Origin: Inconstantimicrobium porci
Lineage (GTDB): Bacteria > Bacillota > Clostridia > Clostridiales > Clostridiaceae
Assembly (NCBI RefSeq): GCF_009696465.1
Contig: NZ_VULX01000006.1
Location: 52,405 to 116,404, forward strand
Direction: 5' to 3'
DNA length: 64,000 bases
A program made the position numbers and the translations under genes. This document shows, in pieces, positions 1 to 64,000 of the stretch (its first letter is position 1; each line of letters opens with the position of its first letter). Under the pieces are notes generated by a model, which saw only the letters and a list, made by a program, of their open reading frames with translations, had not been told where the DNA came from and made no database searches.

Positions 1-911
1 ACTGAAGTATGATTAAAGACACCATCACCGTCAAGATCCATCTGTATTATATCACCTGTTTTTAGTTCATTAACAGACTGGACTTCTATACCATGTACAC
101 CATCAGCTTTATTGTTTATTAAGTAATCATAGAATTCTTCAACACCTGTCCAAGAAGGGTATCTGTTGTTATATCCATAATAATACCATTTATAGTTTCC
201 TACGGTAATCATAGGGGCACCACCTGCATATAAAACTTGGGATGCATAATTTGTGCAGTCACCCCCCATATTATCAAAATCACCCCATTGTTTAGGACGT
301 TTGTTCCAGTTTTCAATTTGGTACAGTCTCATCATTCCTCTGTTAAGATTTCTATCATCATCATTAGGAATTACCATTAGATCTGTTTTTTTCTTCTCAA
401 TAAGATCTCTAAATAAGGCTATTTGAATTTCTAGAGATAATTTATTCCTTATATGTTGTTCCTGACTGTTTCTATTAGAATAATTATTATTAACATTTAA
501 ATCTTTATCCTTGAATATTATCCATTTATTTTTAATCTTAGATAACTCAAATTCATGTAGATTAATTCTTAATGTCTCTTTACTTACGTTATCAAATTTC
601 AGAGTTTCTTTAGATTTTACTTTCGCTGTGCATGTATTATTCTCAAAAGTAAGACTACAAAACTCGGTTGTTACATTATAATATATAATTCTGCTGTGAA
701 ATGATTTTATTTTATTTATAAGCAATTCAGTATTTTCATGAAGAACAAAATATAGACTTTCACTACAGATATGTTTTAAATGTGGTTGTTTCAGATTAAT
801 TATTGCATTTGACTGTAGTTTAAAATAATCATCTATCGTTTGTTTAACATTAATCTCATCCTTATTGTTATTAAGTTTTCCATTCATACTAGATGAATTC
901 TGTAATTTCAT
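1..911 (-). CDS. Secreted or surface amidase-domain protein, 3' end outside window
   Basis: The minus-strand frame is open from an ATG at 911 to the window edge (303 codons and no stop). An AGGAG ribosome site lies just upstream, near 914-918. The C-terminal half carries a motif around Asp-Cys-Thr-Asn-Tyr-Ala-Ser-Gln, followed by Trp-Tyr-Tyr-Tyr and a Gly-Asp-Ile-Ile...His-Thr-Ser block. That pattern is characteristic of the putative amidase domain family (Amidase_6, NlpC/P60-like), in which the Cys and His are thought to be catalytic. The N-terminal ~150 residues resemble no domain I know and probably form a separate beta-rich module. No signal peptide is obvious in the first 30 residues, so secretion is uncertain. 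The specific substrate cannot be read from the sequence. Confidence 0.75.
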   Translation of the reverse strand, partial: MKLQNSSSMNGKLNNNKDEINVKQTIDDYFKLQSNAIINLKQPHLKHICSESLYFVLHENTELLINKIKSFHSRIIYYNVTTEFCSLTFENNTCTAKVKSKETLKFDNVSKETLRINLHEFELSKIKNKWIIFKDKDLNVNNNYSNRNSQEQHIRNKLSLEIQIALFRDLIEKKKTDLMVIPNDDDRNLNRGMMRLYQIENWNKRPKQWGDFDNMGGDCTNYASQVLYAGGAPMITVGNYKWYYYGYNNRYPSWTGVEEFYDYLINNKADGVHGIEVQSVNELKTGDIIQMDLDGDGVFNHTS

Positions 912-1079
912 TTTATCTCCTAATATATTTCTATATTTTAATAATATGAATATGGAAAAGTAAATATTAGATGATAATATTGTTACTATATATTACTTTT
1001 GTACATTATTATTGCAAATATATAGTGATATAATAAATATTAATGGGTAGTGAGTTAATATTATTTTGCAGAAGAAGAG

Positions 1080-1202
1080 ATGAAGACATGTAATGCATTT
1101 ATAATAGAAAATAATTTTGAGAATGTATCAAAACCTGAATTACTTGCTTTATATGATGATATTATGAATAAAATAAAAAATATCGCCGAAAAACATATAT
1201 AA
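1080..1202 (+). CDS. Possible small protein, 40 aa
   Basis: An ATG at 1080 opens 40 codons preceded by a purine-rich AGAAGAAGAG stretch that could act as a weak ribosome site. The peptide is acidic and probably helical, ending in a Lys/Ile-rich amphipathic segment. I recognise no family. It lies alone between the divergent amidase gene and uppP. The length and spacing resemble Spo0E-type small regulators, but the Ser-x-x-x-Asp phosphatase motif is not clearly present. It may be spurious. Confidence 0.3.
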   Translation: MKTCNAFIIENNFENVSKPELLALYDDIMNKIKNIAEKHI

Positions 1203-1352
1203 TATATTGTAAAATTGTCATAAATACGTTTGTAAAATCACTCATAAAATGACTAAAATCGCATGTTTAATAAATTTTTAATATAAAAAAACTATCTTTT
1301 TTGAGTTTATTGTTATAAAATAGACATATGATTTTATAAAGGAGTGTAAATA

Positions 1353-2279
1353 ATGGACTTAATATTCATAATAAAGACTATTATTATAGGAATTGTAGAA
1401 GGACTTACAGAGTTTATACCAGTATCTTCTACAGGACATATGATATTAGTTGGACAGCTTATTAATTTTAGCGGTGAATTTGCCAAAATGTTTGAGGTAG
1501 TATGTCAGCTTGCTGCAATTATGGCAGTTGTTGTTTTGTTCTGGAAAAAGATATATACAAGTGTAATACAGTTTTTCAGATATATATGGTTCAAAGTTAT
1601 TGAATTTATTGGCAACGTTGCTGAAGGAAACTTCAAAGAGGGAAGACATAAAAAGAGAATAATAATATCTGAAGAAGATAAGACTGGATTCAGATTTGGA
1701 ATTAATGTAATAGTAGGATCTATTCCTATGATGATCGTTGGTCTTACATGTTACAAGAAAATAAAGAAATTATTCAATCCTAATTCAGTTGTAATTGGAT
1801 TAATAGTTGGAGGTATTTTACTTCTAGTTGTTGAAACAATTTATAAAAATAAGAAGGATAGAACTGATGATATAGATCAGATAAAACCAGTACAGGCTTT
1901 AATAGTTGGATGTTTTCAAGTATTAGCTGTATGGCCTGGAATGTCAAGAAGTTCATCAACAATTGTTGGTGGATGGGTTGGAGGTTTAGCTACATCTGTA
2001 TGTGCTGAATTTTCATTTTTCCTTGCAATACCTGCTATGATTGGTTCAAGTGGTCTTGACTTATTAAAGTTTGACTATTCAATCATGAACTCAACTTACT
2101 GGGTGGCATTAATTCTTGGATGCATAGTATCATTTGTAGTATCACTTGTGGTAATTAAAAAGTTCATAGACTACTTAAAAAAGAAACCAATGAGAGTATT
2201 TGCTATATACAGAATTGCAATTGGTGTGGTTCTAGCTGTTCTAGCATTTGCAAATATCATTACTCTTACTATGGACTAA
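1353..2279 (+). CDS. uppP: Undecaprenyl-diphosphatase (BacA/UppP family)
   Basis: Integral membrane enzyme that dephosphorylates undecaprenyl pyrophosphate, recycling the lipid carrier for peptidoglycan and wall polymers. Its activity also gives bacitracin tolerance. The two signature regions of the family are present: EGLTEFIPVSSTGH (residues 16-29) and PGMSRSS (195-201). Several hydrophobic segments lie between them. The length of 308 aa is somewhat above the usual ~270-280 because of a charged insertion around residues 88-112. A clean AAAGGAG site lies 8 bases before the ATG. The gene is monocistronic, closed by a terminator at 2294-2335. A Bce-type bacitracin-sensing module lies elsewhere in this window (22-27 kb), so two envelope-antibiotic functions are present but not linked. 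Confidence 0.95.
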   Translation: MDLIFIIKTIIIGIVEGLTEFIPVSSTGHMILVGQLINFSGEFAKMFEVVCQLAAIMAVVVLFWKKIYTSVIQFFRYIWFKVIEFIGNVAEGNFKEGRHKKRIIISEEDKTGFRFGINVIVGSIPMMIVGLTCYKKIKKLFNPNSVVIGLIVGGILLLVVETIYKNKKDRTDDIDQIKPVQALIVGCFQVLAVWPGMSRSSSTIVGGWVGGLATSVCAEFSFFLAIPAMIGSSGLDLLKFDYSIMNSTYWVALILGCIVSFVVSLVVIKKFIDYLKKKPMRVFAIYRIAIGVVLAVLAFANIITLTMD

Positions 2280-2293
2280 TATCTAATTTATAT

Positions 2294-2335
2294 AAAAAAC
2301 TTCTGAAAAGTATAGTGCTTTTTAGAAGTTTTTTT
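2294..2335 (+). terminator. Intrinsic terminator after uppP
   Basis: An inverted repeat of the AAAACTTCT type pairs across a short loop and is followed by a run of seven T on the plus strand, directly downstream of the uppP stop. Confidence 0.85.
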
Positions 2336-2418
2336 GTATTAATGCAATTATACAAATGATAAATAATATAGTATAATAAGTATCTATGATATTTAGTATG
2401 AGAAAAGGAGATGATATA

Positions 2419-2976
2419 TTGGTAAATTTCTTTTTGTTAGCAAGTACTAAAGGTAAGAAAATCGAAAATTTATACAGCTTCTATAAGAATAAATCGAAAT
2501 CTATAGACAACTTAAAAGATGCTAATGAACTATTGACTAATGAATATAATAAAATAAATGAATGTATTTTAACAACACTTGAAAGCTTGAGTTTAGAATT
2601 ATCAACAGAAATTACAACTAAATATGGAACTGATGCTGCAAATAAGTTCAGGGATATAGAATTTTTCAAAAAGAAGATCACAAAACTTGTGTTTAGAGAA
2701 GAAGATTTATATTATGCTACAACAATGCTTGAAGAAAACTATGACGAGAGCAAAGATAAAAAAGGCTTCTTCAGTTCAATTGCTGATAAGTTTTCACGTA
2801 AGGAAAAAGAAAGCAATGCATATAGGGAAAAAGTAGTTAAAACATTTAAAAAAGAAAAATTTCAGGATATTGTAAGCAAAAGAGAAGAGGAAGCAATCAA
2901 AATCCTCACTGAAGATATTATGAACATGGAGAGGATTTACAAGGAATTTTGTCTTACAAATGATGCATTAATATAA
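2419..2976 (+). CDS. Hypothetical charged helical protein, 185 aa
   Basis: I do not recognise this protein. It is rich in Lys and Glu with long predicted helices and no membrane segment or signal peptide, so it is probably cytoplasmic. A reading frame extends upstream to an ATG at 2386. However, the AAAAGGAG ribosome site at 2403-2410 lies inside that extension and sits 8 bases before a TTG at 2419, so the TTG is the better start. A Lys/Ser/Phe-rich insert near residues 120-145 looks like a flexible linker. The gene stands alone between uppP and a MATE remnant, with terminators on both sides. Confidence 0.65.
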   Translation: MVNFFLLASTKGKKIENLYSFYKNKSKSIDNLKDANELLTNEYNKINECILTTLESLSLELSTEITTKYGTDAANKFRDIEFFKKKITKLVFREEDLYYATTMLEENYDESKDKKGFFSSIADKFSRKEKESNAYREKVVKTFKKEKFQDIVSKREEEAIKILTEDIMNMERIYKEFCLTNDALI

Positions 2977-3010
2977 AACAGAGAAAATTTTAAAATTATC
3001 TCTGTTTTTT
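2975..3010 (+). terminator. Intrinsic terminator
   Basis: Perfect 10-base arms AAAACAGAGA and TCTCTGTTTT flank a 14-base loop, followed by T residues. It overlaps the end of the 185-aa gene. Confidence 0.85.
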
Positions 3011-3104
3011 ATATTATTATAGAGTCTATTGCATTGTAGTTTTTTTATTCTTTGTATGGTAAAAAAGCAATTATACTTAGACTTAATATTAGGGGGCTAG
3101 ATTA

Positions 3105-3335
3105 ATGAGCAAAAGATTAGATTTAACAGAGGGCAGTATCCTTGAAAAGCTTTTAAAATTATCACTTCCTATTATGGGGACATCTTTTATCCAGATGGCT
3201 TATAATATGACGGATATGCTTCTTGTAGGAAAGATGGGTAGTGATGCTGTTACAAGCATTATTAAAGGAATATTGCTATTTACAATATTTATGTTTTTAT
3301 TCAAAACAAAAAAACTATACAAAGTACATAAATAA
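3105..3335 (+). pseudogene. MATE exporter remnant with internal in-frame deletion
   Basis: The first ~48 residues match the start of MATE-family sodium- or proton-driven multidrug exporters (Leu-Pro-Ile-Met-Gly-Thr...Tyr-Asn-Met-Thr-Asp...Val-Gly-Lys-Met-Gly-Ser-Asp-Ala). The last ~28 residues look like the C-terminal helix and basic tail of the same family. A MATE protein is ~450 aa, but this frame is 76 aa, so roughly 370-380 codons from the middle are gone without breaking the frame. The ribosome site (AGGGGG, 9 bases before ATG) is intact. The peptide cannot transport. An intact MATE paralogue lies at 20780-22171. Confidence 0.8.
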
Positions 3336-3419
3336 TATGACACATATATATAATATAGTGTCATTTTAAATCAGTCATTTATATAATATAGAGAATAAAT
3401 ATATAAAATTGGTGATTAT

Positions 3420-3572
3420 ATGAGTGACTCTGAAATTAAAGACATACTTGTTGCTCTGATAAATAATAACAGGTTTCCAACAAGTGATAATATTGAATCT
3501 TTAGCCAAGTCTGCCTCTAAATTTGTAAAAATAATGAGAGATAAGGTTGGAGAAAAGGATGATTATCAATAA
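3420..3572 (+). CDS. Small hypothetical protein, 50 aa
   Basis: The ATG at 3420 is preceded by GGTGAT, a weak ribosome site. The 50-residue product is charged and probably forms two helices. No family was recognised. It is followed by a terminator at 3609-3645, which supports it being a transcribed unit. The stretch 3336-3756 holds nothing else that I can read. Confidence 0.45.
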   Translation: MSDSEIKDILVALINNNRFPTSDNIESLAKSASKFVKIMRDKVGEKDDYQ

Positions 3573-3608
3573 AGTTATACATTATACTTTACAATAATTT
3601 ACCTTCTA

Positions 3609-3645
3609 AAAAGTGTAAAGAGAAAAACACACTCCTTACACTTTA
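3609..3645 (+). terminator. Intrinsic terminator
   Basis: Arms of the AAGTGTAA-GAG type pair with CTC-TTACACTT across a short A-rich loop, downstream of the 50-aa gene. Confidence 0.7.
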
Positions 3646-3756
3646 TTTATAATTTTTTGTGATATAGATACACAGCATATCTTTGTAAATGTATACATAT
3701 GATGTATTGTAGTTAATTACAGCTACAGTATTATTTGCGTATATGGAGGTTTATTA

Positions 3757-5202
3757 ATGGTATCATTTTTTGTTTCATTATGTTTATTAATTATAGGATA
3801 TTTTATCTATGGTAAATTTGTAGACAAGATATTTGGTACGAATGACTTAAACAAAACACCAGCAGTTACAATGAATGATGGAGTAGACTTTGTACCTATG
3901 AGCTGGACTAAAATATTCCTTATACAATTTTTGAACATAGCTGGTCTTGGGCCAATATTTGGAGCAGTATCAGGTGCATTGTGGGGACCAACAGCGTTTT
4001 TATGGATAGTTTTCGGCTGCATATTTGGTGGAGCAGTTCATGATTATTTTACAGGTGTTTTATCAATGAGAAATAAAGGTGCTACAGTATCAGAACTAGT
4101 AGGTAAGTATATAGGTAAATGGCCAAGAATTATAATGATTGGCTTTTCTGTCATTTTACTTGTTTTAGTTGGAGTAGTATTTTTAACAGGTCCAGCAGAT
4201 CTTCTAAAAATTCTTACAGGGCAGAACAGATGGATATTTGTTGTTATTATAATGATTTATTATATTTTAGCAACATTAATGCCAATAGATAAGCTTATAG
4301 GTAGAATATATCCTTTATTCGGTATATGTCTTCTTGTGATGGCCTTTGGTGTAGCTGGTGGAATACTAATCGAGGGATATAATATTCCTGAAATTCAGTT
4401 AACTAATTTACATCCTGAAGGTACACCGATATTTCCTTTTCTATTTATAACAATCGCATGTGGTGCTGTATCTGGATTTCATGCAACACAGTCACCTATT
4501 ATGGCACGATGTGTTAAAAAAGAAAGTGATGCAAGAAAAATATTCTATGGAGCAATGGTTGCAGAAGGAATTGTGGCATTAATATGGGCTGCTGCAGCAA
4601 TGTCATTCTTTGGAGGTACTAAAGGATTAAGTTCAGCTCTTTCTAATGGAGGCCCATCAGCAGTGGTAAATACAATATGCAATTCAGTGATTGGAAAAGT
4701 CGGTGCAGTCCTTGCTATACTTGGTGTAGTTGTATGTCCTATAACTTCTGGAGATACTGCGTTTAGGAGTGCAAGACTAACAATAGCAGAATGTTTCAAG
4801 ATGGACCAGAAAAAGATAGTAAACAGATTTAAAATAGCTGTGCCATTATTTGCTGCAGGAGCTTTATTAACTATAATTAATTTTGATATTATATGGAGAT
4901 ATTTTGCCTGGGCCAACCAAACCTTGGCAATGATTATGCTTTGGGCTGCTGCATCTTATCTTGTCCAAGCTAAAAAACACCATTGGATTTGTTCACTTCC
5001 TGCGGTTTTTATGTCTGCAGTAACATCTTCATATATACTCCAGGCTAAAGAAGGATTAAGACTATCAGCAACTTTTTCAAATTGCGTAGGCATAGTGTTT
5101 GCAATAGCATTATTTGGAGCATTTATAAATTATACAAACAAAAATAATAATGATGAAGTAAAACTTTCACCTGATAATAATCCATCTAATTGGTATATAT
5201 AA
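3757..5202 (+). CDS. cstA: CstA-family carbon starvation protein (peptide/pyruvate transporter)
   Basis: Polytopic membrane transporter of the CstA family. Characterised members take up peptides or pyruvate when preferred carbon is scarce. Family features visible are Ile-Gly-Tyr-Phe-Ile-Tyr-Gly-Lys near the N-terminus, the conserved Leu-Asn-Ile-Ala-Gly-Leu-Gly-Pro-Ile-Phe-Gly-Ala block (about residues 68-80), Gly-Phe-His-Ala-Thr-Gln-Ser and Thr-Ser-Gly-Asp-Thr-Ala-Phe-Arg. The length of 481 aa fits the short CstA class found in clostridia, compared with ~700 aa in E. coli. A TATGGAGG site precedes the ATG. It is monocistronic with its own terminator. No LytS/LytT-type regulator, a common partner of pyruvate-responsive members, is adjacent. 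Confidence 0.93.
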   Translation: MVSFFVSLCLLIIGYFIYGKFVDKIFGTNDLNKTPAVTMNDGVDFVPMSWTKIFLIQFLNIAGLGPIFGAVSGALWGPTAFLWIVFGCIFGGAVHDYFTGVLSMRNKGATVSELVGKYIGKWPRIIMIGFSVILLVLVGVVFLTGPADLLKILTGQNRWIFVVIIMIYYILATLMPIDKLIGRIYPLFGICLLVMAFGVAGGILIEGYNIPEIQLTNLHPEGTPIFPFLFITIACGAVSGFHATQSPIMARCVKKESDARKIFYGAMVAEGIVALIWAAAAMSFFGGTKGLSSALSNGGPSAVVNTICNSVIGKVGAVLAILGVVVCPITSGDTAFRSARLTIAECFKMDQKKIVNRFKIAVPLFAAGALLTIINFDIIWRYFAWANQTLAMIMLWAAASYLVQAKKHHWICSLPAVFMSAVTSSYILQAKEGLRLSATFSNCVGIVFAIALFGAFINYTNKNNNDEVKLSPDNNPSNWYI

Positions 5203-5234
5203 ATCAGCTTAGAATAATTCTGCTTATAAATATT

Positions 5235-5266
5235 AAAAGGACACACATTAAAGTGTCCTTTTAATA
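5235..5266 (+). terminator. Intrinsic terminator after cstA
   Basis: Perfect arms AAAAGGACAC and GTGTCCTTTT with an 8-base loop. Confidence 0.85.
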
Positions 5267-5333
5267 TAAATATTTTAACTGATTTTTTTACTTTATACCT
5301 ATAATACTTTTTAATAAATTATTATATTAATAA

Positions 5334-5660
5334 CATATTCTAAAAAAAATATATGAAAATAATAACGCATGGTTTACCCTAGCGGATTTACCAAACAGCA
5401 CTAGAAAAGTTGAATCTGTAGGTGGTAGTATAAGTCAAAGTTGTAAACTTGAAGATCTTAAAAAGAATGGTTATAAACTTAAAGGAACACTTTTTGAAGA
5501 GTACATCAATCTTGTGGCTACTGAAAAAGTCGATATTGAACAACTAGAGAAGAAAGCAAGTGAAGATGTTATCCATGGAGCTTCAATGCGATATGGACAT
5601 ACTGTTGTTGGTGTTAATTATAATTCAGGAGATGTACGTGTTTCAGTAATGATATATTAA
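5334..5660 (+). pseudogene. C-terminal remnant of an unidentified gene
   Basis: A frame is open for about 108 codons to a TAA at 5658, but it has no usable start codon or ribosome site and is preceded by a TAA at 5331. The residues have normal coding composition, for example Ala-Trp-Phe-Thr-Leu-Ala-Asp-Leu-Pro and a C-terminal Val-Arg-Val-Ser-Val-Met-Ile-Tyr. It therefore looks like the 3' end of a lost gene rather than random sequence. I do not recognise the family. It abuts an IS3 remnant, which may have caused the truncation. Confidence 0.5.
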
Positions 5661-5700
5661 AAAATATATCATTACTATTGCCAATAAGAAAAGAGGTTAA

Positions 5701-6249
5701 AATGAAGAATTAAAATCCGCTATTATACGTATATATAAAGCTAATAAAGGCATCTATGGTGCTCCTAGAATCCACCATATACTTAAATTAAAAGGCTTCA
5801 ATGTATCATTGAAAAGAGTTCAAAGAAGAATGACTGAACTTGGGCTTTGTGCAATAACAGTAAAAAAATACAAACCGCATTCAAATAAAAAAGTAGCAGA
5901 AGGTTTGGAAAACGTTTTGAAGAGAGATTTTACAACTACATCTATTAATGAAAAATGGGTAGGAGATATTATATATATTAGTAATGATTTAAAGCAACTG
6001 TGTAAAGAATTTAATATTACACAATCTTTTAGTAAAAAAGGTTGTCCATATTACAATGCATGCATAGAATCTTTCCACTTTTCAATAAAGAAGGAAGAAA
6101 TCTATAGAACTACATATCGTACCTTCGAAGAAGCTAATATAGCAATATTTAAATATATTGAAGGTTGGTATAATAGAAAAAGACTACACTCTTCGATTAA
6201 TTACATGACTCCAGATCAATGTGAATTACTGGCTAGAAGTGTAATATAA
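5701..6249 (+). pseudogene. IS3-family transposase OrfB, N-truncated and internally deleted
   Basis: The frame begins after a TAA at 5698 with no start codon. It reads through the HTH_21-type region (Tyr-Gly-Ala-Pro-Arg-Ile, then Arg-Arg-Met-Thr-Glu-Leu-Gly-Leu) and the start of the integrase core (Trp-Val-Gly-Asp-Ile-Ile-Tyr-Ile). It then jumps to the end of the core (Cys-Pro-Tyr-Tyr-Asn-Ala-Cys-Ile-Glu-Ser-Phe-His) and the family C-terminus. The segment that normally carries the second catalytic Asp, about 70 residues, is missing, so the DDE triad is incomplete and the element is dead. The tail at 6250-6290 resembles an IS3 right end. No upstream orfA or left inverted repeat was found. Confidence 0.85.
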
Positions 6250-6282
6250 AAAAGTTTGACTTTTTGTGTCCAAAATATTGAC

Positions 6283-6540
6283 ATAAGACCAGTTTGTAAC
6301 GCCTTAAGCTTAAACAAACTAGATAGTGTTTTTACTGTTATAAAAGATGAAAATTTCATCATCTATAAGGATCATAAAAATTTAAGCAGTGAAAAATTCA
6401 AGAAAATAACAGATGAATTATATAACTGCAGCAAAATACAGTACGATAAAGAATGTTATAAATATTTAATTGCATTTATTCAAAAAAATAATTTGAAAGA
6501 TAAAGTTGAAAAAATTAAAGATAAAATTATTTTTGATTAA
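6283..6540 (+). pseudogene. C-terminal fragment, possibly STAS-domain protein, cut by the IS3 element
   Basis: The frame runs out of the IS3 right end and continues for ~86 codons to a TAA at 6538. The segment Ala-Leu-Ser-Leu-Asn-Lys-Leu-Asp-Ser-Val-Phe-Thr-Val resembles the last helix and strand of STAS domains (anti-sigma factor antagonists). The remainder is a Lys-rich helical tail that I do not recognise. There is no start codon of its own. It is best read as the 3' part of a gene interrupted by the insertion. The STAS assignment is tentative. Confidence 0.4.
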
Positions 6541-6580
6541 TAATTTTATCTACAAAACAGCAAGATAAAGAAATAACAAT

Positions 6581-6617
6581 AAAGAGAAGTAATTATTGAT
6601 TTTTTGCACTTCTCTTT
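6581..6617 (+). terminator. Intrinsic terminator
   Basis: Perfect 10-base arms AAAGAGAAGT and ACTTCTCTTT. Confidence 0.7.
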
Positions 6618-6630
6618 TCATTTTAGACCT

Positions 6631-6664
6631 AACATAGCGCATAATCTATATTATGCGCTATGTT
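6631..6664. repeat. Perfect 14-base inverted repeat between convergent genes
   Basis: Arms AACATAGCGCATAA and TTATGCGCTATGTT flank a 6-base loop. It sits between the end of the plus-strand remnant and the end of the minus-strand gene at 6701. It could act as a terminator for the minus-strand gene, although the T tract is weak. Confidence 0.6.
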
Positions 6665-6700
6665 ATTTCTATCTCCCCTTATTTGTTATTATTGTATTTT

Positions 6701-7339
6701 TTAAAATGTAATATATACACCTACAGCATCATCTAGATGATAAAATCTTAAATTACATTTTTTCATTTTAATATCAACAGTTTTTTTCTCATCTTTATAA
6801 AATCCTTTGTCAGAGAGTTTTTTATCTAATTCATCATAATCAACTTGTTCATCTGTAGCACATGGCAGCATCTGTTTAAAGTCATCACCATTCGCCTTAA
6901 ATGGCTTATCAAAATGAATTGTCATCTGAGGATTAGAAAGTGACTGTTTATTTCTCGATAATGTCATTTGCAGTGTAACATCTTTAAACACCCTTGGTTT
7001 AGTGTTTGGTCCTTTAAACCATACCCTATCACTTCCGTTATAATACTGAATAGGTTTTAGTGCTTTAGCCTCATGATAATTTTTCCTATATATCCTTGCA
7101 ACATTTTTATATTCTGGCTTATTTCTGTACTTTTCTGTATCTCTATTAATAACTGATTGTACATTTCGTGACATTGTATTAAATTTGTCAGCTACATCTC
7201 TTGAACCATATTTAGTATACTTTGATATTTCAACATTTAGAAACCTCTTAGCAATATTTGTAGGCTGTATAAATCCTTTTACGCATAAAAATAATACAGC
7301 TATAATTGCAAAGATAATACCGATTTTTTTAATTTTCAA
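6701..7339 (-). CDS. Membrane-anchored hypothetical protein, 213 aa
   Basis: I do not recognise the family. The first ~25 residues hold a basic start and one hydrophobic segment (Ile-Gly-Ile-Ile-Phe-Ala-Ile-Ile-Ala-Val-Leu-Phe-Leu). The rest is hydrophilic, so it is probably anchored with an outward-facing domain, or is a secreted protein. A GGGGG ribosome site at 7346-7350 lies 6 bases before a TTG at 7339, which I take as the start. The longer frame from an ATG at 7375 would place that site inside the gene. It is transcribed divergently from the Xer-type recombinase, with a strong palindrome between them. Confidence 0.65.
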   Translation of the reverse strand: MKIKKIGIIFAIIAVLFLCVKGFIQPTNIAKRFLNVEISKYTKYGSRDVADKFNTMSRNVQSVINRDTEKYRNKPEYKNVARIYRKNYHEAKALKPIQYYNGSDRVWFKGPNTKPRVFKDVTLQMTLSRNKQSLSNPQMTIHFDKPFKANGDDFKQMLPCATDEQVDYDELDKKLSDKGFYKDEKKTVDIKMKKCNLRFYHLDDAVGVYITF

Positions 7340-7393
7340 AAATATCCCCCTACTTATAATGTTAATATTACACATTTAAGGTATAATATTATA

Positions 7394-7421
7394 ACAATTA
7401 TTATACTATTATAATAATTGT
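7394..7421. promoter_or_regulatory. Perfect 12-base inverted repeat in a divergent promoter region
   Basis: Arms ACAATTATTATA and TATAATAATTGT surround CTAT. It lies between the divergent genes at 7339 (minus) and 7486 (plus), where a shared operator would be expected. The high AT content weakens the inference. Confidence 0.4.
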
Positions 7422-7485
7422 TTAATCAAATCATATTTATCAAACAATACAAAATCTGATATAATGCTATTTAGGTGGTGAAATA

Positions 7486-8481
7486 ATGGGCAAGGATCAT
7501 ATTAAAGATACAAATTTAAAAAGCGAATATCCATTAAGACTTAAAGCATTTAATACTTATATGGATTCTGTCAAAGGTTCTTCTGAGAATACAACGTTAA
7601 GTTATTCAAGAGATCTGATGATGTTTTTTAGATTTTTAAAAATACAAAGAAATTTATGTGATAAAAATACTCATTTTGAAGAAATAAATGTTAGCGATAT
7701 TAAGGATGATTTCTATAAACAGGTCACTCTAACTGAAATGTACGATTTCTTAGTCTTTTCAAAGAAACAACTAAAAAACAGTAGTGCTACTATTTCTAGG
7801 AAAATAGCAAGTTTAAGGGCCTTCTTCTCTTTTCTGCATAGAAAACTTCAAGTTATCGATATTGATTACTCACTCGATCTTGATAATCCAAAGATAGGTA
7901 AAAGAAAGATTAAGTATATGGATCTTGCTGAAGCGCAGAATCTTTTAGACAGCGTTAAAAGCCGTAACTATACGAGAGATTACTGCATCCTTACACTATT
8001 CTTAAACTGTGGCTTAAGACTAGCTGAGCTTTGTAGCATCGATATTTCTCATATTAAGAACGATACTATAAGGATCATTGGCAAAGGAGATAAAGAGCGT
8101 TTTGTTTATCTTAACGAATCTTCACTTTCCGCCATTGAAGCATATCTACCTGATAGAAAAGCAAAACTCGACTCTCTATCCTCGCCTACTGAAAAAGAAG
8201 CTTTATTCATCTCAGAAAGAGGAAATAGAATTGCAAAACGCACTGTTCAGGAAATTGTTGAAAAACAACTTAGGAATGCTGGAATATCAGGGCAAGGGCT
8301 TTCTACACATAAACTTAGACATACTGCTGCTACTCTACTCTATAAATACGGAAAGGTAGATATACTTGTACTCAAAGAAATTTTAGGGCATGAAAATATT
8401 TCAACAACACAGATTTATACTCATACTGATAATGATATGATAAGAAATGCAGTAAAAGTTAACCCGCTTAATAAACTTTAA
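7486..8481 (+). CDS. Tyrosine recombinase of the XerC/XerD type
   Basis: Site-specific tyrosine recombinase with an N-terminal SAM-like core-binding domain (about residues 12-125) and a C-terminal catalytic domain (about 140-325). The catalytic residues are visible: Arg178 (LRLAEL), Lys200 or Lys203 (GKGDKER), His275 and Arg278 (THKLRHT), His302 (LGHEN) and the nucleophile Tyr311 (IYTHTD). At 331 aa it is about 30 longer than XerC/XerD because of an N-terminal extension and an insertion near 60-80. Such proteins resolve chromosome dimers at dif or act as element integrases. No phage genes surround it, which favours a housekeeping Xer. The ribosome site is AGGTGG, 8 bases before the ATG. Confidence 0.9.
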   Translation: MGKDHIKDTNLKSEYPLRLKAFNTYMDSVKGSSENTTLSYSRDLMMFFRFLKIQRNLCDKNTHFEEINVSDIKDDFYKQVTLTEMYDFLVFSKKQLKNSSATISRKIASLRAFFSFLHRKLQVIDIDYSLDLDNPKIGKRKIKYMDLAEAQNLLDSVKSRNYTRDYCILTLFLNCGLRLAELCSIDISHIKNDTIRIIGKGDKERFVYLNESSLSAIEAYLPDRKAKLDSLSSPTEKEALFISERGNRIAKRTVQEIVEKQLRNAGISGQGLSTHKLRHTAATLLYKYGKVDILVLKEILGHENISTTQIYTHTDNDMIRNAVKVNPLNKL

Positions 8482-8484
8482 TGC

Positions 8485-8586
8485 AAAAAAAGGTGAAAGA
8501 CATATTACGAAGAATCCGCCCCAACACGCTCCAAGTCGTTTCTTCATATGTCTTTCGCCCTCTTGATAACTAAAGGACGAAATCAC
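8485..8586 (-). repeat. Hairpin element copy A, with T7 tail on the minus strand
   Basis: The outer arms GGTGAAAGACATAT (8492-8505) and ATATGTCTTTCGCC (8546-8559) pair over 14 bases with one wobble. An inner GAAG/CTTC step follows, then a variable centre. On the minus strand the stem is followed by seven T, so the RNA would end there like an intrinsic terminator. The arms, the GAAACGAC strand and an upstream CTTTAGT-AT...GAGGGC block recur at 29348-29445. An ATG inside the hairpin (8547) starts a frame reading MKKR...FVICL. Both copies lie between convergent genes, downstream of a minus-strand gene. Confidence 0.7.
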
Positions 8587-8714
8587 ATTCTGTCACTATT
8601 TTACACAAATGTATAAACCCTTATTTTCAAGACTTTATGGTATTAAAAACGATATTTTTAAGTGCAATTTCTTTGTTATTAAAAAAAAGAGTTTTAAAAT
8701 TTATATATTTTAAA

Positions 8715-10139
8715 TTATTCTATCATTATTCCTGCAACTTGAATTTTTTCATTAATATTAGCTGGACACTTATAAATGATACGTGCTGTCCCATCTTCTG
8801 AAATCTTCACCTTTATATTTTCATAGTCAGCTTTGTTATATGATATTGTGCCAATACTGATAGATGTATAATCATTAAGGCTTTCAAGCTCTACTAGTGC
8901 CCTTTCAATTTCATAGATTTGACGTAATCTCAGCATACATAATACAGAAAAGATGATATCATCAAATTGACATTTTTTAAATGCAGACCACTTTTCTTTT
9001 AAATTATTTTTACGTTTTTCTTCTATGAGGATTAAATTATAGTTTACAGAATCATATTCTTTTGCTGCAATTTCATATTTTTTCTTTACCTCTTCTATGT
9101 TACTTTCAATCTTTCTAATGTTATCTTCAGCATTTGGAATTTCGGTATCATAGTCCTTTATCTTTTCATAAAGTGCAGATATCTCATCATTGGTAAACTC
9201 AAGTTCATCATATAAATCGTCAAGCTCATCTTCCATTTTATTGATCTTATGCTGATTATCGCTATTAATAACTGATGCTTTTGCTGATTCAACTTCTAGA
9301 TTCTTTTTATCGATTATAGACTGCAGTTCAATCTTATCTCTCCTGTACTCAGCAATCTTAAACTGCGAATTTTCTATAGATGCTTTGTAACCATCTATTT
9401 TTGATTTCTGATCACTAATATCTTCAATAAGCTCTTTAATCTTCTCATCATAGAAATCAGCGTTATCTTTAAGTTCCTTTACATAATTCTTAAAGGATAT
9501 AAAATCATCATCTTCATTATTTTTCTTAAGTTCCTCATCACCCTCTACATAACTAGGAAGACTCTTATTCTCTGGAGTAAAACACTTTCCAAATGAAAGA
9601 ATAGAACTATATACTATATAACTGAGAATTTCCCTATTTAACTTTCTACTGCCGTTTATAGGATTAAATGATGTAAAGCTACTTTTTATCCTTGCAAGCT
9701 CTGATGGATTCTCAAGTTGATTATAAATATAATCAGCCTTATTTGCAGTTGTCATATTGTCGCTAAGATCATACAGCTTTGCAGCTTCACCAATTACATA
9801 AGCAGAAAGTGCATCATCAGACATATTGAAATTATTTAATTTTAGTTTATTTATCAATGCATTAACTAGGTGTTCATTCAAAGTATTCATACTGAGAGAA
9901 TTCAATTCCTGCTTTTTTTCTCTCATTATGTCACATACATTTTTAACTTCGATTTCTTTAATATTAGGGTTTTTTCCTAGCTTATCTCCTAAAAAATTAA
10001 CTGTCTTAATTATTTTCTTTCCCACAGACTGAAACACTGGCTTTGAAAAATTCTTAATGTTTACGGACTCAAGTATAACTATTTTATCTATAAGTTCTTC
10101 GTGTGACAATCTGTTCAGTCCATCAAAGATGTTTGGCAT
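8715..10139 (-). CDS. Hypothetical coiled-coil protein, 474 aa
   Basis: No recognised family. The order along the protein is: a helical N-terminal region (1-190); an acidic linker near 200-220; a long heptad-rich coiled coil (about 225-370) with repeated Glu/Lys/Leu/Ile; and a C-terminal ~100-residue domain ending in beta-rich sequence. There is no signal peptide or membrane segment. A GAGGTGA ribosome site precedes the ATG. It could be a structural or membrane-associated scaffold, but nothing in the neighbourhood gives a role. The hairpin element at 8485-8586 lies about 130 bases beyond its stop and may serve as its terminator. Confidence 0.7.
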   Translation of the reverse strand: MPNIFDGLNRLSHEELIDKIVILESVNIKNFSKPVFQSVGKKIIKTVNFLGDKLGKNPNIKEIEVKNVCDIMREKKQELNSLSMNTLNEHLVNALINKLKLNNFNMSDDALSAYVIGEAAKLYDLSDNMTTANKADYIYNQLENPSELARIKSSFTSFNPINGSRKLNREILSYIVYSSILSFGKCFTPENKSLPSYVEGDEELKKNNEDDDFISFKNYVKELKDNADFYDEKIKELIEDISDQKSKIDGYKASIENSQFKIAEYRRDKIELQSIIDKKNLEVESAKASVINSDNQHKINKMEDELDDLYDELEFTNDEISALYEKIKDYDTEIPNAEDNIRKIESNIEEVKKKYEIAAKEYDSVNYNLILIEEKRKNNLKEKWSAFKKCQFDDIIFSVLCMLRLRQIYEIERALVELESLNDYTSISIGTISYNKADYENIKVKISEDGTARIIYKCPANINEKIQVAGIMIE

Positions 10140-10196
10140 TAAATCACCTCAAGTTGATTTTATTATATGAATGTATTATATCATATCATATACATT

Positions 10197-10238
10197 AAAG
10201 GCGCAGAAACTGAAATTGAAGTCAGCTCTGCGCCTTTT
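10197..10238. terminator. GC-rich bidirectional hairpin
   Basis: Perfect arms AAAGGCGCAGA and TCTGCGCCTTT. It follows the 40-aa membrane protein gene on the minus strand. Confidence 0.75.
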
Positions 10239-10243
10239 ATTAA

Positions 10244-10366
10244 TTATCTCTTAATTTCTTTAGTATCATTTACTTCAGGGTCTTTAGTCATCCATTTCAA
10301 TAAAATGAATGTAGTTATTGCTGAACTAAATACCAGCATTCCTAAAACCGAGAGCGCGTCGTCCAT
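10244..10366 (-). CDS. Small single-span membrane protein, 40 aa
   Basis: The ATG at 10366 has a GGGGGA site about 9 bases upstream. The product has an acidic N-terminus, one hydrophobic span (Leu-Gly-Met-Leu-Val-Phe-Ser-Ser-Ala-Ile...Ile-Leu-Leu) and a charged tail. A strong terminator hairpin follows at once, which supports a real transcript. No family was recognised. The gene is separate from the coiled-coil gene downstream. Confidence 0.6.
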   Translation of the reverse strand: MDDALSVLGMLVFSSAITTFILLKWMTKDPEVNDTKEIKR

Positions 10367-10437
10367 ATAAGTTCATTCCCCCATCATTTTTGATAGATTG
10401 TATACAATGTAAGTATACACTATTATTATACTACTTA

Positions 10438-10890
10438 TTATCTAATATTAGTACATTTTTTATAATAATAATCTTCCAATTCAAATTTTACAGCTTTTTT
10501 ATAACCACTCTTAGTTAATGCCTTTATCCTTTCATTAGCATCATTTACGGCCTTCGTCATAATAAAATCAACATTAAACAGCTCATAGAAATTATTATCA
10601 ACAATATCAAGAATTGAACTTATTATGTTCTCCTTTTCAAAACTGCTTCTAATATCAATCCTAAGTACACCATGAACCCCATAGCATTCAGCTTGTCCTC
10701 TATTAAACATCTCTACAGTACCTATTTTTTCTTTTGAATCATTATTTATTATTGTCATTCTCACAAAGTCCTTAATATTATAACAATACAGACAGCCATT
10801 TATAGCATCTGTCATTTGCTTAAGCGTAGTAAAATGAAAGTCATCGCCATGATACGAATTTATTGGAATGTTCTGCAAGTTTTCTTCCAC
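10438..10890 (-). pseudogene. GNAT acetyltransferase C-terminal fragment
   Basis: The frame opens after a TAA and has only a GTG (10890) as a possible start, with no convincing ribosome site. The middle and end resemble GNAT-type N-acetyltransferases: Gly-Val-His-Gly-Val-Leu-Arg-Ile-Asp-Ile, then Ala-Asn-Glu-Arg-Ile-Lys-Ala-Leu-Thr-Lys-Ser-Gly-Tyr. The usual N-terminal Glu-Thr-Glu-Arg-Leu strand is missing. The 5' end overlaps, in another frame, the start of a broken HTH regulator, so two genes appear joined by a deletion. A short functional protein cannot be excluded. Confidence 0.5.
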
Positions 10891-10948
10891 TAGTCTTCCT
10901 ATGGTTAAGCAAGTGAATTGTTATTGAAAGCAGTCTATCAATTTTCAT
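10841..10948 (-). pseudogene. N-terminal stub of an HTH (YafY/WYL-type) regulator
   Basis: An ATG at 10948 starts 35 codons reading Met-Lys-Ile-Asp-Arg-Leu-Leu-Ser-Ile...Leu-Asn-His-Arg-Lys-Thr-Ser-Gly-Arg-Lys-Leu-Ala-Glu. This is the typical start of HTH_11/WYL-domain transcription regulators, which run ~300 aa. Homology stops right after Lys-Leu-Ala-Glu, where the recognition helix should begin, and a TGA follows. It overlaps the GNAT fragment. Confidence 0.65.
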
Positions 10949-11090
10949 AGTTATTTATCTCTCTTTTTAAATCTTCAATAAGTTCACCTTTAAAGTCATC
11001 GTTTAAATTTGACTGCAGATTCAAAACTCTCTTATCATATTCGTATACTTCAGCTGTAGCTCCTACACCGATCAATCTAAATTCTCCCAT
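10938..11090 (-). pseudogene. N-terminal stub of a phosphotransferase-like protein, 50 aa
   Basis: The ATG at 11090 follows a GAGGG site. The first ~22 residues (Leu-Ile-Gly-Val-Gly-Ala-Thr-Ala-Glu-Val-Tyr-Glu-Tyr) form the glycine-rich loop seen at the start of aminoglycoside phosphotransferase/kinase-fold proteins. The rest diverges into a charged helix and stops after 50 codons. The stop overlaps the start of the HTH stub (ATGA-type overlap). It is probably a truncated gene. Confidence 0.5.
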
Positions 11091-11163
11091 ATAATCAATA
11101 CCCTCTTCCTGCAATTACTTTACTATACAGTATTATTCTACATGATAATTATTATACATTATC

Positions 11164-11201
11164 AAAAAAGAGACTTGCAATTTATTTACAAGTCCCTTTG
11201 T
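11164..11201 (-). terminator. Intrinsic terminator after cfa
   Basis: Arms GACTTG and CAAGTC, extended by flanking A/T pairs, with a T run on the minus strand directly after the cfa stop. Confidence 0.8.
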
Positions 11202-11220
11202 TAACAATAATCATAAAATA

Positions 11221-12396
11221 TTAGTATAAATAGTCGCGTGTCCATGGAAGTTCATTGTTAATACCTTTAGTGAATACAAACTGATGAATAGTTATGTTAC
11301 TACATTTAAAAGACGCTGCACAAGCACCTAAATACATCCTCCACATTCTTATAAATCTTTCGTCTTTAGTCTGTCTTATAACTTCTATATTTTCATCAAA
11401 ATTTTTTAACCATATTTCCAAAGTCTTTGCATAGTGATATCTCAAATTCTCTACATCAAATATCTCAAAGCCTTCTTCAGCAATATATTTAACTATATCT
11501 TTAATTGCCGGTATATATCCACCAGGGAATATGTATTTTTCAATCCATGAGTTGCTGCAGCCATGATCTTTAGCTGTTATACAGTGTAACAATGACAAAC
11601 CTTTATCATTTAAAAGATCATCAATTCTACTAAAGTACTCTTTTAAATGATGTTTGCCAACATGTTCAACCATGCCAACACTGACTATTCTGTCAAAGCT
11701 AATATCTTTAAGTTCCCTATAATCACATAACTTAACTGAAACACGATCCTCTAATCCTTCTTCAATGATCTTATACTGCACCTTTTCGTACTGTTCCCTG
11801 CTTAAAGTTACTCCCAAAGCTTTAACTTTATATTTCTTTGCTGCTTTGATTATAAGCTGTCCCCAACCACATCCTATGTCAAGTAGGCTCTGCCCTTCAC
11901 AAAGATTAAGCTTTTTTAATATGTATTCAAGTTTGTTCTCCTGTGCCAAATCAAGAGAATCAGACTGATCTCTAAAATACGCACAGGAATAGATCATATT
12001 TCTATCAAGCCATAATTTGTAAAAATCATTACCTATATCATAGTGATGCTCGATATTTGAAGAGGATGATGATTTAAGATTGTCGACTGCATTTCTGATT
12101 ACATCAAGATGCATCCCCTTAAAATGATGAAACTTACTTTTGTTTTTATATACAGACATTATGAGATCTTCTATGCTGCCTTCTATATCTATTTTTTTGT
12201 CCATATATGCTTCACCCAGTGTAACAGAAGGATTTTCAAGTATATGTGCAATTGAAATACTTTCATTAAAGATGATTGTAAACTTCACTTTTCCGTCTCC
12301 ATATTTTTTTACAGTATTATCCCAAAATCTTATTTCAAATGCATCTGACAAAATGCTGCATAAAAGTTTTTCGATTATAGCTTTATTTTCATTCAT
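11221..12396 (-). CDS. cfa: Cyclopropane-fatty-acyl-phospholipid synthase
   Basis: SAM-dependent enzyme that adds a methylene bridge to unsaturated acyl chains of membrane phospholipids, typically in stationary phase or under stress. Visible features are an N-terminal substrate-recognition domain (1-~110), the signature His-His-Tyr-Asp-Ile-Gly-Asn-Asp-Phe-Tyr, the SAM-binding Leu-Asp-Ile-Gly-Cys-Gly-Trp-Gly motif (about 170), and Glu-His-Val-Gly followed by His-Cys-Ile. The length of 391 aa is normal. Its AGGAGG ribosome site is buried in a hairpin (12404-12440), which suggests control of translation. It lies downstream of folT on the same strand, with an 80-base gap. Confidence 0.95.
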   Translation of the reverse strand: MNENKAIIEKLLCSILSDAFEIRFWDNTVKKYGDGKVKFTIIFNESISIAHILENPSVTLGEAYMDKKIDIEGSIEDLIMSVYKNKSKFHHFKGMHLDVIRNAVDNLKSSSSSNIEHHYDIGNDFYKLWLDRNMIYSCAYFRDQSDSLDLAQENKLEYILKKLNLCEGQSLLDIGCGWGQLIIKAAKKYKVKALGVTLSREQYEKVQYKIIEEGLEDRVSVKLCDYRELKDISFDRIVSVGMVEHVGKHHLKEYFSRIDDLLNDKGLSLLHCITAKDHGCSNSWIEKYIFPGGYIPAIKDIVKYIAEEGFEIFDVENLRYHYAKTLEIWLKNFDENIEVIRQTKDERFIRMWRMYLGACAASFKCSNITIHQFVFTKGINNELPWTRDYLY

Positions 12397-12403
12397 ATAA
12401 AAG

Positions 12404-12440
12404 CCTCCTGAGAAAATATATACTTATATTTCCCAGGAGG
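12404..12440 (-). promoter_or_regulatory. Hairpin sequestering the cfa ribosome site
   Basis: On the minus strand, CCTCCTG (12440-12434) is complementary to CAGGAGG (12410-12404). The stem continues through A/T pairs to a 4-base AGTA loop, with one bulged base. The whole AGGAGG lies in the stem, 7 bases before the ATG. It may block translation until melted. Alternatively it may act as the folT terminator, since a short CTTTTAT follows. Confidence 0.6.
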
Positions 12441-12475
12441 CCTATAATTTATTCAAAAAACTTGAATAAAAGCTT

Positions 12476-13027
12476 CTATACAGAAAGGTTATTTGATTTA
12501 GTTATTTTATTTACAAATGTTAAAACAGTATAAAGCATAGCTATATTAACAGGTAGCTGGCATAAATTCTTTATAAATCTAGGATATATTATTGCCATAA
12601 ACCCTTTGCCATATAGCACACTTGAAAAATAAGTATTCAAAATAAGATTTATAAACACCATCATTATTATCTCAGTTATTATACATCTTGTAAGAGTTAT
12701 CTTCTTTTTATATAATAGAAAACCATATAACGAACCTGAAATAACTGCAATAAATGTGAATGCAATATAAAATGGCCCCATAGGTTTTATCATATAACCA
12801 AGTATGTCAGTTATGCCACCACATGCAGCTCCTACAACTGGACCAAACATCATTCCGATTACTGCAGATGCCAGAAAACTAAAACTGATTTTAAGATATG
12901 GCGTTACTGCTATTGAATATAGTCCAATAACAAGCTTAATTGCTATCAGAAGAGCACATAAAACCATGTTTCTAACATTAGCAAGTTCTTTTGATGATGA
13001 TGCTACATTAATCATCAGTCTTTTCAT
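12476..13027 (-). CDS. folT: Folate ECF transporter S component
   Basis: Substrate-binding membrane subunit (S component) of an energy-coupling factor transporter. It works with the shared EcfA/EcfA'/EcfT module, which is not in this window. The protein has ~183 residues with five or six hydrophobic segments. Features are the N-terminal Lys-Glu-Leu-Ala-Asn-Val-Arg-Asn-Met-Val, the Ala-Leu-Leu-Ile-Ala segment, and a Gly-Pro-Val-Val-Gly-Ala-Ala-Cys-Gly-Gly-Ile-Thr-Asp stretch typical of S components. Folate specificity is inferred mainly from the THF riboswitch directly upstream. The ribosome site is AAGGAGAG, 9 bases before the ATG. Confidence 0.88.
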   Translation of the reverse strand: MKRLMINVASSSKELANVRNMVLCALLIAIKLVIGLYSIAVTPYLKISFSFLASAVIGMMFGPVVGAACGGITDILGYMIKPMGPFYIAFTFIAVISGSLYGFLLYKKKITLTRCIITEIIMMVFINLILNTYFSSVLYGKGFMAIIYPRFIKNLCQLPVNIAMLYTVLTFVNKITKSNNLSV

Positions 13028-13128
13028 TAATTAATCTCTCCTTTCAATAATTTTTAGAATCATTCTAAAATTTGTAATTCAGCCTTTGAAAAATAATTTC
13101 AAAAAGTATAAATATTGATTGCCGAACT

Positions 13129-13146
13129 AAAAGAGAGATCTCTTTT
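13129..13146 (-). terminator. Palindromic stem of the folT leader
   Basis: AAAAGAGA and TCTCTTTT form a perfect hairpin immediately after the THF aptamer. It may be a conditional terminator, though the T run after it is short. Confidence 0.5.
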
Positions 13147-13150
13147 AAAT

Positions 13151-13250
13151 ACAGCGGAATGCAATACTTGTACCGCAGACTAAATCGTCTTTCGTTCAAG
13201 AGACAACTTCCCGTTCCCTTGACACTTAACGCACAAATACCTACTCTGTA
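13151..13250 (-). promoter_or_regulatory. Tetrahydrofolate (THF) riboswitch upstream of folT
   Basis: Read on the minus strand, the element has the conserved blocks of the folE-type THF class. In order these are ACAGAGTAGG (P1 5' side), GCGTTAAGTGT, ACGGGAAGTTG, ACGAAAGACGA, GCGGTACAAG, and the closing TTGCATTCCGCTGTA that pairs back to P1. It lies ~120 bases before the folT start, so tetrahydrofolate would repress folate uptake. Confidence 0.92.
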
Positions 13251-13304
13251 TGATTAAGTAATAGAGCCATTAGAATAATTCAATCTAGAAAATTAATACA
13301 AGCT

Positions 13305-13781
13305 CTAGAACATATTTACATTGTACAATGTTAGACAAAAAAGTACAATAGTTAATATTTTACCATCTGTTTTATCATCTTCAAATTGTGCTACTTCAAC
13401 TTTATGTTTGCCTTTCTTTAGAATATCACCTTTTAAGTCAAAAGTAGCCTGAGATTCTTCTGCAAGCTGTTCTTTTCCAGCTTCTTATCCATCAACAAGT
13501 ATATAGCTCAATATAGATCCATCAAAGTCCTTAACATCTACTTCTATTTGTATAATCTGTTCATCCTTTGATGCAAACACAACTGGAACCTTACCATTTT
13601 CAGAAGTTCCTCCAGCTGTTCTAAGAATAATACTTCTGTATTTCTGTTGTAAGGTCTTATTGCTACAATATTTCTTAATCATTAACTTTAAAAATGCATT
13701 AGATTTAAGCTTATCAAGTCCGTTTAGTATTCCTTGTATAAAGCTTATTTTGGTGTCTATTACCTCAGCAGGATTATCATG
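13305..13781 (-). pseudogene. Broken gene with internal stop, family unknown
   Basis: One minus-strand frame is coding-like from 13781 down to about 13360. It is interrupted by a TAA at 13487-13485 and has no start or ribosome site at its head. Readable parts include Ile-Leu-Asn-Gly-Leu-Asp-Lys-Leu and Arg-Thr-Ala-Gly-Gly-Thr-Ser-Glu-Asn-Gly-Lys-Val-Pro-Val-Val. After the stop, Lys-Gly-Asp-Ile-Leu-Lys-Lys-Gly-Lys-His-Lys-Val-Glu-Val-Ala gives a beta-rich pattern like a surface or extracellular domain. The last ~18 codons are probably not part of the gene. Confidence 0.6.
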
Positions 13782-13898
13782 TTAATGATGAAATGAAAGA
13801 AAGAACGCGGAATTAATAAAGGACATCTTTTAACAGATGACCACTTTGTTATATAAAAAATTTATGGTGATTTTGATGAATTTAATAAATACATATAC

Positions 13899-13930
13899 AA
13901 AAAGACAGCACAGATTATTGCATGCTGCCC
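13899..13930 (-). terminator. Intrinsic terminator after the 253-aa amidase gene
   Basis: GGCAGCA and TGCTGTC pair (one G-T) around a 12-base loop, followed by five T on the minus strand. Confidence 0.75.
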
Positions 13931-13937
13931 TAATTCA

Positions 13938-14699
13938 TTATTTTACTTTCTTCATGATTATATCAAGTGCTATACCAATGGATTTCGGTCCAAACTTGTA
14001 ATCAATACCTAAGCCATTCTTTTTCTGAAAATCACCTATATAATTCGTAGTCTTAGCTCCACAAATTCCGTCAATTGTGAAAAAAGAATATCCGCATAAC
14101 TGTAATAACTTCTGTACATTCATAATGTTAAGCTTAGTACCTAGGTAAGCATTTGCGATCTTTACATTCACTTCGTCATCTGAGCTAACATCATGTCCTA
14201 ATATTCCCTCTGCTATGGCTCTACCCATCTTATCAGCATTCCACATATTAGCATCAGACTGACTATCAACAAAACAGCATTCAACAAGCACTGCACTTGC
14301 CAGTGTCTTTCTAACAACATAGAGATGACTGCCATCTTTAACACCTCTATTTGTATATCCTAATTTTGCAATACTGTTAACTATCTGAGTTGCATATTTT
14401 CTGCCATTACCATTGCCAATACAAAAAGTTTCAGTACCATGACCTCCGCCGCTGTTAAGATGGATTTCAACGTATAGATCTGCTCCCCAATTATCTGATA
14501 CATTAACTCTGTAAGAGAGAGATTCACTTACACTGGCAGCCTGGTCGATTCTTGCCTTTTTTACATTTATGCCGTCTTTCTCTAAATATTTAATTACTGC
14601 ATCCTGTACCTTTCTAGTTTCTTGTTCCTCAATTAAATAGCTCCTGGCACCGGTATCAGCACCATACAAACAATGTCCACAACCTATACAAACCTTCAT
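13938..14699 (-). CDS. N-acetylmuramoyl-L-alanine amidase (Amidase_3) with C-terminal wall-binding module
   Basis: Zinc amidase that cleaves the bond between MurNAc and the stem peptide. The Amidase_3 fold covers about residues 1-170. It starts at once with Cys-Ile-Gly-Cys-Gly-His (zinc His), then Glu-Ile-His-Leu-Asn-Ser (second His), and Val-Glu-Cys-Cys-Phe with the catalytic Glu. The usual pattern Gly-His-Gly is replaced by Gly-Cys-Gly-His-Cys. The C-terminal ~65 residues (Ala-Tyr-Leu-Gly...Phe-Gly-Pro-Lys-Ser) match the repeat module of the neighbouring amidase at 14858-16336. There is no signal peptide, so it resembles a phage-type endolysin or needs a holin-like export route. Confidence 0.9.
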   Translation of the reverse strand: MKVCIGCGHCLYGADTGARSYLIEEQETRKVQDAVIKYLEKDGINVKKARIDQAASVSESLSYRVNVSDNWGADLYVEIHLNSGGGHGTETFCIGNGNGRKYATQIVNSIAKLGYTNRGVKDGSHLYVVRKTLASAVLVECCFVDSQSDANMWNADKMGRAIAEGILGHDVSSDDEVNVKIANAYLGTKLNIMNVQKLLQLCGYSFFTIDGICGAKTTNYIGDFQKKNGLGIDYKFGPKSIGIALDIIMKKVK

Positions 14700-14822
14700 A
14701 ACTCTTTCATCTTCTTTCGTTTAATATTTTTATAATTAACAAACATTATATAGATGCCCTAATATAAAATTATGAAAAGGAAATGAACTATGGAACAGAA
14801 ATATATTTTTTGTATAAAAAAT

Positions 14823-14851
14823 AAGGATATCTTACATAGCAAGATATCCTT
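14823..14851 (-). terminator. Intrinsic terminator
   Basis: Perfect 11-base arms AAGGATATCTT and AAGATATCCTT with a 7-base loop and a T run on the minus strand. Confidence 0.85.
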
Positions 14852-14857
14852 AATAAA

Positions 14858-16336
14858 TTATATAAGCATTTTATTAAATGTTTTAACTCCAACCCTTCCA
14901 TCTGGCCATATACCATGAGACTTTTGAAACTGAACAACTTTTGCATAAGTCTTGTTACCAAATATACCATCCCTTGGTGTCACTCCAAGAATATACTGAA
15001 TAAGTCTAGTTTCATTTGTGTATCTGCAACCTTTTTCAGCTATATCCAACTTATTAATCGCTCTACGAAAACTCTTAGGCCCGAAAAGATAATCTGAATT
15101 AAGACCTAGTCTCTTTTGTAAGTCTCCTATACACTGAGCTGTATGTTTTCCACAATTTCCATCAACATTAAGATTGTATCCAAAACAATTTAAAAGATAC
15201 TGAACTTTAGTAATTTTATTACCTAGATAATTAGCAGCCTTTCTAGCATTATTATCCATTGGATTTGTTCGAGTTGGTATAGTTGGCTGACTTGGCTTAG
15301 CTGGCTTGTCAGGCTTGTTATTTGTTCCAGGATTTGGAGCTACAACAGCATTATTCTGCTCAAATAATTTGGTGAATGTCTTAAATCCTACTCTACCATC
15401 TGGATATATACCATGATTCTTTTGGAACTCAACTACTTTTGCATAAGTTTTGTTACCAAATATACCATCCTGAGGCGTTACACCAAGCATATACTGTATT
15501 AGTTTTGTCTCATTTATGAATCTACATCCTCTTTCTGCTATATCAAGTTGACTTAATGCCTTTTTAATACTTTTAGGTCCAAAAAGATGATCAGGATAAA
15601 TATCAAGTCTTGTCTGTAAATACCCTATACACTGAGTTGTACGTCTACCGCACTGTCCATCAATATAGAGATTATATCCAAAACAGTTTAGTAAATACTG
15701 TACTTTTCTTGCATTATCTCCAAGATAGCTAGCAGCTTTAGATACCTCGCTATCGCTAATACCATTATTGTCAGCAACACTTAATTTTCTAGCTACATCT
15801 TTTCTAAAAGTATCCATTGATTTACCATATTCTCTAAAATACGCAACTGGGTCTGTATGATCAGTTTCTTTATAATTGAGAGAACACCATTCATGCGAAA
15901 ATATGTCTGATACCTTCCAATTATATCTTCTACACATGTCCACTGTAAGATCAACTGCGTTATTATATGCCTTGTTAAATTGATAAGCATTGTGCTTTGA
16001 TGGAACACATATCTCAATAGATAAATACTTATGGTTTGCAGTACGTCCTGCATGCCATGCTACTTCATTTTCAGGTATAGTCTGTATAACCTTATTCCAA
16101 TCTACAAAATAGTGAGCAGATGCATCAACAGAATTATTATTAAAATAATCCCTGTTATTCTGTGCTGTTCCACCAGGTGCATCAGTATCGTGGATAACTA
16201 CACCTATTGCTTTTAAATTCTGATAAGATCGGTTTTTGTTAATATATTCTTTTGTAACTTCGATAGCTTGTACATCTTGTACGCCCAAAAAAGCTGCAAA
16301 TGTAAAAGCTGCAGCAAACTTAATCATTTTGTTCAA
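14858..16336 (-). CDS. Secreted N-acetylmuramoyl-L-alanine amidase (Amidase_2) with two wall-binding repeats
   Basis: Residues 1-24 form a Sec signal peptide ending Val-Gln-Ala. The Amidase_2/PGRP domain spans about 30-185, with zinc ligands His49 and His160 (Asp-His-Thr-Asp-Pro) plus Trp-His-Ala-Gly. The C-terminal half is two copies of a ~130-residue unit (about 197-325 and 363-492) joined by a Pro/Lys/Thr linker (330-360). Each unit is a Cys-containing module (Leu-Leu-Asn-Cys-Phe-Gly-Tyr-Asn-Leu) followed by a peptidoglycan-binding-like module (Asp-Gly-Ile-Phe-Gly-Asn-Lys-Thr-Tyr). The start is probably a TTG at 16336. It is an autolysin or a domesticated endolysin. Confidence 0.9.
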   Translation of the reverse strand: MNKMIKFAAAFTFAAFLGVQDVQAIEVTKEYINKNRSYQNLKAIGVVIHDTDAPGGTAQNNRDYFNNNSVDASAHYFVDWNKVIQTIPENEVAWHAGRTANHKYLSIEICVPSKHNAYQFNKAYNNAVDLTVDMCRRYNWKVSDIFSHEWCSLNYKETDHTDPVAYFREYGKSMDTFRKDVARKLSVADNNGISDSEVSKAASYLGDNARKVQYLLNCFGYNLYIDGQCGRRTTQCIGYLQTRLDIYPDHLFGPKSIKKALSQLDIAERGCRFINETKLIQYMLGVTPQDGIFGNKTYAKVVEFQKNHGIYPDGRVGFKTFTKLFEQNNAVVAPNPGTNNKPDKPAKPSQPTIPTRTNPMDNNARKAANYLGNKITKVQYLLNCFGYNLNVDGNCGKHTAQCIGDLQKRLGLNSDYLFGPKSFRRAINKLDIAEKGCRYTNETRLIQYILGVTPRDGIFGNKTYAKVVQFQKSHGIWPDGRVGVKTFNKMLI

Positions 16337-16538
16337 TCATATCACTTTCTTTCAATTATTACTATTTATTATATTATAAGCCATTTATATGCAGGATACA
16401 ACAGGCACTAAAGCGCATAAATTTACATATGCTGCTAAAATGTTTCTTAAATCATTCAATTTACCATATATCCTGCTTTTTTTATTATAAACAACTGCAA
16501 GCAAACATATATTTACATATAGCTTAACAATTAGTAAA

Positions 16539-17060
16539 ATGTATGATAATATAAATTTTGTAAAAATAGTACAAGCATCTAATATAGACAAAGACAAGAT
16601 TGATCTTATTGTTTCAGTTGCCACAACACCAGAGTATCTATCTCCAACATGTGCAATGAAAATACATAATGAACTAAAATTAAGCAAAAGATGTGTAGCA
16701 TATGATTTAAATGCAAATTGTACAGGCTTAATCATTGCTCTTGACCAGGTTGCTAGAACAATGAAAAGTAACAAAAGAATAAGATATGCTCTAGTTGTAG
16801 GAGCAGATCAGCTTTTCAGAAATGCTGATCCTACTGACGCACTTACATATACAAACTTTGCTGAGTCTGGTTGTGCACTACTTCTCGAAAATAAAGAAAA
16901 TGACATAAGTGATTACATTGACAATTCAACTTTCTCATTTAACAAATTTAGCAAATATATAACTTTTCCTGAAAAAGGACTTTCTAATACATTAGCTAAA
17001 GGATTATATCATTTTATGGACAGTTGGTGCAGGAATAGTAGCATCGGGATGCTTAATTAG
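16539..17060 (+). pseudogene. Fragment of a beta-ketoacyl-ACP synthase III-like gene
   Basis: The readable part matches the middle of KAS III/thiolase-fold enzymes: Ile-Asp-Leu-Ile-Val-Ser-Val-Ala-Thr-Thr-Pro, then Tyr-Asp-Leu-Asn-Ala-Asn-Cys-Thr-Gly with the candidate catalytic Cys, and Phe-Ala-Glu-Ser-Gly-Cys-Ala-Leu-Leu. The family needs ~320 residues. Here the first ~50 and the C-terminal half with the His and Asn of the active site are missing, and the final ~40 residues look out of frame. There is no ribosome site at the start. The frame extends a little upstream of the ATG to a TAA near 16489. Confidence 0.7.
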
Positions 17061-17116
17061 ATATTAATTTTTTGTACAAGTCTTAATGACAATTATAGAA
17101 ACAATATATACCAAAC

Positions 17117-17157
17117 AAGGAATTAGCAATTGTTCTACTTGCTAATTCCTTTATTTT
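17117..17157 (+). terminator. Intrinsic terminator
   Basis: Arms AAGGAATTAGCAA and TTGCTAATTCCTT with a short loop, followed by TTATTTTA. Confidence 0.8.
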
Positions 17158-17260
17158 AATATAAATTACAACTCGTTAGCTATACAAAAAATATTTAAGA
17201 GAAACTTGTATTCTTTTCTTGGATTTTAAGTGATAAAGATAAAAATAAGAATGCTAAACT

Positions 17261-17794
17261 TTACGCATTCTTCAGAATTTCTTTTCTTATGTAATTTAAA
17301 GTATAATCCTCACCTTTGTCTGCAAGCATTTTTAAAAGCTTCTCAAGAAGCCTTGCTGTATTCTCATGCATAACATAATGACTTTTGCCTCTTTCATAAT
17401 ACTTAAGTGCACTATCATCTCTATAATTCTCTTTTTGATAGTTTTTAGAAGCACACATTCTATCTATGAACATTTCTACAACATATTTTGTAGGCATATC
17501 CATTCCTATAAGACCTTTTGAAGGATCAAGTCCATAATCTATCCAGTATTCAAAATGATGCTTGTTTCTACCTTTATGATGAAGCCATGCCGCAGAATAC
17601 CCCTCTACTCTTTTCTGTATTCCATTAGGACTAACTGTACCCTTATAGTACTTAATACCTGCAGAAAACTCCACAGGCGTATATTTTGATAAATCATGCA
17701 GAAGTCCCTGCTTAATAAGACCTACCTTAAAGCAGTATTTCATTACAAGAAGTTTATGATTAGTTATTGTTTTAAAGTGATTTATTGCATTCAT
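17261..17794 (-). CDS. DUF5662 family protein
   Basis: 177-residue protein with His-Asp-Leu-Ser-Lys-Tyr near residue 34 and Trp-Leu-His-His-Lys-Gly-Arg-Asn-Lys-His-His-Phe-Glu-Tyr-Trp near 70-84. This His/Asp arrangement suggests a metal-binding, HD-like helical fold typical of DUF5662 proteins in Firmicutes and their phages. The biochemical activity is unknown. The AGAGGTGA ribosome site is good. It follows the SNF2 helicase gene by 55 bases on the same strand and may be cotranscribed with it. Confidence 0.8.
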   Translation of the reverse strand: MNAINHFKTITNHKLLVMKYCFKVGLIKQGLLHDLSKYTPVEFSAGIKYYKGTVSPNGIQKRVEGYSAAWLHHKGRNKHHFEYWIDYGLDPSKGLIGMDMPTKYVVEMFIDRMCASKNYQKENYRDDSALKYYERGKSHYVMHENTARLLEKLLKMLADKGEDYTLNYIRKEILKNA

Positions 17795-17849
17795 TTTAAT
17801 TGGTCACCTCTTACTATTATTGTACTAAATTGTTATCAATTAGGCAAAA

Positions 17850-20717
17850 TTAAAATAAAAGCTTCAATATTTCTTCATTTGATAATTTGTTTATTCGATT
17901 AGCATCACTAAGTTCGCTTGATAAGATATCATTTATAAGTGACTTCTTCTCATTTTGAAGTAAAACAATCTTCTCTTCTATTGTGGATTTTGCAATAAGT
18001 TTAATAACATTTACTTGTGATTTCTGACCTATTCTATGTGCTCTGTCAGTTGCTTGATCTTCAGAGGCAGGATTCCACCAAGGATCAAAATGTATAACTG
18101 TAGAGGCAGAAGTTAAGTTCAAACCTGTTCCCCCCGCTTTAAGCGAAACAAGAAATATAGCTTCACCTTGAAAGCTGTTAAACTCATTTACTCTCTTAAT
18201 TCTTGTCTTAGATGGTGTTTTTCCATCTATCCTGAAACATTTTATATCCAGCTTTTTTAATTCCTCTTCAATATTATCAAGAGCAGCAGTAAATTGTGAA
18301 AATATAAGCATTTTATTCTTATTCATGTTTACAATCTTAAGCAGTTCATTTATTTTGCCACTGCCTCCATCGTATTCATCGTCAATAAGTGCTGGATCAA
18401 GACATATCTCTCTAAGCTTTGTAAGATAGGTTAGAATAGATATACTATTTTTGCTCATCCTAAGTTCGTTCTTTATAGACTTAACATATGAATTATAGAG
18501 AATCCGCTGATTTCTAGTCATTGGTATCAGCTTTATTTTTTCTTTCTTCTCTTTTAAGCCTATGTTGACTTCTGACTTTGTTCTTCTAAGTATGAATGGT
18601 TCAGTCATACTCTTAAGAAGCTCAATGTTATATGAATATTTATTTTTAAATTCTTCAATTGTACCAAGATAACCACTATTAACAAAATCAAAGATGCTCC
18701 ATAGCTCGGTTATATTATTTTCAATAGGTGTACCAGTAAGTGCAAAGTTCACATTACTATTAACAGATTTCACTGCTTCAGCTGCCTGACTCTTATAGTT
18801 TTTAATGTTTTGTGCTTCATCAATGATGCAGACATCAAAAAACTTGTCTTTATATGCTTCTAAATCAGCTTTAAGTGTAGTATATGTTGTTAAAAGCACA
18901 TCATATTCCTCATAGCTATTAAGTACATCAATTCTGCGAACACCGTATATTATTCCTACCTTTAAACTTGGAGCAAACTTTTCAATTTCACTCTTCCAGT
19001 TATAGATAAGTGATGATGGAGATACTATTAAAAATCTTCTGCTTTCTTCTGACAGCAGGAAAGTAATAGTCTGAATCGTTTTTCCAAGACCCATTTCATC
19101 TGCCAGTATTCCACCAAAGCCTAATTTGTATAATCTTTTTAAGAATTTAAATCCATCTTCCTGATATTCCTTTAATGTTGCATTTAAATTATCAGGGACC
19201 GCATAATCGCAACTCAATATTTCTTTCACATGATTTAAGTTATCAATTCCACGTACTTTATTAATGTTTTTAGATGCAGAAAATACATACAACTCTTTAT
19301 CTTCGTCAATTTCTAATCTATCATTTTCTTTACAGATATCGATTATATTAAAAAGACTGATAAAAGCATCATCCTCTAAATCTAGAAAATGTGATGAAGT
19401 TTTAAAGTATCTGTTGCCATTTTTATAGCTTTCATAAGCCTGAAGAATTTCTTCTCTTGATAATCCTTTAATATCATATGTCATAAATAGTCTATCATCA
19501 TCGTTATCTATGTTTAAACTTATATCATCATTACCAAGAATCATCTTCCTTAAACTGCTACTTAAATTCACATTTCCTATAGAATTTATCGCGCTGTCCT
19601 GTTTAGTAAGTATATTAAACAAATCATCATCATTTCCAGTAAATTTTAGTCTGTTACCATTTACTGGGAAATTGTGACTTTCTAGCTTTATTAATATACT
19701 TTCATATTTCCTATCATGCATATCCAACAAGTTGTACTTTTTACTAAAATACTTTACATAAGCATCACAGTAAATTTCACCATTTTCATCATAAAGATTA
19801 AGCTCAATAGTGCTTAGATTAAACACAAACTCCCTGACTTCTTCACGTATATCAACATTCTTACTTACTTTAAAAAGCAAATCAGTTATACTCTCAAAGT
19901 CTTCAATAGTAAGGTGCCTCTTAATTACATTTTTAGCTTTAAGCTCATCATATAATGGAAGGTAGTATTTAAGCTGCTTACTACTTGGCACAAAAATATC
20001 ATTATTATAGAAAAAGATATCATTATCACTACTTAGTGATAAAGGTAACTTTTTATGAGTTGTAACAATGAGACTTTCATCATCTTCTTTGACTGTAAAA
20101 TAAAGATCCAGATTTTTATTTTTAGCCTTACAGGAAACTTCAATGTAATCATAGGTAAACTTAATTATTCTGTCACCAAGGGATAAAACATACTCCTTTA
20201 TCTCAGTATCTTTAATAATCTCTTTATTTTTATACGGAAACTTCCTGCATTCATAAAAAATATTATCATTATTTTTAATCCTCTTTATTTTGATGTATCT
20301 GTTATCAGTAGCAGGTTTAGATTCTTTTTGAGTAGTTATAGTCTGTGATTTAATCTGCTGAGGCTTGCTATTCTTTTCTAATCTTTTTTTATTATCGACT
20401 TTCTTTTTAGCTACTTTTTTATTATAGTTTATGAATTTATAAAGACATGCAATTATATGGCTGCACATAAATATCTTATTTCCGTTATAACTTCGATGAA
20501 GACTGCATGTACATGATACTTTCTCAATTATAGATTTAGAAGTATTGATTTTAACATACACATCATTATCATCTACTCTGCCATATATAGAATAAAATTC
20601 TTTAAATGCTTTTCCAGTCAATTTAATGCTGCTACTTTTTAAAACACATAAAGCATTCTTTCTCATAGATGAAGAAGAATGCTTAGTAATAATATTCTCT
20701 AAATCATTAATTTTCAT
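17850..20717 (-). CDS. SWIM zinc finger / SNF2-family DNA-dependent ATPase
   Basis: A 955-residue helicase-like translocase. The N-terminus carries a SWIM zinc finger (Cys-Thr-Cys-Ser...Cys-Ser-His, about residues 69-88). A bacterial SNF2-associated region follows, then the ATPase core. The core has Ala-Asp-Glu-Met-Gly-Leu-Gly-Lys-Thr (Walker A), Asp-Glu-Ala-Gln-Asn (motif II), Leu-Thr-Gly-Thr-Pro (III) and the C-lobe His-Arg-Ile-Gly-Gln (VI). Members of this HepA/YwqA-like class remodel protein-DNA complexes such as stalled polymerases, but the role here is inferred only. The ribosome site is GAGGTGAG. The gene lies 62 bases after the MATE gene. Confidence 0.93.
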   Translation of the reverse strand: MKINDLENIITKHSSSSMRKNALCVLKSSSIKLTGKAFKEFYSIYGRVDDNDVYVKINTSKSIIEKVSCTCSLHRSYNGNKIFMCSHIIACLYKFINYNKKVAKKKVDNKKRLEKNSKPQQIKSQTITTQKESKPATDNRYIKIKRIKNNDNIFYECRKFPYKNKEIIKDTEIKEYVLSLGDRIIKFTYDYIEVSCKAKNKNLDLYFTVKEDDESLIVTTHKKLPLSLSSDNDIFFYNNDIFVPSSKQLKYYLPLYDELKAKNVIKRHLTIEDFESITDLLFKVSKNVDIREEVREFVFNLSTIELNLYDENGEIYCDAYVKYFSKKYNLLDMHDRKYESILIKLESHNFPVNGNRLKFTGNDDDLFNILTKQDSAINSIGNVNLSSSLRKMILGNDDISLNIDNDDDRLFMTYDIKGLSREEILQAYESYKNGNRYFKTSSHFLDLEDDAFISLFNIIDICKENDRLEIDEDKELYVFSASKNINKVRGIDNLNHVKEILSCDYAVPDNLNATLKEYQEDGFKFLKRLYKLGFGGILADEMGLGKTIQTITFLLSEESRRFLIVSPSSLIYNWKSEIEKFAPSLKVGIIYGVRRIDVLNSYEEYDVLLTTYTTLKADLEAYKDKFFDVCIIDEAQNIKNYKSQAAEAVKSVNSNVNFALTGTPIENNITELWSIFDFVNSGYLGTIEEFKNKYSYNIELLKSMTEPFILRRTKSEVNIGLKEKKEKIKLIPMTRNQRILYNSYVKSIKNELRMSKNSISILTYLTKLREICLDPALIDDEYDGGSGKINELLKIVNMNKNKMLIFSQFTAALDNIEEELKKLDIKCFRIDGKTPSKTRIKRVNEFNSFQGEAIFLVSLKAGGTGLNLTSASTVIHFDPWWNPASEDQATDRAHRIGQKSQVNVIKLIAKSTIEEKIVLLQNEKKSLINDILSSELSDANRINKLSNEEILKLLF

Positions 20718-20779
20718 AACAACTCACCTCACAATGTAAGCTATTATACCATATTAATTAAGAATTTATAATGTAAATT

Positions 20780-22171
20780 CTACATTTCATGCTTTTCTAA
20801 TAATTTCAGTTTTCTAAGTTCAATTATTCCAAGAGCCAGTGCAAGAAGAAAGCTTGCAATATCTGCTACAGTCTGTGCTATTTCTATACCTGTAAGTCCT
20901 AGATAATAAGACAGTACCATTAAAAATGGCAGAAAGAAAATTCCTTGTCTTGCCATAGCAAGTATAGAGGCACTTACAGCTTTGCCTATAGTCTGAAGCA
21001 TCATATTAGTTAGTGTTATCCAGCCCACAAGTGGAAAAACAAGCGCCTGAGCTCTCAATGTTGCTGTACCTATAGCTGTAACAGTCATATCACCCTTTCT
21101 GAAAAATTGAATTATATAAGGTGCACCTGTAATACAAATTATAGATAACACAATGACAAATGATGTTATCACATTAATGCAGAAAAAGAAAGCTTCTCGT
21201 ACTCTTCCATATAGTTTAGCTCCATAATTAAATCCACATACTGGCTGAAATCCCTGACCAAATCCCATTATTGCAGCATAACAAAATGAAGTTACTTTAC
21301 TCACTATTGACATAGCTGCAATGGCAGCATCACCATATATACCTGCCGCAAAATTTAGCGCAATGACTGCAAGACTAGATAAGCCTTGTCTGCAGAAAGA
21401 TGGAAGTCCTCCCCTTATAATTTCCTTATAAAGCCTTACACTAGGATTAAAATCCCTAAAATGCAATCTTAGATTACCAGCTTTTGTACATCCTTTTAAT
21501 AAAAGGAGAAAGCTAACAAACTGACTAATGATTGTTGCAAGGCCTGCCCCTCCTGTTCCCATATTAAATACAAATATAAGGATAGGATCAAGTGCAATAT
21601 TAATTACAGCGCCTGTTGCTATGCCTACCATAGCATAAAATGCACTCCCTTGATATCTCAGCTGGTTATTAAGCACAAGTGAAGCTGTCATATATGGAGA
21701 ACCAATTAATATATACATAGCATACTGCTTTGCATAAGGTGCTATAGTTTTTGTTGCCCCCAATATTTCTACAAGTTTATTTATAAAAAGTAGTCCTGTA
21801 ATTCCAAAAAGTGTTCCAGCTATAAGTGCTGAAAAAAAGCCTGTTGATGCCATCTGTGATGCATCATCATAATCATGTTTACCAAGCTGTCTTGATATAT
21901 AATTTCCACTTCCATGACCGAATGTAAATCCCATTGCCTGAATTATAGCCATCAGTGAAAATACTACACCCACACCTCCAGTAGCGCTTGTGCCGATTTT
22001 ACCCACAAAGAAAGTATCCGCCATATTATAAAATGATGTTATAAGCATACTGATGGTTGTTGGTATACCAAGTTCTATAATAAGTCCTGGAATTTTTGAC
22101 TCTGTCATCTTTTTGAACTTTTCTTCCTGAAGTTTTTCCTGTAATGATTGTTCATTTATCTTTTGTTCCAT
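20780..22171 (-). CDS. MATE-family efflux transporter
   Basis: Twelve-helix exporter of the multidrug and toxin extrusion family, 463 aa, the expected size. Recognisable are the N-terminal Gly-Ile-Pro-Thr-Thr-Ile-Ser-Met...Ala-Asp-Thr-Phe-Phe-Val-Gly-Lys-Ile-Gly, the Gly-His-Gly-Ser-Gly-Asn stretch, and the central Gly-Phe-Asn-Tyr-Gly-Ala repeat. The substrate cannot be told from sequence. A GAGG site precedes the ATG. It probably starts the transcription unit that continues into the SNF2 and DUF5662 genes. Confidence 0.93.
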   Translation of the reverse strand: MEQKINEQSLQEKLQEEKFKKMTESKIPGLIIELGIPTTISMLITSFYNMADTFFVGKIGTSATGGVGVVFSLMAIIQAMGFTFGHGSGNYISRQLGKHDYDDASQMASTGFFSALIAGTLFGITGLLFINKLVEILGATKTIAPYAKQYAMYILIGSPYMTASLVLNNQLRYQGSAFYAMVGIATGAVINIALDPILIFVFNMGTGGAGLATIISQFVSFLLLLKGCTKAGNLRLHFRDFNPSVRLYKEIIRGGLPSFCRQGLSSLAVIALNFAAGIYGDAAIAAMSIVSKVTSFCYAAIMGFGQGFQPVCGFNYGAKLYGRVREAFFFCINVITSFVIVLSIICITGAPYIIQFFRKGDMTVTAIGTATLRAQALVFPLVGWITLTNMMLQTIGKAVSASILAMARQGIFFLPFLMVLSYYLGLTGIEIAQTVADIASFLLALALGIIELRKLKLLEKHEM

Positions 22172-22270
22172 GATTTCAAAATCCTCTACTATAAATTAAT
22201 GATATTTTTCACTTATATTAGTGTGGGCAATTAATTTAAATATTATAAACGTATATAAAAATTTAACGAT

Positions 22271-22312
22271 AAAAGAAACAGATCACAGATTTACTTAACA
22301 AACCTGTGACCT
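22271..22312 (-). terminator. Intrinsic terminator after the Bce-type permease
   Basis: GGTCACAG and CTGTGATC pair across a 15-base loop, with a T-rich tail on the minus strand. Confidence 0.7.
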
Positions 22313-22323
22313 TATACCATATC

Positions 22324-24288
22324 TTATATGTCTTTTATTATGATTTTATATTTGTAGGCTGTCACAACGTAGAATATTATCTGAATAGCTACATATAATG
22401 CAAATATATGAAAGCAGTTATAAAACAGTACTTCACCATTTGGAATTAAGTTAAGCATATTCTTCAGAAAATAACCTATAATTAGTATAGCCAGTAATGG
22501 CGGTAGTAAAAATGTTGCTGCCAGTTCTTTATATGAGATCTTTAGTATTTCTCCTGTTGTAAGACCAAGTCTTGAAAGCTTTAATGCTCTTTCTACATCT
22601 TCCCTAGAAGTTACAATAGTCTTAAAGTAAAGGATAGCTGAGCTTCCTATAAGGAACATGAATCCAAGGAATGAATATGTGAATAAATTAAACTGACTTG
22701 ATTTTAAGAATTCATCAAATTCTTCCTGCTTAATACATAGTGTATCAGCAAATTTATCACCAAATTCCTTCTTAAGATCCTGCTGTAAATTCTTTTTGTA
22801 GTAATTGTAGTCATACGGATCAATATTTAGCAGAATATCTTTAGTTTTAGATTCTTCATTACACATATTAGAAAGCTTCTTATAGTTTTCATTGTTGACA
22901 GTGATATTAATACCTCTTATAAAATACTTTGAAGCACTGCTGTTTGTAACCAATGTTTTATTATACTTCTTATTTTGCTGTTCAAAGAACATATACTTAT
23001 TTTCAGGTATTTTCTTTTTATATTCTGAAAATGTACTGGTTTTTTTTACATTAGAACAGTCAAACAGTATATTTGAATTTTTAAAAAGTCCGCTGTCTGA
23101 TAATTTGCCATAAAGCAGTTCATTATCTCTTAAGTTTAAACTTTCACCTGTAAACTTCCTATATGAATCTTCACTTATCACAAGCGATATGCCATGAGGG
23201 ATTAAATCTTCACCAGTCACTCTTAAGTCAAAGACATTTAAACCTTCAAGTTCATTATATTGTTTTACTCTAATATCATTATCCTTTAAGATTTCTTTTA
23301 TCCTAGACTCTGAAGTATTTAAAGGAACAACAAAGCTAAGATCATATTTATACTTTGTATCAGTAGTAATCTTTACGCTTTTATATGTGCTGTATGAAAG
23401 CGAAGTAAATATTATAGCTCCTGATGTCATTATTGAAACTATATACAAAACATTTCTAAGTGAATAAAACCTGTGTGATAATGAATTAATAAAAAGGATA
23501 TTGTTGTTATAGAATCGTTTAAAATGCTTTAATGTTTTAACAATAAATGTCATTGCAAAACCTATTACAAAATATAACGATATAAATGTGCCACCTAAAC
23601 CTATTTTAAGCATTGTAGATGAATACTCTGTGTCTGAAAAAGATTTTTTATAAAGAATAAGTGATGCTATAAATGCTACTAACGATATAATTCCTGTAAT
23701 GAAGCTTGTTTTTCCTATATCTTTCTTTGCTTTTGATTTAAGTATTTCGACAATTGGAGTCTTCCTTATATAATAAAGCTGATATAAAGTAGAAATAAGG
23801 AATATTGCAATAGAAATAAGAAAGACTATGACAACTGCCTTAATATTAAAGAAATCAGTGTACTCACTAGTTTTTAGTATTGATGAAATTATCATAAAGA
23901 ACAGCTTCGAAAACAATACACCTGTTATAGTACCAATTATAAATGATGCAAATGATATTATAATATTTTCGTAGCTTAGTATTTTAATTATCTGTTTTGA
24001 TGTAAGTCCAATGGTATAATAAACACCAAACTCCCTGCCCCTGTACTTTGTAAATGTAACTGCTGTATATAAAGCAAAGAAGATGCTAAATAAAACCATG
24101 CCTGTTAGTATAAGGTTAAATTCTGATTTGATAGCACTGCTTGAAGGTATTTTTTCAAATTCACTGCTAAAAGCTAATGTGAAAAACATCAATAGTATAC
24201 ACTGAATAATAATATTACCAAATAGAAATGCAGTATAATTCCTAATGTTATGCTTAATATTCTTTTTAATTAAAGAAGAAAAGTCCAT
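22324..24288 (-). CDS. BceB-type ABC transporter permease
   Basis: A 654-residue permease of the peptide-antibiotic sensing and detoxification family. It has ten predicted membrane spans, two FtsX-like regions (about 55-180 and 530-650) and the long extracellular loop (about 305-525) that binds the drug in this family. Together with the ATPase it removes lipid-II-cycle inhibitors such as bacitracin or lantibiotics from their target and signals to the histidine kinase. Its ATG overlaps the ATPase stop by one base (TAATG), indicating translational coupling. Confidence 0.93.
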   Translation of the reverse strand: MDFSSLIKKNIKHNIRNYTAFLFGNIIIQCILLMFFTLAFSSEFEKIPSSSAIKSEFNLILTGMVLFSIFFALYTAVTFTKYRGREFGVYYTIGLTSKQIIKILSYENIIISFASFIIGTITGVLFSKLFFMIISSILKTSEYTDFFNIKAVVIVFLISIAIFLISTLYQLYYIRKTPIVEILKSKAKKDIGKTSFITGIISLVAFIASLILYKKSFSDTEYSSTMLKIGLGGTFISLYFVIGFAMTFIVKTLKHFKRFYNNNILFINSLSHRFYSLRNVLYIVSIMTSGAIIFTSLSYSTYKSVKITTDTKYKYDLSFVVPLNTSESRIKEILKDNDIRVKQYNELEGLNVFDLRVTGEDLIPHGISLVISEDSYRKFTGESLNLRDNELLYGKLSDSGLFKNSNILFDCSNVKKTSTFSEYKKKIPENKYMFFEQQNKKYNKTLVTNSSASKYFIRGINITVNNENYKKLSNMCNEESKTKDILLNIDPYDYNYYKKNLQQDLKKEFGDKFADTLCIKQEEFDEFLKSSQFNLFTYSFLGFMFLIGSSAILYFKTIVTSREDVERALKLSRLGLTTGEILKISYKELAATFLLPPLLAILIIGYFLKNMLNLIPNGEVLFYNCFHIFALYVAIQIIFYVVTAYKYKIIIKDI

Positions 24289-25043
24289 TAATTCTCTCCT
24301 CCTATAATCATCTGTGATTCAACAACCTTATCGTAGAAATCCTTTCGCGCCCCATCTGAATCAATCTGTAATTTAATTTGTCCATCTTTTATAAAAATAA
24401 CGTTTTTGCAGAATGATGCAGCAAAAGGATCATGGGTAACCATGACTATTGTTGAATTCTTATCCTGATTAATTTTTCTAAGACTTTCCATGACGTTAAA
24501 TGATGATTTTGAGTCAAGGTTTCCTGTAGGTTCATCAGCAAGTATAATCTTTGGATTCTTAATAAGTGTTCGTGCTTCTGCCGTTCTTTGTTTCTGTCCC
24601 CCTGAAATATTGTAAGGATATGAATCCTTGATAGAATAGATATCAAAATACTTTAGTATCTCATCAGTCCTTTTTTCTATTTCAGATGGTTTAACTTTAT
24701 CAAGCGTAAGAGGAAATGCCACATTCTCTCTTACAGTAAGACTGTCAAGTAGATTAAAATCCTGAAATATAAATCCAAGATTATCACGTCTAAAAAGAGC
24801 AAGTTTATCTTTGCTTAACGCTGTTATATTCTTTCCACCAATAAGTACCTCGCCAGAAGTACACGTATCAATACCTGACAGGATATTAAGAAGAGTTGTT
24901 TTTCCGCTGCCACTTGGTCCCATTATACCTATAAAATCGCCTTCATTTACAGTAAAGCTGAGATTATTTATTGCCTTTACAGCCTGAGCCCCTTTATATG
25001 CATCATATATTTTGGTTAAGTTCTTACATTCTAGTATTTTCAT
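24288..25043 (-). CDS. BceA-type ABC transporter ATPase
   Basis: ATP-binding subunit of the Bce-type transporter, ~251 aa. Features are Walker A (Gly-Pro-Ser-Gly-Ser-Gly-Lys-Thr-Thr), a Q-loop, the signature Ile-Ser-Gly-Gly-Gln-Lys-Gln-Arg and Walker B (Ile-Ile-Leu-Ala-Asp-Glu-Pro). An ATG at 25052 exists, but the AGGAGG site abuts it, while the ATG at 25043 lies 9 bases from the site and is the likelier start. Transcription is probably driven from a promoter behind the operator at 25125-25140, separate from the regulator pair. Confidence 0.93.
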   Translation of the reverse strand: MKILECKNLTKIYDAYKGAQAVKAINNLSFTVNEGDFIGIMGPSGSGKTTLLNILSGIDTCTSGEVLIGGKNITALSKDKLALFRRDNLGFIFQDFNLLDSLTVRENVAFPLTLDKVKPSEIEKRTDEILKYFDIYSIKDSYPYNISGGQKQRTAEARTLIKNPKIILADEPTGNLDSKSSFNVMESLRKINQDKNSTIVMVTHDPFAASFCKNVIFIKDGQIKLQIDSDGARKDFYDKVVESQMIIGGEN

Positions 25044-25124
25044 AATAATCATCCTCCTAAATGTCTCTATGTTTTTAGTATAATGCTGCCTTTTTATTAT
25101 CCAAATCGACTATTATTACAAAAC

Positions 25125-25140
25125 CTTACACCAATGTAAG
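25125..25140 (-). promoter_or_regulatory. BceR-type operator upstream of the ABC transporter
   Basis: CTTACA-CCAA-TGTAAG matches the known TNACA-N4-TGTAA consensus for BceR-like response regulators and lies ~80 bases before the ATPase start. Target assignment to the response regulator at 26219-26884 is inferred. Confidence 0.75.
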
Positions 25141-25182
25141 ATTGAAAAAAAGTGTTGCAACACATATTCTAAGCATTTAAAC

Positions 25183-25216
25183 AAAATGGAAGATGCATTT
25201 AAATTAGCACCTTCCA
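25183..25216 (-). terminator. Intrinsic terminator after the histidine kinase gene
   Basis: TGGAAGGTGC and GCATCTTCCA arms (one mismatch) followed by TTTTG on the minus strand. Confidence 0.65.
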
Positions 25217-25242
25217 CGTAATAACCATAATCTCACAAAGAT

Positions 25243-26232
25243 CTAACAATTCTCACTTCTTCTGAATGTAAGTGAAAAATCTGAACCTTTTCCGCTCTCA
25301 GATGAAACATCTACAGATATGTGTAGTTTATCACATATTTTTTTAACCATATATAGTCCCATACCTGAAGACTTATCAGAAGACCTACCATTTGTACCTG
25401 TAAAAAAAGGTTCAAAAATTCTGTGGATCTCACTTTTCTTGATACCTATGCCCTTATCTTTTATATGAAGCGTAATATTAGAGTCAGATTCTTCACCAAA
25501 AATCATAATAGAACTATTTGCTTCTGAATACTTAACCGCATTGATTATGAGCTGTTTTATAACGAACTTAAGCCATTTTTTATCGCTGTAAATATTTAAC
25601 GAACTATTCACTCTATTTTTAGGATATACTTTTCCATATATAAAGCTGCTTTTTTCGCTATTAACTACTTCTTTTACTATACTATTAAGATTTATACTCT
25701 CAGGCACATAATCACTGCTGAATTCATCCATTCTGAAAACATTTAAAACATTTTCCAGGTTCTTTTTTAATAGCTCGTTTTCATACCTTATGTCTGAACC
25801 TTCTTTACTTTTCATGCTTTCTGTAGCAAGTGATATAACAGAGACAGACGTCTTCATATTATGAATCCATTCAATAAGCATTAAATCTCTTTCCTTTATA
25901 CTATCATTAAGCTTAGATATCTCTGATAGATACTTTTTATGAATTTCTTTTTCCTTTTCAATGACATCTTCAAAAAGTGAGTTTTTACCACCGTTATACT
26001 GTGGACTTGTAACTCCTTCTTCAAGACATTTATATAACTTTCTATAAGCAAAAAATTTATAGAATAAATATAAAATAAGGAAAAACATATTAATAATTAA
26101 CGGATACAGTTTAAAGCCTACATTAGAAAGGATTGTGTAATAAATATTCATTAATATACTGCCACAAACAAATAATATTATGGCAGCTTTTTCTTTTTTT
26201 AGTGTTCTAAGAATCATATCAGCATAACACAT
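25243..26232 (-). CDS. BceS-type intramembrane-sensing histidine kinase
   Basis: Short sensor kinase (~329 aa) with two membrane helices in the first ~65 residues and almost no extracellular loop. It is therefore an intramembrane sensor that takes its input from the transporter. The phospho-acceptor region reads Leu-Met-Leu-Ile-Glu-Trp-Ile-His-Asn-Met-Lys-Thr, followed by the HATPase domain (Ile-Asn-Ala-Val-Lys-Tyr, Asp-Lys-Gly-Ile-Gly-Ile, Gly-Met-Gly-Leu-Tyr-Met). The ATG at 26232, 8 bases after AGGGG, is preferred over the longer frame from 26256. It overlaps the regulator gene by 14 bases. Confidence 0.9.
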   Translation of the reverse strand: MCYADMILRTLKKEKAAIILFVCGSILMNIYYTILSNVGFKLYPLIINMFFLILYLFYKFFAYRKLYKCLEEGVTSPQYNGGKNSLFEDVIEKEKEIHKKYLSEISKLNDSIKERDLMLIEWIHNMKTSVSVISLATESMKSKEGSDIRYENELLKKNLENVLNVFRMDEFSSDYVPESINLNSIVKEVVNSEKSSFIYGKVYPKNRVNSSLNIYSDKKWLKFVIKQLIINAVKYSEANSSIMIFGEESDSNITLHIKDKGIGIKKSEIHRIFEPFFTGTNGRSSDKSSGMGLYMVKKICDKLHISVDVSSESGKGSDFSLTFRRSENC

Positions 26233-26884
26233 ATCCAATACCCCTTTTAGTCTCAATATTTAAATTAAGATTATTATTTTTTATAAGCTTCTTTACTCTT
26301 GTTATATTTACAGTAAGGGTATTATCATCAACAAATTCATCTTCATCCCACAACTCATTAATCAGTTGTTCCCGCGTAATAACTCTTCTATAATTTTCAA
26401 AAAATATCTTCAATATATTAAACTCATTTTTAGTAAGTGAAATAACTCTGTCACCATCATTAAGCTCCATATTCGAATATACTAGCTTTATATCATTAAC
26501 CTCAGATATAGTGCCTGTGCTTTTTTCAGTTCTTCTAAGAACTGCATTAATCTTAGCAAGCAGTATACCCATACTAAAAGGTTTCGTTATATAATCATCT
26601 GCTCCAAGATCCATGCCTCTTATCTGTTCACCTTCTTCACTTCGTGCAGATACAATAATTACGGGCACGTTCAATTTCTTTCTGATCAATTTCAAGAAAT
26701 AAAATCCGTCAAACTTAGGTAGATTAATATCAAGAAGTATTAAGTCATAAACTTCATTCATGACTATCTTCTCAATATTATCAAAATCCTCTACAGTACT
26801 AATATCATAATCATAAGCATTAAGGTATTCTTTCATGTATTTTTTCAGTAGTGCATCATCTTCAATTATCAAAATTTTCTTCAT
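26219..26884 (-). CDS. BceR-type OmpR-family response regulator
   Basis: 221-residue regulator. The receiver domain (1-~118) has the acidic pair Glu8/Asp9/Asp10, the phosphorylated Asp in Leu-Leu-Asp-Ile-Asn-Leu-Pro (about 53), and Lys101 in Thr-Lys-Pro-Phe. A winged-helix DNA-binding domain follows (about 128-221) with Thr-Lys-Asn-Glu-Phe-Asn-Ile-Leu. It forms an operon with the kinase and probably binds the TTACA-N4-TGTAA site before the transporter genes. The ribosome site is GGTGAT. Confidence 0.93.
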   Translation of the reverse strand: MKKILIIEDDALLKKYMKEYLNAYDYDISTVEDFDNIEKIVMNEVYDLILLDINLPKFDGFYFLKLIRKKLNVPVIIVSARSEEGEQIRGMDLGADDYITKPFSMGILLAKINAVLRRTEKSTGTISEVNDIKLVYSNMELNDGDRVISLTKNEFNILKIFFENYRRVITREQLINELWDEDEFVDDNTLTVNITRVKKLIKNNNLNLNIETKRGIGYVLC

Positions 26885-26906
26885 ATTTTATCACCATTTA
26901 TTACAA

Positions 26907-27956
26907 CTATAGCTTGAACACACTGACGCTGTAATCTTTTTCTTTAAAATCACCTACATACTCCATTCCCTGGCTTGAATAGAAATTTCTTAAAGCTTTA
27001 TTGCCACTCCAGCAGTCAAGATAAATGATTTTGTTGTTGCTGCTGCAATACTTTTTACAGAATGTTATTATTTTAGCCCCAATCTTTCTGCCCTGGTAAT
27101 CTGGATCTAATGCTATTCTGTATAAATAAAGTGTTTTACTTGTATCAATGTTGATACCAAAATACTCAATAATAGATTTAAGACCAAATGTTCCTATAAT
27201 TGTACCATTAAGCTTTAATACATAAAGATTTCCGTTTTTTATATCATCCTCTATTTCATTTTCATTGCATGGATACTCCCACTGATTTATTTTCCTTGAA
27301 AGGAGATCTTTTGTTGTCTTATTAATTACAGTAATCACCTTATCTTTGTCATTAGGATTTGCTTTTACAATTTCGTAGTCGTCATTTATTCTTAGAAGTA
27401 CATCTTCCAGCCTTCTCTTTGGAACGTGATGAATAAAATTTTCGTCTCTATAATATTTTATATCATCTTCTTGTCCTATTTCTTCTATTACTACTTCTTC
27501 TTTTGGATAACCAAGAGCTATAACAAGCTTTATTTCATATCTATCACTTATGTTAAGAGAAGTTCTTAGTTCTTTCCTATTAATATGTCTTATAATGCAT
27601 CCACCTAGTTTTTTCTCCACAGCTCCTAAAAGTATGCTCTGAGAGGCAATCCCTTCATCCTCACTTCCTGTATCCATAAGCTTTGTATCTTTTAACATAA
27701 TTATATATGCTGATGGTCTTTCTCCCTTTCTAGGCCCATTCCAATCCTTTAAATAACCTGCCCAGAATAAGTTTTTGAAAATTATTTCGTTTATATTTCT
27801 GTCATTGAAAATCATATATCTTAAAGCTTGAATATTTTTACCATTTGGTGATAACCTTGCAAGGTCAACAAGCTCTTTTAATATTACTGTACCAATATTT
27901 CTCTCTTCATAATATCTTCTGTATGATCTGTTTTTCAATATTAAATCTCTTATCAT
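26907..27956 (-). CDS. Nitroreductase-GNAT acetyltransferase fusion protein
   Basis: Residues 1-~190 form a nitroreductase-fold flavoprotein domain (Asn-Arg-Arg/Ser-Tyr-Arg-Arg-Tyr, Arg-Leu-Ser-Pro-Asn-Gly-Lys-Asn, and Leu-Gly-Gly-Cys-Ile-Ile). Residues ~195-349 form a GNAT acetyltransferase domain with the acetyl-CoA loop region Tyr-Gln-Gly-Arg-Lys-Ile-Gly. The two are joined in one frame by a short basic linker (Val-Pro-Lys-Arg-Arg-Leu). Substrates are unknown. Candidates are detoxification of nitro or quinone compounds coupled to N-acetylation. The GGGGG ribosome site is good. It stands 22 bases before the bceRS-like pair, on the same strand. Confidence 0.88.
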   Translation of the reverse strand: MIRDLILKNRSYRRYYEERNIGTVILKELVDLARLSPNGKNIQALRYMIFNDRNINEIIFKNLFWAGYLKDWNGPRKGERPSAYIIMLKDTKLMDTGSEDEGIASQSILLGAVEKKLGGCIIRHINRKELRTSLNISDRYEIKLVIALGYPKEEVVIEEIGQEDDIKYYRDENFIHHVPKRRLEDVLLRINDDYEIVKANPNDKDKVITVINKTTKDLLSRKINQWEYPCNENEIEDDIKNGNLYVLKLNGTIIGTFGLKSIIEYFGINIDTSKTLYLYRIALDPDYQGRKIGAKIITFCKKYCSSNNKIIYLDCWSGNKALRNFYSSQGMEYVGDFKEKDYSVSVFKL

Positions 27957-28093
27957 TTAATAATCCCCCTGATAAACATATAAATGTATAGTTTATATTA
28001 TAATCTTTATTATTTTTAATGTAAATTTACTTATTGATATGTATTTTATAAGAATGTATAATACTGATGTTATTAATATACGGAGGTTTAAAG

Positions 28094-28843
28094 ATGGATA
28101 TAGACAGAATATTAAATTTTTCAACGACAGCTGGAAAGATTATGCTACAAAGTGGTGGCGAAATATATAGAGTTGAAGAAACAATATTTAAAATTTGCAA
28201 ATCATTTAGCATTGAAGAGGTTGATGTATTTGCATCTACAACTTCTATTGTTGTTACAGCAATAGATAAAGGTAAAATTCATACAATTGTCAAGAGAATA
28301 ACCTCTAGAGGCGTAAATTTAAACAAGGTACATAAAATTAATTCATTGTCTAGAAAAATCTATAATGAAAAACTTCCCATAGAAGCATGTGAAAAAGAAC
28401 TAAAGGATATTGATGTAGATGATTCGTACTCTTTGAAAAAGAAATTATTTTATGCAGGAATCTCAACATCTACTTTTACGATACTGTTTGGCGGCAATGC
28501 TTCTGATTTTGTTGCTGCATTTTTTATCGGAATAATTGTACAATTTATATCAGAAACACTATGTCGAACTTATCTTAATCCTTTTTTTAGAAATGGATTA
28601 TGCGGGGCAGCTGTTGCACTATTCTCTATAATATTTTTAAAAGCAGGTTTTATAAAAGGAATAGACAAACTTATTGCAGGAACTATCATGCTGCTTGTTC
28701 CAGGTTTATCGCTTACAAATTCAATAAGAGATATACTTGAAGGACAACTTGTTGCTGGACTTACTAATGCAGCTGAAGCTTTATTTGTTGGAGTATCAAC
28801 TGCTGTTGGAACATTTCTTGTAATACAATTACTAATGATGTAG
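28094..28843 (+). CDS. Threonine/serine exporter, ThrE N-terminal subunit (YjjP-like, DUF1212)
   Basis: 249-residue membrane protein. A cytoplasmic ThrE-type N-terminal domain (about 1-110, with Leu-Gln-Ser-Gly-Gly-Glu-Ile-Tyr-Arg-Val-Glu-Glu-Thr) is followed by five hydrophobic spans. In many Firmicutes the amino-acid exporter ThrE is split into this half and a small partner, as found here. An in-frame ATG lies upstream at 28067, but the CGGAGG site at 28081-28086 lies inside that extension and points to the ATG at 28094. Confidence 0.9.
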   Translation: MDIDRILNFSTTAGKIMLQSGGEIYRVEETIFKICKSFSIEEVDVFASTTSIVVTAIDKGKIHTIVKRITSRGVNLNKVHKINSLSRKIYNEKLPIEACEKELKDIDVDDSYSLKKKLFYAGISTSTFTILFGGNASDFVAAFFIGIIVQFISETLCRTYLNPFFRNGLCGAAVALFSIIFLKAGFIKGIDKLIAGTIMLLVPGLSLTNSIRDILEGQLVAGLTNAAEALFVGVSTAVGTFLVIQLLMM

Positions 28844-28857
28844 AGGGAGATTAAATT

Positions 28858-29295
28858 ATGATTATAGAAGTGATTGCGGCATTTTTTGTTGCTTATGGAT
28901 TTGGCATACTATTTAATATTAAGGGAAAATACCTTTTTTTATCAGGCATAGCAGGTTCAATAGGATGGTTTGCATACAAGCTATGTTTAAACCTTGGAAG
29001 CAGTGATAATCTTGCATACTTTATTGCAGCATTATCGTTCAGCATATTCTGTCAGATTTGTGCGATAAAATACCACACACCTTATACTATTTTAAGTATA
29101 TGTGCTCTGATACCTTTAGTTCCAGGCTATGGTGTTTACAACAGCATGTATCAGTTCTTAACAGGAAACTACATTAAAGCTATAGACTATGGTGTAACAA
29201 CATTATCAAATGCTGGTTCATTAGCTCTAGGTGTAATACTCATATCATCAATCTTTAGAACAAAAAAAGGATTTAGGTATCTATTAAAAAAATGA
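28858..29295 (+). CDS. Threonine/serine exporter, small subunit (YjjB-like, DUF3815)
   Basis: 145-residue membrane protein with four or five spans and the family segment Pro-Leu-Val-Pro-Gly-Tyr-Gly-Val-Tyr. It starts 14 bases after the first subunit, with a GAGGGAG site, so the two form one operon and one transporter. Export of threonine and serine is the known role in related proteins; it is inferred here. Confidence 0.88.
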   Translation: MIIEVIAAFFVAYGFGILFNIKGKYLFLSGIAGSIGWFAYKLCLNLGSSDNLAYFIAALSFSIFCQICAIKYHTPYTILSICALIPLVPGYGVYNSMYQFLTGNYIKAIDYGVTTLSNAGSLALGVILISSIFRTKKGFRYLLKK

Positions 29296-29332
29296 CAAAG
29301 GATATGTACAAAATTTAAAACTTAATCTTATA

Positions 29333-29419
29333 TTACATAAGAAAATATAAAAAAAGGGCTACAAGACATATTACGAAGCCGACCTTGTTCCCAGCGGTCT
29401 CTTCAGGTCGTTTCTTCAT
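29333..29419 (-). CDS. Candidate hydrophobic micro-peptide, 28 aa, inside hairpin element B
   Basis: An ATG at 29419, preceded by an AGGA stretch, starts a 28-codon frame. It has a basic/charged N-terminus (MKKR then acidic residues) and an uninterrupted hydrophobic C-terminus containing GFVICL. The same MKKR...FVICL pattern occurs in copy A (ATG at 8547). The start site and the frame lie inside the hairpin, and a T7 run follows within the frame. The transcript may therefore terminate before the frame ends, in which case the peptide is not made. Confidence 0.35.
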   Translation of the reverse strand: MKKRPEETAGNKVGFVICLVALFLYFLM

Positions 29420-29445
29420 ATGTCCTGCAGCCCTCATATTACTAA
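29348..29445 (-). repeat. Hairpin element copy B, with T7 tail on the minus strand
   Basis: The outer stem GGGCT...GACATAT pairs with ATATGTC...AGCCC, and the stem is followed by seven T on the minus strand. The core strands GACATATGAAGAAACGAC and CTTCGTAATATGTCTT are identical to copy A at 8485-8586, while the centre differs in sequence and length. Here the centre has its own CGACCT/AGGTCG stem. The upstream CTTTAGT and GAGGGC blocks are shared too. The element lies between convergent genes, 3' of flagellin. Confidence 0.7.
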
Positions 29446-29489
29446 AGAATGAATTTGCATTTCATAAAGAATATACTTATAGCCTTCAA

Positions 29490-30341
29490 TTATTGTCCTA
29501 ACATTTTCTTTAGCATGTCTACCATGTTCTGTCCCTGTTTATTTACTTGTGCCACTAAAGACTGATCAACCTGCATGAGGATGTTGTTTTTAGCGTACTC
29601 CATTGCTTCTTTAGCTATATCGGCATCCAAAATTCTTGATTGATAAGATGTCAAATTTTCAATTGCATTACCCTGATTCTGAACTATAAACTCAAGTCTG
29701 TTCATAGTTGCACCAATAACAGCACGCTTTCTTGACACATCGTTTATAGCATTTTTTACAGCATCCATAGCTTTTTGTGCATTTTCCTGTGTATCAATTT
29801 TAGCATCACCTATACCTATTTGAGCTGCATTCATATCATGCATTTTTACAGAAATATTCTGATTACTGTTTGCACCAACATGAATCTTAATAGTATTGTC
29901 ACTTTTATCAATATTACTATTTCTAGTTGAATCAAATAATGGCATTTCGTTAAATTCAGCATCCCTGCCAATACGATTAATTTCAGCTTTAAGTTGTTGA
30001 AATTCAATATCAGCATATTTCCTATCTTCAGGTTTTAATGTACCATTGGCACATTGAGTGGCAAGTTCATTCATTCGCTGTAGAATTGAGTGTACACTAT
30101 CCAAATATCCATCTTCAGTCTGAAGAAGTGAGATGCCGTCTTCTGAATTTCTTTTAGCCATTTCGAGTCCTCTAATTTGGGATTCCATTCTCTGTGATAT
30201 AGCAAGACCTGCGGGATCATCAGCAGCGCTATTAATTCGCTTTCCTGTTGATAATCTAAACATACATCTATTCATATTAAATTGATTAATACCCATATTT
30301 CTAAGTATCGGCAATCCCATTGTCCACCAGCTTATCTGCAT
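29490..30341 (-). CDS. Flagellin
   Basis: 283-residue flagellin with the D0/D1 N-terminal helix (Leu-Ser-Thr-Gly-Lys-Arg-Ile-Asn-Ser-Ala-Ala-Asp-Asp-Pro-Ala-Gly-Leu-Ala-Ile-Ser) and the C-terminal D0 helix ([30 protein letters not shown]ough Leu-Gly-Gln). A short central D1/D2 region carries little surface variation. The first ~12 residues are unusual: two Trp and a Pro replace the normal Arg-Ile-Asn-His-Asn segment. No other flagellar structural gene, CsrA or FliW lies nearby, and no sigma-28-type promoter was visible. The GGGAGG site is strong. Confidence 0.92.
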   Translation of the reverse strand: MQISWWTMGLPILRNMGINQFNMNRCMFRLSTGKRINSAADDPAGLAISQRMESQIRGLEMAKRNSEDGISLLQTEDGYLDSVHSILQRMNELATQCANGTLKPEDRKYADIEFQQLKAEINRIGRDAEFNEMPLFDSTRNSNIDKSDNTIKIHVGANSNQNISVKMHDMNAAQIGIGDAKIDTQENAQKAMDAVKNAINDVSRKRAVIGATMNRLEFIVQNQGNAIENLTSYQSRILDADIAKEAMEYAKNNILMQVDQSLVAQVNKQGQNMVDMLKKMLGQ

Positions 30342-30358
30342 AATGGTTTCCTCCCATC

Positions 30359-30382
30359 AATAATTTATAACTATAAATTATT
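30359..30382 (-). promoter_or_regulatory. Inverted repeat next to the flagellin ribosome site
   Basis: AATAATTTATA and TATAAATTATT flank AC, ending a few bases before the GGGAGG site. It may be an operator or an mRNA hairpin. The composition is pure A/T, so chance is a real possibility. The rest of 30383-30707 shows only AT-rich sequence with no further readable site. Confidence 0.3.
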
Positions 30383-30707
30383 TTGTTATTTCAAGAGCAA
30401 AATAATACTCTAATACAATATTATAATTAATTATACATTATATTCCATATTTTTTCCAGAATCAGCTTTATTTTGTTCAATAATTATTACTTTTTCAATT
30501 TATTGGCTATATTTTAAACAATAATTTATAAAACAATAATTATTGACTTTATTTTTTCAAAATGTTAATATAGAAAAAAACAGAGTACTTTTGTAAATGA
30601 TTTAGATGACATTAGTATCATAAAGTTGGTAATAATGCCTTTTTTTATTGCATATCATTTATTCATTAAACGGCAAAATTTATTAAATATTAAAAGGAGA
30701 ACTGAAA

Positions 30708-31538
30708 ATGTTTAGGGTAATAAAAGTGTTGAATAATAATGCTATATTGGCAACAGATGGATCTGATAATGAAATAGTATTTCTAGGCAAAGGAATAGGA
30801 TTCAACAGAAAAATAGATGATTTATTTGATAATATCGAAAACTCAAAGTGCTATTGCCTACAGAAAGAAACAGAAAAAGGTAATTCTTTAGATTTAATTG
30901 ATAACATGAAGCCGTTATACCTAGAAATAGCTAGCGAAATTTTAAATATCGCTGAGAAAAGATTTAAAAAAATTGATAATTCAGTACTTGTTACTTTAGC
31001 TGATCATATTGCATTTTCAATTGAAAGATTGAAAAAGGATTTGGTCGTTAATAACCCGTTTTCTGATGATATTAAATCTCTATTTAAAGATGAATATGAA
31101 GTAGCCCTTAAAGGAAAAGAGATTATAAAAAGAAGAACAGGTGCTGAAATTAGCAACGATGAAGTTGGTTACATTACCCTTCACATACATTCAGCATTAA
31201 CCAGCGATAACGTATCACAATCAATGCGAATTGCAATGATAATAAGAGAAACAATAGAAAAGGTTGAAGATAAATTTAACATTGAAATAAAAACCGATTC
31301 GCTTTCATACTCAAGGTTAATGAATCATGTGAAATTCATGATAGTAAGATTAAAACAAAATGAAAAACTTCATGTTGATATAAATGAGTACACAAAAACA
31401 CAGTTTCCGAATTCATATGATATAGCTTTAAATATATGTGATAAAATAGCACATGAATTAAAACAGCCTGTAGACGAGGTAGAGGTTGGATATCTTGCTC
31501 TACACATTGAAAGAATAAAAACATCAGAAATTAAATAA
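30708..31538 (+). CDS. BglG/LicT-family transcription antiterminator
   Basis: 276-residue RNA-binding antiterminator. The N-terminal CAT domain (1-~58, starting Phe-Arg-Val-Ile-Lys-Val-Leu-Asn-Asn-Asn) is followed by two PTS regulation domains, PRD1 (~65-170) and PRD2 (~175-275). Conserved His residues are present, such as His in Leu-Ala-Asp-His-Ile-Ala and in Thr-Leu-His-Ile-His. The protein would bind a RAT hairpin to prevent termination of sugar-PTS operons. No PTS gene or recognisable RAT sequence lies in this window, so its target must be elsewhere. The ribosome site AAAGGAGA is strong. Confidence 0.92.
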   Translation: MFRVIKVLNNNAILATDGSDNEIVFLGKGIGFNRKIDDLFDNIENSKCYCLQKETEKGNSLDLIDNMKPLYLEIASEILNIAEKRFKKIDNSVLVTLADHIAFSIERLKKDLVVNNPFSDDIKSLFKDEYEVALKGKEIIKRRTGAEISNDEVGYITLHIHSALTSDNVSQSMRIAMIIRETIEKVEDKFNIEIKTDSLSYSRLMNHVKFMIVRLKQNEKLHVDINEYTKTQFPNSYDIALNICDKIAHELKQPVDEVEVGYLALHIERIKTSEIK

Positions 31539-31547
31539 ATATATTTT

Positions 31548-31577
31548 AAAAGGTAGTATGGAAAAACTACCTTTTTT
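31548..31577 (+). terminator. Intrinsic terminator
   Basis: AAAAGGTAGT and ACTACCTTTT flank an 8-base loop, with six T. Confidence 0.85.
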
Positions 31578-31739
31578 AATTATATATTTTAGTATCTTCT
31601 TTTCTATATATTCTTCTATATTTCCTGCCTATTATAATTCTTAATAGCAACCAAAAACCATTATATCTAATAAGTTACAATATAATGTTATTAAATATTC
31701 CTAACATTATAAATCTTGGATATAAAGTGAGGAGATTTT

Positions 31740-32480
31740 ATGGCTACCGTAATACAACCATTAGTAGTCGGTGCAAGAGTTGCATTTACAATTACAATAC
31801 CAATACCTGCTGGAATAGAAGCCGCTTTATGTATGTAAATAATGATAAATTTCTTGAGAGTACATCAAATGGATGCAATGTACAACTTAAAATGCCATCG
31901 CAGAATGAACTTATAATCACTCCTGAAAGCCAGCGTATTTCAACATTCATTTCAGAGAATAAAAACATTATAAGTTCCATAGCCTCAATTGAAAGATCAA
32001 ATTCATCTATACTCTCAGGTGAAGCTGACCTATTAAGCAGCTCAAAGAAAATCACTAGTAAGGAAAATGAGATTAACTTAGTCAGAGACTCAATTAAAAG
32101 TCCAATTAACGCTTCCTCTATGCTAGAACATATATTGTGTCAAGACCTTGAGGAATGTGAATATTAAATCAAATTTGAAAGCATGATAAATTCACTAACA
32201 ATTCTATCATTTATTCTTCAGTAATTTACTTCTTAAATTAGATACAAATGAACTATTGCATAATGAATTTGATTTACTTTTAAATATTACAGATGAAGAA
32301 AAGAAAATAGCCAGCGATATGTTCAGTGCAGCTTCAGAATTTGAAAGTTCTATATGTGCATCATCAAATATTAATGAATTAATATCCATAAATAAAAATA
32401 TGCAGAATACTATTGATGATATTATAATCGAAGAATATATGTTATATAAAAAAGCTCTAAATATTATTAACGGCACATAA
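31740..32480 (+). pseudogene. Frameshifted gene of unknown family
   Basis: A strong GAGGAG site precedes an ATG at 31740 that reads a 32-residue hydrophobic start (Val-Val-Gly-Ala-Arg-Val-Ala-Phe-Thr-Ile-Thr-Ile) before a TAA at 31836. Coding-like sequence continues in another frame from ~31842 to 32165 (Ser-Arg-Ile...Ser-Ser-Lys-Lys-Ile). It then continues in the first frame from ~32210 to 32480 (Leu-Asp-Thr-Asn-Glu-Leu-Leu-His-Asn-Glu-Phe-Asp-Leu-Leu-Leu). Together they suggest one gene of ~240 codons with two frameshifts. I do not recognise it. Alternatively the first frame is a complete small protein. Confidence 0.5.
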
Positions 32481-32510
32481 TTTAATCTCTAATTATATGC
32501 CGTTAATTTT
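32467..32510. terminator. Bidirectional terminator
   Basis: TTAACGGCA and TGCCGTTAA, extended by A/T pairs, lie between the broken plus-strand gene and the kinase gene ending at 32512. Confidence 0.75.
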
Positions 32511-32511
32511 A

Positions 32512-34521
32512 TTATTCCATTATATCTGACATCTCCACTTCAGCTGTATATTTTAATTTACTGTCTATTTCGCAGTTACTTGTATCATTATAATCATAAC
32601 TGAATTCACCTTCCTTTAATATAGGAAGACTAAAGGAAATTGTAGTACCTCCACCCTCTTCACTTATTACTTCAATTCTTCCTTTATGAAGATCAATTAT
32701 CTCCTTAACAATATTTAAACCAAGACCACTGCCTTCTTTTTCTCTTGCAAGCTTTTTATCAAGTCTTTCATATCTATTAAACATCCTATTCTGATGTTCT
32801 TTTGAAATACCAATCCCTGTATCTTTAACTTTTACACAAGCTTCATTTTCGTTTGTTTCAATAAGTACATCTATATGCCCATTATCCTTGTTATATTTTA
32901 TTGCGTTAGAAATCAGATTTAAGACAACTCTTTCAATCAATAGATTATCAGCATTAACATATATTTCTTCATTATCTGTATCAAATGTCATAGTAAGACC
33001 TTTGTTCTCAGCATAAGAAATAACTGACATTGTGGTATCCTCTACTAATGATACTATATTAATTGCTTTAAAACTTGTCTTAATTGTTCTTTGTTGTAAT
33101 CTTGTTGCATCAATAAAATTATTGATAAGTTTTATAAGCCTATAACAGTTCTTTTTAATAATATCATTATATTTTGTTATCGCACTTATATTACCTGTTC
33201 TTTTACTTAAGTCCTCCATCTGAATTGCAGAATATATTACATTTATAGGAGTTTTAAACTCATGCGAAAGATTTGCAAGAAAGTCATCCTTTACCACTTC
33301 CTGCTCTTTATGCCTCTCCATCTGATCATGAAGTTTTTGGATACTGATTTTTGCAGAGAGATTTTCAACGATTGCAATATGATCATCGCCACCTAATGTC
33401 TCTACCTTAACCAGATGCAAACTACATATTAATTTCACATTATTAAATGAGAAATTTAATTTCTCGATTTTTTTATCATGATACATTGCCATATTAAAAT
33501 CTGTATTGCTATTTTCAATGAGATCGGTTAACTTTTTACCTATTAAAACTCTTTTATCAACTATGTTAAACATTTTTAATAGTTCTTCATTGGCAAAAGA
33601 AATTTTAGAATCATTAAGCACTAAGATTCCAACAGGAATATTGTTAATTACCTTTAATGATTTTTCAGCATTATCTTCTATATCTTTTTTAGCTTTTGAA
33701 AGTTCTATAACTGTTTCTTTTAAACTATTACTTTTATCAAGCAGTTCTTTATAAATTATTTGTTCAGGCTGACAAATTATTTTTGACACCAAAATCTTAA
33801 CCATAAAATAATCACCTATCAGAATTAATAGATACATGAACAATATTCTAAGAGTTGATTTAGATGGGTTAGTACCAATAATAACAATAAGTATAAAAAC
33901 CCTAGAAATAATATAGTTATTTATATAAAATAATATCCTTTTTTCAATGTTCTTATTACTTTTTTTTGAATTTGCCAAATACCATGCATAAACATAACAT
34001 GAAGCAAGTAACAATATAACAATATCTCTATTTATACTTACTTCAAGAGCCTTAACATTATTAAAAAAGGCTATTTTATCACTATAACTTATTGCCAAAC
34101 TTGTAAGAACAAACACAATATTGATTAAGATTAATCTTTGATAATTAATTTCTTTATCTTGATTTTTAAAAGAAAATATTAGTGTACATGGCTGATAAAA
34201 TGAAGTAATATAGAACATTTTGCCAAGCATATTTAATACCTTAATGCTGCTAAATCCCTGTTTAAATAGCAAAATGAATGATATAGTTAAAATAGCAGAT
34301 CCTGAAAATCCAACTGTTAAATACTTATAAAACTTCGAAATGTACTTATTATCTGTATTATAAATCATAATTAAAGCAGCACCATATAATGAACCCGTAA
34401 AAACACTAAAGGTTGTCACTAACGTTTCTGCTTGAATACTACCATGCACTATAAAAGAAAGAATAACTGATATTACAGCAATTGCAGATATTAATTTAAA
34501 TTCCTTTGATACTTTGACCAT
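32512..34521 (-). CDS. Membrane sensor histidine kinase with PAS domain (orphan)
   Basis: 669-residue kinase. About seven hydrophobic spans occupy residues 1-~250, resembling MASE3-type sensor regions. A linker coiled coil, a PAS domain (~285-390) and HisKA follow. HisKA contains Phe-Leu-Ala-Asn-Leu-Ser-His-Glu-Phe-Lys-Thr-Pro, whose His is the phosphorylation site. The HATPase domain has Asn-Leu-Ile-Ser-Asn-Ala-Ile-Lys-Tyr and Gly-Ser-Gly-Leu-Gly-Leu. No response regulator is adjacent. In clostridia such orphan kinases often feed Spo0A; that is inference here. It is a monocistronic gene with a bidirectional terminator at its end. Confidence 0.92.
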   Translation of the reverse strand: MVKVSKEFKLISAIAVISVILSFIVHGSIQAETLVTTFSVFTGSLYGAALIMIYNTDNKYISKFYKYLTVGFSGSAILTISFILLFKQGFSSIKVLNMLGKMFYITSFYQPCTLIFSFKNQDKEINYQRLILINIVFVLTSLAISYSDKIAFFNNVKALEVSINRDIVILLLASCYVYAWYLANSKKSNKNIEKRILFYINNYIISRVFILIVIIGTNPSKSTLRILFMYLLILIGDYFMVKILVSKIICQPEQIIYKELLDKSNSLKETVIELSKAKKDIEDNAEKSLKVINNIPVGILVLNDSKISFANEELLKMFNIVDKRVLIGKKLTDLIENSNTDFNMAMYHDKKIEKLNFSFNNVKLICSLHLVKVETLGGDDHIAIVENLSAKISIQKLHDQMERHKEQEVVKDDFLANLSHEFKTPINVIYSAIQMEDLSKRTGNISAITKYNDIIKKNCYRLIKLINNFIDATRLQQRTIKTSFKAINIVSLVEDTTMSVISYAENKGLTMTFDTDNEEIYVNADNLLIERVVLNLISNAIKYNKDNGHIDVLIETNENEACVKVKDTGIGISKEHQNRMFNRYERLDKKLAREKEGSGLGLNIVKEIIDLHKGRIEVISEEGGGTTISFSLPILKEGEFSYDYNDTSNCEIDSKLKYTAEVEMSDIME

Positions 34522-34710
34522 TTTATTTTCCCTTCATATAACCCCATTAATATATATAATTATACAACCATTTTACTTAATTTTCAATTTTATGTTTTAT
34601 TTTGCAATATTTTTGTAATTTATACGAATTGGATTATTCTGGTAAACAATTGCACTTAAAAATATAAATATATTTTAGTTTTACTCATAAATCCATAATA
34701 TAATGATTAC

Positions 34711-34740
34711 AAAAAAAGATCAGCACTTGCTGATCTTTTT
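34711..34740 (-). terminator. Intrinsic terminator after map
   Basis: Perfect arms AAGATCAGCA and TGCTGATCTT with a very short loop and T runs, abutting the map stop. Confidence 0.85.
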
Positions 34741-35610
34741 CTACTTAGAAATTATTTCTACACCTTCTTCTGTTACAAGCAGTGTATGTTCCCACTGAGC
34801 TGATAGTTTACCGTCTTTAGTATATGATGTCCATCCATTATTTTCATCAATATATAATTCAAATGTTCCTTCATTTACCATTGGTTCAATTGTAAATACC
34901 ATGCCTGGAGCAAGTATCATTCCTGTACCTCTTGTTCCAACATGAGATACAAATGGATCTTCGTGTATATCAAGACCAACACCATGTCCTCCAAACTCTC
35001 TAACAATTGAATAACCATTTTTTTCAGCATGTTCCTGAACAGCAGCTCCGATATCCCCTAGGAATCCCCAAGGTTTTACAGCCTTAATTCCTTCATATAA
35101 ACATTCTCTAGCAACTTCAACAAGCCTTTTAGCTTCTGATGATACATTTCCTATCATTATCATTCTTGATGCATCAGAGAAATAACCATTTAAATTTGTT
35201 GTTACATCAATGTTTATAATATCTCCATCCTTAAGAATCACATCTTCACTTGGTATACCGTGACATATCTGATTATTTACAGATGTACAAAGACTCTTTG
35301 GGAATCCTTCATAACCAAGATCTGCAGGAATTGCTCCATGAGCAGTTGTAAATTCATAAGCCATTTTATCTATTTCTTCTGTACTTATGCCTTCTTTAAT
35401 ATTTTGTTCAAGATAATCAAGCAATGCATTATTAACTTCTGCACTCTTTCTAATACCTTCAATTTCTTTTTGATTCTTTATCAAATCCCTGCTAGGCACT
35501 TCATAGCCTTGATTATATAATTCCTGAATTTTTTCATCAAATGCAAGATGACATTTCTTATATTTAAAACCACTGCCACACCAGCATTTAGAATTTCTAT
35601 TAATGCTCAT
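34741..35610 (-). CDS. map: Methionine aminopeptidase with N-terminal SEC-C zinc motif
   Basis: Removes the initiator Met from nascent proteins. Residues 1-~25 carry a SEC-C metal-binding motif (Cys-Trp-Cys-Gly-Ser-Gly...Lys-Lys-Cys-His). The type I aminopeptidase fold follows with the metal ligands in Ile-Asp-Val-Thr (Asp), Phe-Ser-Asp-Ala-Ser, Gly-His-Gly-Val-Gly (His), Thr-Ile-Glu-Pro (Glu) and Gln-Trp-Glu-His (Glu). The SEC-C form is common in clostridia as a second Map besides the ribosomal-operon copy. It is monocistronic. Confidence 0.95.
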   Translation of the reverse strand: MSINRNSKCWCGSGFKYKKCHLAFDEKIQELYNQGYEVPSRDLIKNQKEIEGIRKSAEVNNALLDYLEQNIKEGISTEEIDKMAYEFTTAHGAIPADLGYEGFPKSLCTSVNNQICHGIPSEDVILKDGDIINIDVTTNLNGYFSDASRMIMIGNVSSEAKRLVEVARECLYEGIKAVKPWGFLGDIGAAVQEHAEKNGYSIVREFGGHGVGLDIHEDPFVSHVGTRGTGMILAPGMVFTIEPMVNEGTFELYIDENNGWTSYTKDGKLSAQWEHTLLVTEEGVEIISK

Positions 35611-35726
35611 TTATATCTCTCCTAAACTAATTGAAATAATTACATTGTATAAAACAAATAATAACACTTCTCTTGTATTATTTATTACCTACACCTATTG
35701 TATCATAATAAATTAAATTAGTTAAA

Positions 35727-36410
35727 CTAAGCATGTTTTCTTTTATCTATTTTTACTACAATTACTGTAATTATTAGCACAATAGATGCAAACCATATCG
35801 ATGAAACTCCAAAGTATGATGTCATCATAGCCCCCAAAAATCCTCCAATTAAAAATCCGCCAACAATTTTAAAATATCTTATAGATTTTTCAAAAGCTTT
35901 TTCATTTTTCTTAGTTATAGCTATATATGCTGACTGTGTAGCAGTTCTTAGATTACCTGTACACATTGTTGTACTATATGGTGAATCTACTAGCCTTCTA
36001 AACGACGCAATCTGAACAGATGACACAAAAGCCACTATTATATTTACAATTGAATCATTAACAGACTTAGGTATAAACCCAATAAAAAAGAATATTATAA
36101 TTTCCACAATAATTATTACTGTTTCTGATTCTTCTGCAAGTTTTTTAGGGCATTTTTCCTTTATAATTTCCACAAAAATGACACCAAGTATACATGCAAG
36201 TACTGGAGCAACTGCAAACAATGTTTTATGAAAATTTCTATTATAAATTTCGATACCTATAAGTACTATGTTTCCAGTTTGCGCATTTGCAAAAACACCA
36301 CCTCTGCCAACAAAAGTATATGCATCTAAGAATCCGCCAACGATGGCAAGTAATATTCCAACCTTAACAGACTCAAAGGGAATTGTATTACTATGATCTG
36401 TTTTTTTCAA
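35727..36410 (-). CDS. YoaK-family DUF1275 membrane protein
   Basis: Six-span membrane protein, ~227 aa, of the DUF1275/YoaK family. It shows Gly-Gly-Phe-Leu-Asp-Ala-Tyr-Thr-Phe and Ala-Asn-Ala-Gln-Thr-Gly-Asn in the first repeat and Thr-Met-Cys-Thr-Gly-Asn-Leu-Arg in the second. The function of the family is unknown, though transport has been proposed. The GAGGGGG site fits a TTG at 36410 (9 bases). A GTG at 36428 is in frame but overlaps the site. Confidence 0.9.
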   Translation of the reverse strand: MKKTDHSNTIPFESVKVGILLAIVGGFLDAYTFVGRGGVFANAQTGNIVLIGIEIYNRNFHKTLFAVAPVLACILGVIFVEIIKEKCPKKLAEESETVIIIVEIIIFFFIGFIPKSVNDSIVNIIVAFVSSVQIASFRRLVDSPYSTTMCTGNLRTATQSAYIAITKKNEKAFEKSIRYFKIVGGFLIGGFLGAMMTSYFGVSSIWFASIVLIITVIVVKIDKRKHA

Positions 36411-36476
36411 ATTCTGACACCCCCTCACACATGTACAATTATAAATAACAAACTGTTCTTAATCAATTACCAAAAA

Positions 36477-36504
36477 CAAATGGAAGGCTTACGCCCTCCA
36501 TTTA
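36477..36504 (-). terminator. Intrinsic terminator after the nucleotidase gene
   Basis: AAATGGA and TCCATTT, extended by GG/CC pairs, lie just after the stop on the minus strand. Confidence 0.7.
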
Positions 36505-36523
36505 CTTATTAATTTTTAAATAA

Positions 36524-39500
36524 TTAAGCTGCTTTCTTTTTCTTGTCGATTATTATAGCACATCCTGCAACTAGTAATACAACTGCTACAGCTGCCATTG
36601 CACCTTCTCCAGCCATTGAACCTGTTTTTGGCATTGTACCTGTAACAGCATTTTTATCTGATTTACCTTTTGTGCTGCCATTTGAACCATTGTTCTTGTC
36701 AGCAGGCTTTCCAGTCTGTGGCTTATTATTACTGTTGTTATTATCATTAGGTTTAACTACAGGTGTAGTAGTTCCTTCTCCTGGTTTCTGACCTTGCTTA
36801 TCATCATCGTGATTACCAGCACCTGGTTTATTATCATCCCGACCCTGATTTCCAGTACCTGGATTTTTATTTCCGCTATTATTAGCAGGTGCTTGTCCAT
36901 CTATTAAAGGTTCAAAATAATTGTAGTTTAGGTGTTTTCCTTCCTTAGTAAGTTTCTCTAAGGCTTCTACCATTGCATCTCTTACAGGGACACCTGTATC
37001 AACTACATTCTTAGCATTATCGAAGTTATATCCATCACCATTAGTAGCCATAAAATCGTTAGTTACAAGTGAATAAGTTTTATTATCTTCAATTTTGCTT
37101 CCATCATCAAGACACATAGCAGAAATTCTATTTCCTGCTTCCTTATTTTTATCATAATAAACTTTAATTCCTGAAACTTGAATCCAACCTATATTATCAT
37201 TATAAATACCATGTTCTATAAGCTTCTTAACTTCACTACCAGTAACGTTCATTGTAACAAGAGTATTATCAAATGGCATTACTGTATAAAGGTCCCCCAT
37301 AGTTATACTTCTTTTATTAATTGATGCTCTAATTCCACCACCATTAGTCATAGCAATCTGAGTCTTAGCAGCATCTTTCATTACATCACAAACCCATTTT
37401 CCAAGTACAGAAGTACCGTGATGTCCTCTTGAATCATGAGTTAAGTCAGTATCTGTTATACCAACAACTCTATTTAATGTTGGCTTTAATTCTTCTTCAA
37501 ATTGTTTATATGTCTTTAATGCTTCAGCATCATCTTTTAATGTGTTTTGTCTCTGATATAAGTTGTCAAGACTTGGTAAAACTACATGTTTATTTGTTTC
37601 TGGATCAAATATTATAGACATATCTGTTAAAGATCTACCATTGTAGTATCCCTGTACAACTGGTTTCTTGACTGTTTTTCCTTTAGCATCTTTACCATCA
37701 ACATATCCACAAACAGGCTGATGAGAGTGAGCAGATACTATAGCATCTAAATTTCCAACATCACATAATTTGTAATCTACAACTTCGCCAGTTATTTTTC
37801 CATCTGAATCTTGAGATGATCCAATATGAGTAAGTGCTATTACAACATCAGCTTTTCCTTCAGGAAGACTTCCTGATTTCAACTTATCAGCCCATTCCTT
37901 AGCTGCAGTTGCAGGGTCCTTAAATTCAATGTCTTTAACATTTTCTGCTTTAGTTTTATATTCTGTTTCTGGAGTAGTTAATCCAACGAATCCAACCTTT
38001 ACTCCATTCATATCAACTATCTTATAAGGTTTAGCATAACTTACAGGTTTACCCGATTTCTTATCATAAATATTTGATGCCAAGAAATCAAAGTTACCAT
38101 CCTTGCTCCATTCTGTTAAGTGTGCTGTACCCCAATCAAATTCATGATTACCAACAGCTGAAGCAGTAATACCTATCTGTTTAAGCATTGCAGAGACAGG
38201 TTTACCATAAGTTAAATTTGACATAGCGCTGCCTTGATAGTTATCTCCACCTGATACAACAATTGTGTTTTTATTTGCATTTTTATACTCTTTTATTGAA
38301 TTTACAAACTTAGACATTCCTGTATTCTTACCTGAATTCTCAAGGCTACCGTGGAAATCATTGAATGATACAACATCAACAACTTTTTTGCCATGTTTCT
38401 CTAGTACATCTTTAACGTCTGACCAAGTTACTGATTTTGAATTATTAGAAGTCTGTTCACCAGCAATTCCAGAAAGACTTATATCTCCTTGATTGACAGC
38501 AGCTACAGCCAATGCTCTTTTCTGCACATTCCAATTGTTGCCAATAACACTCCAATTATTATCACATTCAGGTGTAATAGTTCCACCTTTAACATCTTTA
38601 ATATAAGAGCCAATAAGATCTCTTATTCTTCCATCACCAAGGCCCTCAGTCTGTTCTGATTTTCCAACTAATATAGGAAGTTCAGATTGATCTTTAAATA
38701 CAGGTCCTAATGATAAAAGCTGTGAACTTGCTCTGTAATTATTACATGATAGATATAATTCATCTTCATCATTAATTGGTGTACCATCATACTTAGTAAG
38801 TCCTGTTATTCTTTTTCCTACTTCTTTAGATATATCTACTTGATATTTTAATCCTGTAAACATATCATAATTATATCCAGGCATAGACTTGTTGAATGAA
38901 ACAGTCAAATCTCCTGGTAAATACTGATTATAATAAGAAGCTGACCATTCCATATACTTCTTTAATGATTTTCCTGAAATCTTTAATACATATAATGTAT
39001 TATCAAACTTATAAATATCAGCCGTACCACACTTTTTAATTGTTCCTTCTTTTATATTAGCACCATCTTTAAATGCTGCTGCTGAAGAAACATCAATTTT
39101 GTGATTAGCAACCTTTTCACCATAGTACATCTGTACTTTATTGATTAAATCAATCATTGGTGTTGGCTGAAGTTTTGCCTGTTCAATGCCTTTAACTTCA
39201 TTTTCAGGAACAAGATCTCCATCCCTTAATGTTCCGATAGGTGTATTGGCATCTGCAATAGCTTTCTCACTAAATGGCTTAAGCTTTTCTACAAGTACTG
39301 GATCAGCTTCAACACCTTTTAAACTATAAGAAGTACTTGTAATATCCTGACCTTTATTAGCAACTTCAAACTTACCTTCTTTATTTTTAGTAAGTTTTAA
39401 GTTTATTTGAGCTAAGTTTTGTCCCCATTTTCCTGCTTCAACTATTACAGTACCCTTTTCTTTTGCTTCATTGTAAGCCTCTACAGTTCCTGTTGCTTCA

Positions 39501-40369
39501 GTACCATCATTTGATATAACTGAAATACCTTTCTTTGTTGAAGAATATACTTTTCCATTATAATAATAACTACCTGAAATATTATTATGGAAATGAGCTG
39601 CTACAAATGCAGTAATTTCTGGACATTCATTTAATATATCAATAGCACTTGAACCTTTAGTACCATATTCCTGATTTATTCCCATGTGATCAACTGCCAC
39701 AATTGTATTAATTCCCTGCTTTTTTAATTCTGAAATAGCTTTCTTTGTTTCGTCAACTGAATTTGTAACTTTACATCCAGAAAGATTTGGTCCATCCCAT
39801 CTTGTTATGTTAGGTGTAACCATTCCTACTATACCTACTTTTACGCCGCCCTTTTCAACAACTTTATATGGAGCACCTAAAGTAGTACCATCTTTATCAT
39901 AGACATTACCACAAAGTACAGTTGCCTTGAAAAGTTTTTTAACCTTATTTAAGGTTGGAATACCATAATTGAATTCATGGTTACCTAGAGTAATAGTATC
40001 ATAACCAATTTCATTCATGGCTGTAGCCATAGGATTTGACTCTCCATCTAAAAACAATGATTCTGAGTTATCTTGAATGATATCACCTGCATCAACCATT
40101 ATAGTATTTGGGTTTACTGCTCTTAGTTCTTTAACCTTTGTAGAAACCTGAGCAAGACTTCCCGAAGTGTTTTCTGCATTAATTGCATAATCATATGGTA
40201 AAAATCTACCATGTGTATCTGTTGTAGATAAAATCTGCAAATTTACTACACTCTCATTATTTTCATCATTTGCCGAAGCCTTTACTGGCATTGGTGTAAT
40301 TAATGAAAAAGTCATAGCTGATGCAACTATTAATGATAATAGGCTGCATTTTTTTGAATGATTTAACAT
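36524..40369 (-). CDS. Two-module surface 5'-nucleotidase / 2',3'-cyclic phosphodiesterase with sortase signal
   Basis: 1281-residue extracellular enzyme that releases phosphate and nucleosides from nucleotides. A signal peptide (~1-32, ending near Val-Lys-Ala) is followed by two tandem metallophosphatase + 5'-nucleotidase-C units (~45-620 and ~655-1150). The metal motifs appear twice: Asp-Thr-His-Gly/Asp-Phe-His-Gly, Gly-Asp-Ile-Ile/Gly-Asp-Asn-Tyr, Gly-Asn-His-Glu-Phe (both) and Ala-His-Phe-His/Ala-His-Ser-His. A Gly/Asn/Lys/Pro-rich wall-spanning linker follows. Last comes the sorting signal Met-Pro-Lys-Thr-Gly, a hydrophobic span and Lys-Lys-Lys-Lys, a variant of LPXTG. TTAA repeats lie upstream. 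Confidence 0.95.
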   Translation of the reverse strand: MLNHSKKCSLLSLIVASAMTFSLITPMPVKASANDENNESVVNLQILSTTDTHGRFLPYDYAINAENTSGSLAQVSTKVKELRAVNPNTIMVDAGDIIQDNSESLFLDGESNPMATAMNEIGYDTITLGNHEFNYGIPTLNKVKKLFKATVLCGNVYDKDGTTLGAPYKVVEKGGVKVGIVGMVTPNITRWDGPNLSGCKVTNSVDETKKAISELKKQGINTIVAVDHMGINQEYGTKGSSAIDILNECPEITAFVAAHFHNNISGSYYYNGKVYSSTKKGISVISNDGTEATGTVEAYNEAKEKGTVIVEAGKWGQNLAQINLKLTKNKEGKFEVANKGQDITSTSYSLKGVEADPVLVEKLKPFSEKAIADANTPIGTLRDGDLVPENEVKGIEQAKLQPTPMIDLINKVQMYYGEKVANHKIDVSSAAAFKDGANIKEGTIKKCGTADIYKFDNTLYVLKISGKSLKKYMEWSASYYNQYLPGDLTVSFNKSMPGYNYDMFTGLKYQVDISKEVGKRITGLTKYDGTPINDEDELYLSCNNYRASSQLLSLGPVFKDQSELPILVGKSEQTEGLGDGRIRDLIGSYIKDVKGGTITPECDNNWSVIGNNWNVQKRALAVAAVNQGDISLSGIAGEQTSNNSKSVTWSDVKDVLEKHGKKVVDVVSFNDFHGSLENSGKNTGMSKFVNSIKEYKNANKNTIVVSGGDNYQGSAMSNLTYGKPVSAMLKQIGITASAVGNHEFDWGTAHLTEWSKDGNFDFLASNIYDKKSGKPVSYAKPYKIVDMNGVKVGFVGLTTPETEYKTKAENVKDIEFKDPATAAKEWADKLKSGSLPEGKADVVIALTHIGSSQDSDGKITGEVVDYKLCDVGNLDAIVSAHSHQPVCGYVDGKDAKGKTVKKPVVQGYYNGRSLTDMSIIFDPETNKHVVLPSLDNLYQRQNTLKDDAEALKTYKQFEEELKPTLNRVVGITDTDLTHDSRGHHGTSVLGKWVCDVMKDAAKTQIAMTNGGGIRASINKRSITMGDLYTVMPFDNTLVTMNVTGSEVKKLIEHGIYNDNIGWIQVSGIKVYYDKNKEAGNRISAMCLDDGSKIEDNKTYSLVTNDFMATNGDGYNFDNAKNVVDTGVPVRDAMVEALEKLTKEGKHLNYNYFEPLIDGQAPANNSGNKNPGTGNQGRDDNKPGAGNHDDDKQGQKPGEGTTTPVVKPNDNNNSNNKPQTGKPADKNNGSNGSTKGKSDKNAVTGTMPKTGSMAGEGAMAAVAVVLLVAGCAIIIDKKKKAA

Positions 40370-40654
40370 TTAAAATCCCCCTTAAAGTTTATATATCAAA
40401 TTTGTATTTGATAGCACAATTATACAATAACATCGAATGTTATTTTTGTAAAAGTCTAAATTTAGTGGTATTTTACTAATTAGCACGAATAATGCATGTA
40501 ATAATCAAAGAATCATTCACTTATTTAATTAATTACTACTTTTTATAATCTTTACCAAATCAATGTCGTAAATATTGTATGACAATCAAAAGTTTTATTA
40601 TGTATTTTATAACAAACCATATCAGCGAATATATTCCATTATAGTAATTATATT

Positions 40655-40701
40655 TTAACAATATTAACTTTATATTAAATCTTGTTAAGAATAATTTAAC
40701 C
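40655..40701. promoter_or_regulatory. Five helically phased TTAAnn repeats, Pho-box-like
   Basis: TTAACA, TTAACT, TTAAAT, TTAAGA and TTAACC begin at 40655, 40664, 40675, 40685 and 40696 (steps 9, 11, 10, 11). Firmicute PhoP binds TTAACA-like direct repeats about 11 bases apart. The site is ~290 bases from the nucleotidase start, farther than usual. The rest of 40370-40725 shows no other readable feature. Confidence 0.4.
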
Positions 40702-40725
40702 TTTTCCAATGAATTCCCTATACCA

Positions 40726-40760
40726 TAAAAAAGCACCCTGCATAACAGCAGAGTGCTAAA
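40726..40760 (-). terminator. Intrinsic terminator after cheV
   Basis: AGCACTCTGC and GCAGGGTGCT pair (one mismatch) with a six-base loop and a T6 tail on the minus strand. Confidence 0.85.
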
Positions 40761-40781
40761 AAAATCATAAAAGATATATAA

Positions 40782-41684
40782 TTAAATATTTAATAAATGA
40801 TCTATCTTATCTACAAGTTCTTCAACTTCAGGCTTACTTAGCTGAGCATCAGCACCTACAGATTCTCCCTTATGCCTTAATTCATCAGTAATTAAAGATG
40901 AGAATATTACAACTGGAAGCTTCTTTAATACATCGTCTTCCTTAATCTTTCTAGTAAGAGTCAATCCATCCATCTGAGGCATTTCGATATCTGTAATAAG
41001 CATCTGTGCTTCCTTTATAAAATCAGCACCATCCTTTTCTTTTAATGAAAGAAGATAATTGAAAGCCTGTTCTCCATCGTCAAAGACTCTAAGCTTCTTA
41101 AATCCTGCTTTAGTTAAAGTATCCTTTAAAAGCTGTCTTATTAATGCTGAATCATCAGCAAGTACTAACTGTATTCCTGATCTATCCTTGTAGTCTACAG
41201 AAACAAGTCTATCTTCACTAATTCCGCAGCTTGGACAAATATCAGTTACTATCTTTTCAAAGTCAAGCATCAATATTACTTTATCACCAAGAAGTATATT
41301 ACCTACTGATAATGACGCTGCAGATAAATCATCAGGCTTTCTTATATCACTCCATTTTATACGATGAACACCTAGTATCTCATCAATGTTAAATGCTACC
41401 TTTATATTATTAAATTCACAAATTATTACCTTGTTTGTCATACTAGCTTTGCTTCCAGATAATATATACTTAAGATCTACTAATGTTAATATCTCATTTC
41501 TGCATAAGATAAGACCTGCAATTTCTTTATTTGGATTAGGAAGCTTTGTTATACCACTTTCAGGCATATCAATTATTTCTCTAACTTTGACAACATTAAT
41601 CGCATAGTTTGTATTATCAACAACGAATTCTATAATTTCTACTTCTCCTGTGCCAGCTTCTAATAATATATCATTATCGTTCAT
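40782..41684 (-). CDS. cheV: CheV-type chemotaxis coupling protein
   Basis: 300-residue fusion of a CheW-like domain (~10-150; Val-Arg-Glu-Ile-Ile-Asp-Met-Pro, Asn-Pro-Asn-Lys-Glu-Ile-Ala-Gly) and a receiver domain (~170-300). The receiver has the acidic pocket, the phosphorylated Asp in Ile-Thr-Asp-Ile-Glu-Met-Pro-Gln-Met-Asp-Gly, and Lys in Ser-Lys-Pro. CheV couples receptors to CheA and adapts when phosphorylated. The GGAGG ribosome site is good. It is not in a che operon. A chemoreceptor gene lies at 47.6-49.3 kb and a flagellin at 29.5 kb. Confidence 0.92.
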   Translation of the reverse strand: MNDNDILLEAGTGEVEIIEFVVDNTNYAINVVKVREIIDMPESGITKLPNPNKEIAGLILCRNEILTLVDLKYILSGSKASMTNKVIICEFNNIKVAFNIDEILGVHRIKWSDIRKPDDLSAASLSVGNILLGDKVILMLDFEKIVTDICPSCGISEDRLVSVDYKDRSGIQLVLADDSALIRQLLKDTLTKAGFKKLRVFDDGEQAFNYLLSLKEKDGADFIKEAQMLITDIEMPQMDGLTLTRKIKEDDVLKKLPVVIFSSLITDELRHKGESVGADAQLSKPEVEELVDKIDHLLNI

Positions 41685-41826
41685 AATAACGTTACCTCCA
41701 GTAATTACTTATTTTAAACTAAAATTATTATCGTAATAAAATAATTGTTCTTTAGATGCATTTAAAACAAATTATTAAAACCTTTGTTAATAATAATAAT
41801 AAAACAAGACGTATTCAACAAATAAG

Positions 41827-42474
41827 TTATTTCTTGAATGTTTCATTCCAGTCTGCTTTGAACCTCTCAAGTCCTTGATCTGTTAGTGGATGTTTTATCA
41901 TCTGCATTAAAATCTTATATGGTATTGTTGCTATATCAGCACCTGCTCTTGCTGCTTCAATTACATGAAGTGGATGTCTTACGCTAGCTGCTATAATCTT
42001 AGTGCCTATTCCGTGGATATCAAAGATTTCAGCAATGGTTCTTACAATTTCCATCCCATCCATTGAAATATCATCAACTCTGCCTAGGAATGGACTTACA
42101 TAAGTTGCTCCAGCATTAGCTGCAAGAAGTGCCTGGTTTGCCGAAAATACAAGAGTTACGTTAGTCTTAACTCCTTCCTTAGAAAGAACCTTAACTGCTT
42201 TAAGTCCTTCAGCAGTCATAGGAATTTTAACAATCATATTTTTATGGATTGCTGCAATCTTTCTTCCTTCATCAATCATTCCTTTTGCATCTTCTGCTAC
42301 AACTTCGCCACTGATAGGTCCATCAACTATTGAAGTAATTTCTTTAATAACTTCATTAAAGTCTCTGCCTTCTTTTGCAATAAGTGATGGGTTTGTAGTA
42401 ACACCGCTGATTACTCCCATTTCATTTGCTTCCCTTATTTGATCAACATTTGCAGTGTCTAAGAAAAATTTCAT
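41827..42474 (-). CDS. Transaldolase / fructose-6-phosphate aldolase-like
   Basis: 215-residue short transaldolase of the TalC/FSA class. Features are Phe-Leu-Asp-Thr-Ala-Asn at the start, Gly-Val-Thr-Thr-Asn-Pro-Ser-Leu, the Schiff-base Lys in Val-Lys-Ile-Pro-Met-Thr (about residue 85), and the C-terminal Asp-Ile-Ala-Thr-Ile-Pro. It moves dihydroxyacetone units in the non-oxidative pentose phosphate pathway. Most short clostridial members are transaldolases rather than aldolases. The AGGAG site abuts an upstream ATG (42483), so the ATG at 42474, 9 bases away, is the likely start. Confidence 0.92.
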
Positions 42475-42492
42475 ACTAAACATCTCCTATAA

Positions 42493-43110
42493 TTATTTTT
42501 CAATTTTTTTCAATTTAAAAGAGTCAATTATAAATTTTCTGAACTTAATATCATACTCTCTCAAAAGATTTTCTGTTTCTTTATCATGATTTTCAATATC
42601 TTGACTTATGCTATCAAGCGGCCAACCAGGTATAGGCTCACATATCTGATGGTCAAGTAGATAAAATCCTCTTGCTTTATTCGTCTTATCATCAGCCATA
42701 AACTCTTTAAAACAATTATCTGAAAATACAGCTGTTCCATTTTTATAATATACTAGAGCTTTTCCCCCAAAATTCTTTGCCATATTACTATAATATGTAA
42801 TCATGCCTTCATAACTTAATACTTCATTACCGACTCTTTTTATGTACAACCCAGGCTGCCTAGGATCATCTTCATCCATATCTGCAAAATATAGTCCAGA
42901 ATCCTGGCAGATAACATTATCACAAAATTTCGAATAAAACTCTGCTTTAATTTTTGCATTTTCAATTGGTGTATTTCCTAACTCTTCAGGCTCATCAGTT
43001 ATGTTAAGATCATCCAGTGTTACTATTTCGCAGTCATAATCATTTAATATTTCCATAAATCTCTGTTTTTTTGCAGGATTAGTCGTACCTATAAGTATTC
43101 TCTTTATCAT
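42493..43110 (-). CDS. HAM1/RdgB-family nucleoside-triphosphate pyrophosphatase
   Basis: 205-residue house-cleaning enzyme of the Ham1 fold. It starts Ile-Gly-Thr-Thr-Asn-Pro-Ala-Lys-Lys (phosphate-binding loop), then has Asn-Ala-Lys-Ile-Lys-Ala and Gln-Asp-Ser-Gly-Leu-Tyr with the metal-binding Asp. The C-terminal part diverges from canonical RdgB: the Ser-His-Arg motif is absent and the end reads Phe-Lys-Leu-Lys-Lys. It may hydrolyse ITP/XTP or another non-canonical nucleotide. It is separated from the transaldolase gene by ~20 bases on the same strand, a probable operon. Confidence 0.85.
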   Translation of the reverse strand: MIKRILIGTTNPAKKQRFMEILNDYDCEIVTLDDLNITDEPEELGNTPIENAKIKAEFYSKFCDNVICQDSGLYFADMDEDDPRQPGLYIKRVGNEVLSYEGMITYYSNMAKNFGGKALVYYKNGTAVFSDNCFKEFMADDKTNKARGFYLLDHQICEPIPGWPLDSISQDIENHDKETENLLREYDIKFRKFIIDSFKLKKIEK

Positions 43111-43263
43111 GTTAACGCCCCAATCTTATCATTTAAATTTGATTAAAATACAATATCAATTAATTTCTGAACAATTATATTTTATCATATTTTGTAATAA
43201 TTGTATGCATATGATATTATAATGGTAAATAATTGTTTACTCATCTAAAAGGAGTGAGACAAA

Positions 43264-44674
43264 ATGTCAACTAACGAACTGCCTGAAATTGCATTAGCTA
43301 ATTCTCTAAAAAAATTAACACTCTTGTGCCAAAAGACATTGATGCAAGAAAAGCTTATTTAATTGGAGGCGGTATAGCTTCTCTAGCGTCCGCCGCATTT
43401 CTATTAAGGGATGCTCACATGAAAGGAAACAATATCCACATACTTGAGGAATCATCTATTTATGGAGGTTCTATGGATGGTGCTGGAATTGCTGAAACTG
43501 GCTATACTGCAAGAGGGGGCCGAGAAATAGAAGAACATTTTGAATGCTTTATGGATTTGTTTAGTTTTATTCCATCATTAACAGACACAAATAGAACTGT
43601 TCTTGATGAATTTAGAGAGTTGAACATTAAAGAACCTATAGAATCACATTGTCATCTTGTACAAAATCAAGGAGAAAAGTGTGATTTTCATCACTTGGTT
43701 TATCCAAACAACATCTAATGGAACTTACAAAACTTCATTTGCTTACTGAAGAAGCCCTTGGTCCAACAACTGTTGAGCAGTTCTTCTCTAAGTCATTCTT
43801 CAAAACTAACTTTTGGTATTTTTGGTGCACTATGTTTGCATTCAAAAAATATCATTCAGTAGTAGAAATGAAAAGATATATGGAAAGATTCATGCATTTA
43901 ATAGACGGTATGAATAAATTGAAAAGAATTCTTTATACTGAATATAACCAATATGATTCTTTAATACTTCCATTAATTACTTGGCTAAAATCTAAAAATG
44001 TATGTTTCGAGACAGGCTGTAAGGTTGTAGATATCGACTTTGACATTAATGATAACAAAAAAACTGCTACTGCTGTTCATTACATTAAAGATACTAAAGA
44101 TTTTAGAATTGATGTTAATGATAAAGATATTGTGCTATTTACTAACGGATCTATGACAGAGAATACTACCAGAGGTGATATAAACAACTCAGCTGTACTT
44201 AATACTTCTGATGATAAAGGATGTTTCTCAGTATGGGAAAAACTTTCAAAGAAAGCTGACAACTTTGGACATCCTGAAAAGTTCTGTACTGATATAACAA
44301 AAACTAAATGGATTTCATTTACTGTAACTTTAAAAGATGATAATATAGTATTACCTTATATTGAAAATATTACTGGGGACAAACCTGGTATGGGTGGACT
44401 TGTAACAATAAAAGATTCTAACTGGTTGATGAGCTGGGTTGTTCCAAAGGATCCTCATTTTATTAACCAACCTAAAAATGTAAAAGTATTATGGGCTTAC
44501 GCATTAAATCTTGATTCAAAAGGAAATTATATTAATAAAACATTGCAAGAATGTACTGGTAAGGAAATGTTTGAGGAATTACTATATCATATGGGAGGAT
44601 TAAATGATGTTCCAATAGATAAAGTAACATTAGGAGATCTTTTAAAAAACACAGAATTACTAAAACTATTATAA
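43264..44674 (+). pseudogene. Oleate hydratase (MCRA family) with two frameshifts and lost C-terminus
   Basis: A ribosome site (AGGAGTGAG) and ATG at 43264 start the frame, which shifts near 43306-43312 within an A7 run. The FAD-binding part follows (Ala-Tyr-Leu-Ile-Gly-Gly-Gly-Ile-Ala-Ser-Leu, then Gly-Gly-Ser-Met-Asp-Gly-Ala). A second shift near 43697 (GG where GGG restores the frame) leads to the remaining ~320 codons. The frame then stops about 100 residues short of the ~580-590 aa family length. Oleate hydratase adds water to the double bond of unsaturated fatty acids. With three lesions this copy should be inactive. Confidence 0.88.
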
Positions 44675-44679
44675 TTCTT

Positions 44680-44709
44680 AAAGCCAGGATAAAAAAATTC
44701 CTGCCTTTT
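44680..44709 (+). terminator. Intrinsic terminator
   Basis: AAAGCCAGGA and TCCTGCCTTT pair with one mismatch around a poly-A loop, followed by T. Confidence 0.7.
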
Positions 44710-44761
44710 CCTATTACATTTGTATTTTTTACAATAAGTGGTGTGATTAAAGTATATTGAG

Positions 44762-44953
44762 GTGATAATATGGAAAAACAGTGGTATAAAACGTCAGAAA
44801 CATGGTGAACCAAAAAAAGAAAATATTGCTGTAGAAATCAGACAGGCTATTAATGCACTTATGCAGATAGCTTTATATTATTATGTTACAGATGAACTCC
44901 AGCAGTCAATGGATCAAAGTCTTGAAAGGCTTAAAAATGAAGGACTGGTTTAA
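44762..44953 (+). CDS. Small hypothetical protein with ambiguous or broken start
   Basis: The frame ending at 44953 encodes ~63 helical residues and opens at a GTG (44762) that overlaps the GAGGTG ribosome site. The site is better placed for an ATG at 44770, but that frame stops after 12 codons. Adding one A to the A5 run after the ATG would join the ATG to the long frame. Either the start is GTG without a proper site, or there is a 1-base deletion. The gene ends with a GGACTGG/CCAGTCC palindrome at 44941-44960. Confidence 0.5.
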   Translation: MIIWKNSGIKRQKHGEPKKENIAVEIRQAINALMQIALYYYVTDELQQSMDQSLERLKNEGLV

Positions 44954-44966
44954 ACCAGTCCCATAT

Positions 44967-46061
44967 TTATTTTAAAATCTTTTCTTTTACCATGTAATAT
45001 CCTTCACTTAATACAAAGGCTATCACGAATGTACATGAAGCTGTGATTATAAATTTAATGAATAAATCTATTTTAACATTCATCAATAGACACTCTATTG
45101 CTACATTTATAGGTGCATGAATTATGAAAATAGGATAAGTACACTTTGCTAATCTTGACGTAATAGTAGATTTGTAATCATATTTGTCCCTATATAATGT
45201 AATCAGCTTTAAAGAAATTCCCATACACATAACTGGCTCCCATATGCAATAAGCAAGTGATTGCCATGATAATGAACCAAAGAACACCTGTATATTATCT
45301 ATTGCCCCTCCAAAATATAAAATAACAGGCATAAGAGGAATACTTATAAGTGCTATAATAAACCACTTATTAACAAGTTTTTTGCTTATTGTATCTAAAA
45401 GATTATTGTTATAAGCTATACATCCACATATAAAAAGTACTATATATTGAGAAAAATAACCAAACTGCATGCCACAGAACTCTTTACCTATGGGAATAAT
45501 TATTCTAACAATAAAAGAGACTACAGCAATTATTATAATCAACTTCATGATAATGATATCAGTGACTTTATTTATTTTAATAGTACTCTTTTTTAATTTT
45601 CTAACTATTATATACCCAATATTAAATAATATAAGTGCTTGCACAAACCATAAAGGCCCTTGTCCAAAGCTATTAAGGTTACACCAGTATTTAAGAAATG
45701 ATATCTTATATCCATTCTGAAAATAGCTAACTAAATACATTATTAAACTATTTATAAAAAAATAAAAAATAAGAAGAGGAATTCCAAGTCGCTTAAGCTT
45801 ATCTAAGAAAAACTTCTTGCATCCTTTTTTATCATAAGATGACGGTGTAAAATACGCTGATATAAAGAAAAATAAACCCATAAAAAAAGATTGGCAAATG
45901 GCAGCAAACATTGTTAGCACTGCACATTCCACTAAATTATTATTCTTTTCATTATAAAACCATGATCCTGATGCACCATAAGCAACAGCTGTATGCAAAC
46001 ATATAACTAAAACACATAATAAAACCTTTATCTTATCTAAATAATAAATTCTCCTCTTCAT
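44967..46061 (-). CDS. Acyltransferase 3 family membrane protein
   Basis: 364-residue, ten-span acyltransferase of the AT3 (OatA/WecH-like) family. It begins Tyr-Tyr-Leu-Asp-Lys-Ile-Lys-Val-Leu-Leu-Cys-Val-Leu-Val-Ile-Cys-Leu-His, with the catalytic-type His in the first span. Arg-Leu-Gly-Ile-Pro-Leu-Leu follows near residue 91, and a conserved Tyr-Pro-Ile-Phe-Ile-Ile-His-Ala near the C-terminus. Such enzymes O-acetylate or O-succinylate wall polymers, exopolysaccharides or antibiotics. There is no SGNH domain. It is intact, unlike its neighbours on both sides. Confidence 0.88.
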   Translation of the reverse strand: MKRRIYYLDKIKVLLCVLVICLHTAVAYGASGSWFYNEKNNNLVECAVLTMFAAICQSFFMGLFFFISAYFTPSSYDKKGCKKFFLDKLKRLGIPLLIFYFFINSLIMYLVSYFQNGYKISFLKYWCNLNSFGQGPLWFVQALILFNIGYIIVRKLKKSTIKINKVTDIIIMKLIIIIAVVSFIVRIIIPIGKEFCGMQFGYFSQYIVLFICGCIAYNNNLLDTISKKLVNKWFIIALISIPLMPVILYFGGAIDNIQVFFGSLSWQSLAYCIWEPVMCMGISLKLITLYRDKYDYKSTITSRLAKCTYPIFIIHAPINVAIECLLMNVKIDLFIKFIITASCTFVIAFVLSEGYYMVKEKILK

Positions 46062-46082
46062 AAAACCTTCCTAGAATATTAA

Positions 46083-47350
46083 TTATAATTTTTTCACAAT
46101 ATTATAACTTACTATACTTACCATAAACCCCAAAATGCTTGTGCACAAAAACATAACAGCCATTCCACTGCCATGTCCACTTCCCACTATAATTTGTAGG
46201 ATTTTACAAAAATCATTCTGGGTTTTCATCATTGGTTCAAATATATAATCTGCCAAATAACCACTTAACAATGTACCAATAGGTATAGTGCAATATTGAA
46301 GAGCATTTCTTACAGTAAAAACTCTTCCCTGTAATTCTGTAGGGACAGTTGTATATAAAATTACATTCTGACCAGCTCCTATAAAAGGCATTGGAATACT
46401 TGCAGCTAAAGCAGCAAAACACCATAACGGACATGTTCTTCCAACTGACATAAAGAAATCACCAAGTAGAAATGATATTGCTGCACAATAATAAATCATT
46501 TTTTACTATCAATGTTTAATTTCTTTATAGACACAAAAAATCCTCCAAGTATACCACCCAAGCCTAGTACTCCATTCACTATGCCTAAAATACTATAATT
46601 ATTTGAACTCCTTGCTAAAATCATAGGTGTCAATATGTTCTCATAAGTCAATGTAGAAATTAAATTTAAAACTGCTATTGAAATTATAAGATATAAAATT
46701 AGTTTATGGTTCTTCAAAAACATAACTCCATGATCAACACCTTTAAATACACCTTCAGTACATTTTGAACTAATTTCTTCAGGAATTTTTATGAAGAAAA
46801 GAAGAAATATAAATGCAAATGTAAATGTTATGAGATCAATAACTATTACTCCTTTTAGCCCTATAAAAGACATTACAAATGATGTAATCACAGGTGTAAA
46901 AACAGTATTCAACGAATTTGAAAATGAATTCATACCACTTGCTCTTGAATAAAAATCATTATCAACAATAATTCCAACAGCAATATCTTCTGCTGGTGAT
47001 TGAAATGAATTCATAAAACCTAATATTAAATTAACAATGTAAATTTGATATATTTCTAGTTTTTCATTTACCACAAGAACTAAGACTACTATTGAACATA
47101 ATGCTGCACCTAAATCACATATAAGCATTATATTTTTCTTATTATGTTTATCTACAAATTGACCTACAAAAATACTTCCAAGTATATACGGCAAATAAGA
47201 AAAAAATGTTATAAAAGAAACTGCTACAACAGAATTTGTTTTAGTATATGCCCAAATAATTAATGCATAAGCAGTCATAGAACTCCCAAGTTCCGAAACA
47301 GATTGGCTAATCCAAAAGAATATAAAATTTTTATATTTATAATTTTTCAT
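46083..47350 (-). pseudogene. MFS efflux transporter split by a 1-base frameshift
   Basis: The 5' part (47350-46496) encodes ~284 residues of a major facilitator of the macrolide-efflux (MefA-like) type: Trp-Ile-Ser-Gln-Ser-Val-Ser-Glu-Leu-Gly-Ser-Ser-Met and Gly-Gln-Phe-Val-Asp-Lys-His-Asn-Lys-Lys. It stops at a TGA within an A6 run. The 3' part (46499-46083) continues the protein for 138 residues in the next frame, with no ribosome site of its own. One more A in the run would restore a ~421-residue protein. This is a recent mutation, a sequencing indel or a slippage site. Confidence 0.88.
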
Positions 47351-47402
47351 TGATTTCTCCCCTTTAAGTAATTTTACAATTTCTTAAACTGCAGAATTCA
47401 AT

Positions 47403-47450
47403 GATGGCGAAAAATTATAATCTTAACTCTGTACAGTTTTCGCCATATTC
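47403..47450 (-). promoter_or_regulatory. Hairpin in the leader of the MFS exporter gene
   Basis: ATGGCGAAAA and TTTTCGCCAT pair around a ~26-base loop, ~55 bases before the exporter start. One arm and the loop overlap the end of a small upstream frame (47415-47504). Confidence 0.5.
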
Positions 47451-47504
47451 ATTAAATACTGCACAGAGTAAATCATCTTCTTTAATAACTAAAAAACAAG
47501 ACAT
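47415..47504 (-). CDS. Possible leader peptide, 29 aa
   Basis: An ATG at 47504, with AAAGG 10 bases upstream, starts 29 codons (Met-Ser-Cys-Phe-Leu-Val-Ile...Arg-Leu) that end inside the hairpin before the MFS exporter gene. The arrangement resembles translational attenuators of drug-efflux genes. No homology was recognised. Confidence 0.35.
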   Translation of the reverse strand: MSCFLVIKEDDLLCAVFNEYGENCTELRL

Positions 47505-47563
47505 TGTTATAATACCTTTCTATAAAATATACATAAATAAAGTATTTAAAACTTAAATTATTT

Positions 47564-49276
47564 TTATAATTTAAATACTGATATACTCTTATCTAATTCA
47601 TCAGCTAATTCTTTCAACTTATCTGATGCTGCGCTTACATTTTCAATTGTATTAGATAATTCATTCATAGATGCAGATGTTTCTTCTGTAGATGCAGCAT
47701 TTTCTTCTGCTATTGCAGATAAATTATTAAGTATATCAATCATTTCTTCCTTTATCTTATCTAAGCCTTCAGTCTGAATACTTATCTTATTTATTTCATC
47801 AACAGATTTTGTTACACCATCACTTAATACATTAAATTTGTCTTTAGTATTATTGATTACGTTTTTCTGATTATTAACAGCATTCTCAACATCTTTCATT
47901 ATTTTAACAGTTGTTTCAGATTCCTTGATCAATTCAGATATTGATTTTTCTATAACTTTTGCAGATTTATTTGATTCTTCAGCAAGACTTTGAATTTCTT
48001 CTGCCACAACTGCAAATCCTTTTCCAGCTTCACCTGCTCTTGCAGCCTCAATACTAGCATTAAGTGATAAAAGATTAGTTTGCTCTGCAATATCTGTAAT
48101 AAGTGCAATAGCTTCTCTTATCTTCTTTGCAGACTCATTTGTTATATCTGTTTGTTCTGCAATTCTTTTTACAGAAGCAATAGTAATATTATTGTATTCT
48201 GTAGACTCCTCAACAATTCTTCCAGCTTCACTTTCTGCACTGCTCATACTATCAGTATTTTCTTGCATACTCTTAATACTACTATATATAACTTTTATTA
48301 ATTCACCCATATCTATTGATTGTTTTGAAGCATTTTGCGTATTTTCTGCTTGTGACACTGCACTACCAGATATTTCATTCATAGCTGCATCAACAGATTT
48401 TGTACTTTCAAAGCAATCCTTAGACATCACCTGAAGGTCAGTTGAATTGCTTGTTAAAAGTTCAACTGCATTAGCAGTTTTTCCAATTAAATTTCTTAAA
48501 TTATCTTTTAATACCTGAGATGTTTTAGCTATAAGGCCTATTTCATCTTGTCTTGCTAAATATTTATTATCTATTGTATTAGTTAGGTCACCATTTGACA
48601 TATCTAATAGATGATTTGATACTACTTCCAATGCATCTGAAATCTTTGTAGTTTTTTTAAATACTAAGAAACCTGCAATAAGTGTCACAATTAATCCGAT
48701 ACATATAATTATAATATTATTTTTCGTAACGACTCTTTCAACATCTGCAGAAGGTTTACCTGCAAACACCATACCTATAGTATTTCCTGATTTATCTTTA
48801 AGTGGTGAATAATAACCAAAATAGTTTCTTCCCTCTACATTTACCTTTTGATCAAAATATGATTCACCAGACTTCAATACTTTTTCAATTACTTTATCAT
48901 CTGCTTTTGTTCCAAGAACTCTTTTACCTTTATTATCCAAAACGGACGATGTAATTCTAATATCATCTGAAAATATAGATATATCTGTATTAGTAAGCTT
49001 TTTAATTCCATCAACTAAATTATTGTCTTGTCCAAGTATAAACTCACCTTTCATTAAATTACCTGATGAATCTTTCGTAATATCTCCCTCAGAACCTTTT
49101 TCTAAAACGTTAATAGTGGTAACTACTGTACATTTAAGGCCATCTTCTACTTCATCTACCATATTTAACTTTAAAGTAATACCAGCAACCAATGATACTA
49201 TAGTCACCAATACAATTCTAGGGATAATTGACATAAATAATAAATCTCTCTTAATACTTCGCTTAGCTTTTTTCAT
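47564..49276 (-). CDS. Methyl-accepting chemotaxis protein
   Basis: 570-residue chemoreceptor. Two membrane spans (about 15-35 and 187-207) flank a periplasm-facing single-Cache-type sensor domain (~36-186). A HAMP domain (~208-262) follows. The cytoplasmic signalling hairpin has the conserved tip [21 protein letters not shown]. Ligand unknown. It lies alone, with a TGGAGAT site. It would work with CheW/CheV (40.8 kb) and CheA encoded elsewhere. Confidence 0.95.
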
Positions 49277-49463
49277 AACAACATCTCCATAAAATTTAAT
49301 AATATATTTATACTTATCGGTAAAATTTATTATTTCTTAAGAAAATTTTATATATTTATCCATAATTTATCATTTGATTCGGTAATAAATTACACTATAA
49401 ATAAAGTTTTTTATTGATTCTGATAAAATTATTACAGAAACTTCATTCTTTTTAAATATATAC

Positions 49464-49510
49464 AAAAAGAGTTGTAATTCATAATATTTATACGAATCAC
49501 AACCCTTTTT
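49464..49510 (-). terminator. Intrinsic terminator after the AICAR transformylase gene
   Basis: GTTGTGATTCGTATAA-type arms pair over ~16 bases, with T5 on the minus strand. Confidence 0.8.
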
Positions 49511-49526
49511 CGGACTATTTCATATA

Positions 49527-50702
49527 TTAATGATGGAATAATCTTATCCCAGTAAACGCCATTGCTATATCATATTTATCACAAGTTTCAATAACATTAT
49601 CATCTCTAATTGATCCACCAGCTTGAGCAATAAATTTAACTCCACTTTTATGTGCACGTTCAATATTATCTCCAAATGGGAAGAATGCATCAGAACCAAG
49701 TGCTACATTGTCTAAGCCTTTTAACCATTCAATCTTTTCTTCCTTAGTAAATACTTCAGGTTTTTCTGTGAAGTAATATTCCCATGCTCCATCTTTTAAA
49801 ACATCATCATGTTCTTCTGAAATATAAACATCAATTGCATTATCTCTGTCTGGTCTTCTTATATCCTTCTTAAATGGAAGATTTAATACCTTTGGATTCT
49901 GTCTTAAGTACCAGATGTCAGCCTTGTTTCCTGCAAGTCTTGTGCAGTGGATTCTTGACTGCTGTCCAGCACCAATACCTATTGCCTGTCCATCTTTAGC
50001 ATAGCATACTGAATTAGACTGAGTATACTTTAAAGTAATCATAGATATGATAAGATCTCTTTTAGCTTCTTTAGTAAGATTTTTATTCTGTGTAGGTATA
50101 TTTTCAAATATAGAGTCATCAAACTTAACTTCATTTCTAAGCTGCTCAAAAGTTATGCCGAAAACCTGTTTTCTTTCTATAGGATTTGGTTTGTATTCTG
50201 GATCTATCTTGATTATATTGTATGTGCCTCTTCTCTTGCTTTTTAAGATATCAAGTGCTTTATCAGTGTATCCTGGAGCAATTACTCCATCTGATACTTC
50301 TCTCTTGATAAGAAGCGCTGTTTCTTCGTCACATACATCAGAAAGAGCTATAAAATCGCCATAAGAAGAAAGTCTGTCTGCTCCTCTTGCTCTTGAGTAA
50401 GCAGTAGCAAGTGGTGAAAGTTTTAAATCATCTACAAAATAAATCTTCTTTAATGTTTCACTCATTGGTACTGCAACTGCAGCTCCAGCAGGACTTACGT
50501 GCTTAAATGATGCAGCTGAAGGAAGGCCAGTTGCTTCTTTAAGTTCCTTAACAAGCTGCCATGAGTTTAATGCATCAAGGAAATTGATATATCCAGGTCT
50601 TCCGTTAAGTATTTCAAGTGGAAGATCACTGTCTGTCATGAAAATTCTCGCAGGATTCTGATTTGGATTACATCCATACTTTAAAATAACTTCTTTTGCC
50701 AT
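49527..50702 (-). CDS. AICAR formyltransferase (PurH-like, single-domain)
   Basis: 391-residue phosphoribosylaminoimidazolecarboxamide formyltransferase. It uses 10-formyl-THF to formylate AICAR (ZMP) late in purine synthesis. It matches the transformylase part of PurH (Tyr-Gly-Cys-Asn-Pro-Asn-Gln-Asn-Pro-Ala, Ser-Phe-Lys-His-Val-Ser-Pro-Ala-Gly-Ala-Ala-Val, Gly-Gly-Ser-Ile-Arg-Asp) but lacks the N-terminal IMP cyclohydrolase domain. The cyclisation step must therefore be done elsewhere. A ZTP riboswitch lies upstream, so build-up of its substrate ZMP should induce it. The ribosome site is AAAGGGGAG. Confidence 0.9.
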   Translation of the reverse strand: MAKEVILKYGCNPNQNPARIFMTDSDLPLEILNGRPGYINFLDALNSWQLVKELKEATGLPSAASFKHVSPAGAAVAVPMSETLKKIYFVDDLKLSPLATAYSRARGADRLSSYGDFIALSDVCDEETALLIKREVSDGVIAPGYTDKALDILKSKRRGTYNIIKIDPEYKPNPIERKQVFGITFEQLRNEVKFDDSIFENIPTQNKNLTKEAKRDLIISMITLKYTQSNSVCYAKDGQAIGIGAGQQSRIHCTRLAGNKADIWYLRQNPKVLNLPFKKDIRRPDRDNAIDVYISEEHDDVLKDGAWEYYFTEKPEVFTKEEKIEWLKGLDNVALGSDAFFPFGDNIERAHKSGVKFIAQAGGSIRDDNVIETCDKYDIAMAFTGIRLFHH

Positions 50703-50732
50703 AATAATAACTCCCCTTTAATTCGATTTAAT

Positions 50733-50780
50733 AAAAAAAGCCGACTTTAATCCAGGCTTTTCTGCCCAGACGGTCGGCTT
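50733..50780 (-). terminator. Conditional terminator of the ZTP riboswitch
   Basis: AAGCCGAC (50780-50773) and GTCGGCTT (50745-50738) pair on the minus strand and are followed by T7. The 5' arm overlaps the 3' end of the aptamer, as expected for a transcriptional on-switch. Confidence 0.88.
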
Positions 50781-50833
50781 GCTTTACGATCATACTCCAT
50801 GTGGTAACTCCACTTCCGTCAGTCATATGACCA
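50763..50833 (-). promoter_or_regulatory. ZTP (ZMP) riboswitch, pfl motif
   Basis: On the minus strand the conserved pfl blocks appear in order: GACTGACGGAAGTGGA, TTACCACATGGAGTATGAT, and a pseudoknot partner GCCGACCGTCTGGGCA. This class binds ZTP/ZMP and induces purine and one-carbon genes when 10-formyl-THF is short. It sits between the promoter region and the AICAR formyltransferase gene. Confidence 0.95.
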
Positions 50834-50948
50834 TCATTAATTACATTTTATAGCATACATAGTCTTGTGTCAAGAACATTTATCTACATATAACTTTTAT
50901 TGTTCGTATTTATATACAAATATGCCATTCATTCTTATTGTATCACTT

Positions 50949-51119
50949 TTATATTTCGTAATATTTATTATGATGATATTCAATATACTTAATTAGGTCA
51001 CTATATTCCATACTTACAGTCATCGTATTAACATTAGGATGAGCCAGTAAAGTCTTATTCTTAAGGTCTTTATCTATAATAAATGTTACAGAGTGATAAT
51101 CTTTTTTAAATTCCTTCTT
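50949..51119 (-). pseudogene. C-terminal remnant of a YbaK/ProX-type deacylase
   Basis: About 50 codons match the end of prolyl-tRNA deacylase-like proteins (Ala-His-Pro-Asn-Val-Asn-Thr-Met-Thr-Val-Ser, then Leu-Ile-Lys-Tyr-Ile-Glu). The family needs ~150 residues and its N-terminal two thirds are missing. The frame runs back into the terminator of the gal operon, so it is not a real start. Confidence 0.6.
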
Positions 51120-51121
51120 AG

Positions 51122-51149
51122 AAAAAGGAATCCAGCCTCTGCTGGATTT
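51122..51149 (-). terminator. Terminator of the galKTR operon
   Basis: AATCCAGC and GCTGGATT with an AGAG loop, followed by CCTTTTT on the minus strand. Confidence 0.85.
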
Positions 51150-51206
51150 CATACTCAATTTATTATAAATATATCTAATATTTATATCCTGTAACCTATG
51201 ACCTGT

Positions 51207-52211
51207 CTATGCTGTTTCTCTAATAACCATCTTATTATCAAGTAGTACTTTTTTGCTGTACTGATTATCACAGTTTATCTTCTCAACAAGAAGCATTGCT
51301 GCATTGATTCCAAGAAGGTCCATGTTCTGATCCATAGTTGTAAGCTTAGGACTTACAAAACGACTTAAATCTATATTATCAAAGCCTATTATTGAAACAT
51401 CATCCTTAATTTTTATGTTAAGGCTATTGCAGGCATTAAGCACACCGCATGCCATAAGATCATTACAGCAGAATACTGCATCTACTTTTCTTATAGCAAG
51501 TACCTCTTTTAGTATTTTTTCAGTATTATCTACTGTTTCTGTTCCATTTCCTGAACCAATATTAATTATATTGTCTTCATTAAAAGAGTCTATGGAATTC
51601 ATCTTATCAATATATACTTTTTCCTTAATATCATAAGAGTAACTTCCATCGCCTCTTACAAATAGAATATTCTTTCTTCCCTTATCAATAAGGTAGTCAA
51701 TTGCTGCAGATGCACCTTCAGCTTCATCATTAGAAACTGAAGACACATTCTTAACATTGCTATATCCATTTATAAATACAATTGGCATAAAGCCTGATAT
51801 ATTATCATAAAACTTATCTTCAATGTTCTCAGTGCTTGGATCGACAACTATTATTCCTGCTACATTTCTTGACAGGAAGTTATTAATACAACGTTTTTCT
51901 TCAGAGCTATTATCACAAGTACATGAAAGAATAAATGAATAATCATATTCCTTTAGCTGTTTCTCTATACCATTAACTACTTCAGGAAAGAACATATTAT
52001 TTATACTAGGCACTATAACACCAATAATAGTAGACTGCTTCATAGTCAGTTCTCGTGCCTGCATATTAGGAATAAATTTTAGTTTTTCAATAGCCTGAAG
52101 GACTTTTTTCCTCGTTTCTTCCTTTACAGGATAATTTCCGTTCATGACTCTCGATACTGTTGCTGATGATACACCTGCTTCTTTAGCAACATCTACAATT
52201 GTTAGTGTCAT
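51207..52211 (-). CDS. galR: LacI-family repressor of the galactose operon
   Basis: ~334 aa. The N-terminal LacI-type helix-turn-helix (Ile-Val-Asp-Val-Ala-Lys-Glu-Ala-Gly-Val-Ser-Ser-Ala-Thr-Val-Ser-Arg-Val) is followed by a periplasmic-binding-fold effector domain. Its position as last gene after galT, and the LacI-type operators before galK, suggest autoregulation of galKTR with galactose as inducer. The effector is inferred. A GTG at 52220 lies inside the GGGTGAG ribosome site, so the ATG at 52211 is preferred. It starts 12 bases after the galT stop. Confidence 0.88.
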   Translation of the reverse strand: MTLTIVDVAKEAGVSSATVSRVMNGNYPVKEETRKKVLQAIEKLKFIPNMQARELTMKQSTIIGVIVPSINNMFFPEVVNGIEKQLKEYDYSFILSCTCDNSSEEKRCINNFLSRNVAGIIVVDPSTENIEDKFYDNISGFMPIVFINGYSNVKNVSSVSNDEAEGASAAIDYLIDKGRKNILFVRGDGSYSYDIKEKVYIDKMNSIDSFNEDNIINIGSGNGTETVDNTEKILKEVLAIRKVDAVFCCNDLMACGVLNACNSLNIKIKDDVSIIGFDNIDLSRFVSPKLTTMDQNMDLLGINAAMLLVEKINCDNQYSKKVLLDNKMVIRETA

Positions 52212-52223
52212 ATTACTCACCCT

Positions 52224-53717
52224 TTATAGTGCTTCAACAAATCTGTCAAATGCAGCCATACCCTTTTCATTTCTCTTATACACACCTGCGTGGCTTAATA
52301 CTGTGCTGAATACTAGGCCAACTTCTTCCTTAAGTATATCTTCAGCATTGCTTTCATTGATGTCGTTGTATTTTTCCACAATCATCTTGTACCAGTCAGC
52401 GTGGCTTGAAACTCTTTTATCAGAAGATATATCTTTAACGCCATCAACTAAATCTTCTTTCAAGATATCAAGTTCATTCTTTAATCTTGCAGGAAGAACA
52501 GCAAGTCCCATAACTTCTATAAGGCCAATATTTTCCTTCTTAATGTGGTGAACTTCACTATGTGGATGGAATATTCCAAGCGGATGTTCTTCACTTGTTC
52601 TATTGTTTCTTAAAACAAGGTCAAGTTCGTACTTTTCCTCTCTCTTTCTGGCAATCGGAGTAATTGTATTATGCATCTCATCGCCAGTGTGGCTTAAAAT
52701 CTCCACTGATTCATCACTGTAGTTTCTCCACAATGTTAATATGTGGTCTGCTAAATCTACAACTTCGTCTTTATTTTCACCATTTAATCTTAATACAGAC
52801 ATTGGCCATTTAACTCTGCCCACAGATACATTTTCAAAGCCTTTAATCTTATATGTCTTTTCAACTTCAGCTTTTTCCATGGCAAAAGTATAATGCCCAC
52901 CTTGATAATGATCATGTGATAATATTGAGCCACCTACTATTGGAAGGTCAGCATTTGATCCTACAAAATAATGAGGAAGAACATCAACAAATGATAATAG
53001 ATTTATGAAAGCTCTTCTGTTTATCTTCATAGGAACATGATTTGCATTGAAAATAATACAGTGTTCATTATAGTATCCGTATGGAGAATACTGCATGAAG
53101 TAGTTTTCGCCATTAAGCTTTAACGGAATAATTCTATGAGTCTGTCTTGCAGGATGATTCATGCTTCCAAAGAAGCCTTCGTTTTCCTTGCAAAGAAGGC
53201 ACTTAGGATATGAAGTTGACTTTACAAGTTTAGCCTTTGCTATATCTCTAGGATCCTTTTCAGGCTTAGAAAGGTTGATTGTGATATCAAGGTCTCCATA
53301 TTCAGTTACAGTCTTCCAGACAATATTCTTATCTATTCTTGTTTTTCTAATATAATTAGAAGCTATGCTCAAATCATAATAGTATTTTGTTGCACTTTCA
53401 GGAGAATCACTATAAAATTTCATGAACTTCGCAATTACTTCTGAAGGTCTTGGCATAAGACAGTTCATAACGTAAGTATCGAAAAGATCCCTTTCTACCA
53501 CAGTATTTTCAATAAGCTTCTTCTCTACTGCATAATCAAGAATTTCTTCTAAGATTGGTGTTGCAGTTTCAAGTCTTTCATTTACTTCAACCGTATCAAA
53601 TTCATCAACTTTTAAAAGTCCAAGAAGCATATTTGTGCTGTATATCACATCTTCATTACTGATAAGTCTTTTCTGAAGTCCAAAATTTATAAGTCTGTTT
53701 ATTTCATAGTTAATCAT
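52224..53717 (-). CDS. galT: Galactose-1-phosphate uridylyltransferase, type 2
   Basis: 497-residue GalT of the Firmicute type (GalT2 family, ~500 aa, compared with ~350 in E. coli). It exchanges UMP between UDP-glucose and galactose-1-phosphate in the Leloir pathway. Motifs visible are Gly-Gly-Ser-Ile-Leu-Ser-His-Asp-His-Tyr-Gln-Gly-Gly-His and Gly-Ile-Phe-His-Pro-His-Ser-Glu-Val-His-His. GGAGAG lies before the ATG. galE, which would complete the pathway, is not in this window. Confidence 0.95.
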   Translation of the reverse strand: MINYEINRLINFGLQKRLISNEDVIYSTNMLLGLLKVDEFDTVEVNERLETATPILEEILDYAVEKKLIENTVVERDLFDTYVMNCLMPRPSEVIAKFMKFYSDSPESATKYYYDLSIASNYIRKTRIDKNIVWKTVTEYGDLDITINLSKPEKDPRDIAKAKLVKSTSYPKCLLCKENEGFFGSMNHPARQTHRIIPLKLNGENYFMQYSPYGYYNEHCIIFNANHVPMKINRRAFINLLSFVDVLPHYFVGSNADLPIVGGSILSHDHYQGGHYTFAMEKAEVEKTYKIKGFENVSVGRVKWPMSVLRLNGENKDEVVDLADHILTLWRNYSDESVEILSHTGDEMHNTITPIARKREEKYELDLVLRNNRTSEEHPLGIFHPHSEVHHIKKENIGLIEVMGLAVLPARLKNELDILKEDLVDGVKDISSDKRVSSHADWYKMIVEKYNDINESNAEDILKEEVGLVFSTVLSHAGVYKRNEKGMAAFDRFVEAL

Positions 53718-53734
53718 AATTATCTCTCCTTAGT

Positions 53735-54904
53735 TTATTGAAGCTTTCTTGCTCCATCTGAAATTGTTACTACATAAAAGCTTGGCTCATATCCTATCTT
53801 TTCTTTGTATGCAGGTGTAACATTCTTGATTATTTCATCTACTGATTCATCCTTAACAATAGATACTGTACATCCACCAAAGCCTGCTCCTGTCATACGT
53901 GAACCAATTACTCCGTCATTCTTTAATATAAGTTCAACTAAAGTATCAAGCTCAATACCTGTAACTTCGTAGTCATCTCTTAATGAATTGTGGGAATCAA
54001 CCATAAGTTTTCCGAATAACTCAAGATTATCTCTTTTAAGCGCCTTAACTGCCTTTATAGTTCTCTGGTTTTCATAAACTGCATGTTTTGCTCTCTTTCT
54101 GTTAACTGGGTCAGTTATAACATCTTTAACTTCTTCGAATTCTTCTTCTGTAAGCTCTCCAAGAGCATTTATGTTCTTAATTTTTTGTATTTCATGAAGA
54201 GCAGTTTCACATTGGCTTCTTCTTTCGTTGTACTTAGAATCAGCAAGTCCTCTCTTCTTGTTAGTGTTTCCTATAAGGATTTTATAACCCTTTAAGTCAA
54301 TTTCACTATATTCATATTTTAAAGTGTTGCAGTCAAGTAAGATTGCATTGTTATACTTGCCCATTCCAACAGCAAACTGGTCCATGATTCCACAGTTAAC
54401 TCCGATAAAATTATTTTCAGCCTCCTGGCTCATCTTAACGATGTCAATCATGTCAACATTAAATCCAAATAAATCATTGATTATTGTTCCAGTAAGTACT
54501 TCAAGTGAAGCTGATGATGAAAGTCCAGAACCATTTGGTATGTTTCCAAAGAATAGAACATTAAAACCATTTTTCATCTTATAACCATTATCTTCAAAAA
54601 TCTTCATGACTCCCTTTGGATAATTAGCCCAGTCATCTTTCTTGTCATTAACCATATTATCTAAACTAAATTCTATAATTCCTAAATCTTTAAAATTCAT
54701 AGAGTAAGCACAAACTTTTCTATCATTTCTTTCTGTAACAAGTGCATATGTTCCTATAGATAAAGCACATGGAAATACATGTCCACCATTGTAATCTGTA
54801 TGTTCTCCAATTAAATTAACTCTACCTGGTGAAAAATAAACATGTTCAAAATCCTCATTAAATATTTTTATAAAATTTTCTTTTAATAACTGTATCTCAT
54901 CCAT
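53735..54904 (-). CDS. galK: Galactokinase
   Basis: ~389-residue GHMP kinase that phosphorylates galactose at C1. It has the galactokinase signature [16 protein letters not shown], the ATP-binding [11 protein letters not shown], and Gly-Ala-Gly-Phe-Gly-Gly-Cys near the C-terminus. The GGGGGG site lies 8 bases before the ATG at 54904. The frame upstream to 54925 includes that site. It is the first gene of the gal operon, 17 bases before galT. Confidence 0.96.
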
Positions 54905-54943
54905 TTCATTATCCCCCCATAACATTTTAGTACTATAATTTTA

Positions 54944-54959
54944 TAGTAAACGCTTTCTA
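54944..54959 (-). promoter_or_regulatory. GalR-type operator O1
   Basis: TAGTAAACGCTTTCTA, 40 bases before galK. It differs from the reverse complement of O2 at two of 16 positions. It is also similar to CcpA cre boxes, so catabolite control is possible. Confidence 0.7.
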
Positions 54960-54999
54960 TTTAATTGTAAAGGCTTCTATATTTATTTTTGAGAAAATT

Positions 55000-55015
55000 T
55001 AGAAACCGCTTACTA
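55000..55015 (-). promoter_or_regulatory. GalR-type operator O2
   Basis: TAGAAACCGCTTACTA, centre 56 bases from the centre of O1, which would permit looping by a LacI-family dimer pair. Confidence 0.7.
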
Positions 55016-55195
55016 TACACGAATTACTGTCAAAAGAAATAGGATTACTATTAATTTAGCAATCCTATAGTACACACTATTAATTGTACGATTAAGTAAA
55101 TAAGCAGCCCAAAATCGCATTTTATCTTTACATCTCTTTTTGTCTTCTTTATATATCATTTTATATTTTCTTTTATCCATCTCATAGTTTCCCAC
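55013..55195 (-). CDS. Doubtful small basic membrane ORF, 55-60 aa
   Basis: The frame reads a very basic N-terminus (Lys/Arg/Tyr-rich) and a hydrophobic C-terminus (Leu-Ile-Val-Ile-Leu-Phe-Leu-Leu). A start at ATG 55180, with GTGGGA upstream, is possible, or a GTG at 55195. Against it, a terminator-like hairpin (55038-55068, AGGATT/AATCCT, T-rich tail on the minus strand) lies inside its 3' part, and its stop is within operator O2. It may be a small membrane protein or only the leader-side remnant of something else. Confidence 0.3.
   Translation of the reverse strand: MGNYEMDKRKYKMIYKEDKKRCKDKMRFWAAYLLNRTINSVYYRIAKLIVILFLLTVIRV
55038..55068 (-). terminator. Terminator-like hairpin upstream of galK
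   Basis: ATAGGATTGCTA and TAGTAATCCTAT pair on the minus strand and are followed by TTCTTTT. It could end transcription from phzF or from the small ORF before the gal promoter. Confidence 0.5.
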
Positions 55196-55295
55196 ATAAC
55201 TTTAGATCTGCTTAATTTTTTTCCCCCTTATGCACTATCTACATTAACATTCTTTTACAACAATACAGATTCTGTCTGTAAAACAAGCCTAAATC

Positions 55296-56198
55296 CTATA
55301 TATAAATATAAGTTTCAAAGATTATCTTAGCATTTCCTGACACGCTTACCTGATAAGGTTCATTATTTTCAATTTTAACTGATACATTGATTATGCCATC
55401 TCTGCCTATAGCTTCCCCCTGCATTGCTTTAAAGCAGAATAACTTGTTATCATTTTTGACAAGTCTATGTTTGACAAGATATGCACCAAGAGGTCCATTA
55501 GCATTACCTGTTACCGGGTCCTCGTCAATGCCGATAGCTGGTGCAAACATTCTGCCATGAACAAGGATGTCACTGTTTTCATCCTCTAATGTAAAGACGT
55601 AGTATCCATTACAGCCAATTTTACTGCTTAAATCTGTGAGCATAGTATTATCCGGCTGCAATGAGTTTAACAAATTCTTGTCGTTTATACATATCATCAC
55701 TTTTGAGTGACCTGTAGAGACAATCTGTATAGGAAAACCTATTCTGATATCTTTTTCCGCTATATTAAGCGCAGCTAGAAGTTCATTTCTGCTTTCCCCA
55801 TCAATAATTTCTCCATATTCAATCTTTCCTTGAGTCATTATAATCCTGTAATCATCATCTTCTTTAATAATCTCTACAGGAAGTATACCAGCTTTAGTAT
55901 TCTGATATACTGTACAGTTCTTCAATTTTTTTTCGTAAGCCAGTGCATAATGAGCAGCTATAGTTGCATGTCCACAAATAGGTACTTCTTCTTTAGGAGT
56001 AAAAAATCTTGTTTGATGATCATATTCTTTGCAGTCATCATAGAATATAAAAGCAGTTTCTGAGTTGTTAAGCTCTCTTGCTATGTGCTGCATATCTTCC
56101 TCTGTAAGTCCATCTGCATTTGTAATAACTCCTGCAGGATTTCCTTTAAACTTTTCCTTTGTAAAAGCATCTATTTGATATAAATTGTACTTTCTAAT
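55296..56198 (-). CDS. PhzF-family isomerase with apparent ATT start codon
   Basis: 300-residue protein of the PhzF/diaminopimelate-epimerase fold (Asp-Ala-Phe-Thr-Lys-Glu...Gly-Asn-Pro-Ala-Gly-Val, the catalytic-type Glu in Asn-Asn-Ser-Glu-Thr-Ala-Phe, Cys-Gly-His-Ala-Thr, and Asp-Pro-Val-Thr-Gly-Asn-Ala). The substrate is unknown. The complete N-terminus is encoded only if translation starts at ATT 56198-56196, 8 bases after a perfect AGGAGG. A TAG lies 15 bases upstream and the next ATG (56093) would remove 35 conserved residues including the active-site Asn-Pro-Ala-Gly strand. It is divergent from the HxlR regulator. Confidence 0.85.
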   Translation of the reverse strand: MRKYNLYQIDAFTKEKFKGNPAGVITNADGLTEEDMQHIARELNNSETAFIFYDDCKEYDHQTRFFTPKEEVPICGHATIAAHYALAYEKKLKNCTVYQNTKAGILPVEIIKEDDDYRIIMTQGKIEYGEIIDGESRNELLAALNIAEKDIRIGFPIQIVSTGHSKVMICINDKNLLNSLQPDNTMLTDLSSKIGCNGYYVFTLEDENSDILVHGRMFAPAIGIDEDPVTGNANGPLGAYLVKHRLVKNDNKLFCFKAMQGEAIGRDGIINVSVKIENNEPYQVSVSGNAKIIFETYIYI

Positions 56199-56343
56199 TT
56201 TACTCTCCTCCTAATCGGTATTATCAATATTGACAATTAATTTAAATTCTAGATATCATATAATTAATTATAATCATACTTAGTATTATTACTAGTACGC
56301 ACTTTATTGTAAGATACTTACCAATTAGAAAGAAGGAAAACTT

Positions 56344-56697
56344 ATGAATACTGAGATCATATCAGAATTTCCTGATAAAGAAAAAAGGCAAAAAGATTTT
56401 AACTGTTCTATAGGATTTGCCATGACAGTTATCGGTAGCAAATGGAGAGCTATAATACTGTGGCACATTTTAAAGAATAGTCATATACGATATGGTGAAT
56501 TAAAAAAAGGAATTCCCAACATAAGCCATAAGGTTTTAGCTGAAGAGCTAAAGAAATTAGAAGCTGACAGCTTAATTACAAGAAAATCCTACCCTGAAAT
56601 ACCTCCCAAAGTAGAATATAATCCAACAAGTAGAGGCCAATCTCTATATAAAGTACTAAATGAACTTTGTATTTGGGGAAAAGAGCACATGAATTAG
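56344..56697 (+). CDS. HxlR-family transcriptional regulator
   Basis: 117-residue winged-helix regulator with the family pattern Cys-Ser-Ile-Gly-Phe-Ala-Met-Thr-Val-Ile-Gly-Ser-Lys-Trp-Arg-Ala-Ile-Ile-Leu and Arg-Tyr-Gly-Glu-Leu-Lys. The single Cys near residue 20 matches the redox/electrophile-sensing Cys of HypR and YodB. It is divergent from phzF across a ~145-base region, so phzF is a plausible target. The ribosome site is AGAAGGA. Confidence 0.92.
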   Translation: MNTEIISEFPDKEKRQKDFNCSIGFAMTVIGSKWRAIILWHILKNSHIRYGELKKGIPNISHKVLAEELKKLEADSLITRKSYPEIPPKVEYNPTSRGQSLYKVLNELCIWGKEHMN

Positions 56698-56778
56698 CAT
56701 AACTTTATACTTATATGTAAATATATGGGATAAACGTACGAATATTATTATATAAATCAATTTGAATGGAGTGTTAAT

Positions 56779-57880
56779 ATGATAAATAATTTAAACACCA
56801 ATATCATGACTCAAAATGCACACGACTTCAACGGATATAAACTTTCTAATGAAAAAAAATCTAGCAAAGGACACAATAATGGCAATAACTTACTCGAATA
56901 TAGTATCCCACGATGGAGCTCAGGAAATTAAATTGGTAACACATTTAGGATATTCGCTAGACAGCATTGATAATGATGGCAAGCTCTTTTCTTCTCATCA
57001 TTATGAAAGTGTAAACGGAAGCACCTTAGATAAATCATTTGAAGATGTTTTATTAGATAAATCACGGAATAAAGAACCAGAATATTACAACTACTATGTG
57101 GAAAATTTTTTAACAGATATTACAATGAATTTTAGTACTGCCAGCACAATTGTGAACGATAAATCATCTCTAAAATCAAGTATAAATGATTTAATAAAAG
57201 AAATTAAAGAAACTACATCTAAGGGAGCTTCTGTGAATTTTGATAATTTAAAAACTAAATTTACAGTGAACGGCGTTGATTTTACTTTCAAAGAATTAAG
57301 CGATGCGTCAAGAGTATTCAGTAATGCAAAATCAATACTAAAAAATCCTGGAAGTACTCTCGTTTATAGAGATTATGCTGAAATGGGGCTTGTAAAAAGT
57401 AAAGTAAGTTCTTATGTTCAAAAAAATCTTAATAAAGAACAAGGAGATTTATTAAAATCATCTATGTCTACAAAAATCGCTAATGTTATTAAAGGACAAA
57501 ATGAGGCACTTTATAATTTACAAGGTATAAAAATATATGTTAATTCAAATAATAAGTATTATAAATTTCAAAATGTTGCAGTAGCTACTAACGTAGATTA
57601 TGCAAATAAAATCATGGATGTGTTTGCTAATATTGATACAAATGATCAAAATGCTTTGAAGTCAGCATGTAATCAATATAAAAGTATTATGACACCTGTA
57701 TACACAGAATATGAAATATATAACACAGCAAATAATAGTGCACTTACAGAAATATTGAATGATGATAAAGATACGTTAATGAACATGGCAGATGAAAACT
57801 TTAAAATTCGCACTTTGTCAATATCTGAGGTACGAGCTTATATAAAGTCTAGAGAAAACATAATAGATACAATAAGATAG
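56779..57880 (+). pseudogene. Hypothetical protein gene with frameshift at an A8 run
   Basis: A good GGAG site precedes the ATG at 56779, but that frame ends after ~50 codons. The long coding frame that follows (to 57880, ~340 codons) is entered by a +1 shift at the A8 run near 56857-56864 or just after. The long frame's own ATG at 56816 lacks a ribosome site. The protein is Lys/Asn/Ser-rich with no signal peptide or membrane span. Segments such as Phe-Thr-Val-Asn-Gly-Val-Asp-Phe-Thr-Phe-Lys-Glu-Leu-Ser show a folded domain. No family was recognised. Confidence 0.6.
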
Positions 57881-57968
57881 TATCTTAAATATATACTTCT
57901 TAAAAAAACTAAATATATTTCATTCTCGCAATATACTGATATTTTTCCATTTTTGTCAAGTTGTAAAC

Positions 57969-58026
57969 AAAAAAACAGGTAAATAATAAACTGGCTATAA
58001 AAGGCCAATATACTATTTACCTGTTA
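57969..58026 (-). terminator. Intrinsic terminator after phnA
   Basis: Perfect 12-base arms AACAGGTAAATA and TATTTACCTGTT with T7 on the minus strand. An inner TGGCC/GGCCA stem lies in the loop. It may also end the plus-strand gene. Confidence 0.85.
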
Positions 58027-58040
58027 ACTTAGTCAATAAA

Positions 58041-58379
58041 TTATGCTTTCTTTACAAATTCAGATTTTAAGCTCATTGCACCAAACCCGTCAATCTTGCA
58101 GTCGATGTTATGATCTCCTTCAACAAGTTTGATATTTTTTACTTTAGTACCCTTCTTTATTGGGTTTGAAGCACCTTTAACTTTAAGATCTTTGATAACA
58201 GTAACCGTATCTCCATCATTTAAAATGTTACCGTTAGAATCTTTTACTACTAGTACATCCTCGTTTGATTCTTCACTTCCTGGAGTCCATTCGTAGGCAC
58301 ATTCAGGGCATATTAATAAACTTCCATCCTCATAAGTATATTCTGAATTACATTTAGGGCAGTTTGGTAATTTGTCCAT
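58041..58379 (-). CDS. PhnA/YjdM-family zinc-ribbon protein
   Basis: 112 residues. The N-terminal zinc ribbon (Cys-Pro-Lys-Cys near 8-11 and Cys-Pro-Glu-Cys near 24-27) is followed by the conserved C-terminal SH3-like domain ([10 protein letters not shown]). The family was named after the E. coli phn region but is not required for phosphonate use. Function unknown. AAAGGAG precedes the ATG. Confidence 0.93.
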
Positions 58380-58506
58380 AATTCATTTCTCCTTTGTTAT
58401 TTATATTTTTTAATTATCATGATTTAAGAATCTGATTTCTAAAATTATATTATCACAGAAACATGTTTTTTATCAATTATCAGCATACTATAACCTCATA
58501 GCTTAA

Positions 58507-58848
58507 TCAAAAGAAAATACACAAAAAATTGAACACTTAAAAGTTAATGACAGTGACAATATTAACATATATAATAAAATAACAAATGTACTAAACATAA
58601 TGTCAGTAAGTCTTTACGCAAGAGATAATTATACATTTACTTCTTGGGAACTTAGACAATATTATAGTTTAATTTCATTAAATTCAGCTTCATAAAACAG
58701 AATCAATTTTTATAATCTCTGCCACAGCCTGGGCAATCTTTCAGGTGCAATAGAGCTGAAACTTAAGAATTATTACGACATAAACGATATTAACGGTATG
58801 ATTGATTTCTTTACTAAAGAACTGCTAAGAATAGCTAAAAATTATTAA
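58507..58848 (+). pseudogene. Remnant ORF with in-frame nonsense codon
   Basis: One continuous frame of ~114 codons is coding-like on both sides of a TAA at 58693-58695. Before it is Ser-Trp-Glu-Leu-Arg-Gln-Tyr-Tyr-Ser-Leu-Ile-Ser-Leu. After it is Leu-Cys-His-Ser-Leu-Gly-Asn-Leu-Ser-Gly-Ala-Ile-Glu-Leu-Lys-Leu-Lys and Leu-Leu-Arg-Ile-Ala-Lys-Asn-Tyr. There is no start codon with a ribosome site. I do not recognise the family. The remainder of 58380-58876 holds nothing else. Confidence 0.55.
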
Positions 58849-58876
58849 AGTTAATATATTTGAAAGGGGACTTTTT

Positions 58877-59533
58877 ATGAACCAGAAATACGAATTACTA
58901 TATGGAGACACTAACAAAATGCTTAAAATTAATGCCATGCAGAATGAGGTCTACACTGTGGAATCAGGTGCTATGGTGTCAATGGATGATGTATTCGAAA
59001 TAAAAGCAAAAACAGGTGGTCTTTCTAAGACTCTTGGTAGACTATTCTCAGGAGAAGCAATGTTTGTACAGAAGTTCAGAGCTAAAGCTGATGGAGAACT
59101 TCTTTTATCTCCTCAATATTTAGGAGATATACAGGTTATTGAGATGGATGGCTCAAGAAACTACAGACTTGGAAGATCATCTTTCCTTGCATCTTCTGAT
59201 GGCATAAATGTCAACACAAAGTCAGGCGGCTTTAATGGAATGTTATCAGGAGAAGGCCTTATACAGATGGAAGCAAGCGGAATTGGTACTTTATTCATAT
59301 CTGCATATGGAGCAATCCATAAAAAAGAAGTAGCTGCAGGAGAAACATATATAGTAGATTCAAATCATCTAGTGCTTTGGGACAGCAGCATGAGATATAC
59401 ATCTGAACTTGCAACTGGATTCTTTGGATCAATAGCAGGCGGCGAAGGTCTTGTTTGTAGATTCCAAGGACCAGGAACAATATGGATACAAACAAGAAAT
59501 CCAGCAGTTATTTCAGCTAACACTAGTAAATAA
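58877..59533 (+). CDS. TIGR00266/AIM24-family protein
   Basis: 218-residue beta-rich protein of the AIM24/TIGR00266 family, built of repeated Gly-rich turns (Leu-Leu-Ser-Pro-Gln-Tyr-Leu-Gly-Asp-Ile, Gly-Glu-Gly-Leu-Ile-Gln-Met-Glu-Ala-Ser-Gly, Gly-Gly-Glu-Gly-Leu-Val-Cys-Arg-Phe-Gln-Gly-Pro-Gly). The function is unknown in bacteria. AAAGGGG precedes the ATG. Its stop directly abuts the stop of the convergent metN gene with no intervening base, which suggests a deletion junction. Confidence 0.92.
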   Translation: MNQKYELLYGDTNKMLKINAMQNEVYTVESGAMVSMDDVFEIKAKTGGLSKTLGRLFSGEAMFVQKFRAKADGELLLSPQYLGDIQVIEMDGSRNYRLGRSSFLASSDGINVNTKSGGFNGMLSGEGLIQMEASGIGTLFISAYGAIHKKEVAAGETYIVDSNHLVLWDSSMRYTSELATGFFGSIAGGEGLVCRFQGPGTIWIQTRNPAVISANTSK

Positions 59534-60397
59534 TTAAGATGTTTGAATAATCGCCTCTGATGTACTGTCCTTTAAATACTTAAGCTTTAATATTTTGCTG
59601 TTTTCTTTAAGCTGAACTATTGATTCATTCTGATTAATAAGTTCATATATATTCTGAATATTTGATGTAGTTGAAATAAACTTCTTTGTAATCTGCTGTT
59701 TAGGATCTGAGAACACTTCAAAAACACTACCTTGTTCAACAACATGACCATCTTCAACAACTGCAACAGTATCACAAATTTCTTTAATCACTTCCATTTC
59801 ATGTGTTATAACAACAATTGTAATGTTCAGTTTTTTATTTACACTTTTAAGCAGCTTTAATATTGATAAAGTTGTCTGAGGATCCAGTGCACTAGTAGCT
59901 TCATCACAAAGCAATATGTCAGGATTATTTGCTAGAGACCTTGCAATTGCTACCCTTTGCTTCTGACCACCACTAAGCTGCGATGGATATGAAGCTGCTT
60001 TATCTTCTAATTCTACAAGATTTAGTAATGAACTTACTTTTTCTTTAATATCTTCTTTTGATAGTCCAGTATGTCTTAGTGGATATGCAACATTATCAAA
60101 AACTGTTCTAGACTTCATTAAATTAAAATGTTGAAAAATCATACCTATATGCTGTCTAACTTTTCTAAGTTCTTTTTCTTTTAATTTCATAAGGTCAATA
60201 TTATCCACAATAACTTCTCCACAGTCTGGTTTCTCAAGTAAGTTAATACAGCGTACTAGTGTGGATTTTCCTGCACCACTAAAACCTATTATTCCATAAA
60301 TTTCGCCATCCTTTATTGAGAGACTAACGTTATCAACTGCTTTTACATGTTCTTTTCCTTTAGCAAAAGTTTTTGATACATTTTTTAGTTCTATCAA
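59534..60397 (-). CDS. metN: Methionine ABC transporter ATPase MetN, C-terminally truncated
   Basis: 287-residue ATPase. Features are Walker A Gly-Phe-Ser-Gly-Ala-Gly-Lys-Ser-Thr, signature Leu-Ser-Gly-Gly-Gln-Lys-Gln-Arg, Walker B Ile-Leu-Leu-Cys-Asp-Glu-Ala-Thr-Ser-Ala-Leu-Asp, and the MetN-typical Met-Ile-Phe-Gln-His-Phe-Asn-Leu. Full MetN is ~320-345 aa with a C-terminal methionine-binding regulatory domain. Here only its first strand remains before the stop. The permease metI and binding protein metQ, normally next in the operon, are absent. The start is TTG after GGGGGG. Upstream is a SAM-I riboswitch with terminator. Confidence 0.88.
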   Translation of the reverse strand: MIELKNVSKTFAKGKEHVKAVDNVSLSIKDGEIYGIIGFSGAGKSTLVRCINLLEKPDCGEVIVDNIDLMKLKEKELRKVRQHIGMIFQHFNLMKSRTVFDNVAYPLRHTGLSKEDIKEKVSSLLNLVELEDKAASYPSQLSGGQKQRVAIARSLANNPDILLCDEATSALDPQTTLSILKLLKSVNKKLNITIVVITHEMEVIKEICDTVAVVEDGHVVEQGSVFEVFSDPKQQITKKFISTTSNIQNIYELINQNESIVQLKENSKILKLKYLKDSTSEAIIQTS

Positions 60398-60540
60398 AAG
60401 TATCCCCCCTAAGTAATTATGTAATTCATAGTATCCCGATAAGTTTGCTTGTATATAAGTTTAAGAACATATATCATAAATACATACTTAATTTTAAAAA
60501 AACCTGAGAATTGTAGAAAAATCAAAGAATTTATGAAATA

Positions 60541-60567
60541 AAAAAACACTTCTATAAGAAGTGTTTA
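60541..60567 (-). terminator. Terminator of the SAM-I riboswitch
   Basis: Perfect arms AAACACTTCT and AGAAGTGTTT with an ATA-type loop and T tail on the minus strand, ~145 bases before metN. Confidence 0.9.
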
Positions 60568-60589
60568 TTGCAAATAGAAATGAGGCTAC

Positions 60590-60722
60590 TACCCCAATAA
60601 ATCTTCTTATTTTTCAGGAAACAATCCTGTAGGATTTAGCACCACGAAAAAAATAAATGAGATTTCTTTCAGGTTGCTGGGTTTCATAGGGCCAGTCCCT
60701 CCGCCACTCTTAATAAGATCAA
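60590..60722 (-). promoter_or_regulatory. SAM-I (S-box) riboswitch upstream of metN
   Basis: On the minus strand the S-box core is clear: AGAGTGGCGGAGGGACTGGC, CCTATGAAACCCAGCAACC, a variable stem, GGTGCTAAATCC, and the closing P1 strand. The P1 arms are around 60715 and 60605. High SAM would favour the terminator at 60541-60567 and shut off the methionine transporter gene. Confidence 0.96.
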
Positions 60723-60792
60723 CTTACCGAATATTATGTTATTAGTTATTATTATACATGTATTTATTTCAATGTCAACTATATTTGGGGAA

Positions 60793-61416
60793 TTATTTAT
60801 TGTCATCAATGACCATCTTAGTTAAAACTTTAGTCCCATCAATTATAATCGAAACGCCATTACCTGGATGTGTAGACGAACCTATAAAATAAAGGTTGCT
60901 TATTTCCTTTGATTTTAAATGTGGTCGTAAATAAATACTCTGATACAGTGCAGGTGAAAGACCAAATGCTGTTCCATAATATGAATTAAATCTGTCTCTA
61001 AGATCATATGGTGTTAGGTAGCCTTCAAATTTAATGTGCTTTTCAATATCTTTAAGGCCTTCTATTTTAGTGACTGTATCCATCACCACATTTCTGTAAT
61101 TCTGAATTTCACTTATATTCCACTTAATCCTGCTAACCTTTAAGTTTGGCCCACGCACCATTATGTTCATCACTGTATCATTCTTATCACTGCATAAAGT
61201 ATCATCCACTGCACTTGGATAATAAATATACAAGCTTGGGTAATATGTCAGATTACCCTCATCAATAAGTTTAAAGCCTTTTTCATACTTTACATTCACC
61301 TTTCCTCCAATTGTAGATTCCTTTTCTATTATAGTAACATCAAATCCCTCATTTAAAAGCCTGGCGGCAGTACAGAGCCCCCCTATACCTGAGCCAATAA
61401 TAACAACTTTTTTCAT
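60793..61416 (-). pseudogene. CrtI-type phytoene dehydrogenase-like gene with internal in-frame deletion
   Basis: The first ~60 residues are a classic FAD-binding start (Lys-Val-Val-Ile-Ile-Gly-Ser-Gly-Ile-Gly-Gly-Leu) followed by Glu-Lys-Glu-Ser-Thr-Ile-Gly-Gly-Lys-Val. The last ~140 residues match the C-terminal half, ending Tyr-Phe-Ile-Gly-Ser-Ser-Thr-His-Pro-Gly-Asn-Gly-Val. The family is ~490-500 aa and this frame is 207 aa, so about 280 residues are missing near residue 65 with the frame kept. The ATG at 61416, after AAAGGTG, is the likely start. Function as a desaturase is unlikely. Confidence 0.85.
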
Positions 61417-61475
61417 AGAAAAGCACACCTTTCTACCATAATAAAATATGTATAGATTAGTGTGCCCAAATCTTT

Positions 61476-62627
61476 CTATTTTATAACTATTTTAGATGCA
61501 TACTCTTTAGCCCATTTATCGGCTTCCAGTAAATCATCAATAGTGTAATCATACTGTACTGTATGAGCTTCCATTGTCTTTTCAATAATTTCTGCAATTT
61601 CAAGGAACTTAATATCGTTGTCTAAGAATCTACTTACAGCAACTTCATTAGCTCCATTAAGTACAGTGGTCATTGTTCCACCAATTTCAAGAGCCTTATA
61701 TGCTAATGAAAGACATCTGAATGTGTCCATATCAGGCTTTTCAAAAGTAAGACTATTTCTAAAGCCAAAATCTACCTTAGGATAATCATTCTTAATTCTC
61801 TTTGGATACGTAAGCGCATATTGTATCGGAACCTTCATATCTGGTTCTCCCATCTGCGCCATAACTGCTCCATCCTCATATTCTACAGCAGAATGTACAA
61901 TACTTTGTGGATGTATTAATACTTCAATATCCTTTACATCAACATCAAAAAGATATTTAGCTTCAATAACTTCAAGCCCTTTATTCATAAGTGACGCTGA
62001 ATCTATTGTAATCTTCCTTCCCATTGACCAGTTTGGATGGTTAAGTGCTTGTTCTACTGTTACATTTTTTAAATAATTTCTGTCCTTACCTCTAAATGGA
62101 CCACCTGAAGCAGTAAGAAGTATTCTCCTTATCTTATTACCGCTGTTGCCCTGTAAACTCTGAAATATTGCAGAATGTTCACTGTCAACAGGATACATTT
62201 TTACGTTATATTCTTTAACTGCATCTGTAATAAGCTTACCAGCTGAAACAAGAGTTTCTTTATTTGCAAGAGCTATATCTTTGCCAGACTTTATTGCTTC
62301 ATAAGTAGGCTTAAGTCCGATATTACCAACTACAGAAGTCACGACTGTGTCAATTTCATCAAGAGTTGCTACTTTTACAAGGCCATTAAGTCCACTCAAG
62401 ATTTCTACATCCTTGCCTTTAACTCTTTCAGTAAGTTCTTTTGCCTTATCTTCATCCATAATAGCTACAACTTTTGGATTAAATTCATCAATTTGTTTTT
62501 CAATTAAATCTATGTTAGTATTAGCTGTAAGACCAATTACATTTATATTCATTAAATCACGGACAACTTCTAATGTCTGTGTACCTATAGAACCAGTAGA
62601 TCCTAAAATCGAAATATTTTTTGCCAT
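61476..62627 (-). CDS. dxr: 1-deoxy-D-xylulose 5-phosphate reductoisomerase
   Basis: 383-residue enzyme that converts DXP to MEP using NADPH, the committed step of non-mevalonate isoprenoid synthesis. It has the N-terminal Gly-Ser-Thr-Gly-Ser-Ile-Gly-Thr-Gln nucleotide-binding motif, Ala-Leu-Ala-Asn-Lys-Glu-Thr-Leu-Val, the metal ligands in Pro-Val-Asp-Ser-Glu-His, and Met-Asn-Lys-Gly-Leu-Glu-Val-Ile-Glu-Ala. The AGAGGTG site points to the ATG at 62627, and the frame's upstream extension is not coding. In many Firmicutes dxr is followed by rseP and ispG; here it is followed by the CrtI-like remnant. Confidence 0.96.
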   Translation of the reverse strand: MAKNISILGSTGSIGTQTLEVVRDLMNINVIGLTANTNIDLIEKQIDEFNPKVVAIMDEDKAKELTERVKGKDVEILSGLNGLVKVATLDEIDTVVTSVVGNIGLKPTYEAIKSGKDIALANKETLVSAGKLITDAVKEYNVKMYPVDSEHSAIFQSLQGNSGNKIRRILLTASGGPFRGKDRNYLKNVTVEQALNHPNWSMGRKITIDSASLMNKGLEVIEAKYLFDVDVKDIEVLIHPQSIVHSAVEYEDGAVMAQMGEPDMKVPIQYALTYPKRIKNDYPKVDFGFRNSLTFEKPDMDTFRCLSLAYKALEIGGTMTTVLNGANEVAVSRFLDNDIKFLEIAEIIEKTMEAHTVQYDYTIDDLLEADKWAKEYASKIVIK

Positions 62628-62697
62628 AATGTTCACCTCTAAGACAACATTATAGCATAAAGAAATGCATAGTGCATATACCATAATTACATGATGC

Positions 62698-63603
62698 TTA
62701 TCCTACCACATCTTTATATTTTATTACTGATACATCATCATCTTCTTTAAGAAATTTTATGATTTCTTTATTAATTTCTCTACATACGTTATCTGATAAA
62801 AAAGCAATATGCGCACAATTTCTAATTAAGTATATACTGCTATTAAAGAATGAATCCTTTGCAGCCTTTAAAAGCTTCGATGAAGAAAATATAAGATCCT
62901 TTTCTCCCGCAAAAACCAAAGTTGGCGAAAGACACATAGCAGCATCATACGGATTTATAGTTTCTGAAAAAGCAGCAGAAGGTTTAACATAATTAAAAAC
63001 TTTCTTGCTTAATTCATTACATTCCTCTTTACTCCCATCACATAAAACAAAAGCATTAATAGATTTATACAAAAATTTCTGCTTTTTAGTTAATTTATAT
63101 ATGAATCTAGGTATCATACTATGAAAGAATAATTTAAATCTCTGAACCTTAATAATACCATATGGCGAAATAAGTACAGATTTTATTATCTTACTGGGAC
63201 TAAAGCACATAAGCTTAATGATGACTTGGCCCCCAAATGACTCTCCAATACAAATCATTTTTTTATAGCCAAGACCTTCTATAATATCTGATGCCCATTC
63301 ACCATAACTATCAGTATGCTTTGATAAATAACCAAGTTGTCTTGTTATATCACAAACATAAACGTTGTAATCATTAAGCAAAGATTTATACTGATTTAGG
63401 CAATAAACACAAGTACTGTTTTCCTCATGAAATATAATAACTGGCCTTCCCTCTTTATTTCCTGCATTAAGAATATGAACTACTCCCAAACATGTTTCTA
63501 CTTCCAATTTTCTGTAATTAATTTTCTTTTTAAAATGCTTACAATTTATAATTCCATTAACCAGATTTTCATTATTAAGTGATTTTAAATTTATCTCGTT
63601 CAT
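62698..63603 (-). CDS. Alpha/beta hydrolase
   Basis: 301-residue serine hydrolase of the alpha/beta fold. The nucleophile elbow Gly-Glu-Ser-Phe-Gly-Gly (Ser near residue 121), an acid in Ala-Gly-Glu-Lys-Asp-Leu-Ile-Phe and a C-terminal His in Asn-Cys-Ala-His-Ile-Ala-Phe-Leu form the expected triad. The substrate is unknown. There is no signal peptide, so it is intracellular. GAGAGG precedes the ATG. It stands alone upstream of dxr. Confidence 0.9.
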   Translation of the reverse strand: MNEINLKSLNNENLVNGIINCKHFKKKINYRKLEVETCLGVVHILNAGNKEGRPVIIFHEENSTCVYCLNQYKSLLNDYNVYVCDITRQLGYLSKHTDSYGEWASDIIEGLGYKKMICIGESFGGQVIIKLMCFSPSKIIKSVLISPYGIIKVQRFKLFFHSMIPRFIYKLTKKQKFLYKSINAFVLCDGSKEECNELSKKVFNYVKPSAAFSETINPYDAAMCLSPTLVFAGEKDLIFSSSKLLKAAKDSFFNSSIYLIRNCAHIAFLSDNVCREINKEIIKFLKEDDDVSVIKYKDVVG

Positions 63604-63818
63604 ATTAAAACCTCTCTAATTGTAAATTTTTGTTAATTACAATTATATAGTTTTTTACTTCTTTGTGCAAGATAAATTATTATACTTATTGTGTTGACAT
63701 GTTTTAATAACAAATATTATATTGCCCTATTTCAATTTAATTAGCGCAAAAACATAGCTAAATAGCTTCTTTAATATTTAATTAAATATATGTTGTAATC
63801 TAATAACAATCTATGCTT

Positions 63819-63870
63819 TTGTCAATAAGAAAGTGTACCACCTTGCTAATTAAAAAGTGTACCACTTAGA
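63819..63870. repeat. IS21-type element end with two direct repeats
   Basis: AAAGTGTACCAC occurs at 63830-63841 and 63854-63865, 24 bases apart. Multiple short terminal repeats of this kind mark IS21-family ends. The element end probably begins at TGTCAATAAG near 63820. The stretch 63604-63818 shows only AT-rich intergenic sequence. Confidence 0.65.
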
Positions 63871-63916
63871 ATAAAAAAATAATACCTGCTTTCAGTTGCG
63901 GGTGATATTATAATTG

Positions 63917-64000
63917 CTACTGTTGTACAGACTTATTATTAAGGCCTAATAGATGTTCTTTTTGCTGTCGGTATCTATAACTTTCTCCATTAAAAGTTAA
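63917..64000 (-). CDS. IstB-type ATPase of an IS21 element, C-terminal end only
   Basis: The minus-strand frame entering from the window edge reads Phe-Asn-Gly-Glu-Ser-Tyr-Arg-Tyr-Arg-Gln-Gln-Lys and ends at a TAG. This matches the usual IstB C-terminus (Gly-Glu-Ser-Tyr-Arg-Leu-Lys). The remainder lies beyond the window. With the terminal repeats at 63819-63870 it indicates an IS21-family insertion. Confidence 0.65.
   Translation of the reverse strand, partial: LTFNGESYRYRQQKEHLLGLNNKSVQQ

Follow-up and report, generated by a model that had tools for sequence, protein, structure and literature searches.

Two-hairpin repeats behind predicted transcription terminators in Inconstantimicrobium porci: a probable family of non-autonomous mobile elements

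Introduction

To our knowledge, few bacterial elements land on transcription terminators, group IIC introns being the clearest case. Non-autonomous elements of the IS200/IS605 type carry hairpins at both ends, produce no target duplication and keep a fixed orientation to their target, and the Skipping-rope motif is a long hairpin found near terminators. Group IIC (bacterial class C) introns are described as inserting behind Rho-independent terminators (PMC3522654) and as recognising a DNA stem-loop (PMC10190682), while the SPRITE, BOX and RUP repeats of Streptococcus pneumoniae are presented as short, dispersed, intergenic and stem-loop forming, SPRITE being likened to a Rho-independent terminator (PMC10969869).

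The family described here, an element of about 200 bp with two hairpins (P1 and P2), was met in a 64,000-nucleotide stretch of the genome of Inconstantimicrobium porci (hereafter the window), and stands beside MITE-like repeats such as SPRITE and, by its landing site, beside group IIC introns, without showing the full defining set of features of either. Like SPRITE, BOX, RUP and MITEs it is short, dispersed, intergenic and stem-loop forming; going by the descriptions of those repeats, it is set apart by left ends that mostly lie after existing terminators in a fixed orientation, and by stems that change while their pairing is kept and the tip stays nearly fixed. Many copies and presence or absence at an orthologous site (the latter at one locus, in two relatives) are shared with the classical DDE-type MITE, but terminal inverted repeats are lacking, the P1 arms being located at the left end and before an internal CCTTTAG box. 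The fixed orientation and the position behind terminators, seen for 26 of 38 left ends, recall group IIC introns, whereas the small size, the lack of any ribozyme match in the 11 and 19 loci searched against Rfam and the lack of any RVT_1 hit that is not Drt3b-like separate the two. Hairpins, fixed orientation and the want of a convincing target duplication are likewise reminiscent of the IS200/IS605 type, but P1 is unlike P2 and no shared end was found in the four Y1 loci compared.

The initial annotation of the window had reported two hairpin copies that could not be matched to an RNA class, and this judgement stands: in the window and in sets of 11 and 19 loci, no Rfam family, Skipping-rope and the other motifs included, attains its gathering score on the element. 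Matches to the two copies at E up to 10 (miRNA families; RAGATH-6, 25 bits against 170) were below gathering and are read as chance, as is a T-box match of 28 bits, likewise below gathering; a literature search with the tip strings gave no relevant title among the matches listed.

Two copies in the window

Re-reading of the sequence finds copies A (8485-8586) and B where they had been reported; on the minus strand both carry GACATATGAAGAAACGAC, CTTCGTAATATGTCTT and a CTTTAGT...GAGGGC block, their centres are unlike, the hairpin is followed in both by seven T (plus-strand A7 at 8485-8491 in A and 29349-29355 in B), and the flanking ORFs confirm that each lies between convergent genes. The spans given take in no more than the 3' hairpin; copy A extends to about 8682, and a conserved 5' domain upstream of P2 had been missed. 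With a 204-nt element as blastn query, copy A corresponds to positions 60889-61086 of its contig (C56), that is 8485-8682 of the window; the covariance model R1 introduced below scores it at 105.8 bits over 8483-8590. The features of the two copies are as follows.

8485..8682, minus strand: copy A, full-length element (blastn, 88% identity over positions 1-199 of the 204-nt query)
8681..8688, minus strand: left-junction run of eight T (T8) in copy A, behind the 8715-10139 ORF (sequence)
8663..8671, minus strand: P1 5' arm GAAATTGCA of copy A (sequence; helix GAAATTGCA/TGTGATTTC)
8587..8592, minus strand: promoter-like -10 box CAGAAT of copy A (weak sequence pattern)
8579..8587, minus strand: P1 3' arm TGTGATTTC of copy A (sequence; pairs with GAAATTGCA)
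8570..8577, minus strand: TCCTTTAG box of copy A (sequence; kept in the 46-copy alignment, present in C. gallinarum)
8492..8562, minus strand: terminator-like hairpin P2 of copy A (folding z -3.5; P2 covariation in 92 copies)
8485..8491, minus strand: T7 tail of copy A (sequence)
29451..29462, minus strand: remnant of the P1 3' arm, AAATGCAAATTC, of copy B (alignment)
29441..29447, minus strand: CTTTAGT box of copy B (sequence)
29356..29434, minus strand: hairpin P2 of copy B, directly 3' of the flagellin gene (-43.1 kcal/mol, z -7.1; R1 111.5 bits)
29349..29355, minus strand: T7 tail of copy B (sequence)

Copy A lies between an integrase gene (7486-8481, plus strand) and an ORF on the minus strand (8715-10139), and copy B between ThrE-like genes (28067-29295, plus strand) and a flagellin gene (29490-30341, minus strand), of which it may be the terminator. 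Both hairpins fold better than shuffled sequence (z -3.5 for A, z -7.1 for B); in copy B the 5' domain is unrecognisable in the alignment apart from the remnant listed above. The integrase gene adjoining copy A is of the tyrosine-recombinase type, and an ORF with an rve integrase core (5809-6249, plus strand) is also found on that side. Elsewhere in the window, Rfam places three riboswitches on the minus strand: THF (13150-13250), ZMP/ZTP (50757-50836) and SAM (60604-60719).

Architecture and copy number

A complete copy, ~200 bp long, consists of the left end TTAATGTNTAGG, the P1 5' arm GAAATTGCATT, about 70-80 nt, the P1 3' arm AATGCAATTTC, the box TCCTTTAG (CCTTTAG box), a linker, the long hairpin P2 and a T-run, and the flanks are unrelated from copy to copy. 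When up to three mismatches are allowed, the 18-mer GACATATGAAGAAACGAC is found at 53 places in the genome of the organism (3.2 Mb, 74 contigs) and the reversed pattern at 12, so that its repetition is not a matter of chance. Alignment of 46 of these places (seven three-mismatch places were left out, one of which, L110, was recovered by the covariance model) showed that all 46 behave as copies of the family. The covariance model R1, built from them, yielded at least 94 matches at E up to 1 among the best 150 of 2712 candidates; at least 61 are confident hairpin copies (E about 1e-4 or better), 46 known by pattern and 15 added by R1, and the 33 left over are weaker and in many cases represent the reverse strand of the same hairpins. 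In ten of the 15 added copies TATG[C/T]AGAGC replaces TATGAAGAAA, defining a second subfamily in which the stem GACCTAT/ATAGGTC is frequent. The high-copy two-hairpin repeat is thus real, and the initial annotation, which had proposed a covariance-model search for further copies, understated its extent: many were found in this genome and in other Clostridium genomes. The hairpin copies are unevenly spread over the contigs, none of the 61 being located on the 449-kb C1 and seven on the 101-kb C2; the same contrast sets C1, C12 and C23 against C2, C5, C9, C14 and C52.

When searched by blastn in the same genome, the 204-nt element gives at least 41 matches (best 40 of 124 candidates) and its 115-nt 5' part at least 40 (best 40 of 82 candidates); 39 of 40 matches to the 5' part start within its first 12 bases and end at various points, some of which resemble deletions through short repeats. 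Twelve copies have P1 without P2; in six of these the element stops at GTCCTT or GTCCTTT and unrelated sequence follows. Many older copies are reduced to the hairpin, with no recognisable 5' domain. Behind P2, the segment's final 14 nt contain at least four T in 32 of 46 copies and at least five in 29, the remaining 14 having no run of four; since P2 also folds below shuffled sequences, the element has the stem and T-run of an intrinsic terminator, though not in every copy. A structured micro-gene, one of three readings offered initially, is rejected because segment lengths differ by non-multiples of three and because five copies (L027, L030, L039, L046 and L047) read ATG TAG at the candidate start.

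Covariation of the two helices and the nearly fixed tip

Examination of the stems for covariation, also proposed at the outset, shows that both P2 and P1 covary. For P2, the arms of 92 copies (46 and 15 of this genome, and 31 mainly from C. gallinarum; L143, L172 and L211, which were not cut automatically, are absent from the count) were aligned outward from TAT/ATA, gap-free, over 16 positions. Standard pairs occupy 94.4% of the cells, and 14 positions have changed on both sides; re-dealing the 3' arms lowers the pairing to 73.5% on average and 77.2% at most (500 shuffles), and sliding the arms by -1, 1, 2 or 3 lowers it to 37-64%. Re-dealing leaves the relatedness of the copies in place, but the excess is also seen when the main subfamily is taken by itself, with 93.8% pairing against at most 87.0%. 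For P1, the longest helix formed by a copy's own arms has a mean of 8.20 Watson-Crick pairs in the main subfamily against up to 7.83 after re-dealing (35 copies, 200 shuffles), and of 8.57 against up to 7.80 in the C. gallinarum-type set (30 copies), while in the nine copies of the second subfamily the value of 6.78 does not go beyond every shuffle (up to 6.89). The arms vary in concert, as in GAAATTGCATT/AATGCAATTTC, GAAAGTACGT/ACGTACTTTC, GAAAGTGCAC/GTGCACTTTC and AGGAAAGGATAAA/TTTATCCTTTCCT.

The tip of P2, CGACTTGGAGCG...CGACGGAG, is nearly fixed: all six invariant columns in a set of 31 diverse hairpins fall within it, an invariance that is partly built in, given that 16 of the 31 were found via the tip pattern; the 15 of this genome were not. 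In some copies of the main subfamily its inner half is altered to GGGCGGAGG or GAGGTCGG. Read by hand, the tip would form two tandem sheared G.A pairs with a UU bulge between them, an arrangement absent from the output of the folding program.

Position behind terminators and genes

The left end could be read in 38 of 40 matches (one left-truncated and one unfetched match were dropped), and in 34 of the 38 it comes after at least four T. A hairpin followed by a T-run precedes the left end in 26 of 38 cases at -6 kcal/mol or better and in 23 at -9, as compared to 12% and 4.75%, respectively, of 400 control T-runs; the controls, drawn from 481 further runs of at least five T in the window, include coding sequence, and therefore the enrichment may partly reflect selection against insertion in genes. 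Copy A is among the 12 of 38 left ends with no hairpin passing -6 kcal/mol, none having been found before its left T8 run, and so makes an exception. The upstream hairpins are unlike from site to site.

A simple ORF rule applied to the 61 copies gives two flanking ORFs for 56, four copies inside a short ORF and one at an edge. The upstream ORF is on the strand of the element in 48 of the 56 (28 convergent, 20 tandem), so that the convergent gene ends reported for A and B hold for 28 of 56 copies and are part of a wider rule, that of the co-oriented upstream ORF. By such insertions the family could repeatedly give rise to tandem terminators in Clostridium.

Three copies are preceded by attenuators at Rfam gathering score, L071 and L080 by T-box leaders and L078 by a SAM riboswitch; all three consist of P1 without P2 and are placed between the attenuator and the ORF. 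A further T-box match, at L108, is below gathering. We infer that a complete copy at sites like the first three would switch the gene off, an expectation into which L108, which is complete, does not fit. Copies behind T-box and SAM attenuators, between switch and gene, could rewire regulation. A promoter-like box is also present in L078, L071 and L080 and might allow the switch to be bypassed.

Distribution among other genomes

Searched in 206 genomes of the family, a degenerate 24-mer derived from I. porci was found in its own genome only, and therefore stem and core sequences differ between species; an exact search of genome_contigs and viral_contigs with the same 24-mer, in which near records may be left out, gave no match, and the 204-nt query against 58 genomes gave, in six relatives, short matches near E 0.01 that are read as chance. 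R1 also finds the family in three further genomes. The tip pattern retrieved 69 stretches from genome_contigs, namely 30 in C. gallinarum, two in C. nigeriense, three in C. sartagoforme, two in Clostridium sp. MAG28, 23 in one Bdellovibrionales assembly and nine others; its two places in viral_contigs resemble chance in coding sequence. The architecture in C. gallinarum is the same (terminator, TTTAGGAAATTATA, TATAATTTCCTTCCTTCAG, P2 with the tip, T-run), and it recurs in other genomes with different stem sequences.

With an E limit of 0.01, a second covariance model (R2), built from the 31 diverse hairpins, has matches in 16 of 225 genomes searched across the order, and in ten of the 16 at least 17 of the best 21 candidates pass. 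The occurrence of the family in Clostridium is patchy: 14 of the 16 genomes belong to one genus (g18), within which the family is present only in places, one is the genome under study and one belongs to g55, while the other genome of the same genus as I. porci (G001) gave no match to the 204-nt query, the 24-mer, R1 or R2.

The assembly JAGRAY010000000 (Bdellovibrionales HKST-UBA30) holds a palindromic repeat at 23 loci, L146 and L203 included, with the tip CGACTTGGAGCG..GCGACGGAG. Its tip is the same, its hairpin is different, its ends, by eye, are TATAGTA/TACTATA-like, and it looks unrelated; sharing of the tip with a repeat from another phylum would suggest that both are bound by a common factor. 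Long hairpins around the tip are also found at L150 (a Clostridia assembly) and L161 (Eisenbacteria); of the nine stretches counted as others, the remaining seven resemble chance in GC-rich sequence. The tip hairpin of L150 (6153-6240) adjoins an RNase P RNA gene. A role as CsrA sponge or decoy, suggested by the GGAG motifs, was considered and rejected, because four of ten element-rich genomes have no CsrA hit (G105 and G116, 88% and 86% complete; G108 and G118, 100% and 96%).

Mobility and alternative readings

One empty site was found: a C. gallinarum copy lying behind an ORF in an 8-kb stretch is absent at the orthologous place in two relatives (G101 and G121), in which the flanking gene, a hairpin-like sequence, the T-run and the same downstream GTAGCATAAA are present and the element is missing. 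The comparison concerns one locus at about 81% identity, where the exact junction is unreadable and two more distant relatives are not alignable. In L135, from C. gallinarum, a left end appears to follow the T-run of another copy. Strings at the left and right junctions give no convincing target duplication (p=0.27 for 18 C. gallinarum-type copies, p=0.024 for 12 copies of this genome).

In our reading, to which we give a probability of roughly 0.6, the high-copy family of two-hairpin repeats that includes copies A and B is a non-autonomous mobile element, which would settle behind intrinsic terminators and bring its own predicted terminator. Among the guesses first offered, which were a small RNA family, a mobile palindromic repeat and a micro-gene, the mobile repeat is the one best supported, by the many loci with unrelated flanks, the occurrence in other species and the empty site. 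The element would move, its insertion would require the hairpin and T-run of the target, and P2 with its T-run would terminate transcription, so that insertion behind a gene would cost the host little. That the family is mobile and tracks terminators is probable; the targeting rule can be put to the test in a tiny non-coding family of this kind, which has its own predicted terminator and preserves two helices and a tip through compensatory change.

A broader proposal, tentative and in our estimate unlikely, is that the family represents a new class of mobile nucleic acid, which would move from one terminator to the next and be recognised through a portable module at its apex (CGAC-UU-GGAG / CGAC-GGAG, two tandem G.A mismatches with a UU bulge between them), and that unrelated hairpin repeats in Clostridia, Bdellovibrionales and Eisenbacteria have taken up the module as a docking tag for a shared mobilising or protecting factor.

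The near-invariant tip and the covarying stems would also suit a dispersed family of small RNAs, in which each copy is a transcription unit with a promoter in the P1 loop and P2 as terminator, the tip binds a protein or ligand, and the copies, however spread, are kept for their RNA. This account, which we regard as somewhat unlikely, is favoured by the retention of the hairpin in diverged copies that have lost the 5' domain, and by a candidate promoter box, TGG-TAGAAT or TGG-TATAAT, just before the P1 3' arm in many 5'-domain copies of this genome (the 55 rows with such a box mix in reverse-strand and unrelated places, hence no count is given). The promoter-like region is, however, missing in L109 and L111 here and in L243 and L169 of other genomes, and a promoter is not taken as defining because other species and many copies are without that part; moreover, copies lacking the tip are common, and searching by pattern favoured copies in which the core is retained. 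Far less probable, and indeed very improbable, is that the copies are ordinary, immobile intrinsic terminators alike by descent through duplication or gene conversion: P2 with its T-run is terminator-like (at least four T in 32 of 46 copies, as above), but the flanks differ between copies, the element possesses a second conserved helix and a left end beyond the terminator, one copy is missing from its orthologous place, and the left end of L135 appears to follow another copy's T-run.

An RNA-mediated route seems doubtful to us; here a transcript with the U-run of P2 at its end would be copied into DNA where another terminator has its T-run, much as in group IIC introns or in target-primed reverse transcription. 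The position behind terminators agrees with that described for class C group II introns (PMC3522654), the copies carrying P2 have a common 3' end, and left-truncated copies (L018 and the second copy of L020) abut or nearly abut a T-run near the predicted start site. Yet full-length copies begin upstream of the predicted promoter, so that a transcript starting there could not carry the left end; copies without the 3' hairpin are frequent, Rfam matched no group II intron in the loci searched, and the genome's single RVT_1 hit has its best score as the phage-defence protein Drt3b, for which reason a group IIC engine was rejected as well.

Candidate engine

For the mobile element proposed above, the likeliest engine is, in our view, a single-stranded-DNA (HUH-type) transposase acting in trans, and this is the weakest step of the explanation. 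It is favoured because the orientation to the target is fixed with no convincing target duplication, because the element's two ends do not form inverted repeats, and because the right end lies at the base of a hairpin (P2 and T-run, or P1 and CCTT in many shortened copies). No autonomous relative was seen among the blastn matches listed (best 40 of 124 and best 40 of 82 candidates). The genome has six Y1 transposase genes; in the four loci compared (L251 and L252 were left out), blastn matches between the element and the ends of Y1 insertion sequences were at chance level only, and L104 and L105 share an insertion sequence of their own. Two of the six Y1 genes (L106 and L252) lie, by eye, close behind a hairpin with a T-run, which is a lead only. 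The locus L102 (G000:C33) carries a DRT type 3-like pair, Drt3a and Drt3b, with a predicted role in phage defence.
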